The notes below the pieces were generated by a model. It did not search any database. It had not been told where the DNA came from and saw only the letters and a program-made list of their open reading frames with translations. A stretch of DNA of 64,000 nt from an uncultured Pseudomonadota bacterium. GTDB lineage: Bacteria > Myxococcota_A > UBA796 > GCA-2862545. Below are positions 1 through 64,000 of this stretch, in pieces; the stretch's first letter is position 1, and each line of letters starts with the position of its first letter. The stretch covers positions 62,001 to 126,000 of the forward strand of contig CAJXTB010000009.1 in the NCBI GenBank assembly GCA_913061235.1, given 5' to 3'. Position numbers and translations under genes: made by a program.

Positions 1-2301
1 ATCGGCGCCAACGTCGTTGTGGCCCGGGGAGCGACCTTCGGCGACTTCACCACGCTCGGAGCAGGAACCGTCATTGGGCCGGGCGTCTCGGCGCTCAACG
101 GCGTGACCATGGGACAAAACAACCGCGTGCGTAAGGACACGACCTTCGGCGAGGATGTCACCGTAGGCAACGGCGTTCGTATCGGTCGCGACAGTGAAAT
201 CCGCCAGGGCGCACAGATCGGGGACAACGCAACGCTGCGTTCAGAGGTCATTGTAGGGACCTTCTACCAAGTGGAAGAAGACGCTTACATTCGCCGCGGC
301 ACCGTGCTCGAAGACCAAGCCGGGGCGTTTGTTGTTGACCAAGACCCCGTCGTGGTCATCACCTCCCCAACAAACGGCGCCAACGGTGATGTCGGCTCGC
401 TGACCCTTACCGGAACTGTTCAGGACGACTTTGGCGTGGTCTCCGTCACCGTCCGCGTGGACGACGGCACCCCAATCAGCATCCCGTTCAGCAACGGCCA
501 GTTCACCTACACCGTCACCGGCATTCCTGACCTCACACAGACCATCCGCGTGACGGCCATCGACGCCAGCGGCAACAAAGGCAGCGACCTGCTGTACGTC
601 TCGGACTGCAACCCAAGCGTCAGCATCAGCCACACGTGGACAGGCTCGGTCAGCTCCGACTGGAACACGGCTGGTAATTGGAGTGCAGGCTCCGTCCCCG
701 GCACAGCAAGCAACGTGTTTGTGTGCGGCGACACCACAACCCAACCACAGCTTGCCGCCAACACTACGCTCGCTCGTCTGTACATGGACTGGGACGCAAA
801 CCTAGCGAGTGACGGCCACACACTGACCATCAACAACATCTACAGCGGCGGTGTGACCAGCGGAACCGGGACGGTGCAAGCCAGCGGCGTGGCGCGGGTC
901 AAAGGAACCGTGCCGAACTTCGTCGTCAACGGAGACATCTACCTGAACGGAGTGACGCTTACGACAGGCAACACGTCCATCAGCTCAGGTACGCGACGCC
1001 TGCGGATTGGTGCCTACGCACTGGACATCCAGGGCAACTTCTCCCAGTACATCAGCGGTAGTGATGGCGGGCTGTACCTGCGCGACAGCACCGGAATCGT
1101 CACGATTGCCGGAAACGCCTCCTTCAGCGGCGTCAACAACATGAACACCAGCGCCGGCTCGTCGCCCATGTACGCGGGAACGGTTCGAATCGGAGGCAAC
1201 CTCTCCCTTCCCTGTTCCACCTCGTACGATTGTCTCGATCCCATCGGCACCCACTTCATCCTGAACGGCACCAGCCCACAGACCCTCAGCATCAGTGGTG
1301 GTGGCACCAGCGGAAGTCAGTTCCACTCCTTAGAAATCCAGAATCAAATGGGTGTCACGGCGTCGGGGACTCTGTACGCCGCGCGCTCGTTCTCCGTCAC
1401 CAATGGCGGACAGTTCACCGCGCCAAATGTCACCACCGGGTCCGCAGCCGGACAAAACGAGTTCAGCGGCGGCGCGGTGGTCAGCATTGCTGCGACCGCA
1501 GACTTCGGTGGCCCAATCGATGTGCAGGACACCTCGTCTCTCACCATCGGGACCCTCCAGGCACGCTCGTTCTTCAACATGTCTCCGTCCTCATCGTACG
1601 ACGGCAGCACGGTCAACCTGTACTCGCAGCTGGTCATCCCGAGCAACGACTACACCCCCACCAACACCGTCATCTACGGCGACCTGACCGTGCCCGGCAC
1701 ATGGAATCACACCATGCCGCTGCTGACCCTCACCGGCTCAGGCAGGCTGCGCGTCAACGCCAATGAGGTGACCCTGAACGGCAACTTCACCCAGTACATC
1801 ACCGGAACCGACTCCGGGCTGTACCTGCGCGACAGTGCCGGAAGCGTGAACATCACCGGAAACGCGACCTTCAGCGGTGTCAACAACATGAACACCAGCG
1901 CCGGCTCCTCGCCAATGTACGCCGGGACCATTCGCGTCGCGGGCAACCTCTCCCTGCCCTGTTCCACGTCGTACGACTGCCTCGACCCCATCGGCACCCA
2001 CTTCATCCTGAACGGCACCAGCCCACAGACCCTCGGCATCAGTGGTGGTGGCACCAGCGGAAGCCAGTTCCACTCCCTCGAGTTCGCCAACGCCGCGGGC
2101 ACCACAATCTCCGGAACGCTGTACGCAGCCTCGGACATCGACATCACCGGGACCGTGACGAACAACGGGTCGTCAACGACCAACACCAACCTGACCATCG
2201 ATGGTGGCGTGCTCAACAACAACAGTAGCTTCCGCTACAACAACGCCTTCAGCACCCCGAACGGCGGTGTCGTCAACGGCAACACCCCCATCAACTTCTA
2301 G
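1..2301 (+). CDS. Secreted hexapeptide/beta-helix surface protein, 3' part (5' end outside window)
   Basis: The frame is open from base 1, so the gene begins upstream of the window; the GTG at 19 is only the first possible internal start. The first ~95 residues are hexapeptide repeats (V/I-G-x-x-x/A-x) that fold as a left-handed parallel beta helix. An Ig-like segment follows (about residues 105-195, starting PVVVITSPTNGA), then a long Ser/Thr/Asn/Gly-rich beta-helix region opening with a WTG...DWNTAGNWS motif like that of adhesin and autotransporter passengers. Two ~130-residue units in the second half are nearly identical (DNA about 1000-1390 and 1747-2137). No catalytic motif is visible. 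The protein at 15934-17391 shares the hexapeptide architecture and carries a signal peptide, so this one is probably exported too. It converges on the methyltransferase gene with a 16-bp gap. Surface or adhesin role is inference. Confidence 0.8.
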   Translation: MGANVVVARGATFGDFTTLGAGTVIGPGVSALNGVTMGQNNRVRKDTTFGEDVTVGNGVRIGRDSEIRQGAQIGDNATLRSEVIVGTFYQVEEDAYIRRGTVLEDQAGAFVVDQDPVVVITSPTNGANGDVGSLTLTGTVQDDFGVVSVTVRVDDGTPISIPFSNGQFTYTVTGIPDLTQTIRVTAIDASGNKGSDLLYVSDCNPSVSISHTWTGSVSSDWNTAGNWSAGSVPGTASNVFVCGDTTTQPQLAANTTLARLYMDWDANLASDGHTLTINNIYSGGVTSGTGTVQASGVARVKGTVPNFVVNGDIYLNGVTLTTGNTSISSGTRRLRIGAYALDIQGNFSQYISGSDGGLYLRDSTGIVTIAGNASFSGVNNMNTSAGSSPMYAGTVRIGGNLSLPCSTSYDCLDPIGTHFILNGTSPQTLSISGGGTSGSQFHSLEIQNQMGVTASGTLYAARSFSVTNGGQFTAPNVTTGSAAGQNEFSGGAVVSIAATADFGGPIDVQDTSSLTIGTLQARSFFNMSPSSSYDGSTVNLYSQLVIPSNDYTPTNTVIYGDLTVPGTWNHTMPLLTLTGSGRLRVNANEVTLNGNFTQYITGTDSGLYLRDSAGSVNITGNATFSGVNNMNTSAGSSPMYAGTIRVAGNLSLPCSTSYDCLDPIGTHFILNGTSPQTLGISGGGTSGSQFHSLEFANAAGTTISGTLYAASDIDITGTVTNNGSSTTNTNLTIDGGVLNNNSSFRYNNAFSTPNGGVVNGNTPINF
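1123..1332 (+). repeat. Internal coding repeat, copy 1
   Basis: This 210-bp segment is about 90% identical by eye to 1870-2079, with a stretch of over 40 identical bases around 1241-1288. Similarity extends more weakly to both sides (about 1000-1390). It encodes the unit containing FSGVNNMNTSAGSSPMYAG and SCSTSYDCLDPIGTHF-like residues. Confidence 0.85.
1870..2079 (+). repeat. Internal coding repeat, copy 2
   Basis: Second copy of the 210-bp segment, 747 bp (249 codons) downstream of the first and in the same frame. Most differences are synonymous third-position changes, which points to duplication under selection on the protein or to gene conversion. Confidence 0.85.
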
Positions 2302-2317
2302 CGAGGGCGAGGCCGTA

Positions 2318-3538
2318 TTATTGACGCACGAGGTCCGCGGTGAAGAACCCATCCGTCTCGCCCACATCCCAGCGGCGGACGGACCGCTGGGTGAAGTCGG
2401 GATGGCGCTCAAGGAACGCGGCAACAGCCCCTTCGTTCTCAGCGCGTAGGACAGAGCAGGTCGCGTACACCAGCTGGCCGCCGGGAGCGACCCACTTGGC
2501 GGCGTCGTGCAGCACGCGCTGCTGGGTCTCAACCAAGCCGTCGATACGCTCACCATCTACACCCAGCCGGTACGCAGGATGGCGTCGCCACACGCCCGTT
2601 CCGGTACACGGGGCGTCTACGACCACACTCGAGACGGTCCCCAGCTTGCGTAGAATATTCGGCGCGTCTTGGCCATGAATGCCGCTGCGAATGCTCACCC
2701 CGGCACGTTTGGCACGCTTGCCGAGCTCTTGGAGCGCCTTGCTGCGAACGTCGAAGGCGAACACCGGTCGTTTCGGAAAGCGACTCGCTAGAGCCAGTGA
2801 TTTCCCGCCTGCACCCGCACACCAGTCCACGACCGGTCCGTCGCCAGAGACTAGGTCAACAAGGCACTGACTGGCCTCGTCTTGCACCTCAAACCAGCCG
2901 TCGCGGTACATGCGATGCCCGCGAAGATTGGGGCGCCCCTCGACCACCAGCCCGTCCTTTGCATGGGTGGCCTCGCGGGTGATGATTCCGTCCATCGCCA
3001 GGCGTTTGTGGAGCTGTTCGGCGCTTCCACGCTTGCGATTGACCCGAAGGATGACGTCTGCGCGGCTGTTGCTCTCGCTGATGAAGGCGTCCACGTCGAC
3101 CGACTCCAGCAGTGCTCTGGCCAAGTCCTCGGACACATTGCCGACCAACTGTACGGCTTCATGGGCCGGCAGCGCTGCTGCAGCGGTCTGTAGCCAGGCT
3201 CCAACATCCGCTCCGCCACCTCGCTGGGCCAGCCATTGTTGCCACGCCGCTGGAACGTCACCGGGCTTGCCGACAGAGCCCGAGAGCACTGGCAAATAGC
3301 GAAGCAGGTCATTGATAGCGTCGGCCACGAGACGGCGCTCGCGACTGTGCAGATACCGCGCGTCACGCAGCTCCTGGCGAATCAATCCGTCGGCAGACCC
3401 TGGGGTATCCAGAGCGGCGGTCACCACTCGTTCGACGGTACCCAGCACACGTCCAGGTTGAGCGAACTTGGCACGCAGTACATCATCAAGGGCAGAGACA
3501 TCACCCAAGCGGGCGACCAGGCGGGGAAAAGCTGTCAT
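2318..3538 (-). CDS. RsmB-like RNA cytosine-C5 methyltransferase
   Basis: SAM-dependent m5C methyltransferase of the NOL1/NOP2/Sun (RsmB) family, probably acting on rRNA in the cytoplasm. The C-terminal half has the SAM loop VVDWCAGAGGKSLALASR, motif IV VVVDAPCTGTGVWRRHP and motif VI YATCSVLRAENEGAV; the two family cysteines (PC in motif IV, TCS in motif VI) are both present. The N-terminal ~130 residues are helical and fit a NusB-like RNA-binding part. I chose the ATG at 3538 (MTAFPRLVARLGD), preceded by AGGA five bases away, over the longer frame to 3622 whose first 28 residues look like untranslated sequence. It is divergent from the MFS gene at 3588 with a very short shared promoter region. 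Which base it methylates cannot be read from sequence. Confidence 0.9.
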   Translation of the reverse strand: MTAFPRLVARLGDVSALDDVLRAKFAQPGRVLGTVERVVTAALDTPGSADGLIRQELRDARYLHSRERRLVADAINDLLRYLPVLSGSVGKPGDVPAAWQQWLAQRGGGADVGAWLQTAAAALPAHEAVQLVGNVSEDLARALLESVDVDAFISESNSRADVILRVNRKRGSAEQLHKRLAMDGIITREATHAKDGLVVEGRPNLRGHRMYRDGWFEVQDEASQCLVDLVSGDGPVVDWCAGAGGKSLALASRFPKRPVFAFDVRSKALQELGKRAKRAGVSIRSGIHGQDAPNILRKLGTVSSVVVDAPCTGTGVWRRHPAYRLGVDGERIDGLVETQQRVLHDAAKWVAPGGQLVYATCSVLRAENEGAVAAFLERHPDFTQRSVRRWDVGETDGFFTADLVRQ

Positions 3539-3587
3539 GAACGTCCTACGGGCATGCCCAAACACGCACCTCCGGCTAGAGGCGCGG

Positions 3588-4733
3588 ATGTTCCGTATAG
3601 CCCTCGCTGTGTTCCTGGTCACCGGAGCCGCAAATCTACAGCTCCCACACTATGGCCTGTACGCGGCAGACGCCGGCCTTGGGTCCGGAGCAATGGCACT
3701 TCTACTCCAAGGCTACTCCGCCGCACTCATCGGCTGTCTACTGGCGATTGGCGGCATCTCCGATGCCCTTGGACGTCGACAAGTTCTCACCGCATCCGTG
3801 GTCTGCTGTCTTGTAGCAACCGCCGTTGTGATGCTGGACCCGGGTGCACTCACCCTCGGTATCGCTCGCTGGTTTCAGGGTCTAGGCGTGGGCCTCTGCA
3901 TGGGAAGCAGCGTGGCCTGGCTGTCTGTGTTGGGGGACCCGAAGCGGGCCGCACGCATTGTAGGACTCGCGAGCACCGCGGGATTCGCTGGGGGTCCCTT
4001 GCTGACAGGACTGGTGTTGGCCGTCTCGGAGACGGCTGCGTCCGTGAGCTACGGCATCTGGGCACTCGCACTTGTGCTGTCCGGAGTCAGCCTCTTTTGG
4101 ATTGCTGAGACGGCACAAACGGTCCCACGACCGGCCATCTTTCGGCTACCGACCTTCCCTCAAGGAACCCTTGTAGCGGGTGCTGCGATTGCCCTCGGAT
4201 GGTCGGTCGCGGGGATACTTGTCGCCGTGGTCCCAGGCCTCATGAGCAAGGCTGGAAACGGTGCTTGGGCAGGAACCACGCTGTTCGTGATGTTGGCGGC
4301 CGGCACAATCGCCCAAGCGGACGCACGCCGACGCACCCCACTCGTGGCGCTCAAGATGGGAGCCGTCGTCCTGACGGTCGGGACAGGAGTGCTCGCGACG
4401 GGAATCACCCTGGAGTCCACACCCCTCACCCTGCTCGGTGCAGCCGTCGTCGGCACCGCAACCCACGGGTGGCTGTACGTCGGAGGCTTGGCCCGCGTCG
4501 CTGCATGCTCACCAGGCTCAGCCTCGGCCGTGAGCGGCTTCTTCCTGTTCGCCTACCTGGGATTCGGCGTACCAGCGATTGGCCTGGGCTGGGCCACAGA
4601 TGCCGTGGGCACACCCAAAGCAATGATCGGCCTAGCGGTCTGCATAGCGGTTGGAGCGGTCGTTCTGTTCCGCTCCGTTCGCTACTCCATGAGCTGGTCT
4701 GCGACCGAGGTGAAGGCGTTCAGCAACGCCTGA
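3588..4733 (+). CDS. MFS transporter
   Basis: A 381-residue integral membrane protein with about 12 hydrophobic segments. The loop after TM2 reads GGISDALGRRQVL, matching the G-x-x-x-D-x-x-G-R-R-x motif A of the major facilitator superfamily. The N-terminus MFRIALAVFLVTGAANLQLP starts directly with TM1, as usual for short drug- or metabolite-efflux members. The ATG at 3588 has GAGG just upstream; an ATG at 3537 is in frame but would overlap the divergent methyltransferase start. The 3' end overlaps the end of the convergent helicase gene by 52 bp. Substrate unknown. Confidence 0.85.
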   Translation: MFRIALAVFLVTGAANLQLPHYGLYAADAGLGSGAMALLLQGYSAALIGCLLAIGGISDALGRRQVLTASVVCCLVATAVVMLDPGALTLGIARWFQGLGVGLCMGSSVAWLSVLGDPKRAARIVGLASTAGFAGGPLLTGLVLAVSETAASVSYGIWALALVLSGVSLFWIAETAQTVPRPAIFRLPTFPQGTLVAGAAIALGWSVAGILVAVVPGLMSKAGNGAWAGTTLFVMLAAGTIAQADARRRTPLVALKMGAVVLTVGTGVLATGITLESTPLTLLGAAVVGTATHGWLYVGGLARVAACSPGSASAVSGFFLFAYLGFGVPAIGLGWATDAVGTPKAMIGLAVCIAVGAVVLFRSVRYSMSWSATEVKAFSNA

Positions 4734-7700
4734 CGAGCTGGGTAGTGAGACCCCTCTCGGGACGCACTCGCAATGAGCAGCGTTCGTGCGCGGGTCAGGC
4801 TCACATACAGCGCCTGGGGCTGAGAGTTCCCCTTCGGAGCGAACCGGTCAACGCCAGGAACCAGGACCACCTCGGCGTCGTAGCCCTTGAAGCTGTGTGG
4901 CGTTGTGACCACGACCGCGTCATCCCGTCCCACGAGCCCCTGTCCGGTGACGTGAACGACGGCACACCCAGGGACGGCCTGCGCAATCGCACGAGTCAAC
5001 CACTCACGAAGCTGCTTGGACAGCGTGACCACGCGGATGTCTCCCGGACGCACCCCCTCCTGCTGCACCAAGCTCGCGACTCGGGCCGCAACAAAGGCCA
5101 CTTCGGCCTCGGTATTGGGCGCCAAGTACAGCTCGGGCACTTGACCGTCGTCCGCACAATAGCGAGCGGTCCACCACGGCGACGTACCCAAAGTGCGCTG
5201 TTCCAGTAGCCTCTCGTTCATCAGCTCCCGCATGTCCGCGCTCTCCTTGAGGCCCTGTCCCACGCGGTCCAACAGGTTGAGCGCCGTCTCCACAATGATG
5301 CGGCTACTGCGAAAGCTCTCGCGCATGACGTCCGAGCGACCGCGCATGTCTAGTCCCAGCTCGGCCCACACCGGTGCCTTTCGACCGTACAAGTTCTGCG
5401 CATTGTCGTAGAACACCAGCACCGGCTTGCGACCGTTGTGCGGTGTGACCAGCTGTACGACGAGCCCCAGAACGGCGTGTCCCATGTCCTGTGCTTCATC
5501 AATGAACACCGCGCTGAACCGCTCAGGCAGCGGTCCTAGCTGTGTCAGAGCCTCTGCTTGAGCTTCGTAGTCAAACATGTTGGCGGGTTCCGGTACGCTC
5601 CGCTCCCGTCGCAGGTCGCGCAGCAGGTCCGCCACATGCAGAACATGCACGCGCTCCCACGGGAAGGGCGGCACGTAGGCGTCGTGGGTCTGCTGCCACG
5701 CGTCGTCCAGCATGCGTTCAATGAGACTCTTCAGCGACTTGTTGGCGTACAGCACCACCACGTCGTCAAACCCTTGGCCGCGCAGGGTTCGCACCACCCA
5801 GTGGGCCATCACCAAGGTCTTGCCGGAACCCGCCACACCACGAACCAGTCGTGGTCCCGCATCGGCCAGCTCTCGGTGAACCAACCGGCGCTGCTCCTGG
5901 GACAGAATGGCGCGCTGAGAACGGCGTCGCTCTAGCTGCGCACCGAGCGTTGGCGACGCATCGACCTCGTACACAACGGGCTCCTCCGCAGCAACGGGAG
6001 CCGGCGCGGCGAACAGTCCAGCCTGAGCGCGCTGAGTACCGTCTGGCTGGCTCCACACCCATTTCTCAAGGCGACGTACCAGCACGCGGGGCTCCAACGT
6101 CTGACGCAGAGGTCGCATCCAACCCTGCTCCATCTCCCCACGACTGCACAGCACTACCACCAGCTGTTGTGCACGAGAAACACCGACATTCACGAGCCGG
6201 CACCACTCCGCAGACGGCCAGCCCGTGCTCGATGCATGCACCGTGTCGAAGAGGACGACCTCGGCCTCCGCACCCTGCTGACTGTGAACCGTAGACGCCG
6301 TCCATCCGGTCATGTTCAGCGCCTTCAGCCACGCCGTCGCTGCCGTCGCCTGCGCAACGTAGGGGGTCACGAATAGCCCACGTACGGACTTCAGCGACGG
6401 TTCCGCCTCAACCAGAGCGCGCAGAACCTGCTCGGTTGCTGGGCGAATACGACTGGCATTGTCTGGCCCGCGCGCACTGGATGCCCCATCCACGCCAAGC
6501 CCAGGGTGAGCGTCCACCACGTACCAGAGTGCCCGTGGCAAGCGAGACAGCGGCGAATCCCAGGTACGGGTGACCACGCTGTCATGGCAGCCCAGCTGCC
6601 CGCCGTATTGAAGGGTGCTGACGACTTCGCTGATGGCCGGGTGCATGCGACGCTGCTCATTGAGTCGCTGCACATTGGGCGTCAACGCCTCGGTATCGAG
6701 ATGCTCCAAGCCCGACCGCGCCATCCACCGCATCACGTGTGGCGGCAAACTCCGTGTGGCACGGGAGATAGGCGAGAGCTGCCGCGGGTCGCCTACCAAG
6801 ACCACCCGACGGGACGCCAGCAGCGCCACCGCCGCCGCCTGAGCACGACCGACAAGGCCGGCTTCGTCCAGCACAACTGTAGTGAACGGCGCCCTTCCCG
6901 CATCCAGCTCGGTGAGCACGCTCTCGTCCGCCAGCAATCGGGTACCCAAGTACAGCGTACACACCAACGCTCGGGCCTTCGGGTGCTCCAGCGCCCACGC
7001 CATTGTGGGCATCTGACGTGCCAAGTCCCTGTGCTCACGCCGCGCATGCATTCGAGCCGTCGCGCCGTCCGCGTCTAAGACCAATCGCTCAGCCGTGGCC
7101 AGCGCCTTCACCACATCGGGGTTGGGCAACATGCCGAGTAGCGCGTGCTTCTTGAACGCCGGAAGCGTCACCACACGCCCCACACGCAGGGCCGTAGACA
7201 CCGCTTCGCCTCGGCGTGTGAGCGCACAGCCCAGCTCAACCGCCGCCGCATCCGTCGCACGGTTGGTCGTCGACAACACCAACACACGCTCTGTCGGGTC
7301 GCTGAGTAAGGCCGCGACCTGCTCTCCAAGGGTGTACGTCTTGCCCGTTCCCGGTGGCCCCCACACCAAGGTCCACGACCACGACCACGCAGAGTGGTTG
7401 GCCGGAGCGGGCACAGAGGATGGTTGCGCACGCCCGGCAGAAGCGGCCAGGGTGCGGGAGAATTCGGGGTGTAGACCCGTCCATCGAGGCTCATGGACCA
7501 GCTTGTTGAGGGCAGCGAGAAAGTCGAAGGGCCAGACCTTGGCGAGTCCAACCGTCGGCTGCTCCCCCTCGACCCACACCGTGTTGGTCTGCGGGTAGAC
7601 ATCGAGAATCTTGACCTGCCAAGCGCCATCTCCGCCGTCTGTGGACATCAGGTCGCGCTGGAGAGTGGCGCCTGTCCACTCGCGGGCGTCAGGGAGGGGT

Positions 7701-7882
7701 TCGCCCGCTTCTACAATGAGTTCCCACAGATTTCCGTCGTCGCCATCTACAGGTTCAACGTCTAGAACACGCACATCTGTTGGGCGAATTCCTAGACGGC
7801 GTTCCTTCGCAATCGCTTGGCGTACCTCATCGAGTGACACGTCATCGCCAGTGAGTCCAAGCTGGCGAGGCGCGCTGTTCAT
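4682..7882 (-). CDS. Tandem SF1 helicase (UPF1-like plus UvrD-like modules in one protein)
   Basis: A 1066-residue protein with two complete helicase signatures. Residues 1-165 form a helicase-associated N-terminal part. Module 1 has Walker A GPPGTGKT (about 175-182), Walker B VVLDEAG, motif III VLVGDPRQLSPIS and motifs V/VI TVHSQQGAEAEVV and VNVGVSRAQ, typical of UPF1/DNA2-like SF1B enzymes. After a linker near residue 650, module 2 has Walker A GVAGSGKT, motif II FIDEAQD, motif IV-like FRSSRIIV, motif V TTPHSFKGYDAEVVLVPG and motif VI YVSLTRARTLL, typical of UvrD/Rep SF1A enzymes. Both modules look catalytically intact. It stands alone between a convergent MFS gene and a divergent small gene. 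Nucleic-acid repair, RNA-DNA processing or defence are all possible; no nuclease motif was seen. Confidence 0.85.
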   Translation of the reverse strand: MNSAPRQLGLTGDDVSLDEVRQAIAKERRLGIRPTDVRVLDVEPVDGDDGNLWELIVEAGEPLPDAREWTGATLQRDLMSTDGGDGAWQVKILDVYPQTNTVWVEGEQPTVGLAKVWPFDFLAALNKLVHEPRWTGLHPEFSRTLAASAGRAQPSSVPAPANHSAWSWSWTLVWGPPGTGKTYTLGEQVAALLSDPTERVLVLSTTNRATDAAAVELGCALTRRGEAVSTALRVGRVVTLPAFKKHALLGMLPNPDVVKALATAERLVLDADGATARMHARREHRDLARQMPTMAWALEHPKARALVCTLYLGTRLLADESVLTELDAGRAPFTTVVLDEAGLVGRAQAAAVALLASRRVVLVGDPRQLSPISRATRSLPPHVMRWMARSGLEHLDTEALTPNVQRLNEQRRMHPAISEVVSTLQYGGQLGCHDSVVTRTWDSPLSRLPRALWYVVDAHPGLGVDGASSARGPDNASRIRPATEQVLRALVEAEPSLKSVRGLFVTPYVAQATAATAWLKALNMTGWTASTVHSQQGAEAEVVLFDTVHASSTGWPSAEWCRLVNVGVSRAQQLVVVLCSRGEMEQGWMRPLRQTLEPRVLVRRLEKWVWSQPDGTQRAQAGLFAAPAPVAAEEPVVYEVDASPTLGAQLERRRSQRAILSQEQRRLVHRELADAGPRLVRGVAGSGKTLVMAHWVVRTLRGQGFDDVVVLYANKSLKSLIERMLDDAWQQTHDAYVPPFPWERVHVLHVADLLRDLRRERSVPEPANMFDYEAQAEALTQLGPLPERFSAVFIDEAQDMGHAVLGLVVQLVTPHNGRKPVLVFYDNAQNLYGRKAPVWAELGLDMRGRSDVMRESFRSSRIIVETALNLLDRVGQGLKESADMRELMNERLLEQRTLGTSPWWTARYCADDGQVPELYLAPNTEAEVAFVAARVASLVQQEGVRPGDIRVVTLSKQLREWLTRAIAQAVPGCAVVHVTGQGLVGRDDAVVVTTPHSFKGYDAEVVLVPGVDRFAPKGNSQPQALYVSLTRARTLLIASASREGSHYPARQALLNAFTSVADQLME

Positions 7883-8071
7883 CGGGGTCCTAGGGGTGTC
7901 TTGGTCCTATTCGACGGTCCGTGATTGTGCACCATGGAGCCGCCTGTTCGTCAACCTGGCAGACCTAGCGCCCCACGAGAAGCCGTGCGCGACAGTCTGT
8001 CCAACCCATCGGCCAAAGACAGCGTTCTTCCATTGGCACAGCGTCTGCTGTACCCGATTCGGAGGTACAGC

Positions 8072-8614
8072 ATGTTTCTACTCTTGGCCCACTTGGCCCT
8101 GGCTCAGTCGGCACCCGTTCAGCTCAGCGCACTCGTTGTGGACTACTGCCAAAACAAGACCGTGGACTCGCGCGGTCAGACCCTCGGCCGCATTGCGCGA
8201 CAGGCAAGGCGCGCTGGCTTGGGCACACTTCGAATGGGGACAATCGCCGTCGACACCACCGAGCACCGACGCATGCGCTTCGGCCAGTCTGTCCCCGACG
8301 CTGATGGCAGTATCGGACTGCACCGGGGTATCCACCTGCGCATGGAGCACGACGGCGAGACGCTACAAGCGCACACCCGCGACCCAGACGACGCCATCAT
8401 CGAGCACATCACCGTACCCTTGACCGACGGAACCATTGTTGAGCTGTCGGCGGGTCCAGGTCTCGACCCCAAGTGTGAGGGGCCATCGATTGTGTACGTG
8501 CAGATCGGCGGCCGGCCACTTGGGCATGCGCGCTACATGCGGCGAGGCATGCGCAAGATGCACGGCGCAACAGACCGCCAGCTGGCTCGTCTTAAGATGC
8601 GCGAGGCTCGGTAG
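8072..8614 (+). CDS. Small secreted protein of unknown function
   Basis: The ATG at 8072 follows a good GGAGG (8061-8065) and begins a signal peptide, MFLLLAHLALAQSAPVQL, with a probable cleavage after AQS. The mature ~165 residues contain two cysteines (DYCQNKT, PKCEGPS) and a basic C-terminus (RRGMRKMHGATDRQLARLKM). I do not recognise a family. An in-frame upstream extension to 7925 lacks a ribosome site and was rejected. Confidence 0.65.
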   Translation: MFLLLAHLALAQSAPVQLSALVVDYCQNKTVDSRGQTLGRIARQARRAGLGTLRMGTIAVDTTEHRRMRFGQSVPDADGSIGLHRGIHLRMEHDGETLQAHTRDPDDAIIEHITVPLTDGTIVELSAGPGLDPKCEGPSIVYVQIGGRPLGHARYMRRGMRKMHGATDRQLARLKMREAR

Positions 8615-8633
8615 TCACCAGTGGTGAGGCGTC

Positions 8634-9041
8634 CTACGCGAATAGGCGGACGGCTTCCTTCAGCACATCGGTCACCGAGAGGATGCCGACCAGGTCGCCG
8701 TTGTGCACGACAGGGAGGGCGCCCACACGCATGTCGACGAGTACTTGGGTCGCGGCGGCCAGGTCAGCGTCTGCTTCGACGGTGGCCACGCCCGGTGTCA
8801 TGAACCACTCGACGGAGCCTTCCAGCTGGCGCGGGTCCACAGAGTCCAGATCCATCGAACGCGCGTCAGGCCCAAGGGCCATCTTTAGGTCGCGGTCGGT
8901 CAGGATGCCGGCCAGCACGCCATTGTCAACGACTGGGAGTGCTCGAATCTGGCGCGAGACCATCTTTGTCATTGCGGTCTCCAAGGAGTCCTCGGGCGCA
9001 ACGGTCACGGGGTTTGCAGTCATGAGATCTCGGACATGCAT
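8634..9041 (-). CDS. Two-CBS-domain protein
   Basis: A 135-residue protein made almost only of a tandem CBS (Bateman) pair: MHVRDLMTANPVTVAPEDSL...RALPVVDNGVLAGILTDRDL and WFMTPGVATVEADADLAAA...GALPVVHNGDLVGILSVTDVL. Such pairs bind adenine nucleotides (AMP, ATP, SAM) and act as sensor modules; free-standing versions like this usually regulate partner proteins by binding. The ATG at 9041 has a strong AGGAGG six bases upstream, so the longer frame to 9146 was discarded. No neighbour is an obvious partner. Confidence 0.9.
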   Translation of the reverse strand: MHVRDLMTANPVTVAPEDSLETAMTKMVSRQIRALPVVDNGVLAGILTDRDLKMALGPDARSMDLDSVDPRQLEGSVEWFMTPGVATVEADADLAAATQVLVDMRVGALPVVHNGDLVGILSVTDVLKEAVRLFA

Positions 9042-9170
9042 AGCGGCCTCCTGTTGAGACCTCTTTATCAGCCTACACCCACCATATCGATGCGTGATTG
9101 GGTACGGGCATCCATTTGCGGCGGTGGCGAATCGGACGACGTGCACGCCAATCGCTGCCCGTAGACGACG

Positions 9171-10661
9171 CTACGCTGGCGGCTGAATATTCATGTCGCT
9201 GATGACGGCTACAACGTGGCTTCCATCTAGGATATAGCCGCACAGCGTGTCCCCCAAGTGGTAGGTCACTAGACTAAACACCTCGCCCGACGTCAACGTC
9301 AGAGACCGCACGCGGACACGGCCTTCGTCTGCCGTGCGTAAGGCCTCAGCAATGATGGGCAGGGACGCGAGCGTTGGATTCGGCGGAGTGCGAGGGCCAA
9401 GGGTGAACCGGTCGTTGGCGGAGGTCACCAGCTCCGAACCGAAGCGCTGCTCGACCGACCCGACAGTTGGGAGCACCTCCACCCGGTCGTCGCGTAGGCC
9501 GTTTCGGAAGCGCTGTGAAACCGCCGGCTTGCCAGCGCGGAAGAAGGTGGTGAGGCCGTGTTTGACCCCGAACCAGTACATTTCGTCCGTGCGTTGTTTG
9601 CTCGTCACTGAGGTCTGACGACCGTGAAGGGTGCCGTCAGGCAGGGTCGACTGGTACCGTTCAAACAAGCCAACAAGGGACTCGCCACGGGCGCCGGTGA
9701 ACCACGTCGAGGTGTCCTTCCACCACTGGTCTTCACTCGGCTGCACCCACAGCCGCTCGTAGTCGGCTTGTCGTTGTGGGGTGGCGCAGCGCTGCACCAA
9801 GTCCACGATTCGCTGCCGCTCTTCGACAGCTTCGTAGCGCGTGATGACGTACGAACAGGTCAGTGGAATCTGGCGTGTAAACGCAGTGACGGCGTCTTCG
9901 GTGAAGAACCCGCCGAGCTGCAGAACCGTTAGCTGGGACAACAGTCCGGAGCCTGCGATGTGCTGTAGGAGGTCGTCGCCCATTCCCGTGCGCTCCAGAC
10001 GAAGACGGTCGATGGCGGGCAAGGCGCTCGGGTCCAGCAGCGGCCCGAGCAGCGTGGCCGACAACGTGCTCTTCCACACTGGGGTGCCGTGGAAGTCGAA
10101 GGACAGCACCTTGAGCGATGGCCACGGAGTCGCAAGCGTCTTGACCGCTCCCTTCGAGAACTTGCCGGTCAGAACAAGCTTTTCCAGGCGCGGAGCTGCT
10201 ACCGGCAGACCGGCGATTCCGTCAAAGCCCGTGGCCCCCTCATGCTCGATGGACAGGCTACGAAGGGCCTGGGGAGCGGCTTTCACGAGAGCGCAGAGCA
10301 CGTCCTTGTAGCTGTGGTTCGCCCCGTTGTGCAGCAACGTGAGCCGCTGAAGCAGACGACCCGCCGAAGATGGACACACCGCCTCAATCCAGGTCGTCCC
10401 ACTGCCCGTCTTGCGGTTCTCCACCACGCGCCCGCCAACGATGAGGCCGTTCTCCCAGGTCAGTCCTAGGTCCTTGACCGGGGCGACCGCCTTTCGCAGA
10501 GCCGGAATCTCAGGCGACTCGGGAGCATTGACTTCAAGGGCAATCAGCTCACCAAGGGGGTCACCGGAGTCCGAGAGCCACTTGGCGTAGGCCAAGAAAT
10601 TGCCGGGGGAGGTGCCCTCAACCAGGGCCACTTCAAGGGGGTACAACGAACGTTGCGACAT
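9171..10661 (-). CDS. TIGR02996-domain protein with leucine-rich-like repeats
   Basis: The N-terminus (from ATG 10661, MSQRSLYPLEVALVEG) contains NFLAYAKWLSDSGDPLGELI, the W-L-x-x-x-G-D-P-x-G-E-L-I signature of the TIGR02996 domain known mainly from Myxococcus, Gemmata and relatives. Residues about 110-260 hold degenerate leucine-rich repeats (LEKLVLTGKFSKGAVKTL, LPAIDRLRLERTGMGDDLL, LSQLTVLQLGGFFTEDAV). The last ~180 residues form a separate domain (from TSTWFTGARGESL) that I do not recognise. The product is probably cytoplasmic and part of a lineage-expanded family; the function of the domain is unknown. The 35 codons upstream to 10766 are probably untranslated. Confidence 0.75.
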   Translation of the reverse strand: MSQRSLYPLEVALVEGTSPGNFLAYAKWLSDSGDPLGELIALEVNAPESPEIPALRKAVAPVKDLGLTWENGLIVGGRVVENRKTGSGTTWIEAVCPSSAGRLLQRLTLLHNGANHSYKDVLCALVKAAPQALRSLSIEHEGATGFDGIAGLPVAAPRLEKLVLTGKFSKGAVKTLATPWPSLKVLSFDFHGTPVWKSTLSATLLGPLLDPSALPAIDRLRLERTGMGDDLLQHIAGSGLLSQLTVLQLGGFFTEDAVTAFTRQIPLTCSYVITRYEAVEERQRIVDLVQRCATPQRQADYERLWVQPSEDQWWKDTSTWFTGARGESLVGLFERYQSTLPDGTLHGRQTSVTSKQRTDEMYWFGVKHGLTTFFRAGKPAVSQRFRNGLRDDRVEVLPTVGSVEQRFGSELVTSANDRFTLGPRTPPNPTLASLPIIAEALRTADEGRVRVRSLTLTSGEVFSLVTYHLGDTLCGYILDGSHVVAVISDMNIQPPA

Positions 10662-10781
10662 GGCGATTCCGGTGGTGAGCCCCAATCGTACAACGTCGAG
10701 ACACAGGCTGTCACGGGCACAGGCAACACGGAACGCGACGAGCGGCCCAGCTAAGCAGGCCTTCATCCACCGCTGTCGGTC

Positions 10782-11075
10782 CTAGCTCTCGACGAGGAAC
10801 ACCGTGTAGTTGTTGCTCGACTCAACTCGGTCACCCTTGATCGCGCCGTACTCTGGGTCGTCCGACCAGCCTTTGAACGCGTCCATCGTTGGGAAGCGGA
10901 TGCACACGTTGGCCATCTTCGCCTGGCCTTCAACGTAGGTCGCGGGTCCTGCAAAGATGAACTCGCCGCCGTGCTTGGCAACCGTGCTGCCTACAACGGA
11001 GAGGTTGCCTGGGTTGTACTTGGCGTATCGCTCGGGGTCAGTGATGTCGTAGGTAAATACAGCATGTACAGGCAT
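10782..11075 (-). CDS. DUF1330-family protein
   Basis: A 97-residue protein of ferredoxin-like dimeric alpha/beta-barrel type. The sequence MPVHAVFTYDITDPERYAKY...GGEFIFAGPATYVEGQ...VCIRFPTMDAFKGWSDDPEY matches the DUF1330 pattern (opening beta strand, the D-P-x-x-Y-x-x-Y segment and the FPSxxxAxxWxxxPEY-like segment). The family has no established reaction. It lies 211 bp downstream of doxX on the same strand and could be read with the sulfur cluster, but the gap suggests its own promoter. Confidence 0.8.
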   Translation of the reverse strand: MPVHAVFTYDITDPERYAKYNPGNLSVVGSTVAKHGGEFIFAGPATYVEGQAKMANVCIRFPTMDAFKGWSDDPEYGAIKGDRVESSNNYTVFLVES

Positions 11076-11286
11076 GTTGGCATCTCACTTTGAGGGGGAT
11101 GTGTAGACTACCCGCGGCACCCTCAAAAGCGACAGCGGGGTTCCAAAGGACCGGCCAGATACCGGGTCTTTCGCACCCATGAAGGTCGCCCCAGTCCAGA
11201 TGCGCGGCCGCAGCCGAAACGCTGGTGAAAGACCATCCCGTCACCCCCGACGGGTGTGGCAACTCGCGCAAGTTCCGACCACACCG

Positions 11287-11718
11287 CTACAGCTTCGCGA
11301 GCCAACCACGCGTACGCACCGCGTACCGACCCGGTCCCATCAATGCCGCAGCAATCGCACCGAACGAGTAGAAGACCTGCAATTCAAGCGCGTACTCGCC
11401 ATGGTCACCCACGGAGAGCAGGTCGCCGGCGTGCAGTAAGTAGGTCGCCATTGCCATGGTGAACACAATCGCCAGAGCACTGCTGCGCATGGCCACGCCC
11501 AAGATGAGCAGGATGGGCGCGACGATTTCGCCGACGTAGACGCCGTAGGCCATCGCGGCTGGAAAGCCCTTGCCCTCCAGCATTCCGCCCATCCAGCCAA
11601 CGCCATTCATGATTTTGTCGACGCCGTGAAACAGCATCAAGCCGCCCACTGTCACACGAAGCACAAGGCTGGCGAGGTCTGGGCGGGGCCGGGGGGGTGT
11701 CGGACTGAATCGGCTCAT
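11287..11718 (-). CDS. DoxX-family membrane protein
   Basis: A 143-residue protein with about four TM helices. The first helix carries LRVTVGGLMLFHGVDKI, the R-x-x-x-x-x-x-F-x-x-H-G-x-x-K pattern of DoxX proteins, and the middle GVYVGEIVAPILLILG matches the second conserved helix. The DoxX/DoxD family includes subunits of thiosulfate:quinone oxidoreductase and redox membrane complexes. The ATG at 11718 has GGAGG five bases upstream. It lies 55 bp after the DsrE-like gene on the same strand, so it is plausibly the last gene of the sulfur cluster; a role in quinone-linked sulfur oxidation is inference. Confidence 0.85.
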   Translation of the reverse strand: MSRFSPTPPRPRPDLASLVLRVTVGGLMLFHGVDKIMNGVGWMGGMLEGKGFPAAMAYGVYVGEIVAPILLILGVAMRSSALAIVFTMAMATYLLHAGDLLSVGDHGEYALELQVFYSFGAIAAALMGPGRYAVRTRGWLAKL

Positions 11719-11773
11719 GGAGGCCTCCGTTGCCGAACACCTCACCTAGACCAAAGCCAGCGGCAACGATGGG

Positions 11774-12286
11774 TCAGACGAAGATGATGTCTGCACCCAC
11801 CGTTTTCTCGAAGAAATCGGTGGCGGTGATGATGTCCTGCACCTCGGGCAGCAGGTCTGCTGCCGTTCGGTCAAACATCTTCATGGCCAGCTCACACGCG
11901 TACAGATCGCAGCCAGACTCGCTGAGCATCGTGACCATCTCCCGAGCGCGCGGCAGGTTGAGCTCGTCCATCTTCTTTTGCATGAACGAAGTCCCAAGGG
12001 CCTCCATTCCCGGCAACCCAGCGACCATATTTGGCATAGGGCTCATGGGATTTCCTACGAAGTTCACGTGCAGGTGGTCCACGCGGCTGTCAGTGATGAC
12101 CTCCAGGCCGTAGAACGTGAAGAAGATGCTGCATTCAATGCCGGTCATACGTGCAGCATTGGCCATAATGAGCACCGGAAAGCACTCGTCTAGGCCTCCT
12201 TTTGCACAGATGAGCGCAATCTTGCGGGCACCGGTGGTTGCGGCAGGCTGGGCTGCGGGAGCATTTGCGTTGAAGGGAAAAGACAT
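11774..12286 (-). CDS. DsrE/DsrF-like sulfur-carrier protein
   Basis: A 170-residue protein of the DsrE2-like subgroup. After a low-complexity N-terminus (about 20 residues) it has KIALICAKGGLDECFPVLIMANAARMTGIECSIFFTFYGL, the opening strand-helix-strand of the DsrE fold. Cysteines at LICAKGG, DECFPV, IECSIF, SGCDLYACE are candidate persulfide carriers; the SGCDLYAC segment is in the position of the active-site cysteine. A ribosome site AGGAGA precedes the ATG, overlapping the stop of the upstream gene region (9-bp gap). With SQR and TusE-like partners it probably relays sulfane sulfur in the cytoplasm. Confidence 0.85.
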   Translation of the reverse strand: MSFPFNANAPAAQPAATTGARKIALICAKGGLDECFPVLIMANAARMTGIECSIFFTFYGLEVITDSRVDHLHVNFVGNPMSPMPNMVAGLPGMEALGTSFMQKKMDELNLPRAREMVTMLSESGCDLYACELAMKMFDRTAADLLPEVQDIITATDFFEKTVGADIIFV

Positions 12287-12295
12287 GGGGGTCTC

Positions 12296-13201
12296 CTAGA
12301 CACAACCAACAGGTTTCGGGATGCCAGCAATCATGGCGACAGACTTGCCAGGCGTGTTCGGGAACAGGGCGTACATGCGCTTGGTGCCCACACCTGAGCC
12401 GGTTGCGACACGTCGGACATTCGGGCTGGCGTTGCAGGTCAAGCAGTCTTGCCGCGCCCACATCACAACGCCCCAGTGCTCTTCAGTCAGCTCAATACCC
12501 AGTCCCGCGGCCATCTTTTCACCCAGTTCGGGCGTCCAATCAGCCGCGTCGACCAGAAAACCGGTGGCGGTGAATCGATGCCCCTCCCACATCACCACGT
12601 CGGACAAGTCGGGAGCCTCAACCGCTGCGCGCGGCTCGCACTGGGCAGGTGCAGGCTTACGAGTTGATGACGACTGGCGAACCGATGACGACTGGCGAGT
12701 CGGTGCAGGCTTGCGCTCTGAACCCGACGACGCCGCACTTCGGGCCCGTCCCAGGTGGCGGAGAATCTCAAGGCCCACCGCGAGACCACGCTGAACTTCT
12801 TTGTCGTTGACCGCCCCCATCATTCCGAGTGGCCCGACCGGCTTGACCTCGTCTGCATGGTGCAGGACATCTGTGGCATCGTTGGCGAACGCGAGGACGT
12901 CGGGCTGGGTGACGTTGCGTAGGGTGTCCAAGATCTGAACCGCACTGTCCGACAGCGAGCGAACGTCTTCTGGGCCGTAGGCGTTGGCGACGCGGTCGAA
13001 CAGAGACAGCATCTCGTTGCCCAGGTCAAACCAACCGCGACTCTCCCACTCGGCCATCTGGCCAGCGAGTGCGGTCATGCCCTCGCGGGCAACGGGCGTC
13101 ATGTCGCGGATGAAGTCTTCGGTGTAGCGCTGACGTTCGACGATGTAGTCGAGCTTCGCATGCAGGGCGTCTAGGTGTTGGTTGAGTTCGGCGTCCATCA
13201 A
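12296..13201 (-). CDS. DUF1641-TusE/DsrC fusion protein
   Basis: A 301-residue two-domain protein. Residues about 1-150 are helical and match DUF1641 (DVRSLSDSAVQILDTLRNVTQPDVL...PVGPLGMMGAVNDKEVQRGL), a domain known next to SQR-like and formate-dehydrogenase-like flavoproteins. Residues about 150-200 are a Ser/Arg/Pro linker. Residues about 200-301 match TusE/DsrC (GHRFTATGFLVDAADWTPEL, LTEEHWGVVMWARQDC, ending IAGIPKPVGCV) with the invariant penultimate cysteine; the second DsrC cysteine ten residues earlier is absent, so it is TusE-like in that respect. Two more cysteines occur in DCLTCN. Its start overlaps the SQR stop by 4 bp, implying translational coupling. It probably accepts sulfane sulfur from the neighbouring DsrE-like protein. 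Confidence 0.85.
   Translation of the reverse strand: MMDAELNQHLDALHAKLDYIVERQRYTEDFIRDMTPVAREGMTALAGQMAEWESRGWFDLGNEMLSLFDRVANAYGPEDVRSLSDSAVQILDTLRNVTQPDVLAFANDATDVLHHADEVKPVGPLGMMGAVNDKEVQRGLAVGLEILRHLGRARSAASSGSERKPAPTRQSSSVRQSSSTRKPAPAQCEPRAAVEAPDLSDVVMWEGHRFTATGFLVDAADWTPELGEKMAAGLGIELTEEHWGVVMWARQDCLTCNASPNVRRVATGSGVGTKRMYALFPNTPGKSVAMIAGIPKPVGCV
12666..12698 (-). repeat. Short direct repeat in fusion linker
   Basis: Two identical 15-bp words (GATGACGACTGGCGA, 12666-12680 and 12684-12698) at an 18-bp period sit in the linker of the DUF1641-TusE fusion and encode an S-S-S-x-R-Q/K pattern. This is consistent with replication slippage in a flexible hinge. Confidence 0.75.
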
Positions 13202-14427
13202 GAAGTCCTCTTTCCGTACATCAGCATGTTGTGATCCAAAGGAAGTTCGTCACCTTTCACGAGCACATTCCAATACGCCCACTCAAAGGCCAGCTTGCCC
13301 AGGTGGTTGATGCGGCTCTCTTCCAACAAGTAGAAGGGCCCAATGCCAGGAAGCGGAAAGCGGCCTGGAAGCGGCTCGGTCTCGTAGTTGAAGTCAATGA
13401 GCATGGCCTTGCCATGACCGGTCTCGATGAAGCAGTTCGCGTGGCCATCGAATGCGGGCAGAAGCGGTCGCCCCTCGATGAAACGCAGCACGTTCGCAGG
13501 CAAAATATCGCCCTGGAAGTGAGCAACTGCGCCGGCTTTGGACGTTGGCAGGTCCGTCGCATCGCCAATGACGAAGATGTGGTCGTACTTGACGCTCTGA
13601 AGCGTGTGCTTGTCTGTCGGCACGAACCCAAGCTCATCACCTAGACCACACGCCTTGATGGGGTCTGCTCCACCATGGAGCGGCACCGTGACCAACAGGT
13701 CGAAGTTGAGCTCTCGACCGTCGTACGAACGCAAGACCTTCTTGTCCTCGACCACCGCTTCCGTGAGGAAGTTGACCACCTGCGCGATGCCTCGCTTCTC
13801 CAGCATGCCGCCGAGCGACGCCGAGGCGACGGGCTTCGTGAACGCTCCATCCAGCGGGGTGACGTAGATGAGCTCGGTCTTGTCGCGCAGTCCACGCTTG
13901 GTCAGCCAAGCATCAACCAAGAACGTGAACTCCAGGGGCGCCACCGGGCACTTGATGGGCATGTCCATGATGTTGACCACCAGGCGTCCACCGTCCCAAC
14001 TGTCCAGGCGTGCAGCGAGCGCTTCAGCACCGGCCGGCGAGTAGAACTCGTGAACGTCGGTTCTCCAGAGCTTGCCGGTCATGCCTGGCGTCCACTCTGG
14101 GTGCAGTTCGGCGCCGGTCGCAATCACCAATACATCCCAGGAGAGCGTAGTGCCGTCCTCAAGAACCGCCGACTTTGCCTCGGGGTCGAGCTTGGCGAGA
14201 GTGCCAATGACTCGGTTGACCTGTGCGCTCACCAAGTTCATGCGGGGACGAACCAAGTCGGAGACGCGCTTGTCACCAAAGGGAACGAAGAGAAGCCCAG
14301 GTTGGTAGATGTGCTCGTCGTCGCGGTCGACCACGGTGACGCGCCAGCCGTCCGGCAAGGCTCGGACCATCTTGTTGGCCATGAGCGAACCCGCGGTGCC
14401 GCCGCCGAGTATCAACAGTTGCTTCAT
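13198..14427 (-). CDS. Sulfide:quinone oxidoreductase-like flavoprotein
   Basis: A 409-residue FAD protein beginning MKQLLILGGGTAGSLMANKM (Rossmann GxGxxG/A variant), with VLVIATGAELHPEW and the second FAD contact HIFVIGDATDLPTSKAGAVAH. Cysteines at MPIKCPVAPLEF, IKACGLGD and HANCFIETGHGK sit where SQR-type enzymes carry their redox-active pair. Members oxidise sulfide to zero-valent sulfur and reduce quinone at the membrane surface; the C-terminal helix (GKLAFEWAYWNVLVKG) fits membrane attachment. It leads the cluster SQR, DUF1641-TusE, DsrE, DoxX, with GGGAGG before the ATG. A different sulfur or metabolite substrate remains possible because this subgroup is less studied. Confidence 0.85.
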   Translation of the reverse strand: MKQLLILGGGTAGSLMANKMVRALPDGWRVTVVDRDDEHIYQPGLLFVPFGDKRVSDLVRPRMNLVSAQVNRVIGTLAKLDPEAKSAVLEDGTTLSWDVLVIATGAELHPEWTPGMTGKLWRTDVHEFYSPAGAEALAARLDSWDGGRLVVNIMDMPIKCPVAPLEFTFLVDAWLTKRGLRDKTELIYVTPLDGAFTKPVASASLGGMLEKRGIAQVVNFLTEAVVEDKKVLRSYDGRELNFDLLVTVPLHGGADPIKACGLGDELGFVPTDKHTLQSVKYDHIFVIGDATDLPTSKAGAVAHFQGDILPANVLRFIEGRPLLPAFDGHANCFIETGHGKAMLIDFNYETEPLPGRFPLPGIGPFYLLEESRINHLGKLAFEWAYWNVLVKGDELPLDHNMLMYGKRTS

Positions 14428-14574
14428 CTAGACCTCCCTGGTCGGCCACAAGCAACAACCATGCCAGCGGGATGACGAACGAAGGCTGGGTATCGCCCAA
14501 TCTTACGGGCATTCTGACCCAGGGGCGTGTGAGATGGCACAGTCGGAACGCTCGGCTGCGACAGGTCGGGGCAG

Positions 14575-15069
14575 CTAGCGAAGCCAGTATTCTACGTGAA
14601 TCAAGCCATTGTAGAAGGCCGATAGCGACGTCTCTAGGAAGCACGACTGACTCACGCCCGCCCGTCCCCACGAGTTGTCTTCGCCGCCCTGATCGAAGCA
14701 GTGGCCTCTTCCGGGATTTTCAATCTCGATGCCACTGTTGTTGGACCCAATGTAGCTATTGAATTCCCAGTATCCACCGTTGTTTAGCGTGGAAGCCGCG
14801 GTGTGCCAGCCTGTGATGACCACCGGGCCCCAGACCACATCGGCTTCAAAGCAGAGTGTCCAGCCGCCACCGCGAGCCACCATGTTGCAGAGCAACTGGT
14901 TCCCGTAGATGGACGTTCCGCACGTCGGTTTGCGCAATTGACCTTTTTCAGGTCCGTTATCGTGCGCGGCGCGCCTCACCGCCCAGAAGGTCGTCCAACG
15001 ACGCGCTACGGATAGGTGACTCCAACATCCTGATGGGGACGGCGAGCAAGACCTACTTGTGGGCACCAC
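14575..15069 (-). pseudogene. Remnant of a fibrinogen-like C-terminal domain protein
   Basis: The last ~115 codons read CGTSIYGNQLLCNMVARGGG-WTLCFEAD, then end in HVEYWLR and stop. The C-x-M-x-x-x-GGGWTL core is the fibrinogen-C-like motif also seen in the intact gene at 31357-32532 (YCDMTYLGGGWTLVLHA). The first ~45 codons of the frame (MVPTSRSCSPSPSG...) are Arg/Ser-rich with no ribosome site or signal peptide and look like noise, so the upstream half of the gene has probably been lost. An intact small protein starting at an internal codon is possible but less likely. Confidence 0.5.
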
Positions 15070-15260
15070 GCACGGAACAGGTCGCCATGGCCAGATTGCC
15101 GTCTTTTACGGACCGGCCACCGACTGGGCAGCGGACTTGATGCCGTAGGACGCGGGTACACGCTTCGTCGGTGCGGCCCCCAACAGAGACTGGACTGCAT
15201 CACCGACCTCGCAGCGCATGCGTGTAGACCCGTTCATGATCGGCCTACAACTGCCTATCT
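15010..15260 (+). pseudogene. Frameshifted FG-GAP (integrin-alpha-like) repeat remnant
   Basis: Reading the plus strand and switching frames gives IGDSN, then DGDGEQDLLVGTTHGTGRHG followed by QIAVFYGP (about 15036-15108), then after a stop DAGTRFVGAAPNRDW (about 15149-15193). This is the D-x-N/D-G-D-G-x-x-D-L-L-V-G ... V-F-Y-G-P signature of FG-GAP repeats of secreted proteins. At least two frame changes and a stop interrupt it and no start is visible. It overlaps the end of the opposite-strand fibrinogen-like remnant. Confidence 0.5.
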
Positions 15261-15272
15261 AGCTCTCTTCGT

Positions 15273-15743
15273 TCACGGGGAAGGCACCTGAACGAACGAC
15301 GCCTCAACAATCTGTCGGTCTTGCGGGTCGGCCAGCGACGCAATGGCGGCCTTGGCGCTCGCGTAAGAGTCCCGATGGGGTTGCGTACGGCCACTAATCG
15401 CGGCTGCATGCGCATGAAACACATGGACAAACGCAGTCTCCCACGCAGGCGTATCTGGCTTATCGAACGCCTTCTTCGTCTCTTCCGCCAGTGACCATGC
15501 GAGCTCCGCTGGGCCGAGCAAGCTGTGAACCGCAGCCAGCAACATGTTCGCCCGCGACACGTTGAGCGGCGTCCCCACCGCTGTCCAATGCACTGCCGCC
15601 GCGTGCGCCGTACTCAGCATCTCTTGGTCTTCCGCCGCAGTTCGGGTCGGCATAGCGGCCAGCTGCCAAGCACGATTGTTGTTCGACATTGCAAAGTACT
15701 TATGCCAAGCACCAACGTCCGCTGACTCTGGGCTCTTCAACAT
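15273..15743 (-). CDS. Conserved-looking helical protein of unknown function
   Basis: A 156-residue, Ala- and His-rich, mostly helical protein without signal peptide or TM helix (MLKSPESADVGAWHKYFAMS...). The ATG at 15743 has AAGGAG at good spacing, which rules against the longer frame to 15845. Alternating helices rich in Ala and Trp suggest a TPR-like or ferritin-like bundle, but I see no diagnostic motif. No function assigned. Confidence 0.6.
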   Translation of the reverse strand: MLKSPESADVGAWHKYFAMSNNNRAWQLAAMPTRTAAEDQEMLSTAHAAAVHWTAVGTPLNVSRANMLLAAVHSLLGPAELAWSLAEETKKAFDKPDTPAWETAFVHVFHAHAAAISGRTQPHRDSYASAKAAIASLADPQDRQIVEASFVQVPSP

Positions 15744-15933
15744 GACACTCCTTGTCTCCACGATTTCGTGACGGGCGAACGTGAAGTGACGAGGGTGTAA
15801 CCCGACAAATTCCGCGGTAAAAGCTGGCGCCCTGTGGTGGACCAAGACCAGCGTATCTCGGGTATACGTGGGGTAAACCTTATTGTTCCACGTTCGAGGC
15901 CAGCTTAGGGCGAGAGACTATTCTGGGGAAAAC

Positions 15934-17391
15934 ATGTCACGCTTACCCATACTGACCCTGTTGGTCTCTTCCACCGCAGTTGCAGCGGACGTGAACAACG
16001 ACGGTTGCGTGGATGCAAGCTTCAACGCCAATACAGCCTGTGTAGCGCCATCTGCTGATCTGGGTATTGGGGTCATCGTCGGGGCTGGGGCCGTCATCGG
16101 CGAACGCGCCAGCGTGGGTGCCAATAGCGAAATTGGCGCCAATGCCGTAGTGGGCCGGTCGGCGACCATTGGTGCGCGGACAGTCCTAGGAGTGGACAGC
16201 ATCATCGGTCGGGCGCCAACGGTCGGGTCTGACGTAGACGCTTCGGCAGGTGGCCTTTACGTTGGGTACGGCGCGTCTTTGGGCGACCGCTGCTTGGTGT
16301 TGAGCAACGTGACGCTCGGTAACCTGGTCTCCGTGGGCGCGGACTGCGAGCTTGCCACGAATGCGGTTCTGGGCCGCTCGGTGACGTTGGGTATTGGGGC
16401 GTTGCTGGGTGCAGGCGTGGTGCTTGGGCCGGATGTTGTCGCAGGCACCGCGCTCGACCTACGGAGTGGGGTGCGGGTCCGCAAGGGCGCGACCTTCGGA
16501 AACGGTGTGCTCGTCGCCACCGGGGCCGCGATTGGTCGCGATGCCGTGGTGGAGACCGGCGTTACGGTCGGAGTGGACGCGAATGTCGGGGCCAGAACCA
16601 TCATTCAAGCGGGAGCCACCGTCCCGCAAAATACATGGATTGCACGCAATACGCTGTTCTCAGGCGCGGGCATTTCCGAGGTCTGCAGCAATGGCTCGGA
16701 CGACGATGACGACGGATTCACCGACTGCGATGACCCCAGCTGTTTCGACGCTACGGCCTGCAATCCGCCCATCAGCCAGCACAACACTCTCTCTTTCAGC
16801 TCCACCGGTACCGCGGGTGGCTGCTCGTACCAGAGCACCCATGCCGTCAGGTACAGGAACCTTGGCAACATGCACTGGCGGACCTGTATGTACGAAGCCG
16901 CCAAGCGCGGAGCCGGCGTTCAGTCGACGTACCAGATGGCTGCCGGAAGTCAACAGGGCTGGGGCGGGTGCCGGAGCGGTAACCAGGCCGGCTGGGCGTA
17001 CCGTTTTACGGGGACCTCTTCGTTTCCCACCGCGTCCATCACCTCATCAAAGGCGTGCGTTCTGGTGCGCGATCCGCGCTCTCCGCCAGGAGTCACCCCA
17101 CTAAGCTCAACCCGCGTGTTTGACGGCGACACGTGGGTTTACCAAGACTACGGCCTGAAGTACTTCGACGAATGCCAGTTGCTCGCATCGAATGCCGGTG
17201 CCAGCATCATCCCGGGCATCACCATCGGATTGCCTGCTCCAAACTACCACATCAACACCAATAACGGGTGCAATGTCTATTACCGGACAGGCACCTTTGG
17301 AGCCTCACAGGAGCCCCACACCGCGAGTTCGGGTGCGCGCTCTGGACAGCGGTTGTGTATGGTTGGCTACATCTCCATTCCGAGACCGTAG
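15934..17391 (+). CDS. Secreted hexapeptide-repeat surface protein
   Basis: A 485-residue protein with signal peptide MSRLPILTLLVSSTAVAADV. Residues about 20-255 are nearly continuous hexapeptide repeats (e.g. GVIVGAGAVIGERASVGANS), i.e. a long left-handed beta helix, which is usually found in cytoplasmic acyltransferases but here is exported and has no visible acyltransferase residues. Next comes CSNGSDDDDDGFTDCDDPSC, the Asp-rich C-x-N-G-x-D-D-D-x-D-G...D-C-x-D-x-x-C motif of myxobacterial metal-binding surface proteins. The last ~220 residues form a Cys-containing Tyr/Ser-rich domain of unknown type. It shares architecture with the truncated protein at 1-2301. A structural or surface role is inference. 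Confidence 0.8.
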   Translation: MSRLPILTLLVSSTAVAADVNNDGCVDASFNANTACVAPSADLGIGVIVGAGAVIGERASVGANSEIGANAVVGRSATIGARTVLGVDSIIGRAPTVGSDVDASAGGLYVGYGASLGDRCLVLSNVTLGNLVSVGADCELATNAVLGRSVTLGIGALLGAGVVLGPDVVAGTALDLRSGVRVRKGATFGNGVLVATGAAIGRDAVVETGVTVGVDANVGARTIIQAGATVPQNTWIARNTLFSGAGISEVCSNGSDDDDDGFTDCDDPSCFDATACNPPISQHNTLSFSSTGTAGGCSYQSTHAVRYRNLGNMHWRTCMYEAAKRGAGVQSTYQMAAGSQQGWGGCRSGNQAGWAYRFTGTSSFPTASITSSKACVLVRDPRSPPGVTPLSSTRVFDGDTWVYQDYGLKYFDECQLLASNAGASIIPGITIGLPAPNYHINTNNGCNVYYRTGTFGASQEPHTASSGARSGQRLCMVGYISIPRP

Positions 17392-17439
17392 ACAGACAGC
17401 GCATGCAGGCTGCGCATGGGTCATCGACCACCAGAGACT

Positions 17440-17676
17440 GGTCAAGCGGGTCGGAGTGAGCCGAGACGAGCAGCTTGGCCCCGCTGGCGTTCGCGCGAAA
17501 GCCGAGCGGTTTGGCGCCGACTACAGGGTGTTGTTGGACACGACAGGTCAGCGTCGACAACGTACAGCGTAAACACGCTGCCAACCACGGTTGTGATTGG
17601 ACCAGATGGCATGGTGGTGGACTCTCGCATTGGCACCGTGAGTGAGCGGCAGCTTGCGCGCATGACGCGGCCATAG
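17440..17676 (+). pseudogene. Thioredoxin-like (TlpA/AhpC-TSA) remnant, frameshifted
   Basis: One frame gives RVGVSRDEQLGPAGVRAKAE then RFGADYRVLLDTTG; the next frame continues SASTTYSVNTLPTTVVIGPD then GMVVDSRIGT to a stop at 17676. Joined at about 17551 by a one-base shift, this is the second half of a TlpA/ResA-type fold, including the cis-Pro loop LPTT and the I-x-x-D/P-D-G strand. The N-terminal half with the CxxC motif is absent. It lies directly after the hexapeptide gene. A sequencing error could explain the shift but not the missing active site. Confidence 0.6.
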
Positions 17677-17712
17677 ACGTGGTGTAGACTCCGACTTCGC
17701 GAAGGAGACCGG

Positions 17713-19734
17713 ATGCGTATCGCATGTTGTGGACTGTTGAGTGTGGTGGCAACGGCGGCCTCTGCGGACACCGTGACCCTGGAGTTCACGGGGACGGTCA
17801 CCGAGCAGAGCCTGGTCTTCGGGATTGCGGCCAGTCCCAATGACCCCATCACAGCGACCATTCAGTACGACACTGAGACCCTCGATGCAGCGCCGCGAGA
17901 CATCGAGTTTGGGCGCTACACGCAGTCGATCGATGAAGGACTTCGCCTTGAAGTGAACGGGTCGAGCATCGTCTCCAGCAGCTACGACGTCTCAATCAAC
18001 GACCGTCAACTGGATTCCATCTCGTTCGTGGCGTCTGATCTCGTGGTCGATGGGCAATTCACTACGTTGCCCGCTGGACTTGGCGTGGACATCGCGCTGA
18101 CGAATGGTCACCCCGCAACATTTTCTTCGGACGCCTTGCCTACCGAGTTCGGAATGGTCAACTTCGAGGACCAACAGATCTATGTGTGCGACCCAGACGG
18201 GGGCTCGCTGGTGTTCTCGATGTCGAACGTCGACATCACCATCGTGCCGAGCATTCCACCCCCCATTGTGTCGGTCAATGCCGGAGTGTTCATCGATCTC
18301 GGAACGTCGGTCACGCTCAACCCAGCGGTCCTGGCCGCCGAGGCAGAGGGGCACGACGCCCGAGACCTTGTGTTCGAGGTCCAGTCGGCGCCTGAGCACG
18401 GAAACCTCACGGTCGGCGGCGACGTTGTGGACGAGTTCACAGGCGCACAACTGCAGGACGGTGACGTCGTCTACGTCCACACAAGCGGTACGGTGGACCC
18501 TGACGGATTCTCATTTATGGTTCGGGACCCGAGCGGACTTGGCAGCGCGCTAGCGACCTTCCACGTCACGGTAGACGGCAACAACTCCCTGCCGGTTGTG
18601 GTCAACGCCCAGCTTCCTACCCGGGAAGGGTGGAGTATTTGGTTGGAGTCAAGTCACTTGTGGGCCACCGACTCCGACGATGATGCACTGCAGTTCACTG
18701 TCATGAACCCACCGCTGTTCGGCCAGTTCGTGCGGCTGGACGGTTCTCAAGTCAGCACATTCACGCCGGCAGACCTCTCGGCGGGCATGCTTCGATACAT
18801 CCACGACAACAGTGAAAATGACGTCGATAGGATTGGTTTGACGGTGGCAGACCCACGCGGAGGCGTAGTTGCCTTCGACTTGGACATCTCGATATTCCTG
18901 TTCAACGAGTACCCCGAGTTCACCATTGTGGACGACCTCTCGGTGCCGGAGGGCGGCGAACTCGTGTTTGACGATTCCGTCTACCAGGTCTCGGATCCCG
19001 AGGGCGACCCGCTCACACTAAGGCTCGATACGGTCCCTGAAAACGGTGATTTGGTCTTCAACGGGGTGATTTTGAGAGCGGGCACGTCGCTGCAAGAGGC
19101 GGACATGTTGGGTGGCGTCTTGGCGTACCAACACGATGGCTCTGAGACGACTAGCGACACGTTTGAGTGGACGATTCTCGACCGTGTCGAGGTCTGCGGT
19201 ACCCGAGTCGTAGAGATCTCGGTAACGCTGTTGAATGACGCCCCCATCGCAAACGATGATGTGTACGCGCTCACGGATGACGGCACTCCCACAGGTGGAG
19301 TCTTTGACATCCATCCACGTGACGGTGTCCGCGCAAATGACTCGAATGAGGAGAATGACTGGCTGACGCTGACGGTTGTCGAGCCCCCCACCCAAGGGCA
19401 GCTCACCATGGACGATGACCACCAAGGCGGCTTCGTCTACGAACACGACGGGGGCGACGCGGTCGTCACATTTACCTACCGCCTCAATGACGGCGAGTCG
19501 GACTCCGAAGACGCGCTCGTCACGCTGAACATCACGGCGACAGAGCTCGTCGATGAGGACACCGATGCGGTGGAGCCGGAACCGAGTGGCGAGCCGACGG
19601 TCGACCCAGAACCACAAGTATCGGGCGACACGGGTGCGAGCGCGAGTAGTTGCGATGCGACGGGCAGCCCGACGTGGCTGGTGGCCTTGGCATTGCCCCT
19701 GGCGCTCGTCCGTCGTCGGAAAAGGACCCGCTAG
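17713..19734 (+). CDS. Cadherin-3/CSPG-repeat surface protein with MYXO-CTERM-like tail
   Basis: A 673-residue exported protein. The signal peptide MRIACCGLLSVVATAASADT is followed by a ~170-residue beta domain. Four or so repeats then follow of the CSPG/cadherin-3 kind, e.g. ESAPEHGNL-type strands with FTGAQLQDGDVVYVHTSG and LQEADMLGGVLAYQHDGSET. The C-terminus is Glu/Pro/Asp-rich and ends SCDATGSPTWLVALALPLAL followed by VRRRKRTR: a Cys, hydrophobic helix and Arg cluster, the layout of the MYXO-CTERM sorting signal thought to be processed at the envelope. A TAGACT -10-like hexamer lies at 17687-17692 and GGAG precedes the ATG. Cell-surface adhesion or matrix role is inferred from domain type. 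Confidence 0.85.
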   Translation: MRIACCGLLSVVATAASADTVTLEFTGTVTEQSLVFGIAASPNDPITATIQYDTETLDAAPRDIEFGRYTQSIDEGLRLEVNGSSIVSSSYDVSINDRQLDSISFVASDLVVDGQFTTLPAGLGVDIALTNGHPATFSSDALPTEFGMVNFEDQQIYVCDPDGGSLVFSMSNVDITIVPSIPPPIVSVNAGVFIDLGTSVTLNPAVLAAEAEGHDARDLVFEVQSAPEHGNLTVGGDVVDEFTGAQLQDGDVVYVHTSGTVDPDGFSFMVRDPSGLGSALATFHVTVDGNNSLPVVVNAQLPTREGWSIWLESSHLWATDSDDDALQFTVMNPPLFGQFVRLDGSQVSTFTPADLSAGMLRYIHDNSENDVDRIGLTVADPRGGVVAFDLDISIFLFNEYPEFTIVDDLSVPEGGELVFDDSVYQVSDPEGDPLTLRLDTVPENGDLVFNGVILRAGTSLQEADMLGGVLAYQHDGSETTSDTFEWTILDRVEVCGTRVVEISVTLLNDAPIANDDVYALTDDGTPTGGVFDIHPRDGVRANDSNEENDWLTLTVVEPPTQGQLTMDDDHQGGFVYEHDGGDAVVTFTYRLNDGESDSEDALVTLNITATELVDEDTDAVEPEPSGEPTVDPEPQVSGDTGASASSCDATGSPTWLVALALPLALVRRRKRTR

Positions 19735-19947
19735 TACGGAAGGAGCTGAACGCTGACCTTCAAGAAGTAGCGCTTGCGGCGGTCGTCGCAGCGCAGCTCT
19801 CCGGTGAAGAGCCCCGGCGCGTCGCAGGACCTCGGTCGTGGTGCAGCGCAGCCCCACGATGTCCTCATGTTCTGGGTAGTAGGCGTCTGCCGAGTCGATT
19901 GCGAGAGTGTTCAGCCGTGTGGGATGCCCCATCATCAGAACAGGCAT
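19732..19947 (-). pseudogene. Frameshifted small gene or gene end on the minus strand
   Basis: On the minus strand the first ~45 codons read MPVLMMGHPTRLNTLAIDSA then DAYYPEHEDIVGLRCTTTEVLRR. A one-base shift near 19810 gives LFTGELRCDDRRKRYFLKVS then VQLLPY and a stop that overlaps the stop of the cadherin-like gene. The two halves look protein-like in composition and join smoothly, while each frame alone runs into Arg-rich noise. I do not recognise a family. It may be a decayed gene, or an intact ~70-residue gene with an assembly error. Confidence 0.4.
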
Positions 19948-20014
19948 GTCAGACAGGCGTTGGATGCGCGTACACCTCCTGAGAATATGGGTTCATCCAA
20001 CACTCGGAGAACCC

Positions 20015-20599
20015 ATGCGCTTCATCATCCTGCTCCTGATCAGCACCCCCGCCTTCGCCGGACAAGGCAATGACCGAACACCCCCAGGTCTGACCCAAGT
20101 CTGTGCCGAGTACGACGACCTGTCTGGCCCGACGGGACAGGACGAGCTCGGAGACGCCCTCGCTGACGAGGTTCTTACTAACCTTGCCCCCATCGGCATC
20201 GCGCCGGATGCACCCGTGCTTGCTCTCGCGACCCCTCGAGGAACCATTGCCGTCGCCCAACACGGCTACGGCGCTGAAACCGCCTTCGTGACCGAAGTCA
20301 GCGGCGAGAGAGTCAAGTTCGGCGACGAGACCATTGCACTCAACGACGCAACCATCGTGAGCCTTCAGATCGCCAGCGACAAGTCGGGATTCGCGACCAC
20401 CGCCACCTTCTACAACGTCGACGGTGAAGCTGTCGCAGAGGCCCGCCAGTACACAACCGGACCGTGGCTGTCGCTGGACGGCATCTCGTTCACGGGAAGC
20501 ACTGCCCGCATCGAAGATATGGGGGAGCGTGGTCGGGTCACAGCCACCGCAAAGTACGGGGACATCCTCATCGACGGCGTCCCGCTCGAATTCGATTGA
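20015..20599 (+). CDS. Small secreted protein of unknown function
   Basis: A 194-residue protein starting MRFIILLLISTPAFAGQGND, a clear signal peptide with cleavage after AFA. The mature part is rich in acidic residues and beta-prone (GFATTATFYNVDGEAVAEAR, YGDILIDGVPLEFD). It has a general resemblance in length and signal to the small secreted protein at 8072-8614 but no convincing alignment. The ATG at 20015 is preceded by CGGAGA. Function unknown. Confidence 0.65.
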   Translation: MRFIILLLISTPAFAGQGNDRTPPGLTQVCAEYDDLSGPTGQDELGDALADEVLTNLAPIGIAPDAPVLALATPRGTIAVAQHGYGAETAFVTEVSGERVKFGDETIALNDATIVSLQIASDKSGFATTATFYNVDGEAVAEARQYTTGPWLSLDGISFTGSTARIEDMGERGRVTATAKYGDILIDGVPLEFD

Positions 20600-20713
20600 T
20601 TTCAAACTCCACGCTCGGCCGCAACAGCTAGGCAGTCGCCTCTGACGGCCAGACGGTCGAGCAATGAGAACCGCCAAGGTCCTCACACAAGGCACCACTA
20701 GCGTCTGGTGAGA

Positions 20714-21157
20714 CTAAGGCGTGCGAGGAGCACGACGAGCGGGGGTGGCCGGACGACGTGCCGCAGGCAACCGAGCGATTGCGGTACACGACCGGGACCG
20801 CCTGCCCGAAACCACTCCAGAGAGCATGCAGAGATCTCCGTTCCGACGTGCGCTCTCCGCAAGTCCACACTCGACGGTCGAGACGATTTGGTCGTCCGTC
20901 CGGTCTCGCGTCAGCTTGAGATCGAATCTCGGCGTATCGAGAACAGTCGCCATGACCTCGCAGAGGTCCGCACGAGGTGCCTGACACGCGGCCTCGCTTC
21001 TAGACGCGGCACACTCGATATCGGCCTCGAGTTGTGTCTGTACTTGCTGGGGCACCTCGACACGAATCGCTTGTCCATCGCCATCTGTGACCTTGGTTTG
21101 GGCCAGGGCGGTGGAGAAGAAGCCGAGGGAGAGCAAGCAAAGAAAAGCGGTCTTCAT
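20714..21157 (-). CDS. Small secreted cysteine-containing protein
   Basis: A 147-residue protein with signal peptide MKTAFLCLLSLGFFSTALAQ. The mature part has several cysteines (DIECAASRSEAACQAPRADLCEVMAT, VECGLAES, DLCMLSG, RSCTAI) that could form disulfides, and an Arg/Ala/Pro-rich C-terminal tail. The ATG at 21157 is used because the upstream 49 codons contain no signal or ribosome site. It is divergent from the kinase gene across 216 bp. Family unknown. Confidence 0.6.
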   Translation of the reverse strand: MKTAFLCLLSLGFFSTALAQTKVTDGDGQAIRVEVPQQVQTQLEADIECAASRSEAACQAPRADLCEVMATVLDTPRFDLKLTRDRTDDQIVSTVECGLAESARRNGDLCMLSGVVSGRRSRSCTAIARLPAARRPATPARRAPRTP

Positions 21158-21373
21158 GAGTGGGAGCCTGGGTCTTGAAGTGAGGGTGCAAACTACACCG
21201 CGCCAACACCCCAGGCGAGTCGAACCGTGCCATAAACCCTGATGAATCCAACAAACTTCGATTCGAATGCGGGGGGTGCGATTCGCGAGGCAACCAGGCC
21301 ACATGAACAGGTCGCTGACGTCTGACAGAACATCACCTACGCGCTAACGGTGAAGACCACCCATTGGAGGCCT

Positions 21374-22954
21374 ATGCCTGCTGACGCTGCCCCGGTCGAC
21401 CCACTGGAGGCACCCGCTATCGTCCGCCGAGCGACCGTCGGCGAATCGCGTAGTAGCAACAGCCTAGGGCCTGGACTGTTGAAGAAGGCCCGGGGACGGG
21501 TGGGGTGGATGGCGCTCGTGCAGCTAACCCTGGCGGGAGTCCTGGGATTCGGCGCGAGTCTGGTGTTCCATCAAGCAGGATTTATCGACCTGCAAAGCCT
21601 GGTCAGGCAGCTCATCGCCATGAGTCTGCAGTGCGCTGTGGCCGGTGCCATCTGGTGGGTGGCCAGAACGCCTCGATACAGCGACTCGCTCGTTCTGAAT
21701 CTGGGACTGGCGATGGAAGTGATGGTCTGCCTAGGCGGAGCGTTCGTGATGCACATGGGTGCCTATGAGGAGCACAACAGCATCGCGGTGATGACGTGGA
21801 CAGCGCCCATGATCATCTTCTTCCCGCTCGTCATTCCATCGCCCCCACGACGCGTCCTATTGGTCTCGACAATTGCTGCGTGTACCGAGCCATTGGTTGT
21901 CTTCTCCATGTGGGCCACACTTCCAATTGTGCCGAACATCGAGCACTTCCTGACGTCGATGTTGAGTCCTTTTGGGGCGATAGCACTCGCCTACTACGCC
22001 TCGAAGGTCCTGTGGGGACTCAATCTCGAAGTGAGCCGGGCGCGGCGTCTGGGCAGCTACCAACTTGAAGAGCCCCTGGGCCACGGCGGCATGGGGGAAG
22101 TGTGGCGAGCATCTCACCACATGTTGGCGCGACCGGCAGCCTTGAAGTTCATTCATCCCCAAATGCTCGCCGACGACCCCGTCAAGGCCCAGGCCGTTCT
22201 GCAGCGCTTTGAGCAAGAGGCACAAGCCACCGCAAGTCTGCGCTCGCCTCACACCATCCAGATCTACGACTTCGGCCTCGCCGACGACGGTTCATTCTTC
22301 TACGTGATGGAGCTTCTCGCCGGTTTGGACCTGCATACCTTGGTCAAAAAGTTCGGTCCCCAGGAACCAGCCCGGGTCGTCTACCTTCTGCTTCAGGTGT
22401 GCCACTCCCTGGAAGAGGCACACCGTGCTGGTCTCATCCACCGCGACATCAAGCCCGCCAACCTATTCGTCTGTCGCTACGGCACTGACGATGACTTCGT
22501 GAAGGTGCTCGACTTTGGCCTGGTGAAAGAGGTTCGGCCCGGAGACAACCAACTGCTCACCATGCACGGTGTGGTGGTCGGAACTCCGAGCTTCTTGGCG
22601 CCAGAGCTGGCGTTGGGAGAAGACAAGGTCGACGGACGAGCGGACCTCTACGCTCTGGGCTGCGTTGCCTATTGGCTGCTTACCGGACAGCTCGTCTTCG
22701 ACGGCGACACCCCCATGAAGCAGATGGTCCAGCACGTCAAAGACCCGCCGCCGCGCCCATCTTTGCTGTCTGAGCACCCCATTCCGGAGCGTCTGGAAGA
22801 AATCATCATGGCGTGTCTCGAAAAAGAACCGGTGGACCGCCCAGAATCAGCCTACGCCCTCGCTCGCCAGCTGGAAGACTGCGCCTTCGCTCGCCCGTGG
22901 ACCTCCGAACGCGCCCACGCGTGGTGGGAGAGGCACCGGCCCTCTGCAAACTAG
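21374..22954 (+). CDS. Membrane-anchored Hanks-type Ser/Thr protein kinase
   Basis: A 526-residue protein with an unusual order: an N-terminal membrane domain of about 5-6 hydrophobic segments (residues ~45-215), then a C-terminal cytoplasmic kinase domain. Kinase motifs are complete: glycine loop LGHGGMGEVWRA, lysine AALKFI, HRDIKPANLF, DFGLVKE and GTPSFLAPE. The membrane part (MTWTAPMIIFFPLVIPSPP) resembles the multi-TM input domains of some myxobacterial kinases rather than the usual C-terminal PASTA sensor. GGAGG precedes ATG 21374. The stop overlaps the convergent transporter stop by 4 bp. Substrates unknown. Confidence 0.9.
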   Translation: MPADAAPVDPLEAPAIVRRATVGESRSSNSLGPGLLKKARGRVGWMALVQLTLAGVLGFGASLVFHQAGFIDLQSLVRQLIAMSLQCAVAGAIWWVARTPRYSDSLVLNLGLAMEVMVCLGGAFVMHMGAYEEHNSIAVMTWTAPMIIFFPLVIPSPPRRVLLVSTIAACTEPLVVFSMWATLPIVPNIEHFLTSMLSPFGAIALAYYASKVLWGLNLEVSRARRLGSYQLEEPLGHGGMGEVWRASHHMLARPAALKFIHPQMLADDPVKAQAVLQRFEQEAQATASLRSPHTIQIYDFGLADDGSFFYVMELLAGLDLHTLVKKFGPQEPARVVYLLLQVCHSLEEAHRAGLIHRDIKPANLFVCRYGTDDDFVKVLDFGLVKEVRPGDNQLLTMHGVVVGTPSFLAPELALGEDKVDGRADLYALGCVAYWLLTGQLVFDGDTPMKQMVQHVKDPPPRPSLLSEHPIPERLEEIIMACLEKEPVDRPESAYALARQLEDCAFARPWTSERAHAWWERHRPSAN

Positions 22955-25140
22955 TCGTCGAGCTGTCGGAGCTCGTCGAGCCGCATCTGAATCGAGTGAT
23001 GCGATGCCATCAGCTGGTCGAGCACCTCCGAGCTAGAGAGGGACGAGTCGTTCGTCGGAGGCTTTCCGTCGAGATGGGGCCACAGGGCGGCGTTGATCTT
23101 GGGGTCGAGCACGTTGTCGAGGTATTCGAGCGCCATTCCACGGAGCTGGGCCTCGTCTGTGTGCAGACCGCGGAACGCCACCCAGAGCGGATCGGCGGGC
23201 AACAGGAGCGAGAGCAAGCGAAAGACGTGCTCGAGAGAACGCCCGGAGCGCGCACGAAGGAAGGCGTCAATCTCGCCATCGGTCTCGTCGTCGTCCAGCA
23301 AGGTACGGCTCTTCCAAACCGGGGCTTCCACCGCAACCTCGGTCAGGATGAGATCACGCACTCTCGTCTCGGGGATGTCCAGCCGGCAGCGCTGATGAAG
23401 ACGCGCCAGCGCCCGACTGCATTGATAGCGCACCTCGAAGCGACGATCTGCGAGCGCACGAATCAGCCCATCCATCGCTCGTTCGGGGTGCCCGTGGGCC
23501 AGCACTCTCGGGATGCGACGACGGATGGCGAACGGCTCGTCGGGGTCGAGCAGCGCGTCGCAGAGCTGACCGGTGTGCTGAGCCGCGATGGGTTGAAGCG
23601 CGGCGAGCGCCTGGTTGGAGACCTCGTCCCAGGCCACCAAGCGGAGGACTTCGCCAACGAATTCGGGACGCATCGGAGCCGCTAGCGCTGCGGTGACCCT
23701 CGAGATGTCACCGGAGCGCAGCTCGAGCCACCTCGAGGCAACGCGGTCCGATGAGGACTGGCTTGTGGCGGCTGGTTTGGACGCGGGTCGCTCGTTCGGG
23801 ACCTGGGAGCGCAGCACACGTGAGGCGTTGAGGTCGAGACCGACCAGATCGAGGTTCGCCAATGTCTGCTGGAGCACCGAACGAGTGAACCCATCTTCTA
23901 CGCCGCCGAGTGGGTCCGTCGACGGCTGGTGGGTCATCAGCGCGCGCTCCAAGACGGTGATGTACCCGCGGTCGAGGCGCATCGCGAGACCGAATGTCAC
24001 CAGGCATATGACACCGACTACCGCGAATAGCAGCGGTGTGGGGGACAGGGTCATGGCCAGCACCCCGCTCAACAATAAGCCACCGAGCGCAGCGCCTATG
24101 CGGCGTGCACCTACATCAATGAGCACCTTGGTTCGGCGCTTCTCGGCAGGATGCAACGGGATAAATAGCAGCTCGTAGACACTGCGAGACAGGACTCCGG
24201 TGGTGAGCTCACGGGTACCCCAGAGCCCCGCGGCCGCCGGAAGTCCGGGGACGAGGACCCCGACCAAGGCGCCGACCCCCATGAGCACCGGTCGAACGGC
24301 CGCGGTTCTGCCAAGGCTGAGGCGCTGCAGCACGCGCTGGGTGATGAAAGACTGTCCAACGAAGGTGGCGACGCCCATCACGCCATAAGCCACGGCGAAG
24401 AAGCGCATCAGCTCGTCGCCCTGCCAGTTGTCGGCGGCCATGCTCTTGAACAGGTAGTCGACAACCTCGCCGGACAGTGCGCCCGCGACCACCAGTGCCG
24501 CCAGCAGCTGCAAGTAGCGACGGGACTTGAGAACGGTTGGACCGCCGGACTGTTCAGCGGCCACAGTCGGTATAGGCGCTGGGGCTCCGCGCACCACAAC
24601 CAGGATGGCCACGGTGCAGAGCAGATGCAAGACGGCGAGAATGGGCAGGCCGTCGACCACGCCAAACCACACGGCGACGCGCTCCGCAGCGATACCCCCG
24701 ACCACGCCGCCGACCGTGGCCCCAACCGCGATGCGGCTGAAGACGGCCTTTCCGGTCCGAGGGTCAAAGCGCTCGTTGACCAGCGACCAAAACGCAGAGA
24801 CCAAAACGCCACCGCCGGCAGTCACAAGCAGGTACATCGCCACGGCGCCGGCCTTGGGTGATGTGGCTGTGAGCAGGGCGACGAGCAAGGTCATGCCCGA
24901 AACAGCGGCAAATGCTCCGGGGGCGAAGCGGGCGGGAGAGAACGCCGTGGTCAGCCGGGCCGCAGCCAAGACGATGGGCACCGCGAGCAGTGAGCTGACG
25001 ATGACCATAGCGGGCAAGGCCGTCACCGAGAAGTTCGACAGGAACAACGCATCGCGCATGGCCGCAGCCATGACTTGCCAGGCAATCATCGGCACCGCGC
25101 AGGCGATGGCCCACCGGGTCGCTTGTTGGTCCGCACTCAC
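22951..25140 (-). CDS. Nucleotide-transporter-like (Npt/Tlc) membrane protein with HEAT-like C-terminus
   Basis: A 729-residue protein. Residues about 1-410 have ~12 TM helices resembling the ADP/ATP translocase-like (TLC) branch, including AMRDALFLSNFSVTALP and FWSLVNERFDPRTGKAVFSR. Residues about 470-650 are soluble helical repeats (EVLRLVAWDEVSNQALAALQ, RALADRRFEVRYQCSRALAR) that look like HEAT repeats, an arrangement known for free-living relatives of the parasite nucleotide transporters. The start is a GTG at 25140 with only a weak ribosome site. Substrate is not known for such free-living members. Confidence 0.75.
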   Translation of the reverse strand: MSADQQATRWAIACAVPMIAWQVMAAAMRDALFLSNFSVTALPAMVIVSSLLAVPIVLAAARLTTAFSPARFAPGAFAAVSGMTLLVALLTATSPKAGAVAMYLLVTAGGGVLVSAFWSLVNERFDPRTGKAVFSRIAVGATVGGVVGGIAAERVAVWFGVVDGLPILAVLHLLCTVAILVVVRGAPAPIPTVAAEQSGGPTVLKSRRYLQLLAALVVAGALSGEVVDYLFKSMAADNWQGDELMRFFAVAYGVMGVATFVGQSFITQRVLQRLSLGRTAAVRPVLMGVGALVGVLVPGLPAAAGLWGTRELTTGVLSRSVYELLFIPLHPAEKRRTKVLIDVGARRIGAALGGLLLSGVLAMTLSPTPLLFAVVGVICLVTFGLAMRLDRGYITVLERALMTHQPSTDPLGGVEDGFTRSVLQQTLANLDLVGLDLNASRVLRSQVPNERPASKPAATSQSSSDRVASRWLELRSGDISRVTAALAAPMRPEFVGEVLRLVAWDEVSNQALAALQPIAAQHTGQLCDALLDPDEPFAIRRRIPRVLAHGHPERAMDGLIRALADRRFEVRYQCSRALARLHQRCRLDIPETRVRDLILTEVAVEAPVWKSRTLLDDDETDGEIDAFLRARSGRSLEHVFRLLSLLLPADPLWVAFRGLHTDEAQLRGMALEYLDNVLDPKINAALWPHLDGKPPTNDSSLSSSEVLDQLMASHHSIQMRLDELRQLDD

Positions 25141-25299
25141 AGGGTGGCTCGCCCCTCGGCAGCAGCACGCTCATTCGTCATTCGCATTGCTCCTTCGGAG
25201 GTACCCCGTTGGGGCATCTTCTCACGACCGCCGCTATCGTACCGCTGTTCAGACACGAAGAGGTCAATGCCGCCTCGACACGAGTACAAGCCCGGCGGC

Positions 25300-26469
25300 C
25301 TAGAAGTACGCGCTCACACGTAAAAAGCCGGTCACCGGGTAGGTGCCAAACTCACTACGCAGTTCGGCCCCATCCGGTCGGCTGCCAACACCCACGTAGC
25401 CGCCGGCTTGCAGGGCGACGTCTCCCGCCAACGACCAGTCAACGCTGGGAATGATGAACGCGCTCGGGTCCTCGATATTGCCAATGACAGCCAGGTTTGT
25501 GGAGATGAGCGGGGTGACCTCCTGCATCCACGCCAGTCCCGCGTAGGTCCGGCCCGTCAGCCACAGCTCACCCGTGGCAAAGCGAGGTCCACTGGCGAAG
25601 GTGGCGTACTCGCTGGGAACAGCACCGCCGAGTGTCTGGACATACGCCTCGGCCGACAGGGTCGTGGTGCCGGTGGGCCGCCAGTCCGCGCCGAGAACCG
25701 CGCGCACGAAGGCGTCGTCATCGGGTTTACTGACCGTGAGGTCGCCGTGCACACCAACCGGTCCCAGCGCGCTCACGACCGACACGCCGCCAACCCAGTC
25801 ACCGCGGACGAGGCCCGCAAAGGCACCCAAATCGGTGACTCCGACCGTTCCCTGACCGTAGGCCGCGACCACAACGCCATCGGCGTCCCAGTCTCCGGCG
25901 TAGGCGGCAACAGCGGTGATCTGCCCAGACATTCCGGCGTAGACGTCCACCCGTGCAGCGTCTACGCCCGGCTTGTACTCCTGGTCGATAACGGCGGGCG
26001 TGAAGGGGCTGACGAGGTCGAGCGGCGTGAAGAAGGCACCGCTGCCAAAGGAGATGGCCTGGCGTCCAACCGTGACGTCCAGATGCGGCACGCTGACTCG
26101 GGCAGACAGCCGGTCGACGCGTCCGCGGAACAACAAGCTGGGCTCGTCGACCGCTTCCCATGTCAGCGGCATGAGCTCGGGCGCAGTTGTGGCGACGCCG
26201 GCCGAGAGCACGCCGCTACTTCCACCACTTCCGGGCGACAGCGTCAGAGAGTGGTGGGCCTCAAACTGCAGATGCGACCCCACGTCTACCTTGAGGTTCA
26301 AGCGCCCATCCACAATGCCAACGCCCGACGGTTCGGAAGGAAAGACCTCCGATTCATACGGAAAACTGGCCACATAAAACGACTTGATATGCCCACCCAG
26401 GTCTGCCTGGACCAAGGCCTCGTCGCCATCTGCGGCAAAGGCCAGAGTGAGGGTGAGCAGCGCAATCAC
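25300..26469 (-). CDS. Outer-membrane beta-barrel protein of the ABC operon
   Basis: A 389-residue exported protein (MIALLTLTLAFAADGDEALV; short signal peptide) composed of alternating amphipathic strands and ending in an aromatic residue (GFLRVSAYF), as outer-membrane barrels do. HLDVTVGRQAISFGSGAFFT and DLVSPFTPAVIDQEYKPGVD resemble porin-like proteins (an R-Q-x-I-x-F/W-G segment is common in them). It is the last gene of the TetR operon and its start overlaps the ATPase stop by 4 bp, so it probably forms the outer-membrane end of the export system. Confidence 0.8.
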   Translation of the reverse strand: MIALLTLTLAFAADGDEALVQADLGGHIKSFYVASFPYESEVFPSEPSGVGIVDGRLNLKVDVGSHLQFEAHHSLTLSPGSGGSSGVLSAGVATTAPELMPLTWEAVDEPSLLFRGRVDRLSARVSVPHLDVTVGRQAISFGSGAFFTPLDLVSPFTPAVIDQEYKPGVDAARVDVYAGMSGQITAVAAYAGDWDADGVVVAAYGQGTVGVTDLGAFAGLVRGDWVGGVSVVSALGPVGVHGDLTVSKPDDDAFVRAVLGADWRPTGTTTLSAEAYVQTLGGAVPSEYATFASGPRFATGELWLTGRTYAGLAWMQEVTPLISTNLAVIGNIEDPSAFIIPSVDWSLAGDVALQAGGYVGVGSRPDGAELRSEFGTYPVTGFLRVSAYF

Positions 26470-27149
26470 TTGGTGATGTCCGACTCGATCTCGCCGTCCA
26501 CCATTCGAACGACCCGCTTCGCGGCGCGGATGACCCGCTCGTCGTGCGTCGAAAAGACGAAGGTCACACCGTGGTTATCGTTGAGGTCTCGCATCAGCGC
26601 GATGAGCGAGTCGCTGGTGGTGCTGTCCAGATTCGCAGTCGGCTCATCGGCGAGCACAAGGGCAGGTCGCCCAGCGATGGCTCGAGCGACCGCCACACGC
26701 TGCTGTTGGCCCCCCGATAGTTCTGACGGACGCCGGTCTTCCATGCCCTTCAGTCCAACATTTTCGAGCGTCTGCATCACCCGCCGGCGACGCTCTTTGG
26801 CCGCCACACCCTGCAAGCGCAGGACGAACTCGGCATTTTCGTACGCCGTCAGGACGGGAATGAGGTTGTAGCTCTGAAAGACGAAGCCGATGCGGGCCAG
26901 ACGTAGGTCCGACAGGGCACCGGCAGACAGGGAGCCAAGGTCGGTCCCGTCCACACTGACGGTGCCTGATGTAGGCGAGTCGAGTCCGCCAATGCAGTTC
27001 AGCGTGGTGGTCTTGCCCGAGCCAGAAGGCCCGATGATGGCAGTAAACTCGCCATCTTTGATGTCGAGGTCAACACCGCGAACGGCTCTGACCACAATGC
27101 TTCCCTGCACGTAATCGCGGGTCAGGCCCCGCACTGAGACAATGGACAT
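26466..27149 (-). CDS. LolD/MacB-type ABC transporter ATPase
   Basis: A 227-residue ABC ATPase with Walker A GPSGSGKTTTLN, Q-loop FQSYNLIPVLTA, signature LSGGQQQRVAVARA, Walker B LVLADEPTANLD and switch His STHDERV. The length and the Y-x-x-G-x-x-x-V-x-A-x-R/x-G-V-D/N-L start (YVQGSIVVRAVRGVDLDI) are those of the LolD/MacB/FtsE group that works with FtsX-type permeases. It is 7 bp from the permease gene upstream and overlaps the barrel gene downstream. Energises extraction or export of an envelope substrate. Confidence 0.95.
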   Translation of the reverse strand: MSIVSVRGLTRDYVQGSIVVRAVRGVDLDIKDGEFTAIIGPSGSGKTTTLNCIGGLDSPTSGTVSVDGTDLGSLSAGALSDLRLARIGFVFQSYNLIPVLTAYENAEFVLRLQGVAAKERRRRVMQTLENVGLKGMEDRRPSELSGGQQQRVAVARAIAGRPALVLADEPTANLDSTTSDSLIALMRDLNDNHGVTFVFSTHDERVIRAAKRVVRMVDGEIESDITK

Positions 27150-27156
27150 GGGTCCC

Positions 27157-28389
27157 TCACACGCTGTTTAGCGCTTCCAAAGGTTTGAGCTTGATTACCG
27201 TCCACGCCGGGTACAGCGCGGCGCTAACCGTGACGACAACAGTCACAATGGCCAAGACGATGAGTCTCGGCGTGTCGATGCTGAAGAAGATGATGCTGTC
27301 GAGCACCACGCCCTCCATCTCCATTGAGCCGCCGGCAAGCGCGGCCATGTCGAGGCCGTTGACGATGAACGGCGCCGCCAGCAGCAGTCCACCTACCAAA
27401 CCGAGCAGGGCAGCCAAGAGGCCCAGAACTCCGGCTTCAAGGAGCACCATCGCCGCAATTCGCCGGTTGCGCACTCCGATGGCCATGAGCACGCCAAACT
27501 CCCGTACACGCTCCATCACGCTCATCAGCACGGTATTGACGATGCCCATGGCCACGATGAGGCCGAGAAAGACCATCATCAGCACGCCGCCAGCACGGTC
27601 AGCCTCAATGGAGGCGACGATATTGGGCATAGACTCTTGCCATGGAAGGACGACGACGCCCTCGGGAAGAGTGCCAAGGGCTGTTCGGGCTGCAATCGTT
27701 GCCGCCTCGGTGCCTGCGACGTCTGGAAGGTGCACGGTCACTTGGTTCGCGAAATCGGACATTCCGACTAGCTTCTGTGCCGTCTGCAGCGGGACCACAC
27801 CCATGAAGCCGTCGATGTCCGCCGACCCGGTCTTGAACGTGCCGCGAACGCGAAGCAACTCCGAGTAGTCCTCGCCGTTGTGATTGCCTTGGTAGACAAC
27901 CCGGTCTCCGATGTCGACGTCTAGGGACTCAGCGAGCAGCTCTCCAAGTATGACGCCGCGACTGTCGTCATCTTGCAGCCACTCGCCGCTCACGAGCTTG
28001 TCAGGCAAGGTGTCGACGAGAGGTTCGACGGACGGCTGAACACCGCGCAGCTGTACGCCAACTGCGCCGTTGGCCGACGACAACAGGCCGTCCACCAGTG
28101 AGCGCTGAGCAATGGTAGCGTCTGGGATTGCCGCGCCAAGGGCATCGGCAATGGCCTGTGCTCCGCTCACACCTTCAGTTGCCTGCGGATTGTCGACGTA
28201 GGTCGCCTGTTCCACCACGACATGCCCGGTGGTCGAGGCGACTCCCGACTTGATCATGGAGCCGTAGGTGCCCTTCTGCATGCTCGTCACAAAGACCATC
28301 ATGGCCAGACCAAGGGCAATGGCGGTGACAGTGAGCAGAGTTCGGCGCACGTTTCGGCGCAGGTTGCGAATGGCGAGAGACAACAGCAT
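27157..28389 (-). CDS. FtsX/LolC-type ABC permease
   Basis: A 410-residue permease: an N-terminal TM helix (RTLLTVTAIALGLAMMVFVT), a ~220-residue periplasmic MacB-like core domain and three C-terminal TM helices (GVLMMVFLGLIVAMGIVNTV, VLGLLAALLGLVGGLLLAAP, LIVLAIVTVVVTVSAALYPA) ending in the A-x-x-A-W/R-x-x-x-L-x-P-x-x-A-L-x motif KLKPLEALNSV. It forms a heterodimer candidate with the neighbouring permease 10 bp away. Confidence 0.93.
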   Translation of the reverse strand: MLLSLAIRNLRRNVRRTLLTVTAIALGLAMMVFVTSMQKGTYGSMIKSGVASTTGHVVVEQATYVDNPQATEGVSGAQAIADALGAAIPDATIAQRSLVDGLLSSANGAVGVQLRGVQPSVEPLVDTLPDKLVSGEWLQDDDSRGVILGELLAESLDVDIGDRVVYQGNHNGEDYSELLRVRGTFKTGSADIDGFMGVVPLQTAQKLVGMSDFANQVTVHLPDVAGTEAATIAARTALGTLPEGVVVLPWQESMPNIVASIEADRAGGVLMMVFLGLIVAMGIVNTVLMSVMERVREFGVLMAIGVRNRRIAAMVLLEAGVLGLLAALLGLVGGLLLAAPFIVNGLDMAALAGGSMEMEGVVLDSIIFFSIDTPRLIVLAIVTVVVTVSAALYPAWTVIKLKPLEALNSV

Positions 28390-28399
28390 GGTTCAGCCC

Positions 28400-29635
28400 T
28401 CAGTCATGCCGCAGAGCCACAACGGGCTCCAAGCGGGATGCGCGCCAGGCGGGCAATAAGGCCGCGACTACGCTGGTGATGAACACGGCGGCAACGGTCA
28501 AGAGGATGCCACCAGGGCGTACATGACCGTAGAAAATGGGCTCGAGAACTACGCCATTGTAGGCGAAGCCAGACTCCATGTAGCCAGACAAATCGATGCC
28601 GTAGACCACCATCCAAGCATCGGCGAGGCCACCGAGCACGAGCCCCATGGCGGTCGCAATCACGCCCAGAAAGATGCTCTCAAACAGGACCATGGCAATG
28701 AGGCGTCCTGGACGCAATCCAATGGCGCGTAGCACCCCAAGCTCGCGGGTCCGCTCAAGGACCGACATCATCATGGTGTTGAAGACGCCGAAAGCAGCGA
28801 CGAGAAAGGCAGCGCCAAGCACCAGGAAGGACACCGAATCCCGCAGGCTGAGCATCTGGTCGGTGGGGGGCGATGTCTGCCACCAAGTCTGGACCAACGC
28901 ATCAGGAGTGCGAGCCTGGATATCCGTGGCCAAGGCAGCAATACCCTCACGGGAGTCGTCGGCTCCAAGCAAGGTAATCTCGTGTACCTGGTCACCGAGC
29001 AACAACAGCTCTTGCAGGTCAGCCAGATGGATAAGGGCGCCCGTACGGTCGAGCTGGGCTGCACCCGTCTGAATGAGCCCAACGACGTCATAGATCTCGT
29101 TGCCCATGGAGCCGTCAGTCGCTTGCGTCACAGCAACCAGGCTGTCTCCGACGTCGACGTGCAGCTTCTCAGCGAGCCGGTACCCCAAGACAATGCCGTG
29201 GTCAGGCTCATTAGCGAGCCAGGTGCCGTGAACGAGCCGCTCGGACAGACTCGACAGCGCGGACTCGCGTTCGGGCTCAATGCCCTGGAGCTGCACGCCG
29301 GTAGAGCCAGCCTCCCCGCCGAGCAGTGCTGCTCCAAAGGCCCGTGGCGCCACGGCGACGGTGCCGTCGAGGGCATCCAATGAGGCGACGACAGCACTGG
29401 CGTCCTCAATGGTGTCGTACATCACGCGCTTGCCCGGGTATTCCGGGTTGTGCACCTGGACGTGGCCGAGTTGTTGCTCCACCATCACCCGGAACATGTC
29501 GGCGAACATCCCATCCATCAGCGCGATGAGCGCCATGCACAGAGTCATGCCGACGGCCATACCGCCCGCGGTGATGAGCGAACGACGCTTTTGCCGCCAT
29601 AGGTTGCGCCACGCGATGGATGCGAGAAAGCGCAT
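28400..29635 (-). CDS. FtsX/LolE-type ABC permease
   Basis: A 411-residue permease with the same layout as its neighbour: TM1 at SLITAGGMAVGMTLCMALIA, periplasmic domain, three C-terminal helices, and a terminal P-A-W-R-A-S-R-L-E-P-V-V-A-L-R motif. Similar but clearly diverged from the other permease, so a LolC/LolE-like pair is likely. It starts 3 bp after the LolA-like gene. Confidence 0.93.
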   Translation of the reverse strand: MRFLASIAWRNLWRQKRRSLITAGGMAVGMTLCMALIALMDGMFADMFRVMVEQQLGHVQVHNPEYPGKRVMYDTIEDASAVVASLDALDGTVAVAPRAFGAALLGGEAGSTGVQLQGIEPERESALSSLSERLVHGTWLANEPDHGIVLGYRLAEKLHVDVGDSLVAVTQATDGSMGNEIYDVVGLIQTGAAQLDRTGALIHLADLQELLLLGDQVHEITLLGADDSREGIAALATDIQARTPDALVQTWWQTSPPTDQMLSLRDSVSFLVLGAAFLVAAFGVFNTMMMSVLERTRELGVLRAIGLRPGRLIAMVLFESIFLGVIATAMGLVLGGLADAWMVVYGIDLSGYMESGFAYNGVVLEPIFYGHVRPGGILLTVAAVFITSVVAALLPAWRASRLEPVVALRHD

Positions 29636-29638
29636 CGC

Positions 29639-30358
29639 TTACTGCCTCAGCGCTTGAAGCGAGAAGGTGTTGGCCGGAATGTCCACGTCGAAACATAGCT
29701 CTTGGTAGGTGAGCCGGGTGTACTCCTCCGGTGCGTCGCCCGGAACAAGCGTCATGGTCATTGGGACGCGTCGGCCTTCGATGTCCTGAACATCCGACCA
29801 AGACATCGTGCGGGCGAGCGTGCCGTCTTCCTCAAAGTATCGGGCGGCAGTCGGTAGTTGGTCTACACCGACATCCAACTCTACGCGGCCCCAAACCACG
29901 GGCGCATCGGGCTTGGGAGTGAGCGAGAGGTTCCAGCCGCTCCCTTCGTCGCCGGTCATTGTGAACGTGTAGTCGTCCGACATCCGCTGCTCGTTCACAA
30001 GGTCGCTGTTGTTGAAGTGGCTGCCCATCCATCGGCCGCCCATCATGCCGTTGGGAATCTTCATCGTGCGGTCCACCTTTGGCAGGTAGTTCCAGATGTT
30101 GTCGTCCACCTTCAGGGTGACGGTTCCTGCTTCTCGCTCGGGGGACAGGATTCGGATGAGGGTGCGCTCACTCCCACTGGACAGCATCTGCATGCTCATC
30201 GAGCGCTCGTAGCGATTGGTCCTGACGTCCATCACAACCGTGGCGCTGCTGGACTGGCCCCTCATCATGTCGTCGGTCTTGGTCAGCAACTCAAGCGCGG
30301 TCGGCTCGGTCGCCCCGGCCACCTGCGTGAACAATGCCATCAAAATAGTCGTGCGCAT
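29639..30358 (-). CDS. LolA-like outer-membrane lipoprotein-sorting protein
   Basis: A 239-residue protein with signal peptide (MRTTILMALFTQVAGATEP) and the fold of the outer-membrane lipoprotein-sorting family: DDMMRGQSSSATVVMDVRTN, RILSPEREAGTVTLKVDDNI, WNYLPKVDRTMKIPNGMMGG. Such proteins carry lipoproteins or other hydrophobic molecules across the periplasm and are often encoded with MacB- or RND-type exporters. First gene of the operon after the palindromic operator. Confidence 0.9.
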   Translation of the reverse strand: MRTTILMALFTQVAGATEPTALELLTKTDDMMRGQSSSATVVMDVRTNRYERSMSMQMLSSGSERTLIRILSPEREAGTVTLKVDDNIWNYLPKVDRTMKIPNGMMGGRWMGSHFNNSDLVNEQRMSDDYTFTMTGDEGSGWNLSLTPKPDAPVVWGRVELDVGVDQLPTAARYFEEDGTLARTMSWSDVQDIEGRRVPMTMTLVPGDAPEEYTRLTYQELCFDVDIPANTFSLQALRQ

Positions 30359-30375
30359 ACAGCCCTCGCACCGAG

Positions 30376-30411
30376 TGTGACTACCCAGTCATGTGACCAT
30401 GTAGTCACATG
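30376..30411. promoter_or_regulatory. Probable TetR operator
   Basis: CATGTGAC (30390-30397), six bases, GTCACATG (30404-30411) is a perfect inverted repeat of 22 bp. A further TGTGACTAC at 30376-30384 is the exact reverse complement of GTAGTCACA at 30401-30409. The site sits between the end of the tetR-like gene and the start of the LolA-like gene, where a TetR repressor would control the export operon. Confidence 0.7.
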
Positions 30412-30461
30412 CCGAGACGCAAACAATAAATTGCTCTAAGCAAGTCCTTGTCAGCCACTAT

Positions 30462-31130
30462 TTATCGGGAGGCAAGGCCCTGCATGATCAGCACCAACGC
30501 ACCATCTACCACCCGTTCCAGGTGTAGCTCAGACAGCGTACGGCCCAGATCGGGGTCGTCTGCCAAGTCGGACAGCTCGACGCCAGACTGACGCGTGAGT
30601 GCGTCCATCAAGCCCCCCGTGAACATGCTGCCGACGAAGCTCGCGACGAGCTCAAGGTCGAGGTCTCCCCGAATCTCACCGCGCGCAACGGCTTCAGTGA
30701 GCATTCCCACTGTGTAGGCATGCCCGGTCTCCAGCTGCATCTTGCGCAGGGCTTGCAGGCGGGGCTCCTTGGACTGCTCCATGGCGCGCAAACCCACGCG
30801 CGCCCACCGCGGCTCCAGTAGCGCCCACGACAAGCCACTCACGACCATCGCACGCACACGGTCTTGAAAGCCAAGTCCGGGGTCCGCGGGGTGCTGCTCA
30901 TGCCACTCCATCTCGCGTTCGGTCGCCAACGAAACCAGGTATTCAAACAAGCCAAACTTGTTTTTGAAGTACTGATAGACACTGCCCTTGGCAATGCCGA
31001 GCTCGGCAACAATACGTGTGACGGAGGCCGTGTCGTACGGATGCGACGCGAACTCCTCGAGTGCAGCGGCGATGAACCGCTCGCGTTTGTCGGCGGGCAA
31101 ATTGAGAAAGGTGGCGCTAGCGGTCGTCAT
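30462..31130 (-). CDS. TetR-family transcriptional regulator
   Basis: A 222-residue regulator. The N-terminal helix-turn-helix is RERFIAAALEEFASHPYDTA then SVTRIVAELGIAKGSVYQYF-KNKFGLFEYLV, the canonical TetR DNA-binding domain; the rest is a helical ligand/dimer domain. ATG 31130 (MTTASATFLNLP) is preferred over the longer frame to 31265, because the HTH then starts at about residue 13 as usual. It is encoded just upstream of, and in the same direction as, the LolA-ABC-barrel operon and likely represses it through the palindrome at 30376-30411. Inducer unknown. Confidence 0.9.
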   Translation of the reverse strand: MTTASATFLNLPADKRERFIAAALEEFASHPYDTASVTRIVAELGIAKGSVYQYFKNKFGLFEYLVSLATEREMEWHEQHPADPGLGFQDRVRAMVVSGLSWALLEPRWARVGLRAMEQSKEPRLQALRKMQLETGHAYTVGMLTEAVARGEIRGDLDLELVASFVGSMFTGGLMDALTRQSGVELSDLADDPDLGRTLSELHLERVVDGALVLIMQGLASR

Positions 31131-31356
31131 ACCAAGCGACCTAACGTCACCAGAAGGCAGCGGCAGTGTGCGCTCGCCTCTGGCCGCCCACCGTCTGGAT
31201 CGGCGTTCGTCATCGGTCACGGCCTCTGACTTTATCGCCTCTATCACCAGGTTTATCAAAACCACTACCCACGATGGTCAAGCGTTCAACCCGACGTACA
31301 GCACCTTGACACCACATCGACCATCAGCCATATTGCATCGCTATTCCGAGTTTTCG

Positions 31357-32532
31357 ATGATCGCAGTGGTATTGCTCTTGCTCGGCCAAACGGCTGCAGC
31401 CGCACCGTTCAATCTGTCGCACTCCGGCCGGGCCGTCGACACCACTGGCGTGCCCATCCACGGGTCACACTCCCTCGAACTTGAGCTGTTCGACGTCACC
31501 ACAGGACAGTCCCGCTGGGACCACAACTACGGCACCATGGACTTTGATGGTGGGTACTACGCCGTAGATCTGGCAGGACTGCAGACCGCGTGGTTCGGGC
31601 GAGACGTTGAGCTCGAAGTCAGCATCGACGGCATTGCCCTCACGCCACGGTCCCCTCTAGCGAGCGTTCCACACGCGTTGGTTGCCTCCGCAGCCCCCAC
31701 CGGAACCACTACAGACATCGACGCCGGCTGCACGTCGCCCGGTCAACTGCTCTACAATACTGACGACGACTCGCTCCGCGTCTGCAACGGAACGAGCTGG
31801 TTTATCGTAGGCCAAGATGCCACCGGAATCGCATTCAACGGAACCGCAAACCAGTACGTAGACGGCACCTATGCCGCAACCTGCCTGGCCTACCGCAACC
31901 CGGCCCCCGGCTACGCCGCAGCAGTCGATTCCGGCCAGTACAACATCGACCCAGACGGCGACGGCACCCCTACCCAAGCCTACTGCGACATGACCTACTT
32001 GGGAGGCGGCTGGACGCTTGTTCTCCACGCCACCTACACCGGAAGCCTGCCGGCAGCCCCCGGACTCAACGTCAACCTAGCCACGCGACGCTCCACCGAT
32101 GTTGGCAGTCCTGCCGGCTACAGCGGCATCAACACAGCCGGCTTCTACTGGATGGCCATGGACCCGTTCAAGGGCGTCGCCGACCAGGGTACCGAGCTGC
32201 GCTTTGAGTCGGACAGCTTCCCGAGCCACTCGGTGTTGGAAGACTTCTCGATGAACAGCGCGTTCTCCCTAGATGGCAGCAACGAATCCACGATTCGGAC
32301 GGAGCTGTGCAACGGCGCGGCCAACTGTTTTATTGACGCGCAGGGGCTGTCCACCGTCGGAAACCGACAGGATAACCACAGCCAAGAGTGCCTACCCAGC
32401 TACCAATCGCAGTCATGGTGGTACGACAACTGCTTCAACTACAACGTGACGTGGACCAGCGACCGCGGTCACTTCAGTGGCTCGTCCAACATTGACCCCA
32501 ACACCAACCACTGGTCGTGGTGGGTGCGCTAG
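31357..32532 (+). CDS. Secreted fibrinogen-like domain protein
   Basis: A 391-residue exported protein (MIAVVLLLLGQTAAAAPFNL). Residues about 20-110 form a beta domain ending PRSPLASVPHALVASAAP, a module common before tail-fibre-like domains in myxobacterial secreted proteins. A short CTSPGQLLYNTDDDSLRVCN unit follows, then a fibrinogen-C-like domain from about residue 165: AATCLAYRNPAPGYAA, QAYCDMTYLGGGWTLVLHAT, and several cysteines and Trp residues to the end (NTNHWSWWVR). The family typically binds glycans or proteins. The stop lies inside the block shared with the DEAD-box gene end at 34456. A homologous remnant is at 14575-15069. Confidence 0.8.
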   Translation: MIAVVLLLLGQTAAAAPFNLSHSGRAVDTTGVPIHGSHSLELELFDVTTGQSRWDHNYGTMDFDGGYYAVDLAGLQTAWFGRDVELEVSIDGIALTPRSPLASVPHALVASAAPTGTTTDIDAGCTSPGQLLYNTDDDSLRVCNGTSWFIVGQDATGIAFNGTANQYVDGTYAATCLAYRNPAPGYAAAVDSGQYNIDPDGDGTPTQAYCDMTYLGGGWTLVLHATYTGSLPAAPGLNVNLATRRSTDVGSPAGYSGINTAGFYWMAMDPFKGVADQGTELRFESDSFPSHSVLEDFSMNSAFSLDGSNESTIRTELCNGAANCFIDAQGLSTVGNRQDNHSQECLPSYQSQSWWYDNCFNYNVTWTSDRGHFSGSSNIDPNTNHWSWWVR

Positions 32533-32650
32533 CGCCGAGACCGACCGCCACCGCTACGGTCACCGCCACGACGGTCACCGCCACGACGCTCGTTGCGGTC
32601 ACCACCGCCCCAAGACCGGATTGGGCCGAGGCATCTTGTCCACAAGCTAG
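32529..32650 (-). pseudogene. Decayed copy of the 3' end of the DEAD-box helicase gene
   Basis: Read on the minus strand this encodes RCLGPIRSWGGGDRNERRGG followed by DRRGGDRSGGGRSRR and a stop. The intact helicase at 34456-35667 ends MPRFNPGLDGGGDRDRDDRR-GGGRGGG and RSGGGRSRR. The first ~30 bases (GCTAGCGCCGAGACCGACCG and on) are identical in both copies and the word GAGGCATCTTGTCC is shared further in. No upstream helicase sequence remains here, so only the tail was copied or retained. Confidence 0.7.
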
Positions 32651-33131
32651 TCAACGTAGACGGCCTGACCGTTCTGGACGTGAGATGTGGAGCAGGTGCC
32701 AACGCGCGGACTCGCCGAGCTCGGCGCCACCGTTTTGGGACTCGAGCCCAACCCAATGCGGACACAGCTCAATCGCAAAGACGAGCCCACCGAGGGTGTC
32801 ACACTGACAGAAGGACGCGCTGAAGGGCAGCCACACGGCCATGACGCCCCCGTTTCACAACGAGGACATGGTTCGCGGGCTGGCGCAAGAAGCGCTTGGC
32901 TGGGCAGCCACTGGCATCTTGGGCAGCCTGCAGCAGTATGCCTGTGTGCAGCACGGCAATTACGACAGCTTCGACCAGCTCATCAGCCGCTTTGCCGCCA
33001 TGTCCTTCAACGCCACTACAGCAGACATAGTGGACACACCCGCGGTTCGCGAGACGTTCGATGCTAGACGCCAGGATGGGGGCTTTGTGTTTGACCAGCC
33101 CACCTTGATCGATGTGTTTCGGGTGGCCTGA
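32636..33131 (+). pseudogene. SAM-dependent methyltransferase remnant in three frames
   Basis: Successive frames give LVNVDGLTVLDVRCGAGANA (SAM motif I, normally VLDxGCGxG), LAELGATVLGLEPNPMR (motif II with the acidic ribose contact), and MTPPFHNEDMVRGLAQEALG then a C-terminal part DQLISRFAAMSFNATTADIV to FDQPTLIDVFRVA. Together they span a class I methyltransferase of ~160-200 residues with at least two frameshifts. The last open segment (32841-33131) might still be translated but lacks the cofactor site. Confidence 0.6.
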
Positions 33132-33385
33132 ACAGTACAAAACCAACCGAAGCCGTACACCGCCAATTGGCCGCCCTCCGCAGCCGAGTCCCTCTTAGGA
33201 GCGACGGGGGTCCAGCGCCGAGACAGCAGCGCTGCAGGCTCCCTGCCCAAAGTTGATGCGCAGAAGGTGTTCAATCCAGCGTCAGCGCTGGGCTAACAAC
33301 TCCCTTAGGATTCTTCAATAGTCTGGTTTGCAACATATTGATCGACGGTGCTAACCTGCCGGCACCCAGTCACAGGACCCCTCAA

Positions 33386-34426
33386 ATGATCAAGAAAGTT
33401 TTGGCGATTATCGCCGCCCTCGCCGTGCTCGCCATCCTCGCCATAGGCGGTGTCTTCTTCTGGGCCACATCGGCCGTGAACACCCGCCTAGCCCAGACCT
33501 TCGAGGCCCACTCCCTCGAACTGCCAGTCCCCACTCCCCTGACAGATGTGGAAACTGAGGCGCTGCGCTCAGAGTTGTTAGCGGCTCTGGATGACGAAGT
33601 CACACCCGACGTGGAGGCCGAGCCGGTCGACGTACTCGCCAGCATCGACCTCGACGCACTTGCCCTCGAACGTGCACAAGAACGCGGAAAACACTTAGTT
33701 GAGGCCCGTTTCGCCTGCGTTGAATGCCATGGCCGTGACTTCGCCGGCGGCTCTATGGTCGAGGACGGTGCCATGGGCACGTGGCTAGGTCCGAACCTCA
33801 CCGGAGGCGATGGAAGCCCAGTCGCCAACTATACTATATCGGATTGGGACCACATCGTTCGCCATGGCATCAAGTCGGACGGCACCCCCGCAATCATGCC
33901 GTCCGGAGACTACCTGGACATGAGCGACCGGGAGCTGTCCGACATTGTGGCGTACATCACCTCTTTCGCGCCAGTCGCCGGAACAACACCGGCACCGACC
34001 TTCGGCCCCATCGGTACAATGCTGATGGCAACTGCCAAGCTGCCACTATCCGCAGAGGAAATCGCCGACCACCACGCGACCCACCGCGCTCTGCCCCCCG
34101 AAACGGGCAATACCGCAGAGTTTGGTCGCCACCTCGCACAGGTGTGCACGGGTTGCCACCGTGCAGATCTGTCGGGCGGTCCCATCGCCATAGGACCACC
34201 GAGTTGGCCTGCAGCCGCCAACCTCACCCCTCACCAAGACGGTCTTGAAGGATGGACCTACGAACAGTTCGTGACCGCCATGCGCGACGGCGAACGTCCC
34301 GATGGGGCCATCATCAACGCCCCCATGACCCTAATGATGCCTTACGCTGATGAGATGACCGAGGTGGAACTACAGGCGTTGTGGACCTACACTCAGAGCG
34401 TCGACAGCAAGCCCCTGGGTATCTGA
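33386..34426 (+). CDS. Membrane-anchored dihaem cytochrome c
   Basis: A 346-residue protein with an N-terminal signal anchor (MIKKVLAIIAALAVLAILAI) and two c-type haem sites: FACVECHGRDFAGG and VCTGCHRADLSGG (CxxCH). Each is followed by the loop and methionine-bearing segment expected for a mono-haem cytochrome c domain (IMPSGDYLDMSDRELSDIVA and MMPYADEMTEVELQALW). The domains are similar, so it is a tandem duplication acting as a periplasmic electron carrier. The ATG at 33386 is the start of the anchor. No oxidase or dehydrogenase partner is adjacent. Confidence 0.9.
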   Translation: MIKKVLAIIAALAVLAILAIGGVFFWATSAVNTRLAQTFEAHSLELPVPTPLTDVETEALRSELLAALDDEVTPDVEAEPVDVLASIDLDALALERAQERGKHLVEARFACVECHGRDFAGGSMVEDGAMGTWLGPNLTGGDGSPVANYTISDWDHIVRHGIKSDGTPAIMPSGDYLDMSDRELSDIVAYITSFAPVAGTTPAPTFGPIGTMLMATAKLPLSAEEIADHHATHRALPPETGNTAEFGRHLAQVCTGCHRADLSGGPIAIGPPSWPAAANLTPHQDGLEGWTYEQFVTAMRDGERPDGAIINAPMTLMMPYADEMTEVELQALWTYTQSVDSKPLGI

Positions 34427-34455
34427 CTGCTGGCCAGGCCCCAAGGGTCTCTTGG

Positions 34456-35667
34456 CTAGCGCCGAGACCGACCGCCACCGCTACGACCACCGCCACGACC
34501 ACCGCCACGACGGTCATCACGGTCACGGTCACCGCCGCCATCCAAGCCCGGATTGAACCGAGGCATCTTGTCCCGACGAATGGTCTGGCCAATCGTATCC
34601 TCAATAGACTTGAGGTCTCGCTCTTCGTCCGGAGCCACAAACGTGATGACCTCACCCTTCTGACCGGCGCGCCCTGTACGACCACTGCGGTGAATGTAGT
34701 CCTCGGCAGACCGCGGAACGTCGAAGTGAACCACGTGGGTGACGTTGTCGACGTCAATCCCACGCGCGGCAACATCTGTTGCGATGAGAATCGGACAAGC
34801 GCCGGTGCGGAAATCCTCTAGGGCTGCGTTGCGCTCTTTCTGCGAGCGGCCCGAGTGGATGCTGTCGGCCTCGCGACCCGACATGCGACGAACCTGGCGG
34901 GCGAGTGAGTCCGCCTCGCGCTTACGCTTGACGAAGACGATGACCGTCTCCACGCGTGCGTACGCCAAAATCTGAACCAGCAACGCCGCTTTACGACGGT
35001 GGGAGACCTCAAAGGCACAGTGAATCAGGCTCTCTGCGGGCTTGCTTGGGTCAACGGCAACCGTGGCTGGATTGTCCAGAATGGACGCGGCCAGCTTGTG
35101 CATCTTGTCGTCCATCGTCGCCGAGAACAGCAGTGTCTGCCGGTCCTTGGAAATGCGCGACACGATGTGGTGCACGTCGTCAATAAAGCCCATGTCGAAC
35201 ATGCGGTCGGCCTCGTCTAGGACGAGGTACTGCACAGTGCTCATGTCGCAGTACTTCTGCTTCATGTGGTCCATCAGGCGACCTGGGGTGGCCACAATGA
35301 TCTCCACACCCGAGCGAATGGCGTCTTCTTGCGGGTTCATGTTCATGCCGCCTACAATCGCCACACTCGACACACCAATATGGTAGCCGAATGCGAGCGC
35401 CTGCTCGTCGATCTGGAACGCGAGCTCGCGTGTAGGCGTGAGCACGAGAACCCGAAGGACTCCCTGCTCCTTGCCCGCCATCTGATGCAAGATGGGAAGT
35501 AGGAAGGCTGCGGTCTTGCCGGTGCCAGTAGACGCCGACGCAATCAGGTCGCGCCCGGTCATGGCCAATGGAATGGCCTTTTGCTGAATCGGCGAAGGCT
35601 CTGTGTAGCCCATGTCAGAGACGCCCATCAGGACGTCGGGCGCTAGGCCCATGCTCTCGAAGGTCAT
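34456..35667 (-). CDS. DEAD-box RNA helicase with RG/GGR tail
   Basis: A 403-residue RhlE/DeaD-like helicase: Q motif TEPSPIQQKAIP, motif I STGTGKTAAFLLP, Ia PTRELAFQ, motif II VLDEADRMFDMGF, motif III FSATM, motif V ATDVAARGIDVDNVTHV, motif VI HRSGRTGRAG. The last ~35 residues are an Arg/Gly tail (DGGGDRDRDDRRGGGRGGG) that binds RNA non-specifically. GGGAGAGGG precedes ATG 35667. Remodels structured RNA, often in ribosome assembly or cold adaptation. A degenerate copy of its 3' end lies at 32529-32650. Confidence 0.95.
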   Translation of the reverse strand: MTFESMGLAPDVLMGVSDMGYTEPSPIQQKAIPLAMTGRDLIASASTGTGKTAAFLLPILHQMAGKEQGVLRVLVLTPTRELAFQIDEQALAFGYHIGVSSVAIVGGMNMNPQEDAIRSGVEIIVATPGRLMDHMKQKYCDMSTVQYLVLDEADRMFDMGFIDDVHHIVSRISKDRQTLLFSATMDDKMHKLAASILDNPATVAVDPSKPAESLIHCAFEVSHRRKAALLVQILAYARVETVIVFVKRKREADSLARQVRRMSGREADSIHSGRSQKERNAALEDFRTGACPILIATDVAARGIDVDNVTHVVHFDVPRSAEDYIHRSGRTGRAGQKGEVITFVAPDEERDLKSIEDTIGQTIRRDKMPRFNPGLDGGGDRDRDDRRGGGRGGGRSGGGRSRR

Positions 35668-35844
35668 ATGAACCCTCTCCCTTGTGATGCCGCTTGCTAA
35701 CGGGTCGACCGCCGGCGTGCGTCGGGACATCGGTGATGGGCGAGGTCTGGCAACCGTGCAACGCCCTAGCGGGACATAAACCGACACCGAAACGGGGTGA
35801 CGAACACAGGCGGGGACACACTTGCGGCGACCTTTGGAGAGTTC

Positions 35845-36933
35845 ATGTCCTCACTCGTCGACCCATCGCTCGCGCCGCTCTTCTCACCCGTGAAATTGGG
35901 TGCGTTCAGCCTACCCAACCGCGTGCTCATGGCGCCATTGACGCGAAGCCGAGCCAATGAACAGACCGCCCCGCACGACCTGCACGTCGACTACTACCGA
36001 CAGCGGGCGACCGCTGGGCTCATTGTCAGCGAGGGCTCCCAGATCAGCCGAGAGGCTGTCGGCTACATCCGCACCCCGGGCATCTACAGTCCCGAACAGG
36101 TTGCTGGGTGGAAAGAGGTCACAACCGCTGTTCACGCAGCCGGTGGACGCATTGCGTGTCAGCTGTGGCACGTGGGACGAATCAGCCACACCGACCTGCA
36201 GCCCAACGGCCAGGCTCCCGTCGCGCCATCCGCCATTGCCGCACCAGGCAAGGCGTTCACTCCGGAAGGTCCGAAGGATCTGTCGACACCGCGCGCGCTG
36301 AGCCTACACGACATCGCACGGGTCATTGGCGACTGGGAACACGCCGCTCAGTGTGCAGTAGAGGCGGGCTTTGATGGGGTTCAAATCCACGGCGCCAACG
36401 GCTACATCATCGACCAGTTTCTGCGCGACGGCGCCAACCAACGTACAGATATGTACGGCGGCTCCCCGGAGAACCGCGCCCGATTCCTGCGGGAGGTGAC
36501 TGAAGCGGTCGCCGGTGTTTGGGGTGGAGACCGCGTATCCGTACGCATGTCCCCGCAGAACGGTGCGTTCAACCGCATGCAGGACAGCGACCCAGCAACC
36601 ACATTCCGCGCCGCCGTCAACGCCATCAACGGTCTCGGTGTCGCCTACCTCGAAGGCGTAGAGATGGGTGGTCCGGCTGAACACAGCCTGCACGCCATGC
36701 TTCGCGAGACATTTGACGGCCCCTACGTCGCAAACGGCGCATTCACAGCGCAGCTGGGTGCTCAATGGATTCGAGACGGAAAAGCCGACGCCATCAGCTT
36801 CGGCCAGCCATTCATCTCCAACCCAGACCTGCCCGAGCGCTTCCGCCGTGGCGCCCCACTCGCCGAGCCCGACCGGGACACCTACTACGCCGGCGACGCC
36901 AAGGGCTACACCGACTACCCCGCACTCGACTAA
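35845..36933 (+). CDS. Old yellow enzyme family alkene reductase
   Basis: A 362-residue FMN-dependent oxidoreductase of the NemA/OYE group. Motifs: LPNRVLMAPLTRSRAN (FMN loop), QLWHVGRISH, VQIHGANGYIIDQFLRDGAN and RTDMYGGSPENRARFL, and a C-terminal GQPFISNPDLPERF phosphate-binding segment. It reduces activated C=C bonds with NADPH. The ATG at 35845 (MSSLVDPSLAPLFSP) has GGAG eight bases upstream. It is followed by an SDR gene 42 bp downstream on the same strand, probably one operon. Confidence 0.93.
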   Translation: MSSLVDPSLAPLFSPVKLGAFSLPNRVLMAPLTRSRANEQTAPHDLHVDYYRQRATAGLIVSEGSQISREAVGYIRTPGIYSPEQVAGWKEVTTAVHAAGGRIACQLWHVGRISHTDLQPNGQAPVAPSAIAAPGKAFTPEGPKDLSTPRALSLHDIARVIGDWEHAAQCAVEAGFDGVQIHGANGYIIDQFLRDGANQRTDMYGGSPENRARFLREVTEAVAGVWGGDRVSVRMSPQNGAFNRMQDSDPATTFRAAVNAINGLGVAYLEGVEMGGPAEHSLHAMLRETFDGPYVANGAFTAQLGAQWIRDGKADAISFGQPFISNPDLPERFRRGAPLAEPDRDTYYAGDAKGYTDYPALD

Positions 36934-36975
36934 CGAATCGTCGCCCATAATCGGGTACACAAGAGGAACACACAC

Positions 36976-37893
36976 ATGTCTTTGATTGGCCTGTTCAAGG
37001 GCAAAGGCCCCAATGGTTTCGGATACAACTCCACTGCGGAGGACGTGACATCCGGCCTCGACCTCACGGGAAAGACCTACCTGCTCACTGGATGCAACTC
37101 GGGCATTGGACAGGAGACCGCACGCGTTCTCGGCCTTCGCGGCGCTCGCGTGATTGGAGCTGCCCGGAGCATGGAAAAGGCCACTGCTGCCTGTGCCAAC
37201 TTCGGTCCCGACGCTGTGCCCATCGTGTGCGAGCTGTCGGAGCCAAGCTCAGTCCGTGCTGCCGTTCAGAGCGTCAGAGACCTCGGACACACACTGGATG
37301 GAATCCTGTGCAATGCCGGCATTATGGCCTTGCCAAAGCGCGAGCTACAGCACGGCTACGAAGCGCAGTTCTTCACCAACCACGTCGGCCATTTCATCCT
37401 GGTGACCGGTCTGCTCAACCAACTAGCGGACGACGGGCGCGTTGTGATGACGTCGAGCACTGCACACACCGCCACGTACTCGGAAGGCATCCGCCTGGAA
37501 GACCTTGCCGCAGAAAATGGCTACACCGCATGGGGAGCGTACGGCCAATCCAAGCTCTCCAATCTTCTCTTCGCCAACCACTTGGCTACCAAGATGAAGC
37601 CGGGCCAGACCGCCAACGCCGTCCATCCCGGCGTCATCATGACGAATCTGGGGCGCCACATGAACGTCGTGGCGCGCACCCTCTTTCCCGTCGTCAGCCC
37701 ACTCGTACTCAAGACCATTCCCCAAGGTGCCGCAACGCAGACCCTCGTTGCCACCAACCCTGCAGCGGCAGGACAGACCGGTCAGTACTGGTCCGACTGC
37801 AATCCCGCGAAGAGCAGCAGCTTTGGCAAAGACGCCGCCCTTGCCGAGAAGCTGTGGGCCAAGACGGAAGAAATCGTCGCAGAGCTTAACTAG
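36976..37893 (+). CDS. Short-chain dehydrogenase/reductase
   Basis: A 305-residue classical SDR resembling retinol-dehydrogenase/protochlorophyllide-reductase-like members: NAD(P) site YLLTGCNSGIGQETARVL, NAG motif ILCNAGIMAL, catalytic Ser (VVMTSSTAHTA) and YxxxK in WGAYGQSKLSNLL. GAGG lies before the ATG. The pairing with an alkene reductase suggests a shared redox detoxification or lipid pathway, but the substrate cannot be read. Confidence 0.92.
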   Translation: MSLIGLFKGKGPNGFGYNSTAEDVTSGLDLTGKTYLLTGCNSGIGQETARVLGLRGARVIGAARSMEKATAACANFGPDAVPIVCELSEPSSVRAAVQSVRDLGHTLDGILCNAGIMALPKRELQHGYEAQFFTNHVGHFILVTGLLNQLADDGRVVMTSSTAHTATYSEGIRLEDLAAENGYTAWGAYGQSKLSNLLFANHLATKMKPGQTANAVHPGVIMTNLGRHMNVVARTLFPVVSPLVLKTIPQGAATQTLVATNPAAAGQTGQYWSDCNPAKSSSFGKDAALAEKLWAKTEEIVAELN

Positions 37894-37922
37894 AGTCGCC
37901 TAGTGGGCTCCAGAAACGATGC

Positions 37923-39008
37923 CTAGACCGAGCGCAGAAGGCTCGCCGGAACGTCCAGCGTGATGGTGGGGAAGGCCATGTCCAGACCAGCTTCGTCGAA
38001 CTGTCGCTTAATCGCCAAGTTCACGTCGCTCTGAATGTCGAGGAAGGTCGCAAGCGAGCCATGGTCTACAAAGTAGATGAAGGTCAGCTCTAGAGCGCTG
38101 TCCGCGAAAGCCGTGAAGCGCACCACCGCCTCGTGAATACTGGGGTGGTCATCCAGTATGCCTCGGAGCAGAGCAATGGCTTGCTCGATACCGTCAATGC
38201 CAGTGTCGTAGGTCAGGCCAATCGTCTCAGCATGCCGCCATTGCCCGTCCACGGTGTGGTTGACCACCGGCTGACTGACCACACTCGCGTTGGGGATGGT
38301 CACCGTGTAGCCTTCGAACGTCTTCACCCGCACCGCACGCAGTCCCACGTCCGTCACCACGCCTTGGTGGTCGCTGACGGTGATCAAGTCGTCCACTTGG
38401 AAGGGCTGGTCCGCAAAGATGGTCACGCTGCCCAGCAGGTTGGAGAGCGTCGCTTGCGCAGCCATAGCCACGGCCAATCCACCGATTCCGAGTCCAGTGA
38501 GCAAGGACAGGATGTCGTAGCCCAGGTTGCCGAACACAATCAGGATGGCCAGGCACCACACAACAGCCTTGAGCGTGCGGTCGGCAATGGGAACGAGCTG
38601 GTCGTCGAGCTTGGTCTCACTGGCTTCTACGAACGGCATCACGAAGACAACGCGCACAGCGTCCATCACTCGGGTGATTCCCCAAGCGATAAACACAGTA
38701 ATGACAACGGTAATCGCGTTCGTGGAGAGTGTTCCCACGAACTCGGGCAACACGAGAAACTCGAAGGCCGTACGCACGGTGAGGCCAAGGGCCAAGTAGT
38801 ACAGCGGTGTACCAAGGGCCTCGAGCAGCTCGTCGTCAAAGCCATTGTTACTTCGCTCGGTCCACCGCTTTAGCTGGTTGTTGGCGAACAGATGCAGCAG
38901 CTTGCTCACAATGAATCCGGTGAGCAACACTGCCGTGAACAACACAACGTGCCGGACCTCGTTTCCAGCCACCAATGACGTGTGCCAGACCTCCATGAGC
39001 ATTGTCAC
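37923..39008 (-). CDS. MscS-family mechanosensitive channel
   Basis: A 361-residue inner-membrane channel with three to five TM helices. The pore helix GLGIGGLAVAMAAQATLSNL with the following Gly-Ala pattern and the beta domain VTIFADQPFQVDDLITVSDH, QGVVTDVGLRAVRVKTFEGY-TVTIPNA are diagnostic for MscS. The start is probably the GTG at 39008, with GGAG six bases upstream; an ATG two codons later is possible. It relieves turgor during osmotic downshock, or conducts small solutes. Confidence 0.93.
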   Translation of the reverse strand: MTMLMEVWHTSLVAGNEVRHVVLFTAVLLTGFIVSKLLHLFANNQLKRWTERSNNGFDDELLEALGTPLYYLALGLTVRTAFEFLVLPEFVGTLSTNAITVVITVFIAWGITRVMDAVRVVFVMPFVEASETKLDDQLVPIADRTLKAVVWCLAILIVFGNLGYDILSLLTGLGIGGLAVAMAAQATLSNLLGSVTIFADQPFQVDDLITVSDHQGVVTDVGLRAVRVKTFEGYTVTIPNASVVSQPVVNHTVDGQWRHAETIGLTYDTGIDGIEQAIALLRGILDDHPSIHEAVVRFTAFADSALELTFIYFVDHGSLATFLDIQSDVNLAIKRQFDEAGLDMAFPTITLDVPASLLRSV

Positions 39009-39109
39009 GCTTTTCTCCAGTGCGACTGCCTATCATCTAGGACAGCCGTCTCGGCCTTCGCGTGTGCAACAAGGGGCTCAACTCGCGAAACCAGAGACGC
39101 GACCGCCTA

Positions 39110-39307
39110 TTAAATCCGATGAAGACCCTTTTTCGGACAGACGACGATGAGGACAAACCCAACGACCATCGCCCCGACCAATCCGAGAACTCCAGCGGTC
39201 TGGGGAGCCAACACGTCACTGTGAGCGAGAAGGCCCATTGAGGCAGGGACTCCCCAGACGGCAAGGACGCATGCGTGAAGGGCAGGGTGCGGGAGGGAAT
39301 CGGTCAT
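39110..39307 (-). CDS. Small two-helix membrane protein
   Basis: A 65-residue protein with two hydrophobic segments (HACVLAVWGVPASMGLLAHS, and AGVLGLVGAMVVGFVLIVVC) and a basic C-terminus (PKKGLHRI). GGAG sits six bases upstream of the ATG at 39307, which supports it as a real gene. It precedes the MscS gene on the same strand by ~100 bp. Function unknown. Confidence 0.5.
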   Translation of the reverse strand: MTDSLPHPALHACVLAVWGVPASMGLLAHSDVLAPQTAGVLGLVGAMVVGFVLIVVCPKKGLHRI

Positions 39308-39694
39308 CGGACTCTCCAGGATCTTCACCGCCCATTGTGAAGCAACGACCTAGATTGTGCGAAAAAGGACTCGGCAATCGTCATTCTGACGCCCACACAG
39401 ACCTGTGAATCCAACAAGATGCCCCTGACCGATGAGCCGAGTTCTCTGAGAGGAACGATCGATAAACGTGGCTATCGTGGGCCTTCACAGCGGAACAAGT
39501 TCATGCCATTGGCCTGCCTGCAGGTTCGGCGCCACCGCTTCGCACCGGGATCCCTATTCTTCGAAGCCTCGGCTCCGAACACAACCTTGCAAGACGGTAA
39601 TCGGCGCAAACTGCAGTCGGGCCTCGACCGATGTTCAGTAACGCGAGCCTCCACCTACAAGCCCCCGCTGAGCGTAGCGTTTTTTTCACCTTCG

Positions 39695-39740
39695 GGTGCA
39701 GTGAGTGGGGAGGCGCGGTCGGAGACAAGGCGCAAGCCCC
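39695..39740. repeat. 46-bp dispersed repeat, copy A
   Basis: Begins GGTGCAG and ends GACAAGGCGCAAGCCCC. Aligns without gaps to copies B and C; it is the most diverged over its first third. Confidence 0.7.
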
Positions 39741-39770
39741 CGTCCCTTTCGAATCCGTCAGCACATCACC

Positions 39771-39816
39771 GGTGCAGCTGGCGTGGAGGTGTCGTCAGAG
39801 ACAAGGCGCAAGACCC
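39771..39816. repeat. 46-bp dispersed repeat, copy B
   Basis: Begins GGTGCAGCTGGCG and ends GACAAGGCGCAAGACCC. It starts 76 bp after copy A starts; 76 is not a multiple of three, so the repeat is not conserved as protein. Confidence 0.7.
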
Positions 39817-39881
39817 TGAGGTGGCCCAAGCCAAATCAAAAAATGGCCTACGCCACCACCAAAACCTGGTAACCATCCGTC

Positions 39882-39927
39882 GGTGCAGCTGGCGCAGAGA
39901 CGCCGTCAGGAGCAAGGAGCAAGCCCC
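39882..39927. repeat. 46-bp dispersed repeat, copy C
   Basis: Begins GGTGCAGCTGGCG and ends GAGCAAGGAGCAAGCCCC. It starts 111 bp after copy B starts and aligns to it without gaps. Confidence 0.7.
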
Positions 39928-40005
39928 CGAAGCGACCTTCTGGTCGTGAGGGGCGCAGCGACGAAGAACGTGGCGGTGTCTCTGCGTCAGATGCGGAACC
40001 GACGG

Positions 40006-41025
40006 CTACCAGCGCCACCAAGATGTGCGTTGCGGGCGTATCAACCGCTCAACCCGCTCATACAACGGTAGATTCGGGTCAATGCGCTTCGCCTTTTTCA
40101 GCTCGCGCTTGGCCGTCACGTCATCGCCTTCCATCGCCGCTAAACGAGCTTTGTGCGCCAACAGCGTTGCCGACCGCTCGGCGTACACCCCCGCCCGGCT
40201 CACAATGCGCTGGACCTCATCATCCCGGAATGCAGCCTCAAACTTGTCACACAGCTTCTCGGCTACTTCCATCGCAATCTCTAGAGTGCGCTCGTCTGCC
40301 TGACTCTCAAACACCACACTCGCATCTTCTGCCGCCTGGCCTTCGCGTCCCAGCTCCATCAGCAGGATTGCGCGACGCGCCCGAATCGTCACTTGCTCTG
40401 GGTCTTTGCCGAGCGCCTTACCGTAGCTTTCCGCCGCCGACCCACTATATCCAGCATGTTGTTGCTGCTGACCCAAGCTTGCCCAGGCAACAGCAGACGG
40501 GTCTTTCTCGTTCTCAACCCACACCTTGGCGTCGTCAAGGGCAGCTTCTGGCTCGCCAATCGCAGACAGCAACCACACGCGTAGTGCGCGCGCCTTGTCC
40601 TGGTGCCGTTCTGTCGCAGACCACACGGAGGCAGCTGAAGCTAGCTTGAGCCCAATCAGCCAACGCCCCTGTTTCGTCGCTGCACGGGCCGCGTTGATGA
40701 GGTCGTGAATCGGAGCAACCATCTCGCGAAGCTCGTCATGGACCTGCTTGTCTTCTGCATCCGTCAAGCCACAGTTCCGACACGTGCCGGCAGACTTTCG
40801 GTCACCGCAGTTTATGCAGCGCCCTTCATGCAGAGGAAGTAGCGGAGCAAGCCAGTCTTCCTCGGCGTTGACAGCCCCACACTCTTTGCAGCGCAGAACG
40901 TCGACAGGGACAACCTTCCGAAGGGTTGACCAGCTCAGGTTCGGAGAACCACACTTTGTACACACCGATTGGTCGGACACCCAAACCTCTGTCGAGCCAT
41001 GACTGTAGAGCACGCATTCTGTCAT
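40006..41025 (-). CDS. Zinc-ribbon and TPR-repeat protein
   Basis: A 339-residue cytoplasmic protein. Residues about 15-95 contain two zinc ribbons: CTKCGSPNLSW...LRCKECGAV and CINCGDRKSAGTCRNCGLTD (paired CxxC knuckles). Residues about 110-335 are helical tetratricopeptide-like repeats (AVAWASLGQQQQHAGYSGSA, AAESYGKALGKDPEQVTIRA). The ATG at 41025 (MTECVLYSHGS) is preferred; a TTG at 41079 would add 18 residues. A scaffold or binding role is inferred. It is divergent from the response-regulator gene. Confidence 0.75.
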   Translation of the reverse strand: MTECVLYSHGSTEVWVSDQSVCTKCGSPNLSWSTLRKVVPVDVLRCKECGAVNAEEDWLAPLLPLHEGRCINCGDRKSAGTCRNCGLTDAEDKQVHDELREMVAPIHDLINAARAATKQGRWLIGLKLASAASVWSATERHQDKARALRVWLLSAIGEPEAALDDAKVWVENEKDPSAVAWASLGQQQQHAGYSGSAAESYGKALGKDPEQVTIRARRAILLMELGREGQAAEDASVVFESQADERTLEIAMEVAEKLCDKFEAAFRDDEVQRIVSRAGVYAERSATLLAHKARLAAMEGDDVTAKRELKKAKRIDPNLPLYERVERLIRPQRTSWWRW

Positions 41026-41259
41026 CGCTAGAACAGCGCGTCGGAGTCCCCGGTAGCCCACGGTTCTGGCAGTGTTCAATCGCTGACCGAACGATCAACT
41101 TTCGGAGCGAGAGGTGCTTCAGTCAATCCAGGGTCCATGCGGCTCGATCGACCGCCACACTAACTCCTCGTCTCAAACTCAGGCAAAGCGGATGCAGCCC
41201 GCGACAACAAGCTATACGTCTCAAAGCAATGGTTGCGGATATTCGGAGAGGCCAACCTG

Positions 41260-41919
41260 GTGCCTGTACGCGTCCTACTGGTCGATGACAAACCCGAACC
41301 CCGCGAAGCCTTCTCTGCGCTGATCGCCGAGGAAGATGGCTTTGAGGTCTGCGGAAGTGTACCCAGCGCCGCCGACGCTATGCGGGCCCTGGAGACAAAG
41401 CGTCCAGACGTCATAATCACTGACCTCAACATTCAAGGCGGCCCAGACGGAATCCAGCTCAGCAAGGCCATCCGCGCCCTGGACGATGGCGCCGCTGTCA
41501 TGGTCTTGTCCGGCCACGACGAGTCGGTGTTCGCCGAGCGTGCACTCCTTGCAGGTGCGTCTGGATACCTCATGAAGGTCGATGCCCCCCTTGAGTTGTT
41601 CGACGCACTGTCCTGCGTCTCCAAGGGCGGCGTGTACCTCAGCGAGACCATGTGGACACAGCTCTACCACCGTCCACTCACAGAAGAGCTGACAGACCAA
41701 GACCGTGGTTTTCTCACGCTACTGGGTACGCGGAACCCACCTTTGAGGCTGCTGGTCGAAGCATCCGGTAGGTCCGAGGGTCAGCTACTCAAGCAGATGC
41801 ACGAGCTAGCACAAAGACTCGGGTACGTGGGCCAAACTCAACTTCGGCTCTACGCCGCCCGTTGGATGGTCCGAAACCGCGTAGGACAACCTGGCTACGG
41901 TGGTGGATCCGCACTCTGA
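41260..41919 (+). CDS. Response regulator (LuxR/NarL-like)
   Basis: A 219-residue regulator. The receiver domain shows VRVLLVDDKPEPREAF (acidic pocket), PDVIITDLNIQGGPDG (phospho-acceptor Asp), MVLSGHDES and GYLMKVDAPLELFDAL (conserved Lys). The C-terminal ~70 residues form a diverged helix-turn-helix region (LTDQDRGFLTLLGTRNPPLR ... LGYVGQTQLRLYAARW) in the LuxR position. I chose the GTG at 41260 with GAGAGG upstream; a TTG at 41233 is possible. It converges on a Ser/Thr kinase gene; no histidine kinase is next to it. Confidence 0.85.
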   Translation: MPVRVLLVDDKPEPREAFSALIAEEDGFEVCGSVPSAADAMRALETKRPDVIITDLNIQGGPDGIQLSKAIRALDDGAAVMVLSGHDESVFAERALLAGASGYLMKVDAPLELFDALSCVSKGGVYLSETMWTQLYHRPLTEELTDQDRGFLTLLGTRNPPLRLLVEASGRSEGQLLKQMHELAQRLGYVGQTQLRLYAARWMVRNRVGQPGYGGGSAL

Positions 41920-41993
41920 AGTCGAAGGCAAACTCTCTGGCACGCCCAGTTCGCCCGCTTCTCCCATCATCGATGTCGGCTACCCTTGGGCCG

Positions 41994-42791
41994 CTACAGC
42001 AGACCGCCATCCCAATGGTCCATCAAGTCCGCGACATCGTCCGCCATGGCTGCAGCTGTCTGGTACCGGTCCCTCGGGGACAGGGCAGTCGCCCTGCGAA
42101 CTATGGGCCGTAATGGTGGAGGTAGCTCGTCAATACGGGCTTCTCGCTCATGCGGAATCATCAGTGGAATCGCCGTCTTACGAAGAGTGCACACATACAG
42201 AGTGGCACCCAATCCATACAGGTCGGAGACCGACGACGCACTCCGGGAGTTCTTCAGCTGCTCAGGGGCACTGAAGGACGGTGTACCGAGCGTGTCTTCT
42301 TCTCCGGTCGATGTGTGAGCGGGCGAGCGTGAGATACCGAAGTCGGCCAGCTGTGCGGTTCCGTTCCGGTCGATGAGGATGTTCTCTGGCTTGACATCCC
42401 GGTGGACAATTCCGCGCTTGTGCAGGTAGTCGAGCGCATCCAACGTCTCTAGGACATACTCCAGCAAGTGCTGCGAACGTAGAGTCGAGCGGATCAACTG
42501 GTCCGCGATGCTTCCGCCTGGGCAGTACGGCGTGGCGAACCAAGGGCGCCCACAATCCAAGTCATGATCGACGCAGCGCAGCACTTGGGAGTGGTCTAAC
42601 GACGCCATCAGCAGCGCTTCCCGACAGAAACGTTGCACAGGAACGGGCGCGCCTATGAAGCGACGATGGAGTTGTTTGATAGCAAACAACTCACCCGAAT
42701 CGGCATGCACAGCTCGGAAGACGTTCGCGGCGGAGCCTGTCCCCACCAACTCATCTACCGTGTAGTAGTCGGGAAGAACGGGCTTCAGCAA
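41994..42791 (-). CDS. Soluble Hanks-type Ser/Thr protein kinase
   Basis: A 265-residue protein that is only a kinase domain: glycine loop [43 protein letters not shown] and [13 protein letters not shown]. No TM helix or extra domain. The start is a TTG at 42791 with GGAGGA eight bases upstream, and a TATA-rich -10-like stretch lies at about 42830-42838. It converges on the response regulator. Small free kinases of this type are numerous in Myxococcota and phosphorylate regulators; its target is unknown. Confidence 0.88.
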
Positions 42792-42836
42792 GTCGCTACT
42801 CCTCCAACAGACCAGTGTGCAGGCTCCACCCCTATA

Positions 42837-45011
42837 CTAGAGAATGGGACCGGCCTGCGCGACTGACAAGGTCAATGTGTGTGTACCTGGCGCCGCAGAG
42901 ACCCTCAGGAAATCAACGCTGTTCGGCCATCCAAAGGTTTGCCCCCCTCCGTCGATGCGCAGATCTTGCTCTCCCCAGCTGACCAAGCCGACCTGATCAA
43001 ACCGAACAACACCATCCCCACGGCGCGGCGGAGCGGAGCGCAGCAGCAAACGCATGGCACGAGCAGGGTCTTCGAGTTCGAGCTGGGCAGCGAGGAGGTC
43101 CAGCGACGCATAGGCCATCGACCAGTCGCGGTCGCCACGGTCAAAGCTCACGGCCACCAGGTCCTCGGTCTCATCCGACCCGCGAACACCCGAAAAACGA
43201 GCCACGACATTGGTTTCGCCACCGTTGATGGCGCTCGACCACACGACAAGGCCAACATCTGTCACTGGACGGTCGGTAGCGAAGCCCTCTACACGCACCC
43301 GCCGCCGAAGCGTCACGACCGCTTCATCCAAATTTGAATCATCACGAAACGAACAGAGAGACTGCGCGCCAGCCAACACATCGCAGTGGCACGGCTCACT
43401 GGCGGTCCCGTACGTCCATGCGGTGGTTTCACCTACATCCTCGTCAACATCAATGTCTTCAAAACCGCCGTAATACAGGAGATCTCGGCCTACATCGACC
43501 GTTGCCAGCTCAACATCCGTTCGAACATGAGCGAGCGATTCGCCATTGGCCAACACCGAGCGTAGGTCCACCACTGCCACTCGGTCCTCACCGACAACCA
43601 CATCAACGGAGACCTCACGCTCAGTCGTGGCGACGTCTGCGTCCCACCCCAACGCCGCTCCAAACGGACCGGCTGTGACGCTCACCCCATGCGGCGACGA
43701 TACGGCACCCACCTGCCGTATCAGACGACTTGCAGCCGAGCCGACCATCGGTCTGGGAAACCAATCCTCTATATACAAGGGTGCAATTTGCGCATGTTGA
43801 ACCTGGCCATCTACCAGATCCGTGGCCAGCAAATAGCTCTGCATGGTCTCATGACGCTCACTATCGAACACCACATTGCCCAATGACTCGGCGACCAACA
43901 CGCCATCCAACCGTCTGAACCCACGAACCACATGCGGATGATGACCAACTACCAACGCTGCACCGGCTCGCGCCATCAGCGCTGACCGCTCAGATGTCCT
44001 AGACAGCGGCGTTTCCGCGTACTCCACACCGTCATGAAGCTGCACAATCGTCGGGAGTCCCCCCTGACCGGCATCCAACACCGCTTGAACCGCTCGGTCT
44101 TCGTCATTCAAGTCCGCGGAGCCCCCTCGGTCATCTGACGCAACAAGAGGAATCGACGAGCTTGAACCATCAATACCGCTCATCGAGACGAACGCATAGC
44201 TCTCGCCAAACACATCTACGACCGTCGACGTATAGGCCTCATCGGCATCCAGACCCGTGCCGCTGTGAGCGATTCCAACGTCGTCAAAGGCGTCGCTAGA
44301 GGAGACAATGCCGGGGTCCAAATAGTCGTAACTATGGTTGTTCCCAAGGCTGACGTAGTCAACGCCGAGATCGACTAGCGACGGCAGTGAACCGGGCAGC
44401 GAGAAGAACGCAATACTGGTCTCATCATTGGACGTAGACGGGTCTGTGGTGACCACCGATTCGAAGTTCAGCGAACCAAAGTCCGCCGCCTGAAAATACG
44501 GGCGCAATCCCGCCAGAACTCGGGTGGAGCCCGGCCCAGGGTCCGACACCAATAAGAAGGCATCGGGATTGTCAGAGGGCATCTCATCTCGGTCTGCAAC
44601 ACCCTCAGGGTCGTAGTACCGGCGCCCCAACATGGTGTCGCCGCCGAACAACAGACGCCGATTGTTGTCCTGTCGTGCAAGCACAATCGCACCGAGTTCC
44701 ACATCCCCCATACTGGTGTCTACTGCCACAATCTCAGTATGGAATTCTTCGACAACAATCGTCAGCAGTGCGTTTCCACGCGAAAGAGTCGTAGTGAATG
44801 CGCCGTCGATGCCCGAGGACACGCCATCCACGGTTCCGACAACTGCGCCGCCGTCCCGATCTGTGAGCCGCCCCGACACCACGACCTCACCGGCCGCCCA
44901 ATCCGCACGACAACTACGTTCAGCCTCCTGCAGTACCCCGTCAGAGGGAACTTCTGGACACCCAACAGTCATCGCCAAAATAGTCAATGCAACGCCGTAT
45001 TGTTTCTCCAC
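42837..45011 (-). CDS. CapA-type (PgsA-like) metallophosphatase-fold lipoprotein
   Basis: A 724-residue lipoprotein. The GTG at 45011 begins VEKQYGVALTILAMTVGCPE, a signal peptide with lipobox TVGC. Residues about 125-430 match the bacterial capsule synthesis protein CapA / poly-gamma-glutamate PgsA family: LLFGGDTMLGRRYYD, FGSLNFESVVT, DYVSLGNNHSYDYLDPG, and VGHHPHVVRGFRRLDG. The last ~290 residues form an extra beta-rich domain, possibly a carbohydrate-binding jelly roll (AWTYGTASEPCHCDVLAGAQ, GVRGSDETEDLVAVSFDRGD). An envelope role in polymer handling is suggested by the family; no other capsule genes are nearby. Confidence 0.82.
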   Translation of the reverse strand: MEKQYGVALTILAMTVGCPEVPSDGVLQEAERSCRADWAAGEVVVSGRLTDRDGGAVVGTVDGVSSGIDGAFTTTLSRGNALLTIVVEEFHTEIVAVDTSMGDVELGAIVLARQDNNRRLLFGGDTMLGRRYYDPEGVADRDEMPSDNPDAFLLVSDPGPGSTRVLAGLRPYFQAADFGSLNFESVVTTDPSTSNDETSIAFFSLPGSLPSLVDLGVDYVSLGNNHSYDYLDPGIVSSSDAFDDVGIAHSGTGLDADEAYTSTVVDVFGESYAFVSMSGIDGSSSSIPLVASDDRGGSADLNDEDRAVQAVLDAGQGGLPTIVQLHDGVEYAETPLSRTSERSALMARAGAALVVGHHPHVVRGFRRLDGVLVAESLGNVVFDSERHETMQSYLLATDLVDGQVQHAQIAPLYIEDWFPRPMVGSAASRLIRQVGAVSSPHGVSVTAGPFGAALGWDADVATTEREVSVDVVVGEDRVAVVDLRSVLANGESLAHVRTDVELATVDVGRDLLYYGGFEDIDVDEDVGETTAWTYGTASEPCHCDVLAGAQSLCSFRDDSNLDEAVVTLRRRVRVEGFATDRPVTDVGLVVWSSAINGGETNVVARFSGVRGSDETEDLVAVSFDRGDRDWSMAYASLDLLAAQLELEDPARAMRLLLRSAPPRRGDGVVRFDQVGLVSWGEQDLRIDGGGQTFGWPNSVDFLRVSAAPGTHTLTLSVAQAGPIL

Positions 45012-45207
45012 TCTTACACTCCCCAACTTCAAGCCCCTCTCCGGCGGGCCATTATGCCCTCTCATCCTTAACAACCAGGGCAACGGCACAGCGCTTCGGC
45101 CCATCCGTGAAAACCTTTAGATCTGCTTGCTCTCCGTGTACCATAGCCATATCAGCCGCACTCATCGTTAGAGATTCCTGGAGCCAGGATTCGTGACCGG
45201 AGAATTT

Positions 45208-47382
45208 ATGACCAATTTGGTAACTTACAGATTTGGGGCAATCGCCACCCTCCTCGCGCTATCCGCTTGTGGGACCCCAGAGACGCAAGAGCTCACCGAG
45301 CTGGGTAGCGGTCCTTCGTTCCTCCGCGCAACCAGCGCCGAAGTTCACGGCATGGCATGCTCCTTCACTCCTGGAGAGTGGTCAGGCGTCGCTCGCGGCA
45401 TCCTCGACAACCGTTGGTCTGCGATTGGCCAGTTCACATCGAACGGCACCACCTACACCTCCTCCGCTCAAGTGCTCGAAGCTCTCGCATCCGGTAGTGA
45501 CCGTGACAGCGAGTTCTTGGCACTCGACCTCAACATCGTCACCAATGACGCCGGCATCTTCGGACGCTACGCGGACCTCGGTGATGCCCAGGTCACCAAC
45601 GGCAAGATGGTCGGCCTCACCGCACGCCAAGTCGCCACCGGACCCAAGTCAGGATCCAGCATTGACGCTGCTCGTGCCTTCAACGCCGGCTTCGCAGGCT
45701 GCGACGCACTCAACTTCACCACCAGCAATGATGATGACGGTGACGGCGTTCCAACCAGTTCTGACTGTGACGACAACGACGCCACAATCGGAGCCGACCT
45801 GTACGAGACCGACTTCGCTCGCGACGACGGCTACTTTGCCGACACCCCCCAGATGCCTAGCGACTGGGTCTATGAAGACGACCGCGTCTACACCACGGAA
45901 GGCGGCCAGTCCGTGTTCCTTGGCGAAGCTGAGCTGTGGTCCGACTACGTCGTCATGTCCACCGTCACTGCGTACGGCACCAAGGTCGGTTGCGGCTTCG
46001 ACTGCACCGAAGTCTGCGGCGAGTACGAGCCAGACGGTGCCTACACTATGTGGGAAGCCATTGGCTTTGGTCTCATCAGCGCAACCACCGATGACACCGG
46101 TGACTTGACCATCTGCAATGATGGCGACCACGACATCCTGCTCGACCCCTACGCCACATTCGACGGCGTCAACAGCCAGTCGTTGACCCTCGGCTCGGGC
46201 GACTCGGACATCATTGGACCGAACAGCTGCATTGAGACACACTACGGCTCGTTCACCACCGAAAATGGCGTGTACTCGCCCAACGAAGGTGAGCCCGCAT
46301 ACTGGTGCTACCAAGCCGGAACCAACATCCAGCCCAACCTTGAGTACAGCCTGCTCAACGCGCGCCTTCCACAGGCACTGCAGGACCTCATCGCGGACAT
46401 GGGTCACATTGACCTGAACGCCAACGGCGTGACGGACGCGACCGACTGGTCCGGAAACCTCGGTGTTCAGGGCCAGTACAACATCTGGGACTACCAAAAC
46501 ACCCACGCAGCACTCCTCGTCGGCAAGCTGGCTTCGGCCACCACTGACGGAACCCTCCGCGTGACCTTGGATGTCCAGAACCGCGGCGCACTTGCAGCCA
46601 CAAACGTTGTCGTGACTGACACCGTGCCCCGTGCATGGCAGCTCATCGACTGTGACGTCGCACCAACCAGTGAGACCACAACCGCTGACGGCAAGTCCTA
46701 CAGCTGGGAATTCTCACTCGACGGCTGCACGGACGACTGCGCCATTGTCGACAGCCAGCAAATCACCTGTGACCTCATCAACTCCTTCGGTGTTGACGTT
46801 GACCACAGCTCCTTGCCGGAAGCCAGCGCTGCGTACAATGACGGCGAAGGCGAAGAGGTCTCGTACTCCTTCCCAGCACTCATCAGCAACTACGACTACG
46901 ACATGGACGGCGAAGTTCGCTGCGGCGAGACAGACCGCTGGCGTGCAGGCGTTCTCGCCCGCGCCGCCGCTGATAGCGACCAGGACGAAGGCTACCATGG
47001 CTACCGTTGCGCCATCGCCCGCAACCAGGACGAAGGCTGCTACAACCCAGGTCACTTCCTGCAGATCGGTGAATTCGAAGACGTCGAAGAAGACGGAATC
47101 AGCTCCGAGTGCGAAGAAAACTGTCCCGGCAACAACTCCTTCGACCAGCACGGCCGCACCGACCACGATGCATTCGACATCTCCGCCGGTGACGAAGTCG
47201 ACCTTCGCTTTTGGGCCGTGGGCAGCGAGCTGTTCTGCGCTGCGGAAGCCAATGGTGAGCGCGTGACAGTCTCGGGTACGGACGGTTCCTTCGGAGACGG
47301 CCGCACCGGAATGTCGACACTGAACATGTTCGGCGCCTACGACAACCTCAAGGTGTGTGAGGCCTTCGCCATTCCCGAGTAA
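45208..47382 (+). CDS. Large calcium-binding-like surface lipoprotein
   Basis: A 724-residue acidic lipoprotein (MTNLVTYRFGAIATLLALSA then CGT; lipobox LSAC). Residues about 170-200 carry NDDDGDGVPTSSDCDDNDAT, the D-x-D-G-D-G...D-C-D-D-x-D type metal-binding repeat frequent in myxobacterial surface proteins. Residues about 440-520 resemble a DUF11-like beta domain (LRVTLDVQNRGALAATNVVV). There are many cysteines and no catalytic motif. GGAG precedes the ATG and a strong hairpin follows the stop, so it is probably a single-gene transcript and may be abundant. Structural role is inference. Confidence 0.78.
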   Translation: MTNLVTYRFGAIATLLALSACGTPETQELTELGSGPSFLRATSAEVHGMACSFTPGEWSGVARGILDNRWSAIGQFTSNGTTYTSSAQVLEALASGSDRDSEFLALDLNIVTNDAGIFGRYADLGDAQVTNGKMVGLTARQVATGPKSGSSIDAARAFNAGFAGCDALNFTTSNDDDGDGVPTSSDCDDNDATIGADLYETDFARDDGYFADTPQMPSDWVYEDDRVYTTEGGQSVFLGEAELWSDYVVMSTVTAYGTKVGCGFDCTEVCGEYEPDGAYTMWEAIGFGLISATTDDTGDLTICNDGDHDILLDPYATFDGVNSQSLTLGSGDSDIIGPNSCIETHYGSFTTENGVYSPNEGEPAYWCYQAGTNIQPNLEYSLLNARLPQALQDLIADMGHIDLNANGVTDATDWSGNLGVQGQYNIWDYQNTHAALLVGKLASATTDGTLRVTLDVQNRGALAATNVVVTDTVPRAWQLIDCDVAPTSETTTADGKSYSWEFSLDGCTDDCAIVDSQQITCDLINSFGVDVDHSSLPEASAAYNDGEGEEVSYSFPALISNYDYDMDGEVRCGETDRWRAGVLARAAADSDQDEGYHGYRCAIARNQDEGCYNPGHFLQIGEFEDVEEDGISSECEENCPGNNSFDQHGRTDHDAFDISAGDEVDLRFWAVGSELFCAAEANGERVTVSGTDGSFGDGRTGMSTLNMFGAYDNLKVCEAFAIPE

Positions 47383-47415
47383 GGGAGGCGGCGGTCACCA
47401 CCGCTCGGTAGTAAA

Positions 47416-47449
47416 CAAGGCCCTGAATGCACTCGCATTCAGGGCCTTG
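47416..47449 (+). terminator. Hairpin after the surface lipoprotein gene
   Basis: CAAGGCCCTGAATGC (47416-47430), loop ACTC, GCATTCAGGGCCTTG (47435-47449): a perfect 15-bp stem 34 bp after the stop. No T-run follows, so it may act as a terminator with help, an mRNA 3' stabiliser, or an attenuator before the next gene. Confidence 0.7.
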
Positions 47450-47479
47450 CTCGTTGTGGAGTCGACCATTCTCACCATC

Positions 47480-48160
47480 ATGACACTGTGGATGACCTTG
47501 GTTAGCCATGCAGCAGAACCCCGTGAACCAGCGGTCACTCTGCTCATTACTCCTGGCCTTCAACCCAGTGCATTCAGTACCCTTCGTCGTAAGCTCGACC
47601 AGGGCCGACACCCTGTTCAGCTTGTGACCGTGCCCTGTCCTAGCGGAGGACGCGAAGCCACGATTCAGCATCTCGAGCAACTGAACGTGAACGAGACGGT
47701 GGTCGTGGTGCACGGCATCGGCGTTCCGTGGGCGGTAGACGCCGGTCTTCACCCCACCGGCTGGGTCTGGCTTGGCCCCGTGTTGGACGTCTGGCCAACA
47801 GATGACCAACTGACGGAGGACATGGCCTCACGGCGGGCCGCACACATCTCCCAGACCTACAGTGCCTGTTCCTCGGTGGCGTTGAGTGCATCGCTCCGGT
47901 CGGCTGCAGAGCGGAGCGAGCCACCCGATCTGCGTCAGCAACTCTCTGCCCCCGTCGTCGCATTGTTGAGTGCCGGCGACGACATCGGGACCGTCGAAGG
48001 GTCACTACCGGTGCTTCTGACAACGCCCCTCGTCACTGTCCGCCGGGTAGGCGTCGGCGGCTGGGGTCACCAAGACCTAGACCATACCGAGCTCATCACA
48101 ACTCGCCGCGGCCAACGACAGGTTCGACGCGCCCTCAGACTACTCCGGCGGCAGCAATGA
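47480..48160 (+). CDS. Secreted alpha/beta-hydrolase-like protein lacking the nucleophile
   Basis: A 226-residue protein beginning MTLWMTLVSHAAEPREPAVT, likely exported; a GTG at 47456 would give a longer signal. VTLLITPGLQPSAFSTLRRK, TVVVVHGIGVPWAV, VVALLSAGDDIGTVEG and GGWGHQDLDH follow the strand order of alpha/beta hydrolases. The usual G-x-S-x-G elbow is replaced by HGIGVP, so no serine nucleophile is present, while Asp- and His-like positions persist. Its stop overlaps the start of the next hydrolase gene (ATGA), so the two are co-translated. Confidence 0.6.
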   Translation: MTLWMTLVSHAAEPREPAVTLLITPGLQPSAFSTLRRKLDQGRHPVQLVTVPCPSGGREATIQHLEQLNVNETVVVVHGIGVPWAVDAGLHPTGWVWLGPVLDVWPTDDQLTEDMASRRAAHISQTYSACSSVALSASLRSAAERSEPPDLRQQLSAPVVALLSAGDDIGTVEGSLPVLLTTPLVTVRRVGVGGWGHQDLDHTELITTRRGQRQVRRALRLLRRQQ

Positions 48161-49206
48161 GAACCCTCCCACTGTTGCTGCTCATGGCCTGCAGCGTCCG
48201 ACGGACCCATGTGGCACCGCATGCAAGTGAGCGGCCTGTTCACCGCGTTCGAACTGCAGATGGCGCCGAGGTCGCGCTCCAACACTACGCAAATCCCGGA
48301 GCACCCGTAGTCGTTCTCTGCCACGGCATTAGCAGCAACCACCACTTCTGGGACCTCGACCCCGAGCACAGCCTCGCCGTCTACCTACACGACAATGGCT
48401 TCGACGTGTGGAACATGGACCTACGCGGACACGGGCTCGCCACCCGGCAATCCACAGGCAAGCGACAGCCCCGAGGTTGGACTGTCGACGACTACGGTCT
48501 GTACGACCTACCAGCAGCATTCTCGTACGTCACCGAACAGACGGGAACGTCTCAGCTCAACTACGTCGGGCACTCACTCGGCGGAATGGTTCTCGCGATT
48601 CATCTGTCACAGACGCCTGACAGTCCCATCGAGCGCGCAGTAGTGGTGGGCTCTCCATTGAGTTTCCACGCGCCCAGCTCACTCACCAAGATGCTTGTAG
48701 GCAATGCCCGCAGGCTGAGTCTGATTCGACGCTGGCCCACTCCCGTACTCGCCACAAGCCTTTCCTGGTTTGGTACCCACGCCCCTCTGGCGGCGGACGT
48801 CATGCTGTTTCAGCCGGACAACATGGACAGGCCGGTGCAGAGACGCATGCTCAACACCATTGTCTCCCCGATGGTTGGCGGTGAGTTGCGTCAGTTCCAT
48901 CAGTCCACAGACGGGTGGTTTCACTCGGCGGACGGAACCATTCGATACGACACGGCACTGTCCAATGTCGATATTCCAATGCTATTTATCGCCGGTCGCG
49001 GGGACCACGTCGCCCCACCAGACAGCGTCCGCACCTACTACGATGCCATCCGTTCACAGGACAAGACCTTCATCGTGGCCTCTCGTGTCAACGGATTTAG
49101 CGCGGACTACGGACACCTCGATCTGGGACTTGGTGACCACGCAGCCACTGAGATCTACCCGAGAATTGGTGCCTTTCTTGAGCAGATCACACAGGAACAA
49201 CCATGA
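48157..49206 (+). CDS. Alpha/beta-hydrolase lipoprotein
   Basis: A 349-residue lipoprotein (MRTLPLLLLMACSVRRTHVA; lipobox LMAC). The hydrolase fold is complete: oxyanion loop VVLCHGISSNHHFWD, nucleophile elbow NYVGHSLGGMVLAIHL, acid in MLFIAGRGDHVAP and His in YGHLDLGLGDHA. The long N-terminal motif VWNMDLRGHGLATR resembles PHA-synthase/lysophospholipase-like members. It is translationally coupled to the genes on both sides (ATGA overlaps), forming a three-gene unit with a pseudo-hydrolase and a metallo-hydrolase-like protein. Confidence 0.88.
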   Translation: MRTLPLLLLMACSVRRTHVAPHASERPVHRVRTADGAEVALQHYANPGAPVVVLCHGISSNHHFWDLDPEHSLAVYLHDNGFDVWNMDLRGHGLATRQSTGKRQPRGWTVDDYGLYDLPAAFSYVTEQTGTSQLNYVGHSLGGMVLAIHLSQTPDSPIERAVVVGSPLSFHAPSSLTKMLVGNARRLSLIRRWPTPVLATSLSWFGTHAPLAADVMLFQPDNMDRPVQRRMLNTIVSPMVGGELRQFHQSTDGWFHSADGTIRYDTALSNVDIPMLFIAGRGDHVAPPDSVRTYYDAIRSQDKTFIVASRVNGFSADYGHLDLGLGDHAATEIYPRIGAFLEQITQEQP

Positions 49207-49895
49207 TGAACTGGGAGAAGGGCGAGACCAAAGTACGGTGGATTCACGGAGGCTTGTGGGTTCAGTGCCAGCACGTTGGCCTGGTCATCGACACCCCGCT
49301 TGGCTGCCGCGACGCACTGCAAGACGAGCTTCCCATCGTTCAGACAATCGCACTGACCAGCGGACGAATGAGCAGTCTGCGCGGTCTACTCGCCCTACTG
49401 GAGGGCGTGTCTTCTGCACGGCGACATCCGTTAGGCCTCACCGTCTTAGGCCCCATGGCAGAGGAACGCGCACCTGCACTCGTGGATGCCTGGTCCCGTG
49501 GATGGCGCAACAGATGTCCGGTTCACATCGACGGTATCGCGCCTGGCGACAACGTAGACTGCGGCCCAATGACCATCACTCTCACACCGGTACGCCACGC
49601 CGAGCCCAACGGGCAGTTCCCGCTGGGAATCGACGAAGCACACGGGTGCGCGGCAGTCATCACCACGCCAGATGCCCGAATCGTATGGGTCCCGGGCGCA
49701 GCACCCGGCCCAACCGTTCGACGGTCCTGCCGAGGCGCTGACCTGGCTGTGGTCGAAGTAGGTGTCACCCCGTGGCCCGACGACACAACACAGTGGCGAC
49801 TGACTCTCCAGGATGCACTCGCCGCCAGCGACAACGTAGGCGAGCTGTGGGTTGTGGGCGACGACGGTCAGCCCCTCTCAGCAGCAGACGCGTAG
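49203..49895 (+). CDS. RNase Z/metallo-beta-lactamase-like protein without metal-binding motif
   Basis: A 230-residue soluble protein. WIHGGLWVQCQHVGLVIDTP, TIALTSGRMSSLRGLLALLE, LTVLGPMAEERAPALVDAW and ITLTPVRHAEPNGQFPLG follow the layout of the MBL-fold RNase Z/arylsulfatase family. The position of the T-H-x-H-x-D-H metal site reads TSGRMSS, so the zinc ligands are gone; a lone His remains at PVRHAEPNG. It is probably a non-catalytic MBL-fold protein. The start overlaps the lipoprotein hydrolase stop by 4 bp. Confidence 0.6.
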   Translation: MMNWEKGETKVRWIHGGLWVQCQHVGLVIDTPLGCRDALQDELPIVQTIALTSGRMSSLRGLLALLEGVSSARRHPLGLTVLGPMAEERAPALVDAWSRGWRNRCPVHIDGIAPGDNVDCGPMTITLTPVRHAEPNGQFPLGIDEAHGCAAVITTPDARIVWVPGAAPGPTVRRSCRGADLAVVEVGVTPWPDDTTQWRLTLQDALAASDNVGELWVVGDDGQPLSAADA

Positions 49896-49896
49896 C

Positions 49897-50577
49897 TTAG
49901 CCAGTCAGGACCGCGCCCTCCTGCCACGACTCCAGCAGTCCTTCGGCAGCAAGCGACGACGTCTCCCCATCCCCCACCACCAGGTGGTCCATCAGCCGAA
50001 TGCCAAGCACGCGTCCTGCAGCCGCCACTCGACGGGTCACATCACGGTCGGCCGCGCTGGGTGTTGCATCCCCACTTGGATGATTGTGGGCGAGGACCAC
50101 CCCAACCGCCCCCAGTCGCACCGCCACCGCGAAGATGTGCCTTGGGTCGACCACCGTGTAGCCGCCACTACCACGACTAAGGCACCGCCACCCAAGGACT
50201 CGCAGACGCCGGTCGACGAACACCGCATGCAGCTCCTCATGGTCCAGCCCACGAAGACGAGGCTCGAGCTCGCGCTTCGCATCCTCCACGCACTGAATCA
50301 CCGTTGTCGGCTTCACCGCGGGTGCACTCGCTCGGCGTCCCAGAACCAGGCTTGCATGCAATCGAGCCGCTTGAGCCGGCCCAACACCATCCACTGCCAT
50401 CAGCTCTGGCGGTTCGCACTCTCCCATGGCCGCAACTCCGCCAAAGTGCGCCACAACATCCATCGCCAGCTGTCCGACCGGGCGGCCGCGACCGCCTGTC
50501 CCCAGAATGAGCTGCACCAGGTCCACATCATCTAGGTGATGAGGCCCCTCCATCAAGTATCGTTCACGTGGTCCCAT
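49897..50577 (-). CDS. radC: RadC-family JAB/MPN protein
   Basis: A 226-residue protein: N-terminal helix-hairpin-helix (MAVDGVGPAQAARLHASLVL) followed by the RadC JAB1/MPN domain with HAVFVDRRLRVLGWRCLSRG, VVLAHNHPSGDATPSAADRD (JAMM H-x-H-x7-S-x2-D metal site) and LMDHLVVGDGE. The ATG at 50577 (MGPRERYLMEGPHHL) has GGAGG upstream. Despite the name the biochemical role of chromosomal RadC is unsettled. It ends 1 bp from the end of the convergent MBL-like gene. Confidence 0.93.
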   Translation of the reverse strand: MGPRERYLMEGPHHLDDVDLVQLILGTGGRGRPVGQLAMDVVAHFGGVAAMGECEPPELMAVDGVGPAQAARLHASLVLGRRASAPAVKPTTVIQCVEDAKRELEPRLRGLDHEELHAVFVDRRLRVLGWRCLSRGSGGYTVVDPRHIFAVAVRLGAVGVVLAHNHPSGDATPSAADRDVTRRVAAAGRVLGIRLMDHLVVGDGETSSLAAEGLLESWQEGAVLTG

Positions 50578-50709
50578 GGTCCCTCCGCCATTCCTGTGCA
50601 ACGGCCGTGCCTACAGGTGATCCACGCGCAAACCCGGACAGAACGGACACGCAGCCCCCTTCATGGGTGACAGGTGACTGACAGTTGTCAACGAATCGAT
50701 CAAAGGGAC

Positions 50710-50737
50710 TTGCGGTATCGGCAACATCTGCTACGAT
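50710..50737 (+). promoter_or_regulatory. Sigma70-like promoter
   Basis: TTGCGG (50710-50715), 16 bases, TACGAT (50732-50737), with a purine-rich start region at 50741-50746. No plus-strand protein gene with a ribosome site follows, which suggests an untranslated transcript. Confidence 0.45.
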
Positions 50738-50743
50738 CCTAGG

Positions 50744-50890
50744 GTGAACCCGGCCTACGAAAGAGTCGGGTTTGAGGCTTACGCTGTTGCCCCAGTCTCC
50801 CCCTTTCTGGGAGCTCTAGCGTCGAGTCACGGACGCGTGTCCGGCGATAGCTATCTCCCTCCCCGGGTTACCTGTCGCCGGGCCGCCTCC
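50744..50890 (+). ncRNA. Candidate structured non-coding RNA
   Basis: Downstream of the promoter-like element three hairpins can be drawn. (1) AACCCGGC 747-754 with GTCGGGTT 765-772 (positions 50747-50772). (2) ACGCT 50781-50785 with AGCGT 50818-50822, enclosing CCCAG/CTGGG 50791-50811. (3) CCGGCGATAG 50841-50850 with CTGTCGCCGG 50872-50881, ten pairs with one G-U. An open frame from GTG 50744 overlaps it but has no ribosome site. A 6S-like regulatory RNA is one possibility; I could not match it to a known family. The 3' end is not defined. Confidence 0.4.
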
Positions 50891-50920
50891 GTCTCTCGTT
50901 CGTTTGAGGCGCTTGCGCGG

Positions 50921-51913
50921 CTACGGAGCCGACTGAACCAAGTCGACCTGAATCGTGACACTGCTCGATGCGAAGATGCGGTCATCCGGGTGCTCCACAA
51001 CGGAGCCTAGTGCTCGCAACGATGCACCGAACTCAGCCAGGTTCTCCGCCGGAACTTGAACCCGGTAGCTGCCGTTGTCACCCGCACCAAGGGAAGCCGT
51101 CACCTGGCGTCCACTGGGGTCGGAAACTCGCCCTCCGTAACGACCGGCCAACCGAAGCAGCTGGGCAGCAGCATCGGGATCTGACGTCGATACCTGGTAG
51201 CGGTACGACGCACCGAAGAGGGCAGGCGCATCACCGGCAGCAGTACCCGACGGTTGTGCGACAGGCTCAGGACTTGGAGCCGCGGCAAAACCCTCCGAAG
51301 GTACCGTGACCGCCGTTGGAATATCGGGCGCATCCGTCGACGGGATTGTGTCGGCCGCAGTCGCCAAGCCCTCCACACTACCGCCTCTCACAACCGTTGT
51401 GACACTGTCTGCTTCGCCTTTGTCCACCTGAGTCGGAGCAGGCGTGGCTTCGGGCTCAGGCAGCGAGAGCTGACGTTGCTGGGCGCGTGCTGCATCGCGC
51501 TCGGGGTTCACGATGACCTGCTCACCAGCGGGTGTTGGCGCGTCAAAGTTGTTGGGCAGGACGCCATCGCCGGCCTGTTCACGGTTCCCTACGACCACAA
51601 CCACGAGCAGTGCTGCAAGTGCCACGGCAAATCCCTCGATCGGGACTCCAAAGGGACGCCGCAGCCAGGTCCTCCAGGTGGAGATGGGTGCAGGTTCGTC
51701 AGCGACTGCTGCCAAGACTCTGGCCTTGAAGCCAAAGGGTGCTTCCACCCGGCCATGCTTAGACAGCATTGACCGGACCATACGGAGCTGTTCGAGCTCG
51801 GCTTGTAGGCTCGGGTCACTCGACAGAGCACGCTCTACACGTGCACTCGCCTCTGGCGGCAGTTCACCGTCTAGGTAGGCGCTGAGGTCCTCGTTGGCGG
51901 GGCTTTCCAGCAT
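50921..51913 (-). CDS. Membrane anti-sigma factor with DUF4349-like C-terminus
   Basis: A 330-residue protein. The N-terminal ~50 residues (LSAYLDGELPPEASARVERA) are the anti-sigma zinc-finger-like (ZAS/RsrA-type) domain, here without a full His/Cys zinc set. A TM helix at about residues 95-115 (GFAVALAALLVVVVVG) places the rest in the periplasm: a Pro/Thr/Glu-rich spacer, then a domain YRYQVSTSDPDAAAQLLRLA...YRVQVPAENLAEFGASLRAL resembling DUF4349. It starts 4 bp after the sigma gene stop. It likely sequesters that sigma factor until an envelope signal arrives. Confidence 0.82.
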   Translation of the reverse strand: MLESPANEDLSAYLDGELPPEASARVERALSSDPSLQAELEQLRMVRSMLSKHGRVEAPFGFKARVLAAVADEPAPISTWRTWLRRPFGVPIEGFAVALAALLVVVVVGNREQAGDGVLPNNFDAPTPAGEQVIVNPERDAARAQQRQLSLPEPEATPAPTQVDKGEADSVTTVVRGGSVEGLATAADTIPSTDAPDIPTAVTVPSEGFAAAPSPEPVAQPSGTAAGDAPALFGASYRYQVSTSDPDAAAQLLRLAGRYGGRVSDPSGRQVTASLGAGDNGSYRVQVPAENLAEFGASLRALGSVVEHPDDRIFASSSVTIQVDLVQSAP

Positions 51914-51917
51914 TCGT

Positions 51918-52553
51918 TTACAGTACGTCCTCTGCGCCAATTCGGCGGCTCAATACAGTGGCAAGTTGGGTTCGCGCCCGGTGCAGACGGCTCTTCACTG
52001 TGCCCCGAGGCACATCCATGATGGCACCGATCTCCTCATATGACAGGTCCTCGATGTCGCGCAGCACAATTATCATGCGCTGCTCCTCATCGAGCTGTGC
52101 AAGGCCGTCCGCCACAAGCTGTTCAGCTTCGCTCCGATGACGCGATGCATCGGCTCCAGGGGCATGACTGGCGAGCTGACGCCGTGGACTGTCATCGTCC
52201 ACGCCAACCCCTTCCAAGGGTTCATGCCGGTCCATGTGGCGCCGCCGCCGATACTGGATGCGGTTCTTGCAGTGATTCACAACGACCCGGTAGACCCAGG
52301 TCGACAGCTTCGCGTCGCCACGGAAAGTACCGAGCGACCGAAACAACGCAATGAAAACGTCTTGGGCAACTTCTTCTGCGACAGCGTGGTCACGCATCCA
52401 ACGGAGAGCCAGCGTAAACACACGGTTTTGATACCGGTGAACGATCTCCGAGTACGCCGATGCATCGCCACCCTGAAACTGCGCGACCAACTCACGGTCC
52501 GTCGCGCGTCCAACAGTGGCCCAAATCAACCCAATCACCGGTGCATGTTCCAT
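51918..52553 (-). CDS. ECF-type RNA polymerase sigma factor
   Basis: A 211-residue extracytoplasmic-function sigma factor: region 2 YSEIVHRYQNRVFTLALRWM, EEVAQDVFIALFRSLGTFRG and STWVYRVVVNHCKNRI; region 4 LDEEQRMIIVLRDIEDLSYE, EIGAIMDVPRGTVKSRLHRA. The ATG at 52553 or the GTG at 52568 could be the start; neither has a strong ribosome site. Co-encoded with its probable anti-sigma factor. The promoters it reads cannot be deduced from one copy. Confidence 0.93.
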   Translation of the reverse strand: MEHAPVIGLIWATVGRATDRELVAQFQGGDASAYSEIVHRYQNRVFTLALRWMRDHAVAEEVAQDVFIALFRSLGTFRGDAKLSTWVYRVVVNHCKNRIQYRRRRHMDRHEPLEGVGVDDDSPRRQLASHAPGADASRHRSEAEQLVADGLAQLDEEQRMIIVLRDIEDLSYEEIGAIMDVPRGTVKSRLHRARTQLATVLSRRIGAEDVL

Positions 52554-52636
52554 GACACGGTCCGACACGCAGAAGCGACATCGGTTCCGAACATCAACCG
52601 CAAGCTCGACTGTTCGAGCTCAGCCTTCACCAGCGA

Positions 52637-53050
52637 CTACTCGTCATCGTAATCCGGACCCGTCATGCGAATTCGCCGACCGGTTCGAACACTGTCGAGT
52701 ACGTCATCCAACGGTACGCGCGTGTATGGGAAGATGGTCTTCTTGACCTTGGCACCGCGAAAAGACGCGCCTTCAAGATTCGTAAAGTCCAAATCCGCTT
52801 CTTCCATATTGGCGCCGTCAAAGACGGTGTCCGAACACTCAGCACGCCACAATGAAGCGGCCTTGAGGTTCGTGCCACGGAAGGTCGCACGGGAGAGGTT
52901 GCATTCTGCCATTTTGGTCGATCGAAGGTCGGCGCCGTCGAAACAGACACCGGAAAGATCAATACCGCGCAGGTCGGCCCCGGAGAGTGGGGCTTTCTTG
53001 GAGAGGAGGTCCAACACCTGCTTCTTCGTCAACGGACGTGGGGAGCCCAT
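52637..53050 (-). CDS. Pentapeptide-repeat protein
   Basis: A 137-residue protein; residues about 20-110 are tandem A(D/N)LxX pentapeptides (LSGADLRGIDLSGVCFDGAD, LRSTKMAECNLSRATFRGTN, FDGANMEEADLDFTNLEGAS). They form a right-handed quadrilateral beta helix. There is no TM helix or Qnr-specific loop, so the function is open. It lies upstream of the sigma gene on the same strand with an ~84-bp gap. Confidence 0.88.
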   Translation of the reverse strand: MGSPRPLTKKQVLDLLSKKAPLSGADLRGIDLSGVCFDGADLRSTKMAECNLSRATFRGTNLKAASLWRAECSDTVFDGANMEEADLDFTNLEGASFRGAKVKKTIFPYTRVPLDDVLDSVRTGRRIRMTGPDYDDE

Positions 53051-53158
53051 CGTTTCGCTACCTTGATTTTGGGGAAGGGGGGAGGGAAGGCGGGGAACGC
53101 CCTATCGTAAGACGTATGCACTAACTAGCGTCCACTCAACGAACCGTCCACAATCCAG

Positions 53159-53175
53159 TTCGTGCTATGCACGAA
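53159..53175. promoter_or_regulatory. Short perfect palindrome upstream of gpsA
   Basis: TTCGTGC, TAT, GCACGAA: seven-base arms with a three-base centre, 23 bp before the gpsA start. Possible operator or 5' UTR hairpin. Confidence 0.3.
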
Positions 53176-53198
53176 GACAATGCATTGAGGAGGGTGAT

Positions 53199-54203
53199 TT
53201 GACGCTACCGTGCACGGTATTGGGAGCAGGCTCTTGGGGCACTGCACTAGCCATTCAACTGGCTCGACGCGGGCATGACGTCGCGCTGTGGGACCACCGC
53301 CCCGAGCGCTGTGACGCCATCAATAAAACACGAAAAAACCCAGACTATCTGCAGGGGTGCGACCTTCCCCCAAGCTTGTTTGCCGAGTCAGACCTGCACA
53401 AAGCCGTCGCTTTCGGACGGCTCTTGGTACCCGTGGTGCCGTCGCACGCACTGCGAGAGGTGATGACGACTGCCGCGCCGCACGTGCAAGATGGCGCCGT
53501 GATCTGCTGTGCCACGAAGGGCATTGAAGACAGCACATTGGAGCCAATGCACGCGGTCCTCGAACAAACGCTGGCCAAGGCGCACCACAAGAACATCTGC
53601 ATACTGTCTGGCCCCTCATTCGCCCTGGAAGTGGCCAAGGGCATGCCAACAGCCGTCGTTGTGGCTGGTCAAGATGCTCCAGCACGCCTCGCAGCGGAGG
53701 CCTTTCACGGCTCAGGCTTCCGCGCCTACCACACCGAAGACGTTGTAGGCGCCTGCATTGGCGGCTCGCTCAAGAACGTCATGGCGATCGCTTGTGGCGT
53801 GAGTGACGGCATTGGCTTGGGCTCGAATGCACGCGCAGCCATCATCACCCGAGGTCTCGCTGAGATCACCCGGCTTGCCGTCGCCATGGGCGCAAATCCG
53901 CTGACCATGATGGGCTTGGCCGGCATGGGCGACTTGGTGCTGACCTGCACTGGCGACCTTTCACGAAACCGTCGGGTGGGACTGGGCCTCGGTGCCGGAA
54001 AGACTCTGCCGGACATCTTGGAGGAGCTGGGCCAGGTCGCAGAAGGCGTCATCACAGCTCGAAGCGCAAAGAACCTTGGCGAAAAGCTAGGCGTAGACCT
54101 ACCAATCACCGAACAAGTCTACGCGCTCCTGTACGAAGACAAACCCGCCGCAGAGGCACTACAAGACCTGCTCGGACGCCGCCGCAAAGCCGAACGCTTG
54201 TAG
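53199..54203 (+). CDS. gpsA: Glycerol-3-phosphate dehydrogenase [NAD(P)+]
   Basis: A 334-residue cytosolic enzyme that makes sn-glycerol-3-phosphate from dihydroxyacetone phosphate for phospholipid synthesis. NAD site VLGAGSWGTALAIQLARRGH, LSGPSFALEVAKGMPTAVVV, catalytic Lys region GGSLKNVMAIACGVSDGIGL, and GLAGMGDLVLTCTGDLSRNR are all present. The start is a TTG at 53199: GAGGAGGG (53187-53194) sits five bases before it, and no upstream ATG fits the N-terminal beta strand. Confidence 0.96.
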   Translation: MTLPCTVLGAGSWGTALAIQLARRGHDVALWDHRPERCDAINKTRKNPDYLQGCDLPPSLFAESDLHKAVAFGRLLVPVVPSHALREVMTTAAPHVQDGAVICCATKGIEDSTLEPMHAVLEQTLAKAHHKNICILSGPSFALEVAKGMPTAVVVAGQDAPARLAAEAFHGSGFRAYHTEDVVGACIGGSLKNVMAIACGVSDGIGLGSNARAAIITRGLAEITRLAVAMGANPLTMMGLAGMGDLVLTCTGDLSRNRRVGLGLGAGKTLPDILEELGQVAEGVITARSAKNLGEKLGVDLPITEQVYALLYEDKPAAEALQDLLGRRRKAERL

Positions 54204-54303
54204 CGAAGCCGCCCTTACGACGTCCCAGCCTGTCTGCGACGTTGCACTGGGCTTGCTCATCTGTGCGACGAGGCATTACAGGGCGCGCTCAAGGAGCGAT
54301 GGC

Positions 54304-54573
54304 ATGGCCGATCCAAACGACAAGTGGGAAGATAATGTTGGCGGCGAGTCCGTCGTAGACGGCAAACGCGTCTCATTCTACTGCGACCAAGAGTGCATCT
54401 TGTGTTCAGTGTGCGCAGATGCCGCACCCAAGAACTTCAAGATGTCCGAAGAAGAAGACCACGACATCTGCTTCAAGCAGCCCGAGAACGCCAAAGAGCT
54501 CGCTCAGTGCTACGAGGCCATGGCGAACTGTCCCGTTGAGGCCATCGGAGACGACGGGTTCTTGGGTAGCTAA
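54304..54573 (+). CDS. Single-cluster ferredoxin
   Basis: An 89-residue acidic ferredoxin. VSFYCDQECILCSVCADAAP and MANCPVEAIGDD supply cysteines in the order expected for one [4Fe-4S] or [3Fe-4S] cluster, with an intervening EEEDHDICFKQPENAKELAQ helix typical of longer single-cluster types. The ATG at 54304 follows AAGGAG. It ends 2 bp before the selB start, so the two genes are probably co-transcribed. Confidence 0.88.
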   Translation: MADPNDKWEDNVGGESVVDGKRVSFYCDQECILCSVCADAAPKNFKMSEEEDHDICFKQPENAKELAQCYEAMANCPVEAIGDDGFLGS

Positions 54574-54575
54574 TC

Positions 54576-56405
54576 ATGAGCGCGCCCGGCCCTATCGTTG
54601 GTACTGCCGGGCACGTTGACCACGGGAAAACAGCGCTCATCACGGCGCTGACCGGTCAAAATCTCGATGCCCTTGTTGAAGAACAAGCACGGGGCATCAC
54701 GATTGCTCTTGGCTTCACGAGCGCCAACATCGAGGGAACATCCGTCTCCTTCATCGACGTACCGGGCCACGAGAGCTTGGTACGAACCATGGTCGCTGGT
54801 GCCGCCGGCATGGATGCTGTGCTCCTGTGTGTCTCGGCAGTAGACGGCGTCATGCCGCAGACCATCGAACATGTTGGAATCTGCGAAAGTCTTGGAATTC
54901 GGTCGGGAATCGTGGTTCTCACCATGGCCGACCAGGTGGACGAAGAGCTGCTGGAGCTTGCCGAAGCGGATGTCGAAGACCTAGTCAGCGGCACCTTCTT
55001 GGACGGTGCGCCGGTCATTGGAGTCAGCAGCCTGACCGGTGCTGGAATGGCGGCACTGCGAGCCGCCATTGCCCAGCTGTCCCCCACATCACGGAAGATC
55101 GAGGGCCCTTTTCGCCTGCCCGTCGACCGCGTGTTCAGCCGGAGCGGCTTCGGAGACATCGCCAGTGGAACGGTGTGGTCGGGTGATGTTCGTCTGGACA
55201 GTCCCCTCTGGCTCCTTCCAGATGCCGAGCGCGTTCGTGTGCGAGGCCTGCACGTTCACGGCGTCGAAGTCGACCACGCTGTTGCCGGACAACGCCTCGC
55301 CATCAACGTTGCGGGCGCCACGAAAGGTGCGCTGCGCAGAGGCGTTACCCTCGCAAGCTCTCCACTACCAACCACCCACATTTTCGATGCCAAGCTTAGC
55401 GCCCTTCCCCGCGGAGAGTCCTTGTCCGACGGCGACTCGGTACGGGTACTTCTCGGCACCAGCGAAGCCATGGGTCGAGTGAACTTCGCGAGTGAACGCG
55501 ACCCACTGGTCCCCGGCACGTCCGTCTACGCCCAGCTGCGCCTGGACACGCCGCTCACCTGTGTGCCCGGTGACCGCTTCATCGTGCGGCGTCCATCGCC
55601 AGAGTCCACCTTGGCCGGCGGTGTTGTACTCGACCCTTGGGCCAAACGCATGCGGACCAAGAACAAGAAGCAGGCCCTTACCGAGCTCAAGCGGCTCGAA
55701 CAGGGAGACCGGACCGTCTTGTTAGAACGCGCTGAGGAAGACGGTCTCATAGACGTAGACGTCCAACAACGCAGTGTCGGTGACCTAGGAATCATTCTAG
55801 CGGACCACCGATTCGCAGCCTCTATTGTGGGTCGCCTGGAAGGCCGCTTGCTAGACATGATGGCCGAGTTCCACAACGCCCAGCCGCTCTCACTCGGTGC
55901 GAAGCGGCGAGAGCTCCACCGCGACGGCGTCGGACACTTGCCGCCACGTGTGTTCGACGCACTCGTAGAGCGTCTAGTAGACGCCGGACTTGCGGTCATC
56001 GCCGGCCCCCTCGTTCGACTGATTCACTTCAAAGTGCACCTAGACGACGTGCAAGAGAAGCTGTCCCAAAAGACCCTGGCAGCCGTTGAAGCCGCAGGAC
56101 TAGACGGCATCAAGCTTGCAGATTTAATGGAGCGATTGCCCAACCCAGAGATGGTCTCGTTGCTCCACCTCCATTCCGCGGCCGGGCGAGTTCACCGAGT
56201 CGGCGACCTCGGGTGGTTCGGTCAGAACGCTCTCGATGGCTTGGTCGTGAAGGTCCGTGGATGGTTCTCCGACAACGACAGCCTCGACGCCCAAGCGTTC
56301 AAGCAACTCAGCGGCCAGTCTCGACGCACCGCCATTCCGCTGCTGGAGTGGCTGGATGCGTCCGGCATCACTGCGCGACAAGGCGATTCACGGAAGCTAC
56401 GCTAA
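54576..56405 (+). CDS. selB: Selenocysteine-specific elongation factor
   Basis: A 609-residue SelB. G1 IVGTAGHVDHGKTALI, G2/switch RGITIALGF, G3 IDVPGHESLV and the G4 position VVLTMADQVD are in place, though G4 has Met where Lys is usual. Domains II and III (RVFSRSGFGDIASGTVWSGD, PGDRFIVRRPSPESTLAGGV) are followed by winged-helix domains that bind the SECIS hairpin (LLEWLDASGITARQGDSRKL). It delivers Sec-tRNA(Sec) to UGA codons. SelA, SelC and SelD are not in this window. Confidence 0.93.
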   Translation: MSAPGPIVGTAGHVDHGKTALITALTGQNLDALVEEQARGITIALGFTSANIEGTSVSFIDVPGHESLVRTMVAGAAGMDAVLLCVSAVDGVMPQTIEHVGICESLGIRSGIVVLTMADQVDEELLELAEADVEDLVSGTFLDGAPVIGVSSLTGAGMAALRAAIAQLSPTSRKIEGPFRLPVDRVFSRSGFGDIASGTVWSGDVRLDSPLWLLPDAERVRVRGLHVHGVEVDHAVAGQRLAINVAGATKGALRRGVTLASSPLPTTHIFDAKLSALPRGESLSDGDSVRVLLGTSEAMGRVNFASERDPLVPGTSVYAQLRLDTPLTCVPGDRFIVRRPSPESTLAGGVVLDPWAKRMRTKNKKQALTELKRLEQGDRTVLLERAEEDGLIDVDVQQRSVGDLGIILADHRFAASIVGRLEGRLLDMMAEFHNAQPLSLGAKRRELHRDGVGHLPPRVFDALVERLVDAGLAVIAGPLVRLIHFKVHLDDVQEKLSQKTLAAVEAAGLDGIKLADLMERLPNPEMVSLLHLHSAAGRVHRVGDLGWFGQNALDGLVVKVRGWFSDNDSLDAQAFKQLSGQSRRTAIPLLEWLDASGITARQGDSRKLR

Positions 56406-56422
56406 GCCGCACGAGGAAGTAC

Positions 56423-56860
56423 ATGCGCGGTTTTGCCTGGGTAGCTCTATTGACGACGACCGCATGTTCGGGTGGAGAGCTGTTGATCTCACCCACAAAC
56501 TTCGACTTTGGCGACGTCAACGTCCAAGAGGAGCGCCCGCCAGAGGGCTACAGCGCTCGGGACTTGGTGTTGAACAACCGAGGCGGACGTGCCCTAGACA
56601 TTCGCTTTGTCGGGTTGGACCAAGAGCACCTGTTCATCGCCGCCCCCATCTTCGCAGCCGACTCTCCCCCAACGCTGCCAACGCTAGCCGGCGAAGACCA
56701 GACCGTCGTGACTGTAGCTCCGTGGGACTACGAGCTCGGCGAGCTGACCACTGAGATCAGCGGGTCCTTCCAAGTGCAAGCCCGCGGCATTGACGCGGTC
56801 ACCATCACCTGGTCGTTCACACCGATTCGCGCACAGATCGAAGACACCGCGTCTCCTTAA
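56423..56860 (+). CDS. Small lipoprotein of unknown function
   Basis: A 145-residue lipoprotein (MRGFAWVALLTTTACSGGEL; lipobox TTAC). The mature part contains LLISPTNFDFGDVNVQEERP and RDLVLNNRGGRALDIRFVGL, the strand pattern of an ASPM-SPD-2-Hydin-like immunoglobulin domain (F-G-x-V-x-V...L-x-N-x-G). GAGGA precedes the ATG; it starts 17 bp after selB. Confidence 0.72.
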   Translation: MRGFAWVALLTTTACSGGELLISPTNFDFGDVNVQEERPPEGYSARDLVLNNRGGRALDIRFVGLDQEHLFIAAPIFAADSPPTLPTLAGEDQTVVTVAPWDYELGELTTEISGSFQVQARGIDAVTITWSFTPIRAQIEDTASP

Positions 56861-56871
56861 GCGCGCCGTGG

Positions 56872-57780
56872 TTAGCCAATCACAAAAGAAAGCAACGGCC
56901 CACAGTGAAGGGTGACATCGCTTGTTGGCTCCTGAACATCTCCGTCAATCGCCCAATCTAGTGGTGTCGACGACTGAATACGCAAGGTCTGCACAAGTCC
57001 ACCACGGTCAGGACGAGCAGGGGAACGGCCACGGAACAATGCCGGAAGCTGCCGAGCAACGCCAACGGGAGACGACGAGAACGCCAGTGCATGCAGTGAG
57101 TCCTGCGCATCCAAGACTCCACGGAACGGCGAAAACCCGAGCCCCACGCTGGGAACCACTCCGGCCGCAATCATGGTGAACTGCTGGTGTTCCAGGCGTT
57201 CACCATTCCAATCGACCACGGCATTTATGGGAGCGAACATCTCACGGACAAAGGCTCCACGGACCACGGTAGACGCGAGTCCACGAGCCAACACCGCCGC
57301 CGCACGCACCCCACCCGGACCCGTCCGGGCATCATACGCCTGAAGAAATCGCGCCCAGAAGCCGGTCCCAACGAGGAAGCCGAGTCTGCCATTGCCAGCA
57401 TCAATTGGGCGTCGAACGCGGACCACAGGTGTCGGCGAAACCGCTCGCTTCAGCACATGCAGCGGTCCACCGCGAACGCCGAGCCCTCGAGCGACGGTAT
57501 TCATGGTTCCCGCGGGGAGAACCGCAATAGTCGGCAAGCGACCCTGCCACACGGCGACCGTTGCCGACAAACCCCGGTGAACCGCTCCATCCCCGCCACT
57601 CAACGCGACGGTCTGCACACCCGCAGCACACAGCTCACGACAAACATCCGGTAGCTCATCCAACGAGCCGGTCTCGTAGACCACTGCGCCAGTCGAACGG
57701 TAGGCATCCGCTAACCCTGGTCTGCGCGAGTGCTTACGAGCGTTGCGATTGACGATGACGCCAACGCGCGGTGCTGTCAT
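56872..57780 (-). CDS. Diacylglycerol kinase-like lipid kinase
   Basis: A 302-residue protein of the DAGK/YegS/sphingosine-kinase fold: VGVIVNRNARKHSRRP, VALSGGDGAVHRGLSATVAV (the G-G-D-G nucleotide loop) and AVLPAGTMNTVARGLGV (the L-P-x-G-T-x-N motif). The C-terminal beta domain ends LDWAIDGDVQEPTSDVTLHC. It phosphorylates a lipid hydroxyl using ATP, substrate unknown. Its start overlaps the PLP enzyme stop (ATGA). Confidence 0.88.
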   Translation of the reverse strand: MTAPRVGVIVNRNARKHSRRPGLADAYRSTGAVVYETGSLDELPDVCRELCAAGVQTVALSGGDGAVHRGLSATVAVWQGRLPTIAVLPAGTMNTVARGLGVRGGPLHVLKRAVSPTPVVRVRRPIDAGNGRLGFLVGTGFWARFLQAYDARTGPGGVRAAAVLARGLASTVVRGAFVREMFAPINAVVDWNGERLEHQQFTMIAAGVVPSVGLGFSPFRGVLDAQDSLHALAFSSSPVGVARQLPALFRGRSPARPDRGGLVQTLRIQSSTPLDWAIDGDVQEPTSDVTLHCGPLLSFVIG

Positions 57781-58721
57781 GTTCGGACCTCGTGACCCCG
57801 ACCAAACAACCCGAAGCCTCCCCCGGTGTGCCAGAACAATACTCGACCGCTCAGGCGTCCAGCGCGCGCTTCCTGTACGAGCCCGAGCATGGCTTTGCCC
57901 GTGTACACCGGGTCCAAGAACAAGCCTTCCAGACGAGCAACGGTGGCCATGATGTCCCACACCTCGGGCCCCGCCACACCGTAGGCTTCGCCACGGTAGG
58001 CATCGTTTACGTGCCAGTTGTCACGTAGCGTCCACTCAAATCCGCACCGCTCGGCCTCCGCCGCAATGTCGTGCACTTTGGCCGTAAAGAACGTGGCGTC
58101 ATCACACACGGCAAAACCAATCGTCTGCCCGATGTCCGGTCCCAGAGCCAAACCAGCCAGAGTGCCACCCGAACCGACAGCGAGACAGCACGCATCAAAG
58201 CCGTTGGGTTGCTGGCTCAGCAGCTCTCGACCCGCAGCAACGTACCCGTGGGAGCCAATCGCGTTGCTGCCGCCCTCGGGAATAATGTAGGGAATGCCCC
58301 CTCGCTGGCGCACTTGCTCCGCAATCGCCAGCATGCGGGTATCGCGGTGCAGACTGTACTCTTCTGCGGTGCAGTAGTGAAGTTCTGCGGCCAGCAATTG
58401 GTCGAGCAATAGATTGCTATCGGCAACGCTTGGGGCTTCGCCGCGCAGCAACAAGACCGGCTGCATTCCGAGCTGGCGACAGGCCACTGCAGTTGCCCGA
58501 CAATGATTGGACTGAAGCCCCCCTGTGGTGATGACCGTGTCTGCGCCCTTGCGTTGAGCATCTGCCAACAGCCAGTCGAGCTTACGGACCTTGTTCCCAG
58601 ACAATCCGAAACCAGTCAGGTCATCTCGCTTGACCCAGACTTCGGTTCCAAGCCACTCAGACAAACGCGGCAGGCAGTGAACGGGTGTTGGCAGGTGGGC
58701 CAAGATGAGACGGTCCGACAC
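57777..58721 (-). CDS. D-cysteine desulfhydrase / ACC deaminase family PLP enzyme
   Basis: A 314-residue fold-type II PLP enzyme. VWVKRDDLTGFGLSGNKVRK contains the PLP-binding Lys (S-G-N-K), and TTGGLQSNHCRATAVACRQL, IPEGGSNAIGSHGYV and AVGSGGTLAGLALG (phosphate loop) match the D-cysteine desulfhydrase/1-aminocyclopropane-1-carboxylate deaminase group. The start is a GTG at 58721 overlapping the TAG of the upstream lipoprotein gene. Which amino acid it acts on is not decided by these motifs. Confidence 0.88.
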   Translation of the reverse strand: MSDRLILAHLPTPVHCLPRLSEWLGTEVWVKRDDLTGFGLSGNKVRKLDWLLADAQRKGADTVITTGGLQSNHCRATAVACRQLGMQPVLLLRGEAPSVADSNLLLDQLLAAELHYCTAEEYSLHRDTRMLAIAEQVRQRGGIPYIIPEGGSNAIGSHGYVAAGRELLSQQPNGFDACCLAVGSGGTLAGLALGPDIGQTIGFAVCDDATFFTAKVHDIAAEAERCGFEWTLRDNWHVNDAYRGEAYGVAGPEVWDIMATVARLEGLFLDPVYTGKAMLGLVQEARAGRLSGRVLFWHTGGGFGLFGRGHEVRT

Positions 58722-59074
58722 TATTCCAACCCCAATTCGGCCGGCGTCCACGTTCCCGCAGGGCCATGGTCGCGAACCAATACAACACTCAATTCTTCCG
58801 ATGGCGGTCGCCATGGAAGGAAAAAGTTGAACAGCGAAAAGTCAGCAGAGCGGACCGTGCGGGTGCCCAGATCAAGCTCAACAACCCGGTAGTCCGGAGC
58901 CGTCACAGTCACCCGCCGATGTACAAATGGTCCCCAAGGAACCGTCACATCCACCGGTAGTGCACTGGGGCCACTGCTCAGACCATCGATACGCGCCCCA
59001 GGTACGTCAGAGGTGACGGTGACTGTGTACGTACAGCCACCCATCATCAATGCCAACAGTAGGACGCGGGTCAT
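58721..59074 (-). CDS. Small PEGA-like lipoprotein
   Basis: A 117-residue lipoprotein (MTRVLLLALMMGGCTYTVTV; lipobox MGGC). The body VTSDVPGARIDGLSSGPSAL ... VHRRVTVTAPDYRVVELDLG resembles a PEGA domain, a small beta-sandwich frequent in surface proteins. It heads the lipoprotein, PLP enzyme, lipid kinase unit, with overlapping start and stop codons. Confidence 0.75.
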   Translation of the reverse strand: MTRVLLLALMMGGCTYTVTVTSDVPGARIDGLSSGPSALPVDVTVPWGPFVHRRVTVTAPDYRVVELDLGTRTVRSADFSLFNFFLPWRPPSEELSVVLVRDHGPAGTWTPAELGLE

Positions 59075-59118
59075 TCCAACCTCCGCTCAACGCCTATCGC
59101 GTGAGCGTTGAACTGGGC

Positions 59119-59640
59119 CTAGAACGGGATGTCATCATCCGCTGCGCCGCCACCGCCGCCGCCGCCGTAGCCACCACCCGAGCTTCCGCCGCTGTCGCCA
59201 CCGGAGTTGCCACCGCCGGAGTTGCCGCCGCCGTAGCCGCCGGAGTTGCCGCCGCCGCCGGAGTTACCGCCGCTGTAGCCGCCGCCGCCGCCGCCGCCGC
59301 CCGCATTGTCACCCTTGCTACCCAGGAACTGCATGCGTTCGCAGATGACCTCGGTGCTGTACTTCTCAATTCCGTTCTTGTCCGTGTACTTGGACGTACG
59401 CAGCCGGCCTTCAAAGTAGACCTGACTTCCCTTGCGCAGGTACTGCTGGGCCAGCTCGGCCGTACGACCAAACGCGGTGACGCGGTGCCACTCGGTGCTT
59501 TCGGTCCAGTTGCCGTCCTGCTCCTTCTTGCGCTCGGTCGTAGCCAAGCTGATCTTAGCGATGGACAAACCGGCTTGCGATTGACGAACCTCTGGATCTG
59601 CACCCAAACGACCGATGAGAATTACCTTGTTGACTGACAT
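59119..59640 (-). CDS. ssb: Single-stranded DNA-binding protein
   Basis: A 173-residue SSB. The N-terminal ~110 residues are the OB fold (MSVNKVILIGRLGADPEVRQ, TEWHRVTAFGRTAELAQQYL, GSQVYFEGRLRTSKYTDKNG); then a very Gly/Ser-rich linker of ~50 residues encoded by GCC-type triplets, and the acidic protein-binding tip DDDIPF. An ATG one codon upstream (59643) is equally possible. It is divergent from yacG. Confidence 0.95.
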   Translation of the reverse strand: MSVNKVILIGRLGADPEVRQSQAGLSIAKISLATTERKKEQDGNWTESTEWHRVTAFGRTAELAQQYLRKGSQVYFEGRLRTSKYTDKNGIEKYSTEVICERMQFLGSKGDNAGGGGGGGGYSGGNSGGGGNSGGYGGGNSGGGNSGGDSGGSSGGGYGGGGGGGAADDDIPF

Positions 59641-59766
59641 CATCCACCCCACTGCTTTGGAACGACGGCCACATAACGCCGGCGCACTGGCACGGAACAC
59701 CTACGGAGGACTACGCCCTCTGCACCGCCGCATCGTTTCCCCGAAATACCGCGCTAGGAGAATCTT

Positions 59767-59958
59767 GTGACCAGAAAGTGTCCGCAGTGTAAAAAGCCCG
59801 CTTCCTTGGACGTGGACAACGACCACAGACCGTTCTGCAGCGAGCGTTGTCAGCTCATCGACCTCGGTTCTTGGTTGGACGGTGACTACACCATATCCGG
59901 CGACAAAGCTGATACAGACGGCGCTCCAGACCGTCGCAACCAGAATCTCCTGGAATAG
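59767..59958 (+). CDS. yacG: YacG-type zinc protein (DNA gyrase inhibitor)
   Basis: A 63-residue zinc-ribbon protein: KCPQCKKPA and FCSERCQLIDLGSWLDGDYTIS supply the CxxC...CxxxC site and the family motif R-C-x-x-I-D-L-G-x-W. The family binds gyrase GyrB and inhibits it in E. coli. GTG start with AGGAGA upstream. Confidence 0.92.
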   Translation: MTRKCPQCKKPASLDVDNDHRPFCSERCQLIDLGSWLDGDYTISGDKADTDGAPDRRNQNLLE

Positions 59959-60005
59959 CGGACCTCTACGGCGCGTATATTTCCGTAGATCCCAAGGACG
60001 CCGAC

Positions 60006-60719
60006 ATGCCAACGAATCGACAACAGGTGATCGACGTCCTCGCCGCACGTCATCCGACAGACCTACGCGCCATTCTCGAGTTTGCCCGAGTCCCGGTCGG
60101 CTCGGCAAAGTCCCCACGAGAGCTCGCCTCTCGCATCGCCTCTCAGCTGTGGTGGACCTACGCGACTCCTCTAGGCTTGGCCGCCCGGACCATCACCCTC
60201 GACGAGATCGTCAACCACACGGCCAAGCGCCTACGCGTACAAGGAGCGTTGCCTGCTGACGCAACCGCATGGGAACGCCTAGACGCAATGAGCACCCTGC
60301 TCGTTCCAGAGTCGGGACGCGCCTCACTAGAGTCGCTGGACCCCGCCACTCGGGAACGTCTCGTTCGCTCCTGGTGGCCAACGCTAGGCATGGCCGCGGG
60401 TGCAGGAGGAGGCTTCGGCGCGCTCGGGGCTGGCAAAGGTGTTTTGTGGCTCGCGGGAACCCGTGTTGGGCGCCTGTTGCCCTACATTCCGAACGTCGGC
60501 TCTTGGGTCGGCCGCGCGTACAAGGCAGGCGGCGTCGCTGCCGCCCTCGGAGGTCCGGTGGGCATTGCATTGTCTCTCTTGACCGCCAACGACGCCCTCG
60601 GAGCCAACTATTCCCGTCTTGTCCCACTGCTTCTCGGCGTCGGAGCTCTAGGCCCGGTTCACGTCGAAGACGCGGTGGAGGTCGACGTCATCACACCGCA
60701 GTCGTCACAGGTCCGGTAA
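60006..60719 (+). CDS. Unknown protein with Gly/Ala-rich hydrophobic C-terminus
   Basis: A 237-residue protein. The first ~110 residues are helical and charged (AILEFARVPVGSAKSPRELA, ATAWERLDAMSTLLVPESGR). Residues about 130-225 have Gly/Ala-rich hydrophobic segments (GMAAGAGGGFGALGAGKGVL, AYKAGGVAAALGGPVGIALS, LVPLLLGVGALGPVHVEDAV), perhaps membrane-associated. Length and layout are loosely like YaaW-type proteins but I cannot confirm this. It follows yacG by 47 bp. Confidence 0.6.
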   Translation: MPTNRQQVIDVLAARHPTDLRAILEFARVPVGSAKSPRELASRIASQLWWTYATPLGLAARTITLDEIVNHTAKRLRVQGALPADATAWERLDAMSTLLVPESGRASLESLDPATRERLVRSWWPTLGMAAGAGGGFGALGAGKGVLWLAGTRVGRLLPYIPNVGSWVGRAYKAGGVAAALGGPVGIALSLLTANDALGANYSRLVPLLLGVGALGPVHVEDAVEVDVITPQSSQVR

Positions 60720-60739
60720 GACTCCCCAGAGCCGTCGCC

Positions 60740-61981
60740 CTAGATGTCGGCGTCTTCTGACTGGCCACGACCAACCTTCGGCAATCCGTGCGCCTTGGCA
60801 ACGGCATCGTAGCGGTCGATCACCTTACGAACGTAGTCGCGCTTCTCCCGGTAGGACCCAGGGAAGAAGCTGCGCTTGAATCCGTGTAGAACCACGTTCC
60901 GAACCGTCGTCGGAGACAGGTTGAACGCCTTTTGAGCTTGTTCGAGCTCATTGGACACGGTGGTACGGCTGATCAGACGGTTGTCCGTACACAAGGTCAC
61001 GCTCAACCGCTCTTGCACCATACGACCAAACGGATGGTCCTCGACCCGACGCAGCTCTGGCATGGTCTGCATGTTCGAAGTGATGCAGACTTCCAGCAGA
61101 ATGCGCCGGTCAGCAATGTACTCCGACAGCTTACGAACGTAGCGGCCCGGGTCCTCATCTGCCTGAACCTGGTCTTGGCTGTACAGATGGGTTCCGTGAC
61201 CAATCCGATCGGCGTGCAGCTTTGTGATGGCCTGGAAGATGCTCTCTGGACCGTAGGCTTCGCCAGCGTGAACCGTCTTCTTCAAGAAGTTGCTGTGCGC
61301 GTAGGCGTAGGCATCCACGTGGTCACTCGCCGGATGTCCGGCCTCTGCTCCAGCCAAGTCAAACGCGACGATGGGCAGTCCGCCGTTGTCGCGAGCATCC
61401 ACCACGGCGCGAGCCAAGGACAACGATGCCAGACCGTAGACCTCTTTGACTGGAAACTGATCCATTACGGCCAGCAGATCCCTAAAGTACGGCCCAAACC
61501 CACCGGTGAACATTCGCATGGCGCAAGCGATCAAGCCGTAGCGGAAGGGAGGCTCTCCACCCGTGCGCACGCCTTCGGTCGCTTCATGCTCGCGTCGAAC
61601 CCGGTCCAGGCCACGATCAACGGCTGACAAAACAGCCTTGACGTCCATGCCGGGGCGAACCTGAAGCTGCGGGGCGAAGCGAACTTCAAGGTAGCAAACA
61701 CCTTCCGCAAGACAGTCCTGGCCCAGTTCATAGGCCACCCGTTCAATGCTCTCTGGTGATGAGAGCACCGCACAGGTGTAGGCGAACCCGTGCAGGTAGT
61801 CGGGCAGATCCCGGTAGGACTCTTTGAACACAAGTTCGCGGAGACCTTCTTCGGTGTACGACGGAAGGGTCACCCCTTGCTCTTTTGCCAGCTCAATGAG
61901 CGTGGACAGGCGTAAGGAGCCGTCCAGGTGGCAGTGAAGGTCCGTTTTCGGGAGGGCGCGGATGACGTCAGATGTAAACAT
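60740..61981 (-). CDS. Adenosine deaminase family protein
   Basis: A 413-residue metal-dependent deaminase. PKTDLHCHLDGSLRLSTLIE (HxH metal site and substrate loop), VHAGEAYGPESIFQA (H-A-G-E), RIGHGTHLYS (third metal His), LEVCITSNMQT and VTLCTDNRLI (metal/proton Asp) are the ADA signature. Slightly longer than bacterial Add (~330), so the AMP-deaminase-like or plant-type ADAL subgroup is also possible. ATG 61981 places the HxH motif near residue 15, as in the family. Confidence 0.9.
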   Translation of the reverse strand: MFTSDVIRALPKTDLHCHLDGSLRLSTLIELAKEQGVTLPSYTEEGLRELVFKESYRDLPDYLHGFAYTCAVLSSPESIERVAYELGQDCLAEGVCYLEVRFAPQLQVRPGMDVKAVLSAVDRGLDRVRREHEATEGVRTGGEPPFRYGLIACAMRMFTGGFGPYFRDLLAVMDQFPVKEVYGLASLSLARAVVDARDNGGLPIVAFDLAGAEAGHPASDHVDAYAYAHSNFLKKTVHAGEAYGPESIFQAITKLHADRIGHGTHLYSQDQVQADEDPGRYVRKLSEYIADRRILLEVCITSNMQTMPELRRVEDHPFGRMVQERLSVTLCTDNRLISRTTVSNELEQAQKAFNLSPTTVRNVVLHGFKRSFFPGSYREKRDYVRKVIDRYDAVAKAHGLPKVGRGQSEDADI

Positions 61982-62109
61982 GGCCACAACTAACCCAGCG
62001 TTGTGAACGAGCCCGAAGGGCAACACCAAACTTCATGTCATCAATGGCTTGAAACGTCCGCGCTGTCCGGCTACCACCCGCGGGCTACTGGCTAACAGAG
62101 AGGTAGGGC

Positions 62110-62469
62110 ATGCAGCTGCCAAAATCTATTCGTGACGAACTCATCGATGAACTCGACGACTTTCTCGACGCCATCGCTGAACCAGCGGTCGAACAAGTGG
62201 TCGCATACCTGCTAGAGCAACTCGAGGTGCAGGGTGAAGACCGTGGCCAAGATGACCTCGTGGCCGACATGGAAGAAGAGGGTGCCCTTGATGGCAGCCT
62301 CACCGAAACACTCGAGAACGAGATGGAATCGAACGACGAGTTCGAGTTCACCGGCGAGGAGGTTGTGAGCCTTCTTGAACGGATCGTCGGAATCGAGTGG
62401 GAAGACGATGACGGCAAGAAGGACGACGACGACGACGATGATTTCGACGATGAAGACGACGACTTCTAG
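62110..62469 (+). CDS. Highly acidic small protein
   Basis: A 119-residue protein beginning MQLPKSIRDELIDELDDFLD, about 45% Asp/Glu and ending in a run of Asp with DDDDDDDFDDEDDDF. The N-terminal half is helical with heptad-like hydrophobics (AVEQVVAYLLEQLEVQGEDR). Possibly a cation- or basic-protein-binding factor; unrecognised. Followed 28 bp later by a strong hairpin. Confidence 0.7.
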   Translation: MQLPKSIRDELIDELDDFLDAIAEPAVEQVVAYLLEQLEVQGEDRGQDDLVADMEEEGALDGSLTETLENEMESNDEFEFTGEEVVSLLERIVGIEWEDDDGKKDDDDDDDFDDEDDDF

Positions 62470-62807
62470 AGTCGCCATTCATTGACCGTCGACAGCAGAG
62501 CCCCAGACCCTAGGTCTGGGGCTCTCTGCGTTTGTTGCCCGTCGAACCCGCCGGGGTTGTCCACCGCTGCGGCTGGAGGCGAGTCCCTATCGAACACGCT
62601 GAAAACTATGCGATTTCGAGACGAGGAACAGTAACGCAACGCCTGATTTGGTTAATTTCGATTCTCTGGGCCATTGACTACTCAAAACTACGCAGGCCGG
62701 TCCGACAGTATGGTGAAATCGCCATGCTAGCTGCCATATAGGCATTATGCGAAGCGCAGCAAACCGGATAGTACCCCGGATCACACCCATTTTTTCGGGG
62801 CTTCAGC
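62470..62807. other. 338-bp intergenic region
   Basis: Contains the hairpin at 62497-62525; otherwise nothing recognisable, presumably including the promoter of the SNF2-like gene. Confidence 0.6.
62497..62525 (+). terminator. Terminator-like hairpin
   Basis: AGAGCCCCAGACC (62497-62509), loop CTA, GGTCTGGGGCTCT (62513-62525): a perfect 13-bp stem followed by CTGCGTTTGTT. Probably ends the transcript of the acidic protein. Confidence 0.75.
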
Positions 62808-64000
62808 ATGCCGGAACTGCACGCCACATTGCTCGCAGAAGATGACCTGTTTTTTTGGTCACCCCAACGCAATGTCACAGATGCCGTAAACGCTGAGTTG
62901 CCAGCGATCGAAGCCCTTGGAACTCTCGAGACCCAGACCATGGTCTCCCCGTTTCCTCCGCACCAGAGAACCCCCTCCACTGGGTACCGCGTCGCCCTAG
63001 CAGACGCCGTTCCGTTTCTTTCGAAAATACCGCATTCGGCCGATGTTTCGGACAGCGTAAGAGTCCTTTCTCGAGCATCCCAGCTCGCAATTGAGCTCGC
63101 CATACATCAGCGCGTCGTTCCCACAGTCGACAACACCAATGCCCGATGGCGCGTGCTCCTGACTCGTAGCGAAGACGCCGAACGATTCGACCAGCTCGTC
63201 CACGCACTGCCCACAATCTTCCGTGCTCATCCAACTCAATCTCGCGGTCCCGTTCGAATCCCGTCCGCTCAAACAACCGTTCGACGATTCCTCAATGCGA
63301 CGGTCGACTCGCTGTACCGCCAGAACGTGTATCCAGCCTCTACGCGAGGGTGGCCGCTGGAATTCGCCGAGGCACTGCGCGGAGAAGAATCGTCATTCTC
63401 GCCTCGTGATGCCCGCTACCAGGGAATGCCCAATCGCATTCGCGCCTGGGCAAGCGAAGCAAACTCAAGTGGCGTTCGCATCGGATTCCGCCTGTCGGCC
63501 CCCGAATCGTCGAAAGGCAAATTCGGCTTGTCGCTACGGTCCCACACGGCCCAACCGCGCTCCAACAAATCCCTCGCAACCGTCTGGCCGGCACGCGTGA
63601 AACGCCGTAGCGAAAACTCAACTTCAGCCTACGCATTGCTACGCGGATTGGCCAGAGCGAGCCGTATCTACCCACCTGTGCGAGCCACACTTGACAGCTC
63701 ACACCCGGTGGACTTGAAATGGTCTGCCAAACAGACCTACGACTTCCTAATGGTCGGCGTTCCCGCACTCCGAAACGCCGGTTTTCGCATTGAACTCCCC
63801 ACCGAGTTCGAGGCGAACAGTAACGAGCGCCTTCATGCTCGGATGTGCATTGATGTAGGCGCAGACGGCGACCTGCCCAGCCTGGAAGATGCACTAGGGT
63901 TCCGGTGGGAAGTCGTTGTGGGCGGCCATGTCATTGATGGTGCAGACTTTCATGCATTGAGCAGTCAAAACAAACCCATCGTTCGCTTTCGCGACGGCTG
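62808..64000 (+). CDS. SNF2-family helicase, N-terminal part (3' end outside window)
   Basis: The frame is open from ATG 62808 (MPELHATLLAEDDLFFWSPQ) to the right edge, ~397 codons. Near the edge LEDALGFRWEVVVGGHVIDG then ADFHALSSQNKPIVRFRDG matches the helicase-associated SNF2_assoc/DUF3670 segment (x-F-x-W-x-x-x-x-G-...-F-x-x-L...K-x-P-L-V-R-x-x-x-x-W) that precedes the SNF2 ATPase core in bacterial HepA/Rad54-like proteins. The ATPase motifs themselves would lie beyond the window. An in-frame stop at 62769 limits the N-terminus, and GGGG precedes the ATG. Confidence 0.75.
   Translation, partial: MPELHATLLAEDDLFFWSPQRNVTDAVNAELPAIEALGTLETQTMVSPFPPHQRTPSTGYRVALADAVPFLSKIPHSADVSDSVRVLSRASQLAIELAIHQRVVPTVDNTNARWRVLLTRSEDAERFDQLVHALPTIFRAHPTQSRGPVRIPSAQTTVRRFLNATVDSLYRQNVYPASTRGWPLEFAEALRGEESSFSPRDARYQGMPNRIRAWASEANSSGVRIGFRLSAPESSKGKFGLSLRSHTAQPRSNKSLATVWPARVKRRSENSTSAYALLRGLARASRIYPPVRATLDSSHPVDLKWSAKQTYDFLMVGVPALRNAGFRIELPTEFEANSNERLHARMCIDVGADGDLPSLEDALGFRWEVVVGGHVIDGADFHALSSQNKPIVRFRDG

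Follow-up and report, generated by a model that had tools for sequence, protein, structure and literature searches.

Genes of the putative sulfide-oxidizing locus

Five genes follow each other on the minus strand of the window, which is the whole stretch of 64,000 nucleotides analyzed here. In transcription order, they encode an SQR, a DUF1641-DsrC fusion, a DsrE2-like protein, DoxX, and a DUF1330 protein. The features are as follows:

13198..14427, minus strand: type III SQR (by family membership), 409 aa; NF049943, 579 bits; best PDB match human SQOR
13948-13950, minus strand: codon of SQR C160, member of the putative catalytic-pair cysteines
13432-13434, minus strand: codon of SQR C332, member of the putative catalytic-pair cysteines
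12296..13201, minus strand: DUF1641-TusE/DsrC fusion; PF07849 and PF04358 within one ORF
12728..13198, minus strand: DUF1641 domain, residues 2-158; all-helical in the AlphaFold2 model; ForE1 profile match
12608..12727, minus strand: Ser/Pro/Ala-rich linker, residues about 159-198; predicted to be largely disordered
12299..12595, minus strand: TusE-type DsrC domain, residues 203-301; PF04358; penultimate C300, no second C-terminal Cys
12302-12304, minus strand: codon of fusion C300 (penultimate Cys)
11774..12286, minus strand: DsrE2-like sulfurtransferase, 170 aa, with C131; PF13686, 103.7 bits
11287..11745, minus strand: DoxX membrane protein, co-directional; PF07681, 60.6 bits
10782..11075, minus strand: DUF1330 protein; PF07045

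The preliminary description began at 10782, which belongs to the DUF1330 gene, and left this gene unnamed. The row it gave (SQR-like flavoprotein, fusion, DsrE-like protein, and DoxX) was confirmed by profile matches throughout; DoxX, however, is not part of the conserved unit. Relatives of the SQR were collected by an SQR-alignment scan with one genome per species, which gave at least 591 confirmed relatives, and the loci of the best 80 were read. Neither a DoxX homologue nor DUF1330 was found at the loci of these best 80 of at least 591 relatives. Both are local neighbors outside the conserved unit, and DoxX was rejected as a relay component because of its non-conservation.

The SQR matches NF049943 over the full length of the profile (1-406 of 406) with 579.2 bits at a cut-off of 525, and its closest solved structure is human SQOR (E 1e-43). 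By family membership, we assign it to the type III sulfide:quinone oxidoreductases. NF049943 describes the selenoprotein subtype of type III SQR (PMC13188914). The SQR of the window exceeds the cut-off of this family, but the subtype carries Sec in an HxxU motif, whereas the motif GHANC332 of the window SQR has a Cys codon at the Sec position. Hence, it is the Cys form and not a selenoprotein.

C160 and C332: The catalytic pair of type III SQR is reported near positions 159 and 331-339 (PMC13047784, PMC10989961), with which C160 and C332 agree. These two residues are invariant in the relatives (81/81), and the candidate SQR cysteines of the preliminary description can thus be named. Since one of the two scan patterns includes C160, the conservation of this residue is in part a product of the selection, and of the pair only the conservation of C332 is free of this effect.

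C131: This residue of the DsrE2-like protein is invariant in 73 of 73 relatives. The protein passes PF13686 but scores 93.3 bits against NF047629, for which the equivalog cut-off is 210; hence, we call it DsrE2-like only.

Domains of the fusion protein

Both Pfam cut-offs are passed within one ORF, by DUF1641 at residues 116-152 (PF07849, 48.7 bits, cut-off 21) and by DsrC at residues 210-301 (PF04358, 81.7 bits, cut-off 24.9). The TusE/DsrC family profile TIGR03342 is matched with 66.7 bits (cut-off 53.5). A single protein joining DUF1641 to TusE/DsrC, as originally described, is therefore present, its C-terminal part matches the DsrC/TusE profiles, and the penultimate Cys of TusE is C300. 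The overlap with the SQR gene had been given as 4 bp, which corresponds to a start at TTG 13201 and a protein of 301 aa. The SQR stop and the fusion start form the junction TGATG, which recurs in relatives (L003, L004, L005, L009, and L014). Thus, ATG 13198 is the likelier start, with a 1-bp overlap and 300 aa.

In the AlphaFold2 model, the DsrC half has pLDDT values mostly of 94-98 with a loose C-terminus, and the lowest values are at linker residues 161-180. The linker differs in length and sequence among homologues. A fold search matched DsrC/TusE structures to the model, mostly with Z 13-15; this list is occupied by matches to the DsrC half and carries no information on the fold of the DUF1641 half.

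The penultimate Cys of DsrC is present in 77/77 relatives, and the second C-terminal Cys (CysB) in 0/77, with Ala, Ser, or Thr in its place. The window protein has Ala at this site, 11 residues before the penultimate Cys, and so lacks the two-Cys pattern of the dissimilatory form. The single-Cys pattern is reported for organisms without DsrAB (PMC3397948). The fusion is the only DsrC-family protein in the window's genome, in which no dsrA was found. PF01206 gave no match for TusA in this genome (G000), and 11 of 14 control genomes matched; an E. coli-type Tus relay, judged by TusA in the genome, is thus incomplete here.

These data bear on the idea that the carrier serves biosynthesis and brings sulfide-derived sulfur to tRNA thiolation or a similar process, as E. 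coli TusE does. The single-Cys TusE type, the genome without dsrA, and the sole DsrC-family protein would fit this idea, but the missing TusA and the constant company of an SQR (in a set that was itself found through SQR) argue against it, and we consider it very unlikely.

By profile comparison, the DUF1641 half is homologous to ForE1 (8rqz), with E 1.1e-10 for the fusion profile and E 7.2e-08 for a DUF1641-only profile. The latter also gave weak matches to YjlC (E 0.004) and an NDH-2 membrane coupling protein (E 0.009), and a non-significant one to HucM (E 0.98). Because of this HucM value, and because designed helical proteins score in the range of YjlC, only the link to ForE1 is firm.

The menaquinone binding and the formate:menadione activity of a Bacillus formate dehydrogenase both depend on ForE1 (PMC8808070). 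In B. subtilis ForCE (ForE1/YjgD, PDB 8rqz; PMC8808070), a homologous DUF1641 subunit is likewise encoded beside the catalytic subunit, but the partner is a molybdenum/tungsten formate dehydrogenase instead of an SQR, and no sulfur carrier is attached. HucM forms a stalk with a hydrophobic interior, a quinone conduit leading to the membrane (PMC10017518). NDH-2 (YjlD) of B. subtilis with YjlC (PDB 9snk, 9pxk) resembles the SQR case in that a flavoprotein, here a distant relative of SQR, is paired with a helical protein that couples it to the membrane; it oxidizes NADH and not sulfide, and the homology of the YjlC-type partner to the DUF1641 profile is marginal (E 0.004-0.1).

A Huc-type hydrogenase of Parageobacillus has a DUF1641 gene in its vicinity (PMC12976888), and in Ignicoccus such a gene neighbors an FAD pyridine-nucleotide-disulphide oxidoreductase (PMC3149612). 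At locus L025 of genome G001, DUF1641 pairs with an SQR-like flavoprotein with no DsrC nearby. The window's genome also has a formate dehydrogenase (TIGR01591, above the cut-off) whose gene overlaps a DUF1641-like ORF with a score slightly under the Pfam cut-off; this arrangement is ForCE-like.

Distribution of the fusion and of its operon

The fusion was searched in the order (63 genomes) and in the class (71 genomes), and both searches returned homologues spanning both halves. According to the ORFs, at least 14 genomes of the class, the window's own included, encode the two halves in a single frame. Among the best 80 of at least 591 SQR relatives, the fusion is also present on 10 named contigs, nearly all labelled Myxococcota, Deltaproteobacteria, or unclassified proteobacteria. 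The fusion is thus not confined to the assembly from which it was described, and its recurrence in many genomes rules out an assembly artefact. In a plasmid collection, the matches listed were to plain TusE only, none covered 80% of the query, and none was a fusion. Tabulation of the neighbors showed a consistent co-occurrence, with an SQR adjoining the fusion at every locus read.

Other arrangements were seen in single genomes. DUF1641 and DsrC are two separate genes in G025, and in G054 the halves overlap but are read in different frames, possibly because of a frameshift. DsrC is attached to the C-terminus of the SQR in G039 and G041, at loci where DUF1641 was not seen.

An SQR tree of 93 rows places every one of the 22 fused rows in one supported clade with 3 changes at most, and the DUF1641-DsrC fusion probably had one origin. 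The rows with an SQR-DsrC fusion (L017, L018, and L072) form one clade nested within that of the fused rows. It is conceivable that loss of a stop codon joined the two neighboring genes in a near-neutral event, with each half functioning as it does as a separate protein and no function being added by the fusion. A single origin, a long, variable, and disordered linker, and the separate DUF1641 and DsrC genes in dozens of lineages are compatible with this explanation. We nevertheless regard it as distinctly improbable, as the fusion has been retained across a divergence of 35-64% identity in many genera and the same clade gave rise to a second fusion of another kind (SQR-DsrC).

The window fusion is a local variant of a multi-phylum operon. 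Among the best 80 of at least 591 SQR relatives, DsrC comes directly after SQR or after DUF1641 in 77 of the 77 loci with enough contig, and DsrE2 follows DsrC in all 76 that could be tested; the remaining loci are contig ends. These counts describe the nearest 80 relatives, in a set found through SQR, and are not a census. Of the 77 operons, 42 have a separate DUF1641 gene, 10 have the DUF1641-DsrC fusion, and 24 lack DUF1641; in the remaining one, SQR and DsrC are fused. Over a dozen phyla are represented in the same best 80 relatives, including Actinomycetota, Bacteroidota, Acidobacteriota, Verrucomicrobiota, Calditrichota, Chloroflexota, Deinococcota, Gemmatimonadota, and others, with common heterotrophs such as Nocardioides. 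DUF1641 is absent in Nocardioides and a separate gene in a Kineosporia-type strain. Some loci carry regulators upstream, and no other gene family recurs regularly beside the four in these best 80 of at least 591. The conserved unit of SQR, DsrC, and DsrE2 and its invariant cysteines give the proposed tie between sulfide oxidation and a carrier relay a good foundation.

A different judgment applies to the earlier suggestion that DUF1641 docks the acceptor onto the flavoprotein. In its strict form, DUF1641 would chiefly be a docking module bringing the DsrC acceptor to the SQR, with no role in quinone coupling. It is true that DUF1641 genes are flanked by SQR and DsrC in the operon and that the fusion is a physical link of DUF1641 to DsrC. 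However, SQR and DsrC occur without an adjacent DUF1641 in 24 of the 77 operons, and hence DUF1641 is not generally needed to dock DsrC. One clade joins DsrC straight to SQR, DUF1641 occurs with formate dehydrogenase and with SQR-like flavoproteins without adjacent DsrC (L025; PMC3149612), and DUF1641 is homologous to ForE1. This docking role is therefore unlikely in our view. The ForE1 homology combined with the neighbors of DUF1641 (formate dehydrogenase, Huc-type hydrogenase, and flavoproteins) favors a coupling role at the flavoprotein, and it is likelier that DUF1641 links the SQR to membrane and quinone than that it docks DsrC. The fusion may in addition tether DsrC near the SQR.

The SQRs without DUF1641 were also inspected for a C-terminal anchor. 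Their tails extend slightly further beyond the profile (median 6 versus 2.5 and 0 residues) but are short and polar, and a membrane anchor replacing DUF1641 thus found no support.

A proposed model with two exits for the products of SQR

We propose, with slightly more confidence than doubt, a cytoplasmic SQR unit in which the fusion would act as a two-exit adaptor, with electrons leaving via DUF1641 and sulfur via C300. The type III SQR would oxidize sulfide via FAD and the C160/C332 pair. As the electron exit, the ForE1-like DUF1641 half would connect the SQR to the membrane quinone pool. As the sulfur exit, the TusE-type DsrC half would accept sulfane sulfur and carry it as a C300 persulfide on the tip of a flexible arm. 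Exchange of this sulfur would take place with C131 of the DsrE2-like protein, the carrier before or after DsrC. The fusion would unite two proteins that each occur elsewhere in the same SQR operon, and the flexible linker would hold both exits.

Support for the two-exit model comes from domains over curated cut-offs, the conserved gene order, the invariant cysteines, and the ForE1 homology. We infer from these the physical binding to SQR, the quinone coupling, and the order and direction SQR to C300 to C131. The direct SQR-DsrC fusion in three Myxococcota loci argues independently for proximity of SQR and DsrC. In a model of this natural fusion, the SQR part is good and the DsrC part uncertain (block pLDDT about 27-75), and hence no docking can be read from it. 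The marginal YjlC link and the non-significant HucM link count against the two-exit model, and the 24 operons without adjacent DUF1641 count against a universal need for DUF1641 in it. Nor were dsrA or TusA, as possible sulfur sinks, found in the window's genome, which is a further point against the model.

Caution is needed for the order of transfer. In Allochromatium, sulfur transfer from DsrE to the penultimate Cys of DsrC was shown, and not back (PMC3397948), a direction which would reverse the proposed one. Allochromatium DsrEFH-DsrC and E. coli TusBCD-TusE (PMC3397948) have the same transfer pair of a DsrE-family Cys and the DsrC penultimate Cys that is predicted for the window. They are, however, separate proteins that are not encoded with SQR in that account, whereas in the window DsrC is single-Cys and fused and a lone DsrE2 replaces the heterohexamer. 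A similar layout is that of the operon of Methylacidiphilum fumariolicum SolV (PMC10205796), in which the genes after a type III SQR encode a small sulfur carrier and DsrE2, and which is upregulated about 1.7-fold under sulfide (PMC10205796). Its carrier is TusA-like and not TusE/DsrC, and neither DUF1641 nor a fusion is reported.

Each domain family is already known. In the open-access literature searched, we found no description of the DUF1641-DsrC fusion or of the SQR-(DUF1641)-DsrC-DsrE2 operon. Tentatively, with the odds leaning slightly the other way, the widespread operon could be a dedicated sulfide-oxidation module from which both SQR products leave via protein partners, the exits being fused in Myxococcota. 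The data also suggest that a TusE/DsrC behind SQR is an unsafe marker of dissimilatory sulfur metabolism or tRNA thiolation.

These results bear on two questions that arise in many sulfide oxidizers, namely the route by which SQR-bound sulfur leaves the enzyme and the access of non-transmembrane flavoproteins to the quinone pool. The natural fusions (DUF1641-DsrC and, separately, SQR-DsrC) directly nominate partners of SQR, and the homology of DUF1641 carries the idea of ForE-type coupling from formate over to sulfide. With its occurrence in Nocardioides, the operon is testable in cultured strains. In the bacterium of the window, both the electrons and the sulfur from the neighboring sulfide-oxidizing enzyme may leave through a single protein.

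Two forms of DsrC fusion

The DsrC half of the DUF1641-DsrC fusion in the window carries an additional CxxC (DCLTCN; C253 and C256, window 12434-12445), which is found in 0 of the 12 aligned fused homologues. A second, distinct fusion type, with a shortened DsrC on the C-terminus of type III SQR, occurs in one Myxococcota clade at three loci:

L017:157-1695, SQR-DsrC fusion
L018:1498-3039, SQR-DsrC fusion
L072:721-2262, SQR-DsrC fusion

The shortened DsrC ends in GCI or GCL, and no DUF1641 was seen at these three loci.

DUF1641 in other settings

In genome G001, a distant SQR (locus L025; 29.5% identical, NF049943 score under the cut-off) has DUF1641 directly upstream. DsrC was not seen near this pair, and G001 also holds a complete fused operon elsewhere. 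The window's own genome adds two loci:

L115:4778-5851 (C11), third DUF1641 match, 25 bits, above the cut-off
L116:918-4303 (C14), formate dehydrogenase alpha subunit and overlapping small DUF1641-like ORF

No oxidoreductase neighbour was recognised within a few kb of the L115 protein. The L116 arrangement resembles ForCE of Bacillus.

Genes flanking the operon

Inspection of the sequences by eye points to DUF302-like proteins, thioredoxins, and CsoR-like and MerR- or Crp-like regulators as infrequent but recurring neighbours of the operon (flanks of L057, L089, L102, and others). This recurrence suggests that the operon may be controlled by sulfide or persulfide.
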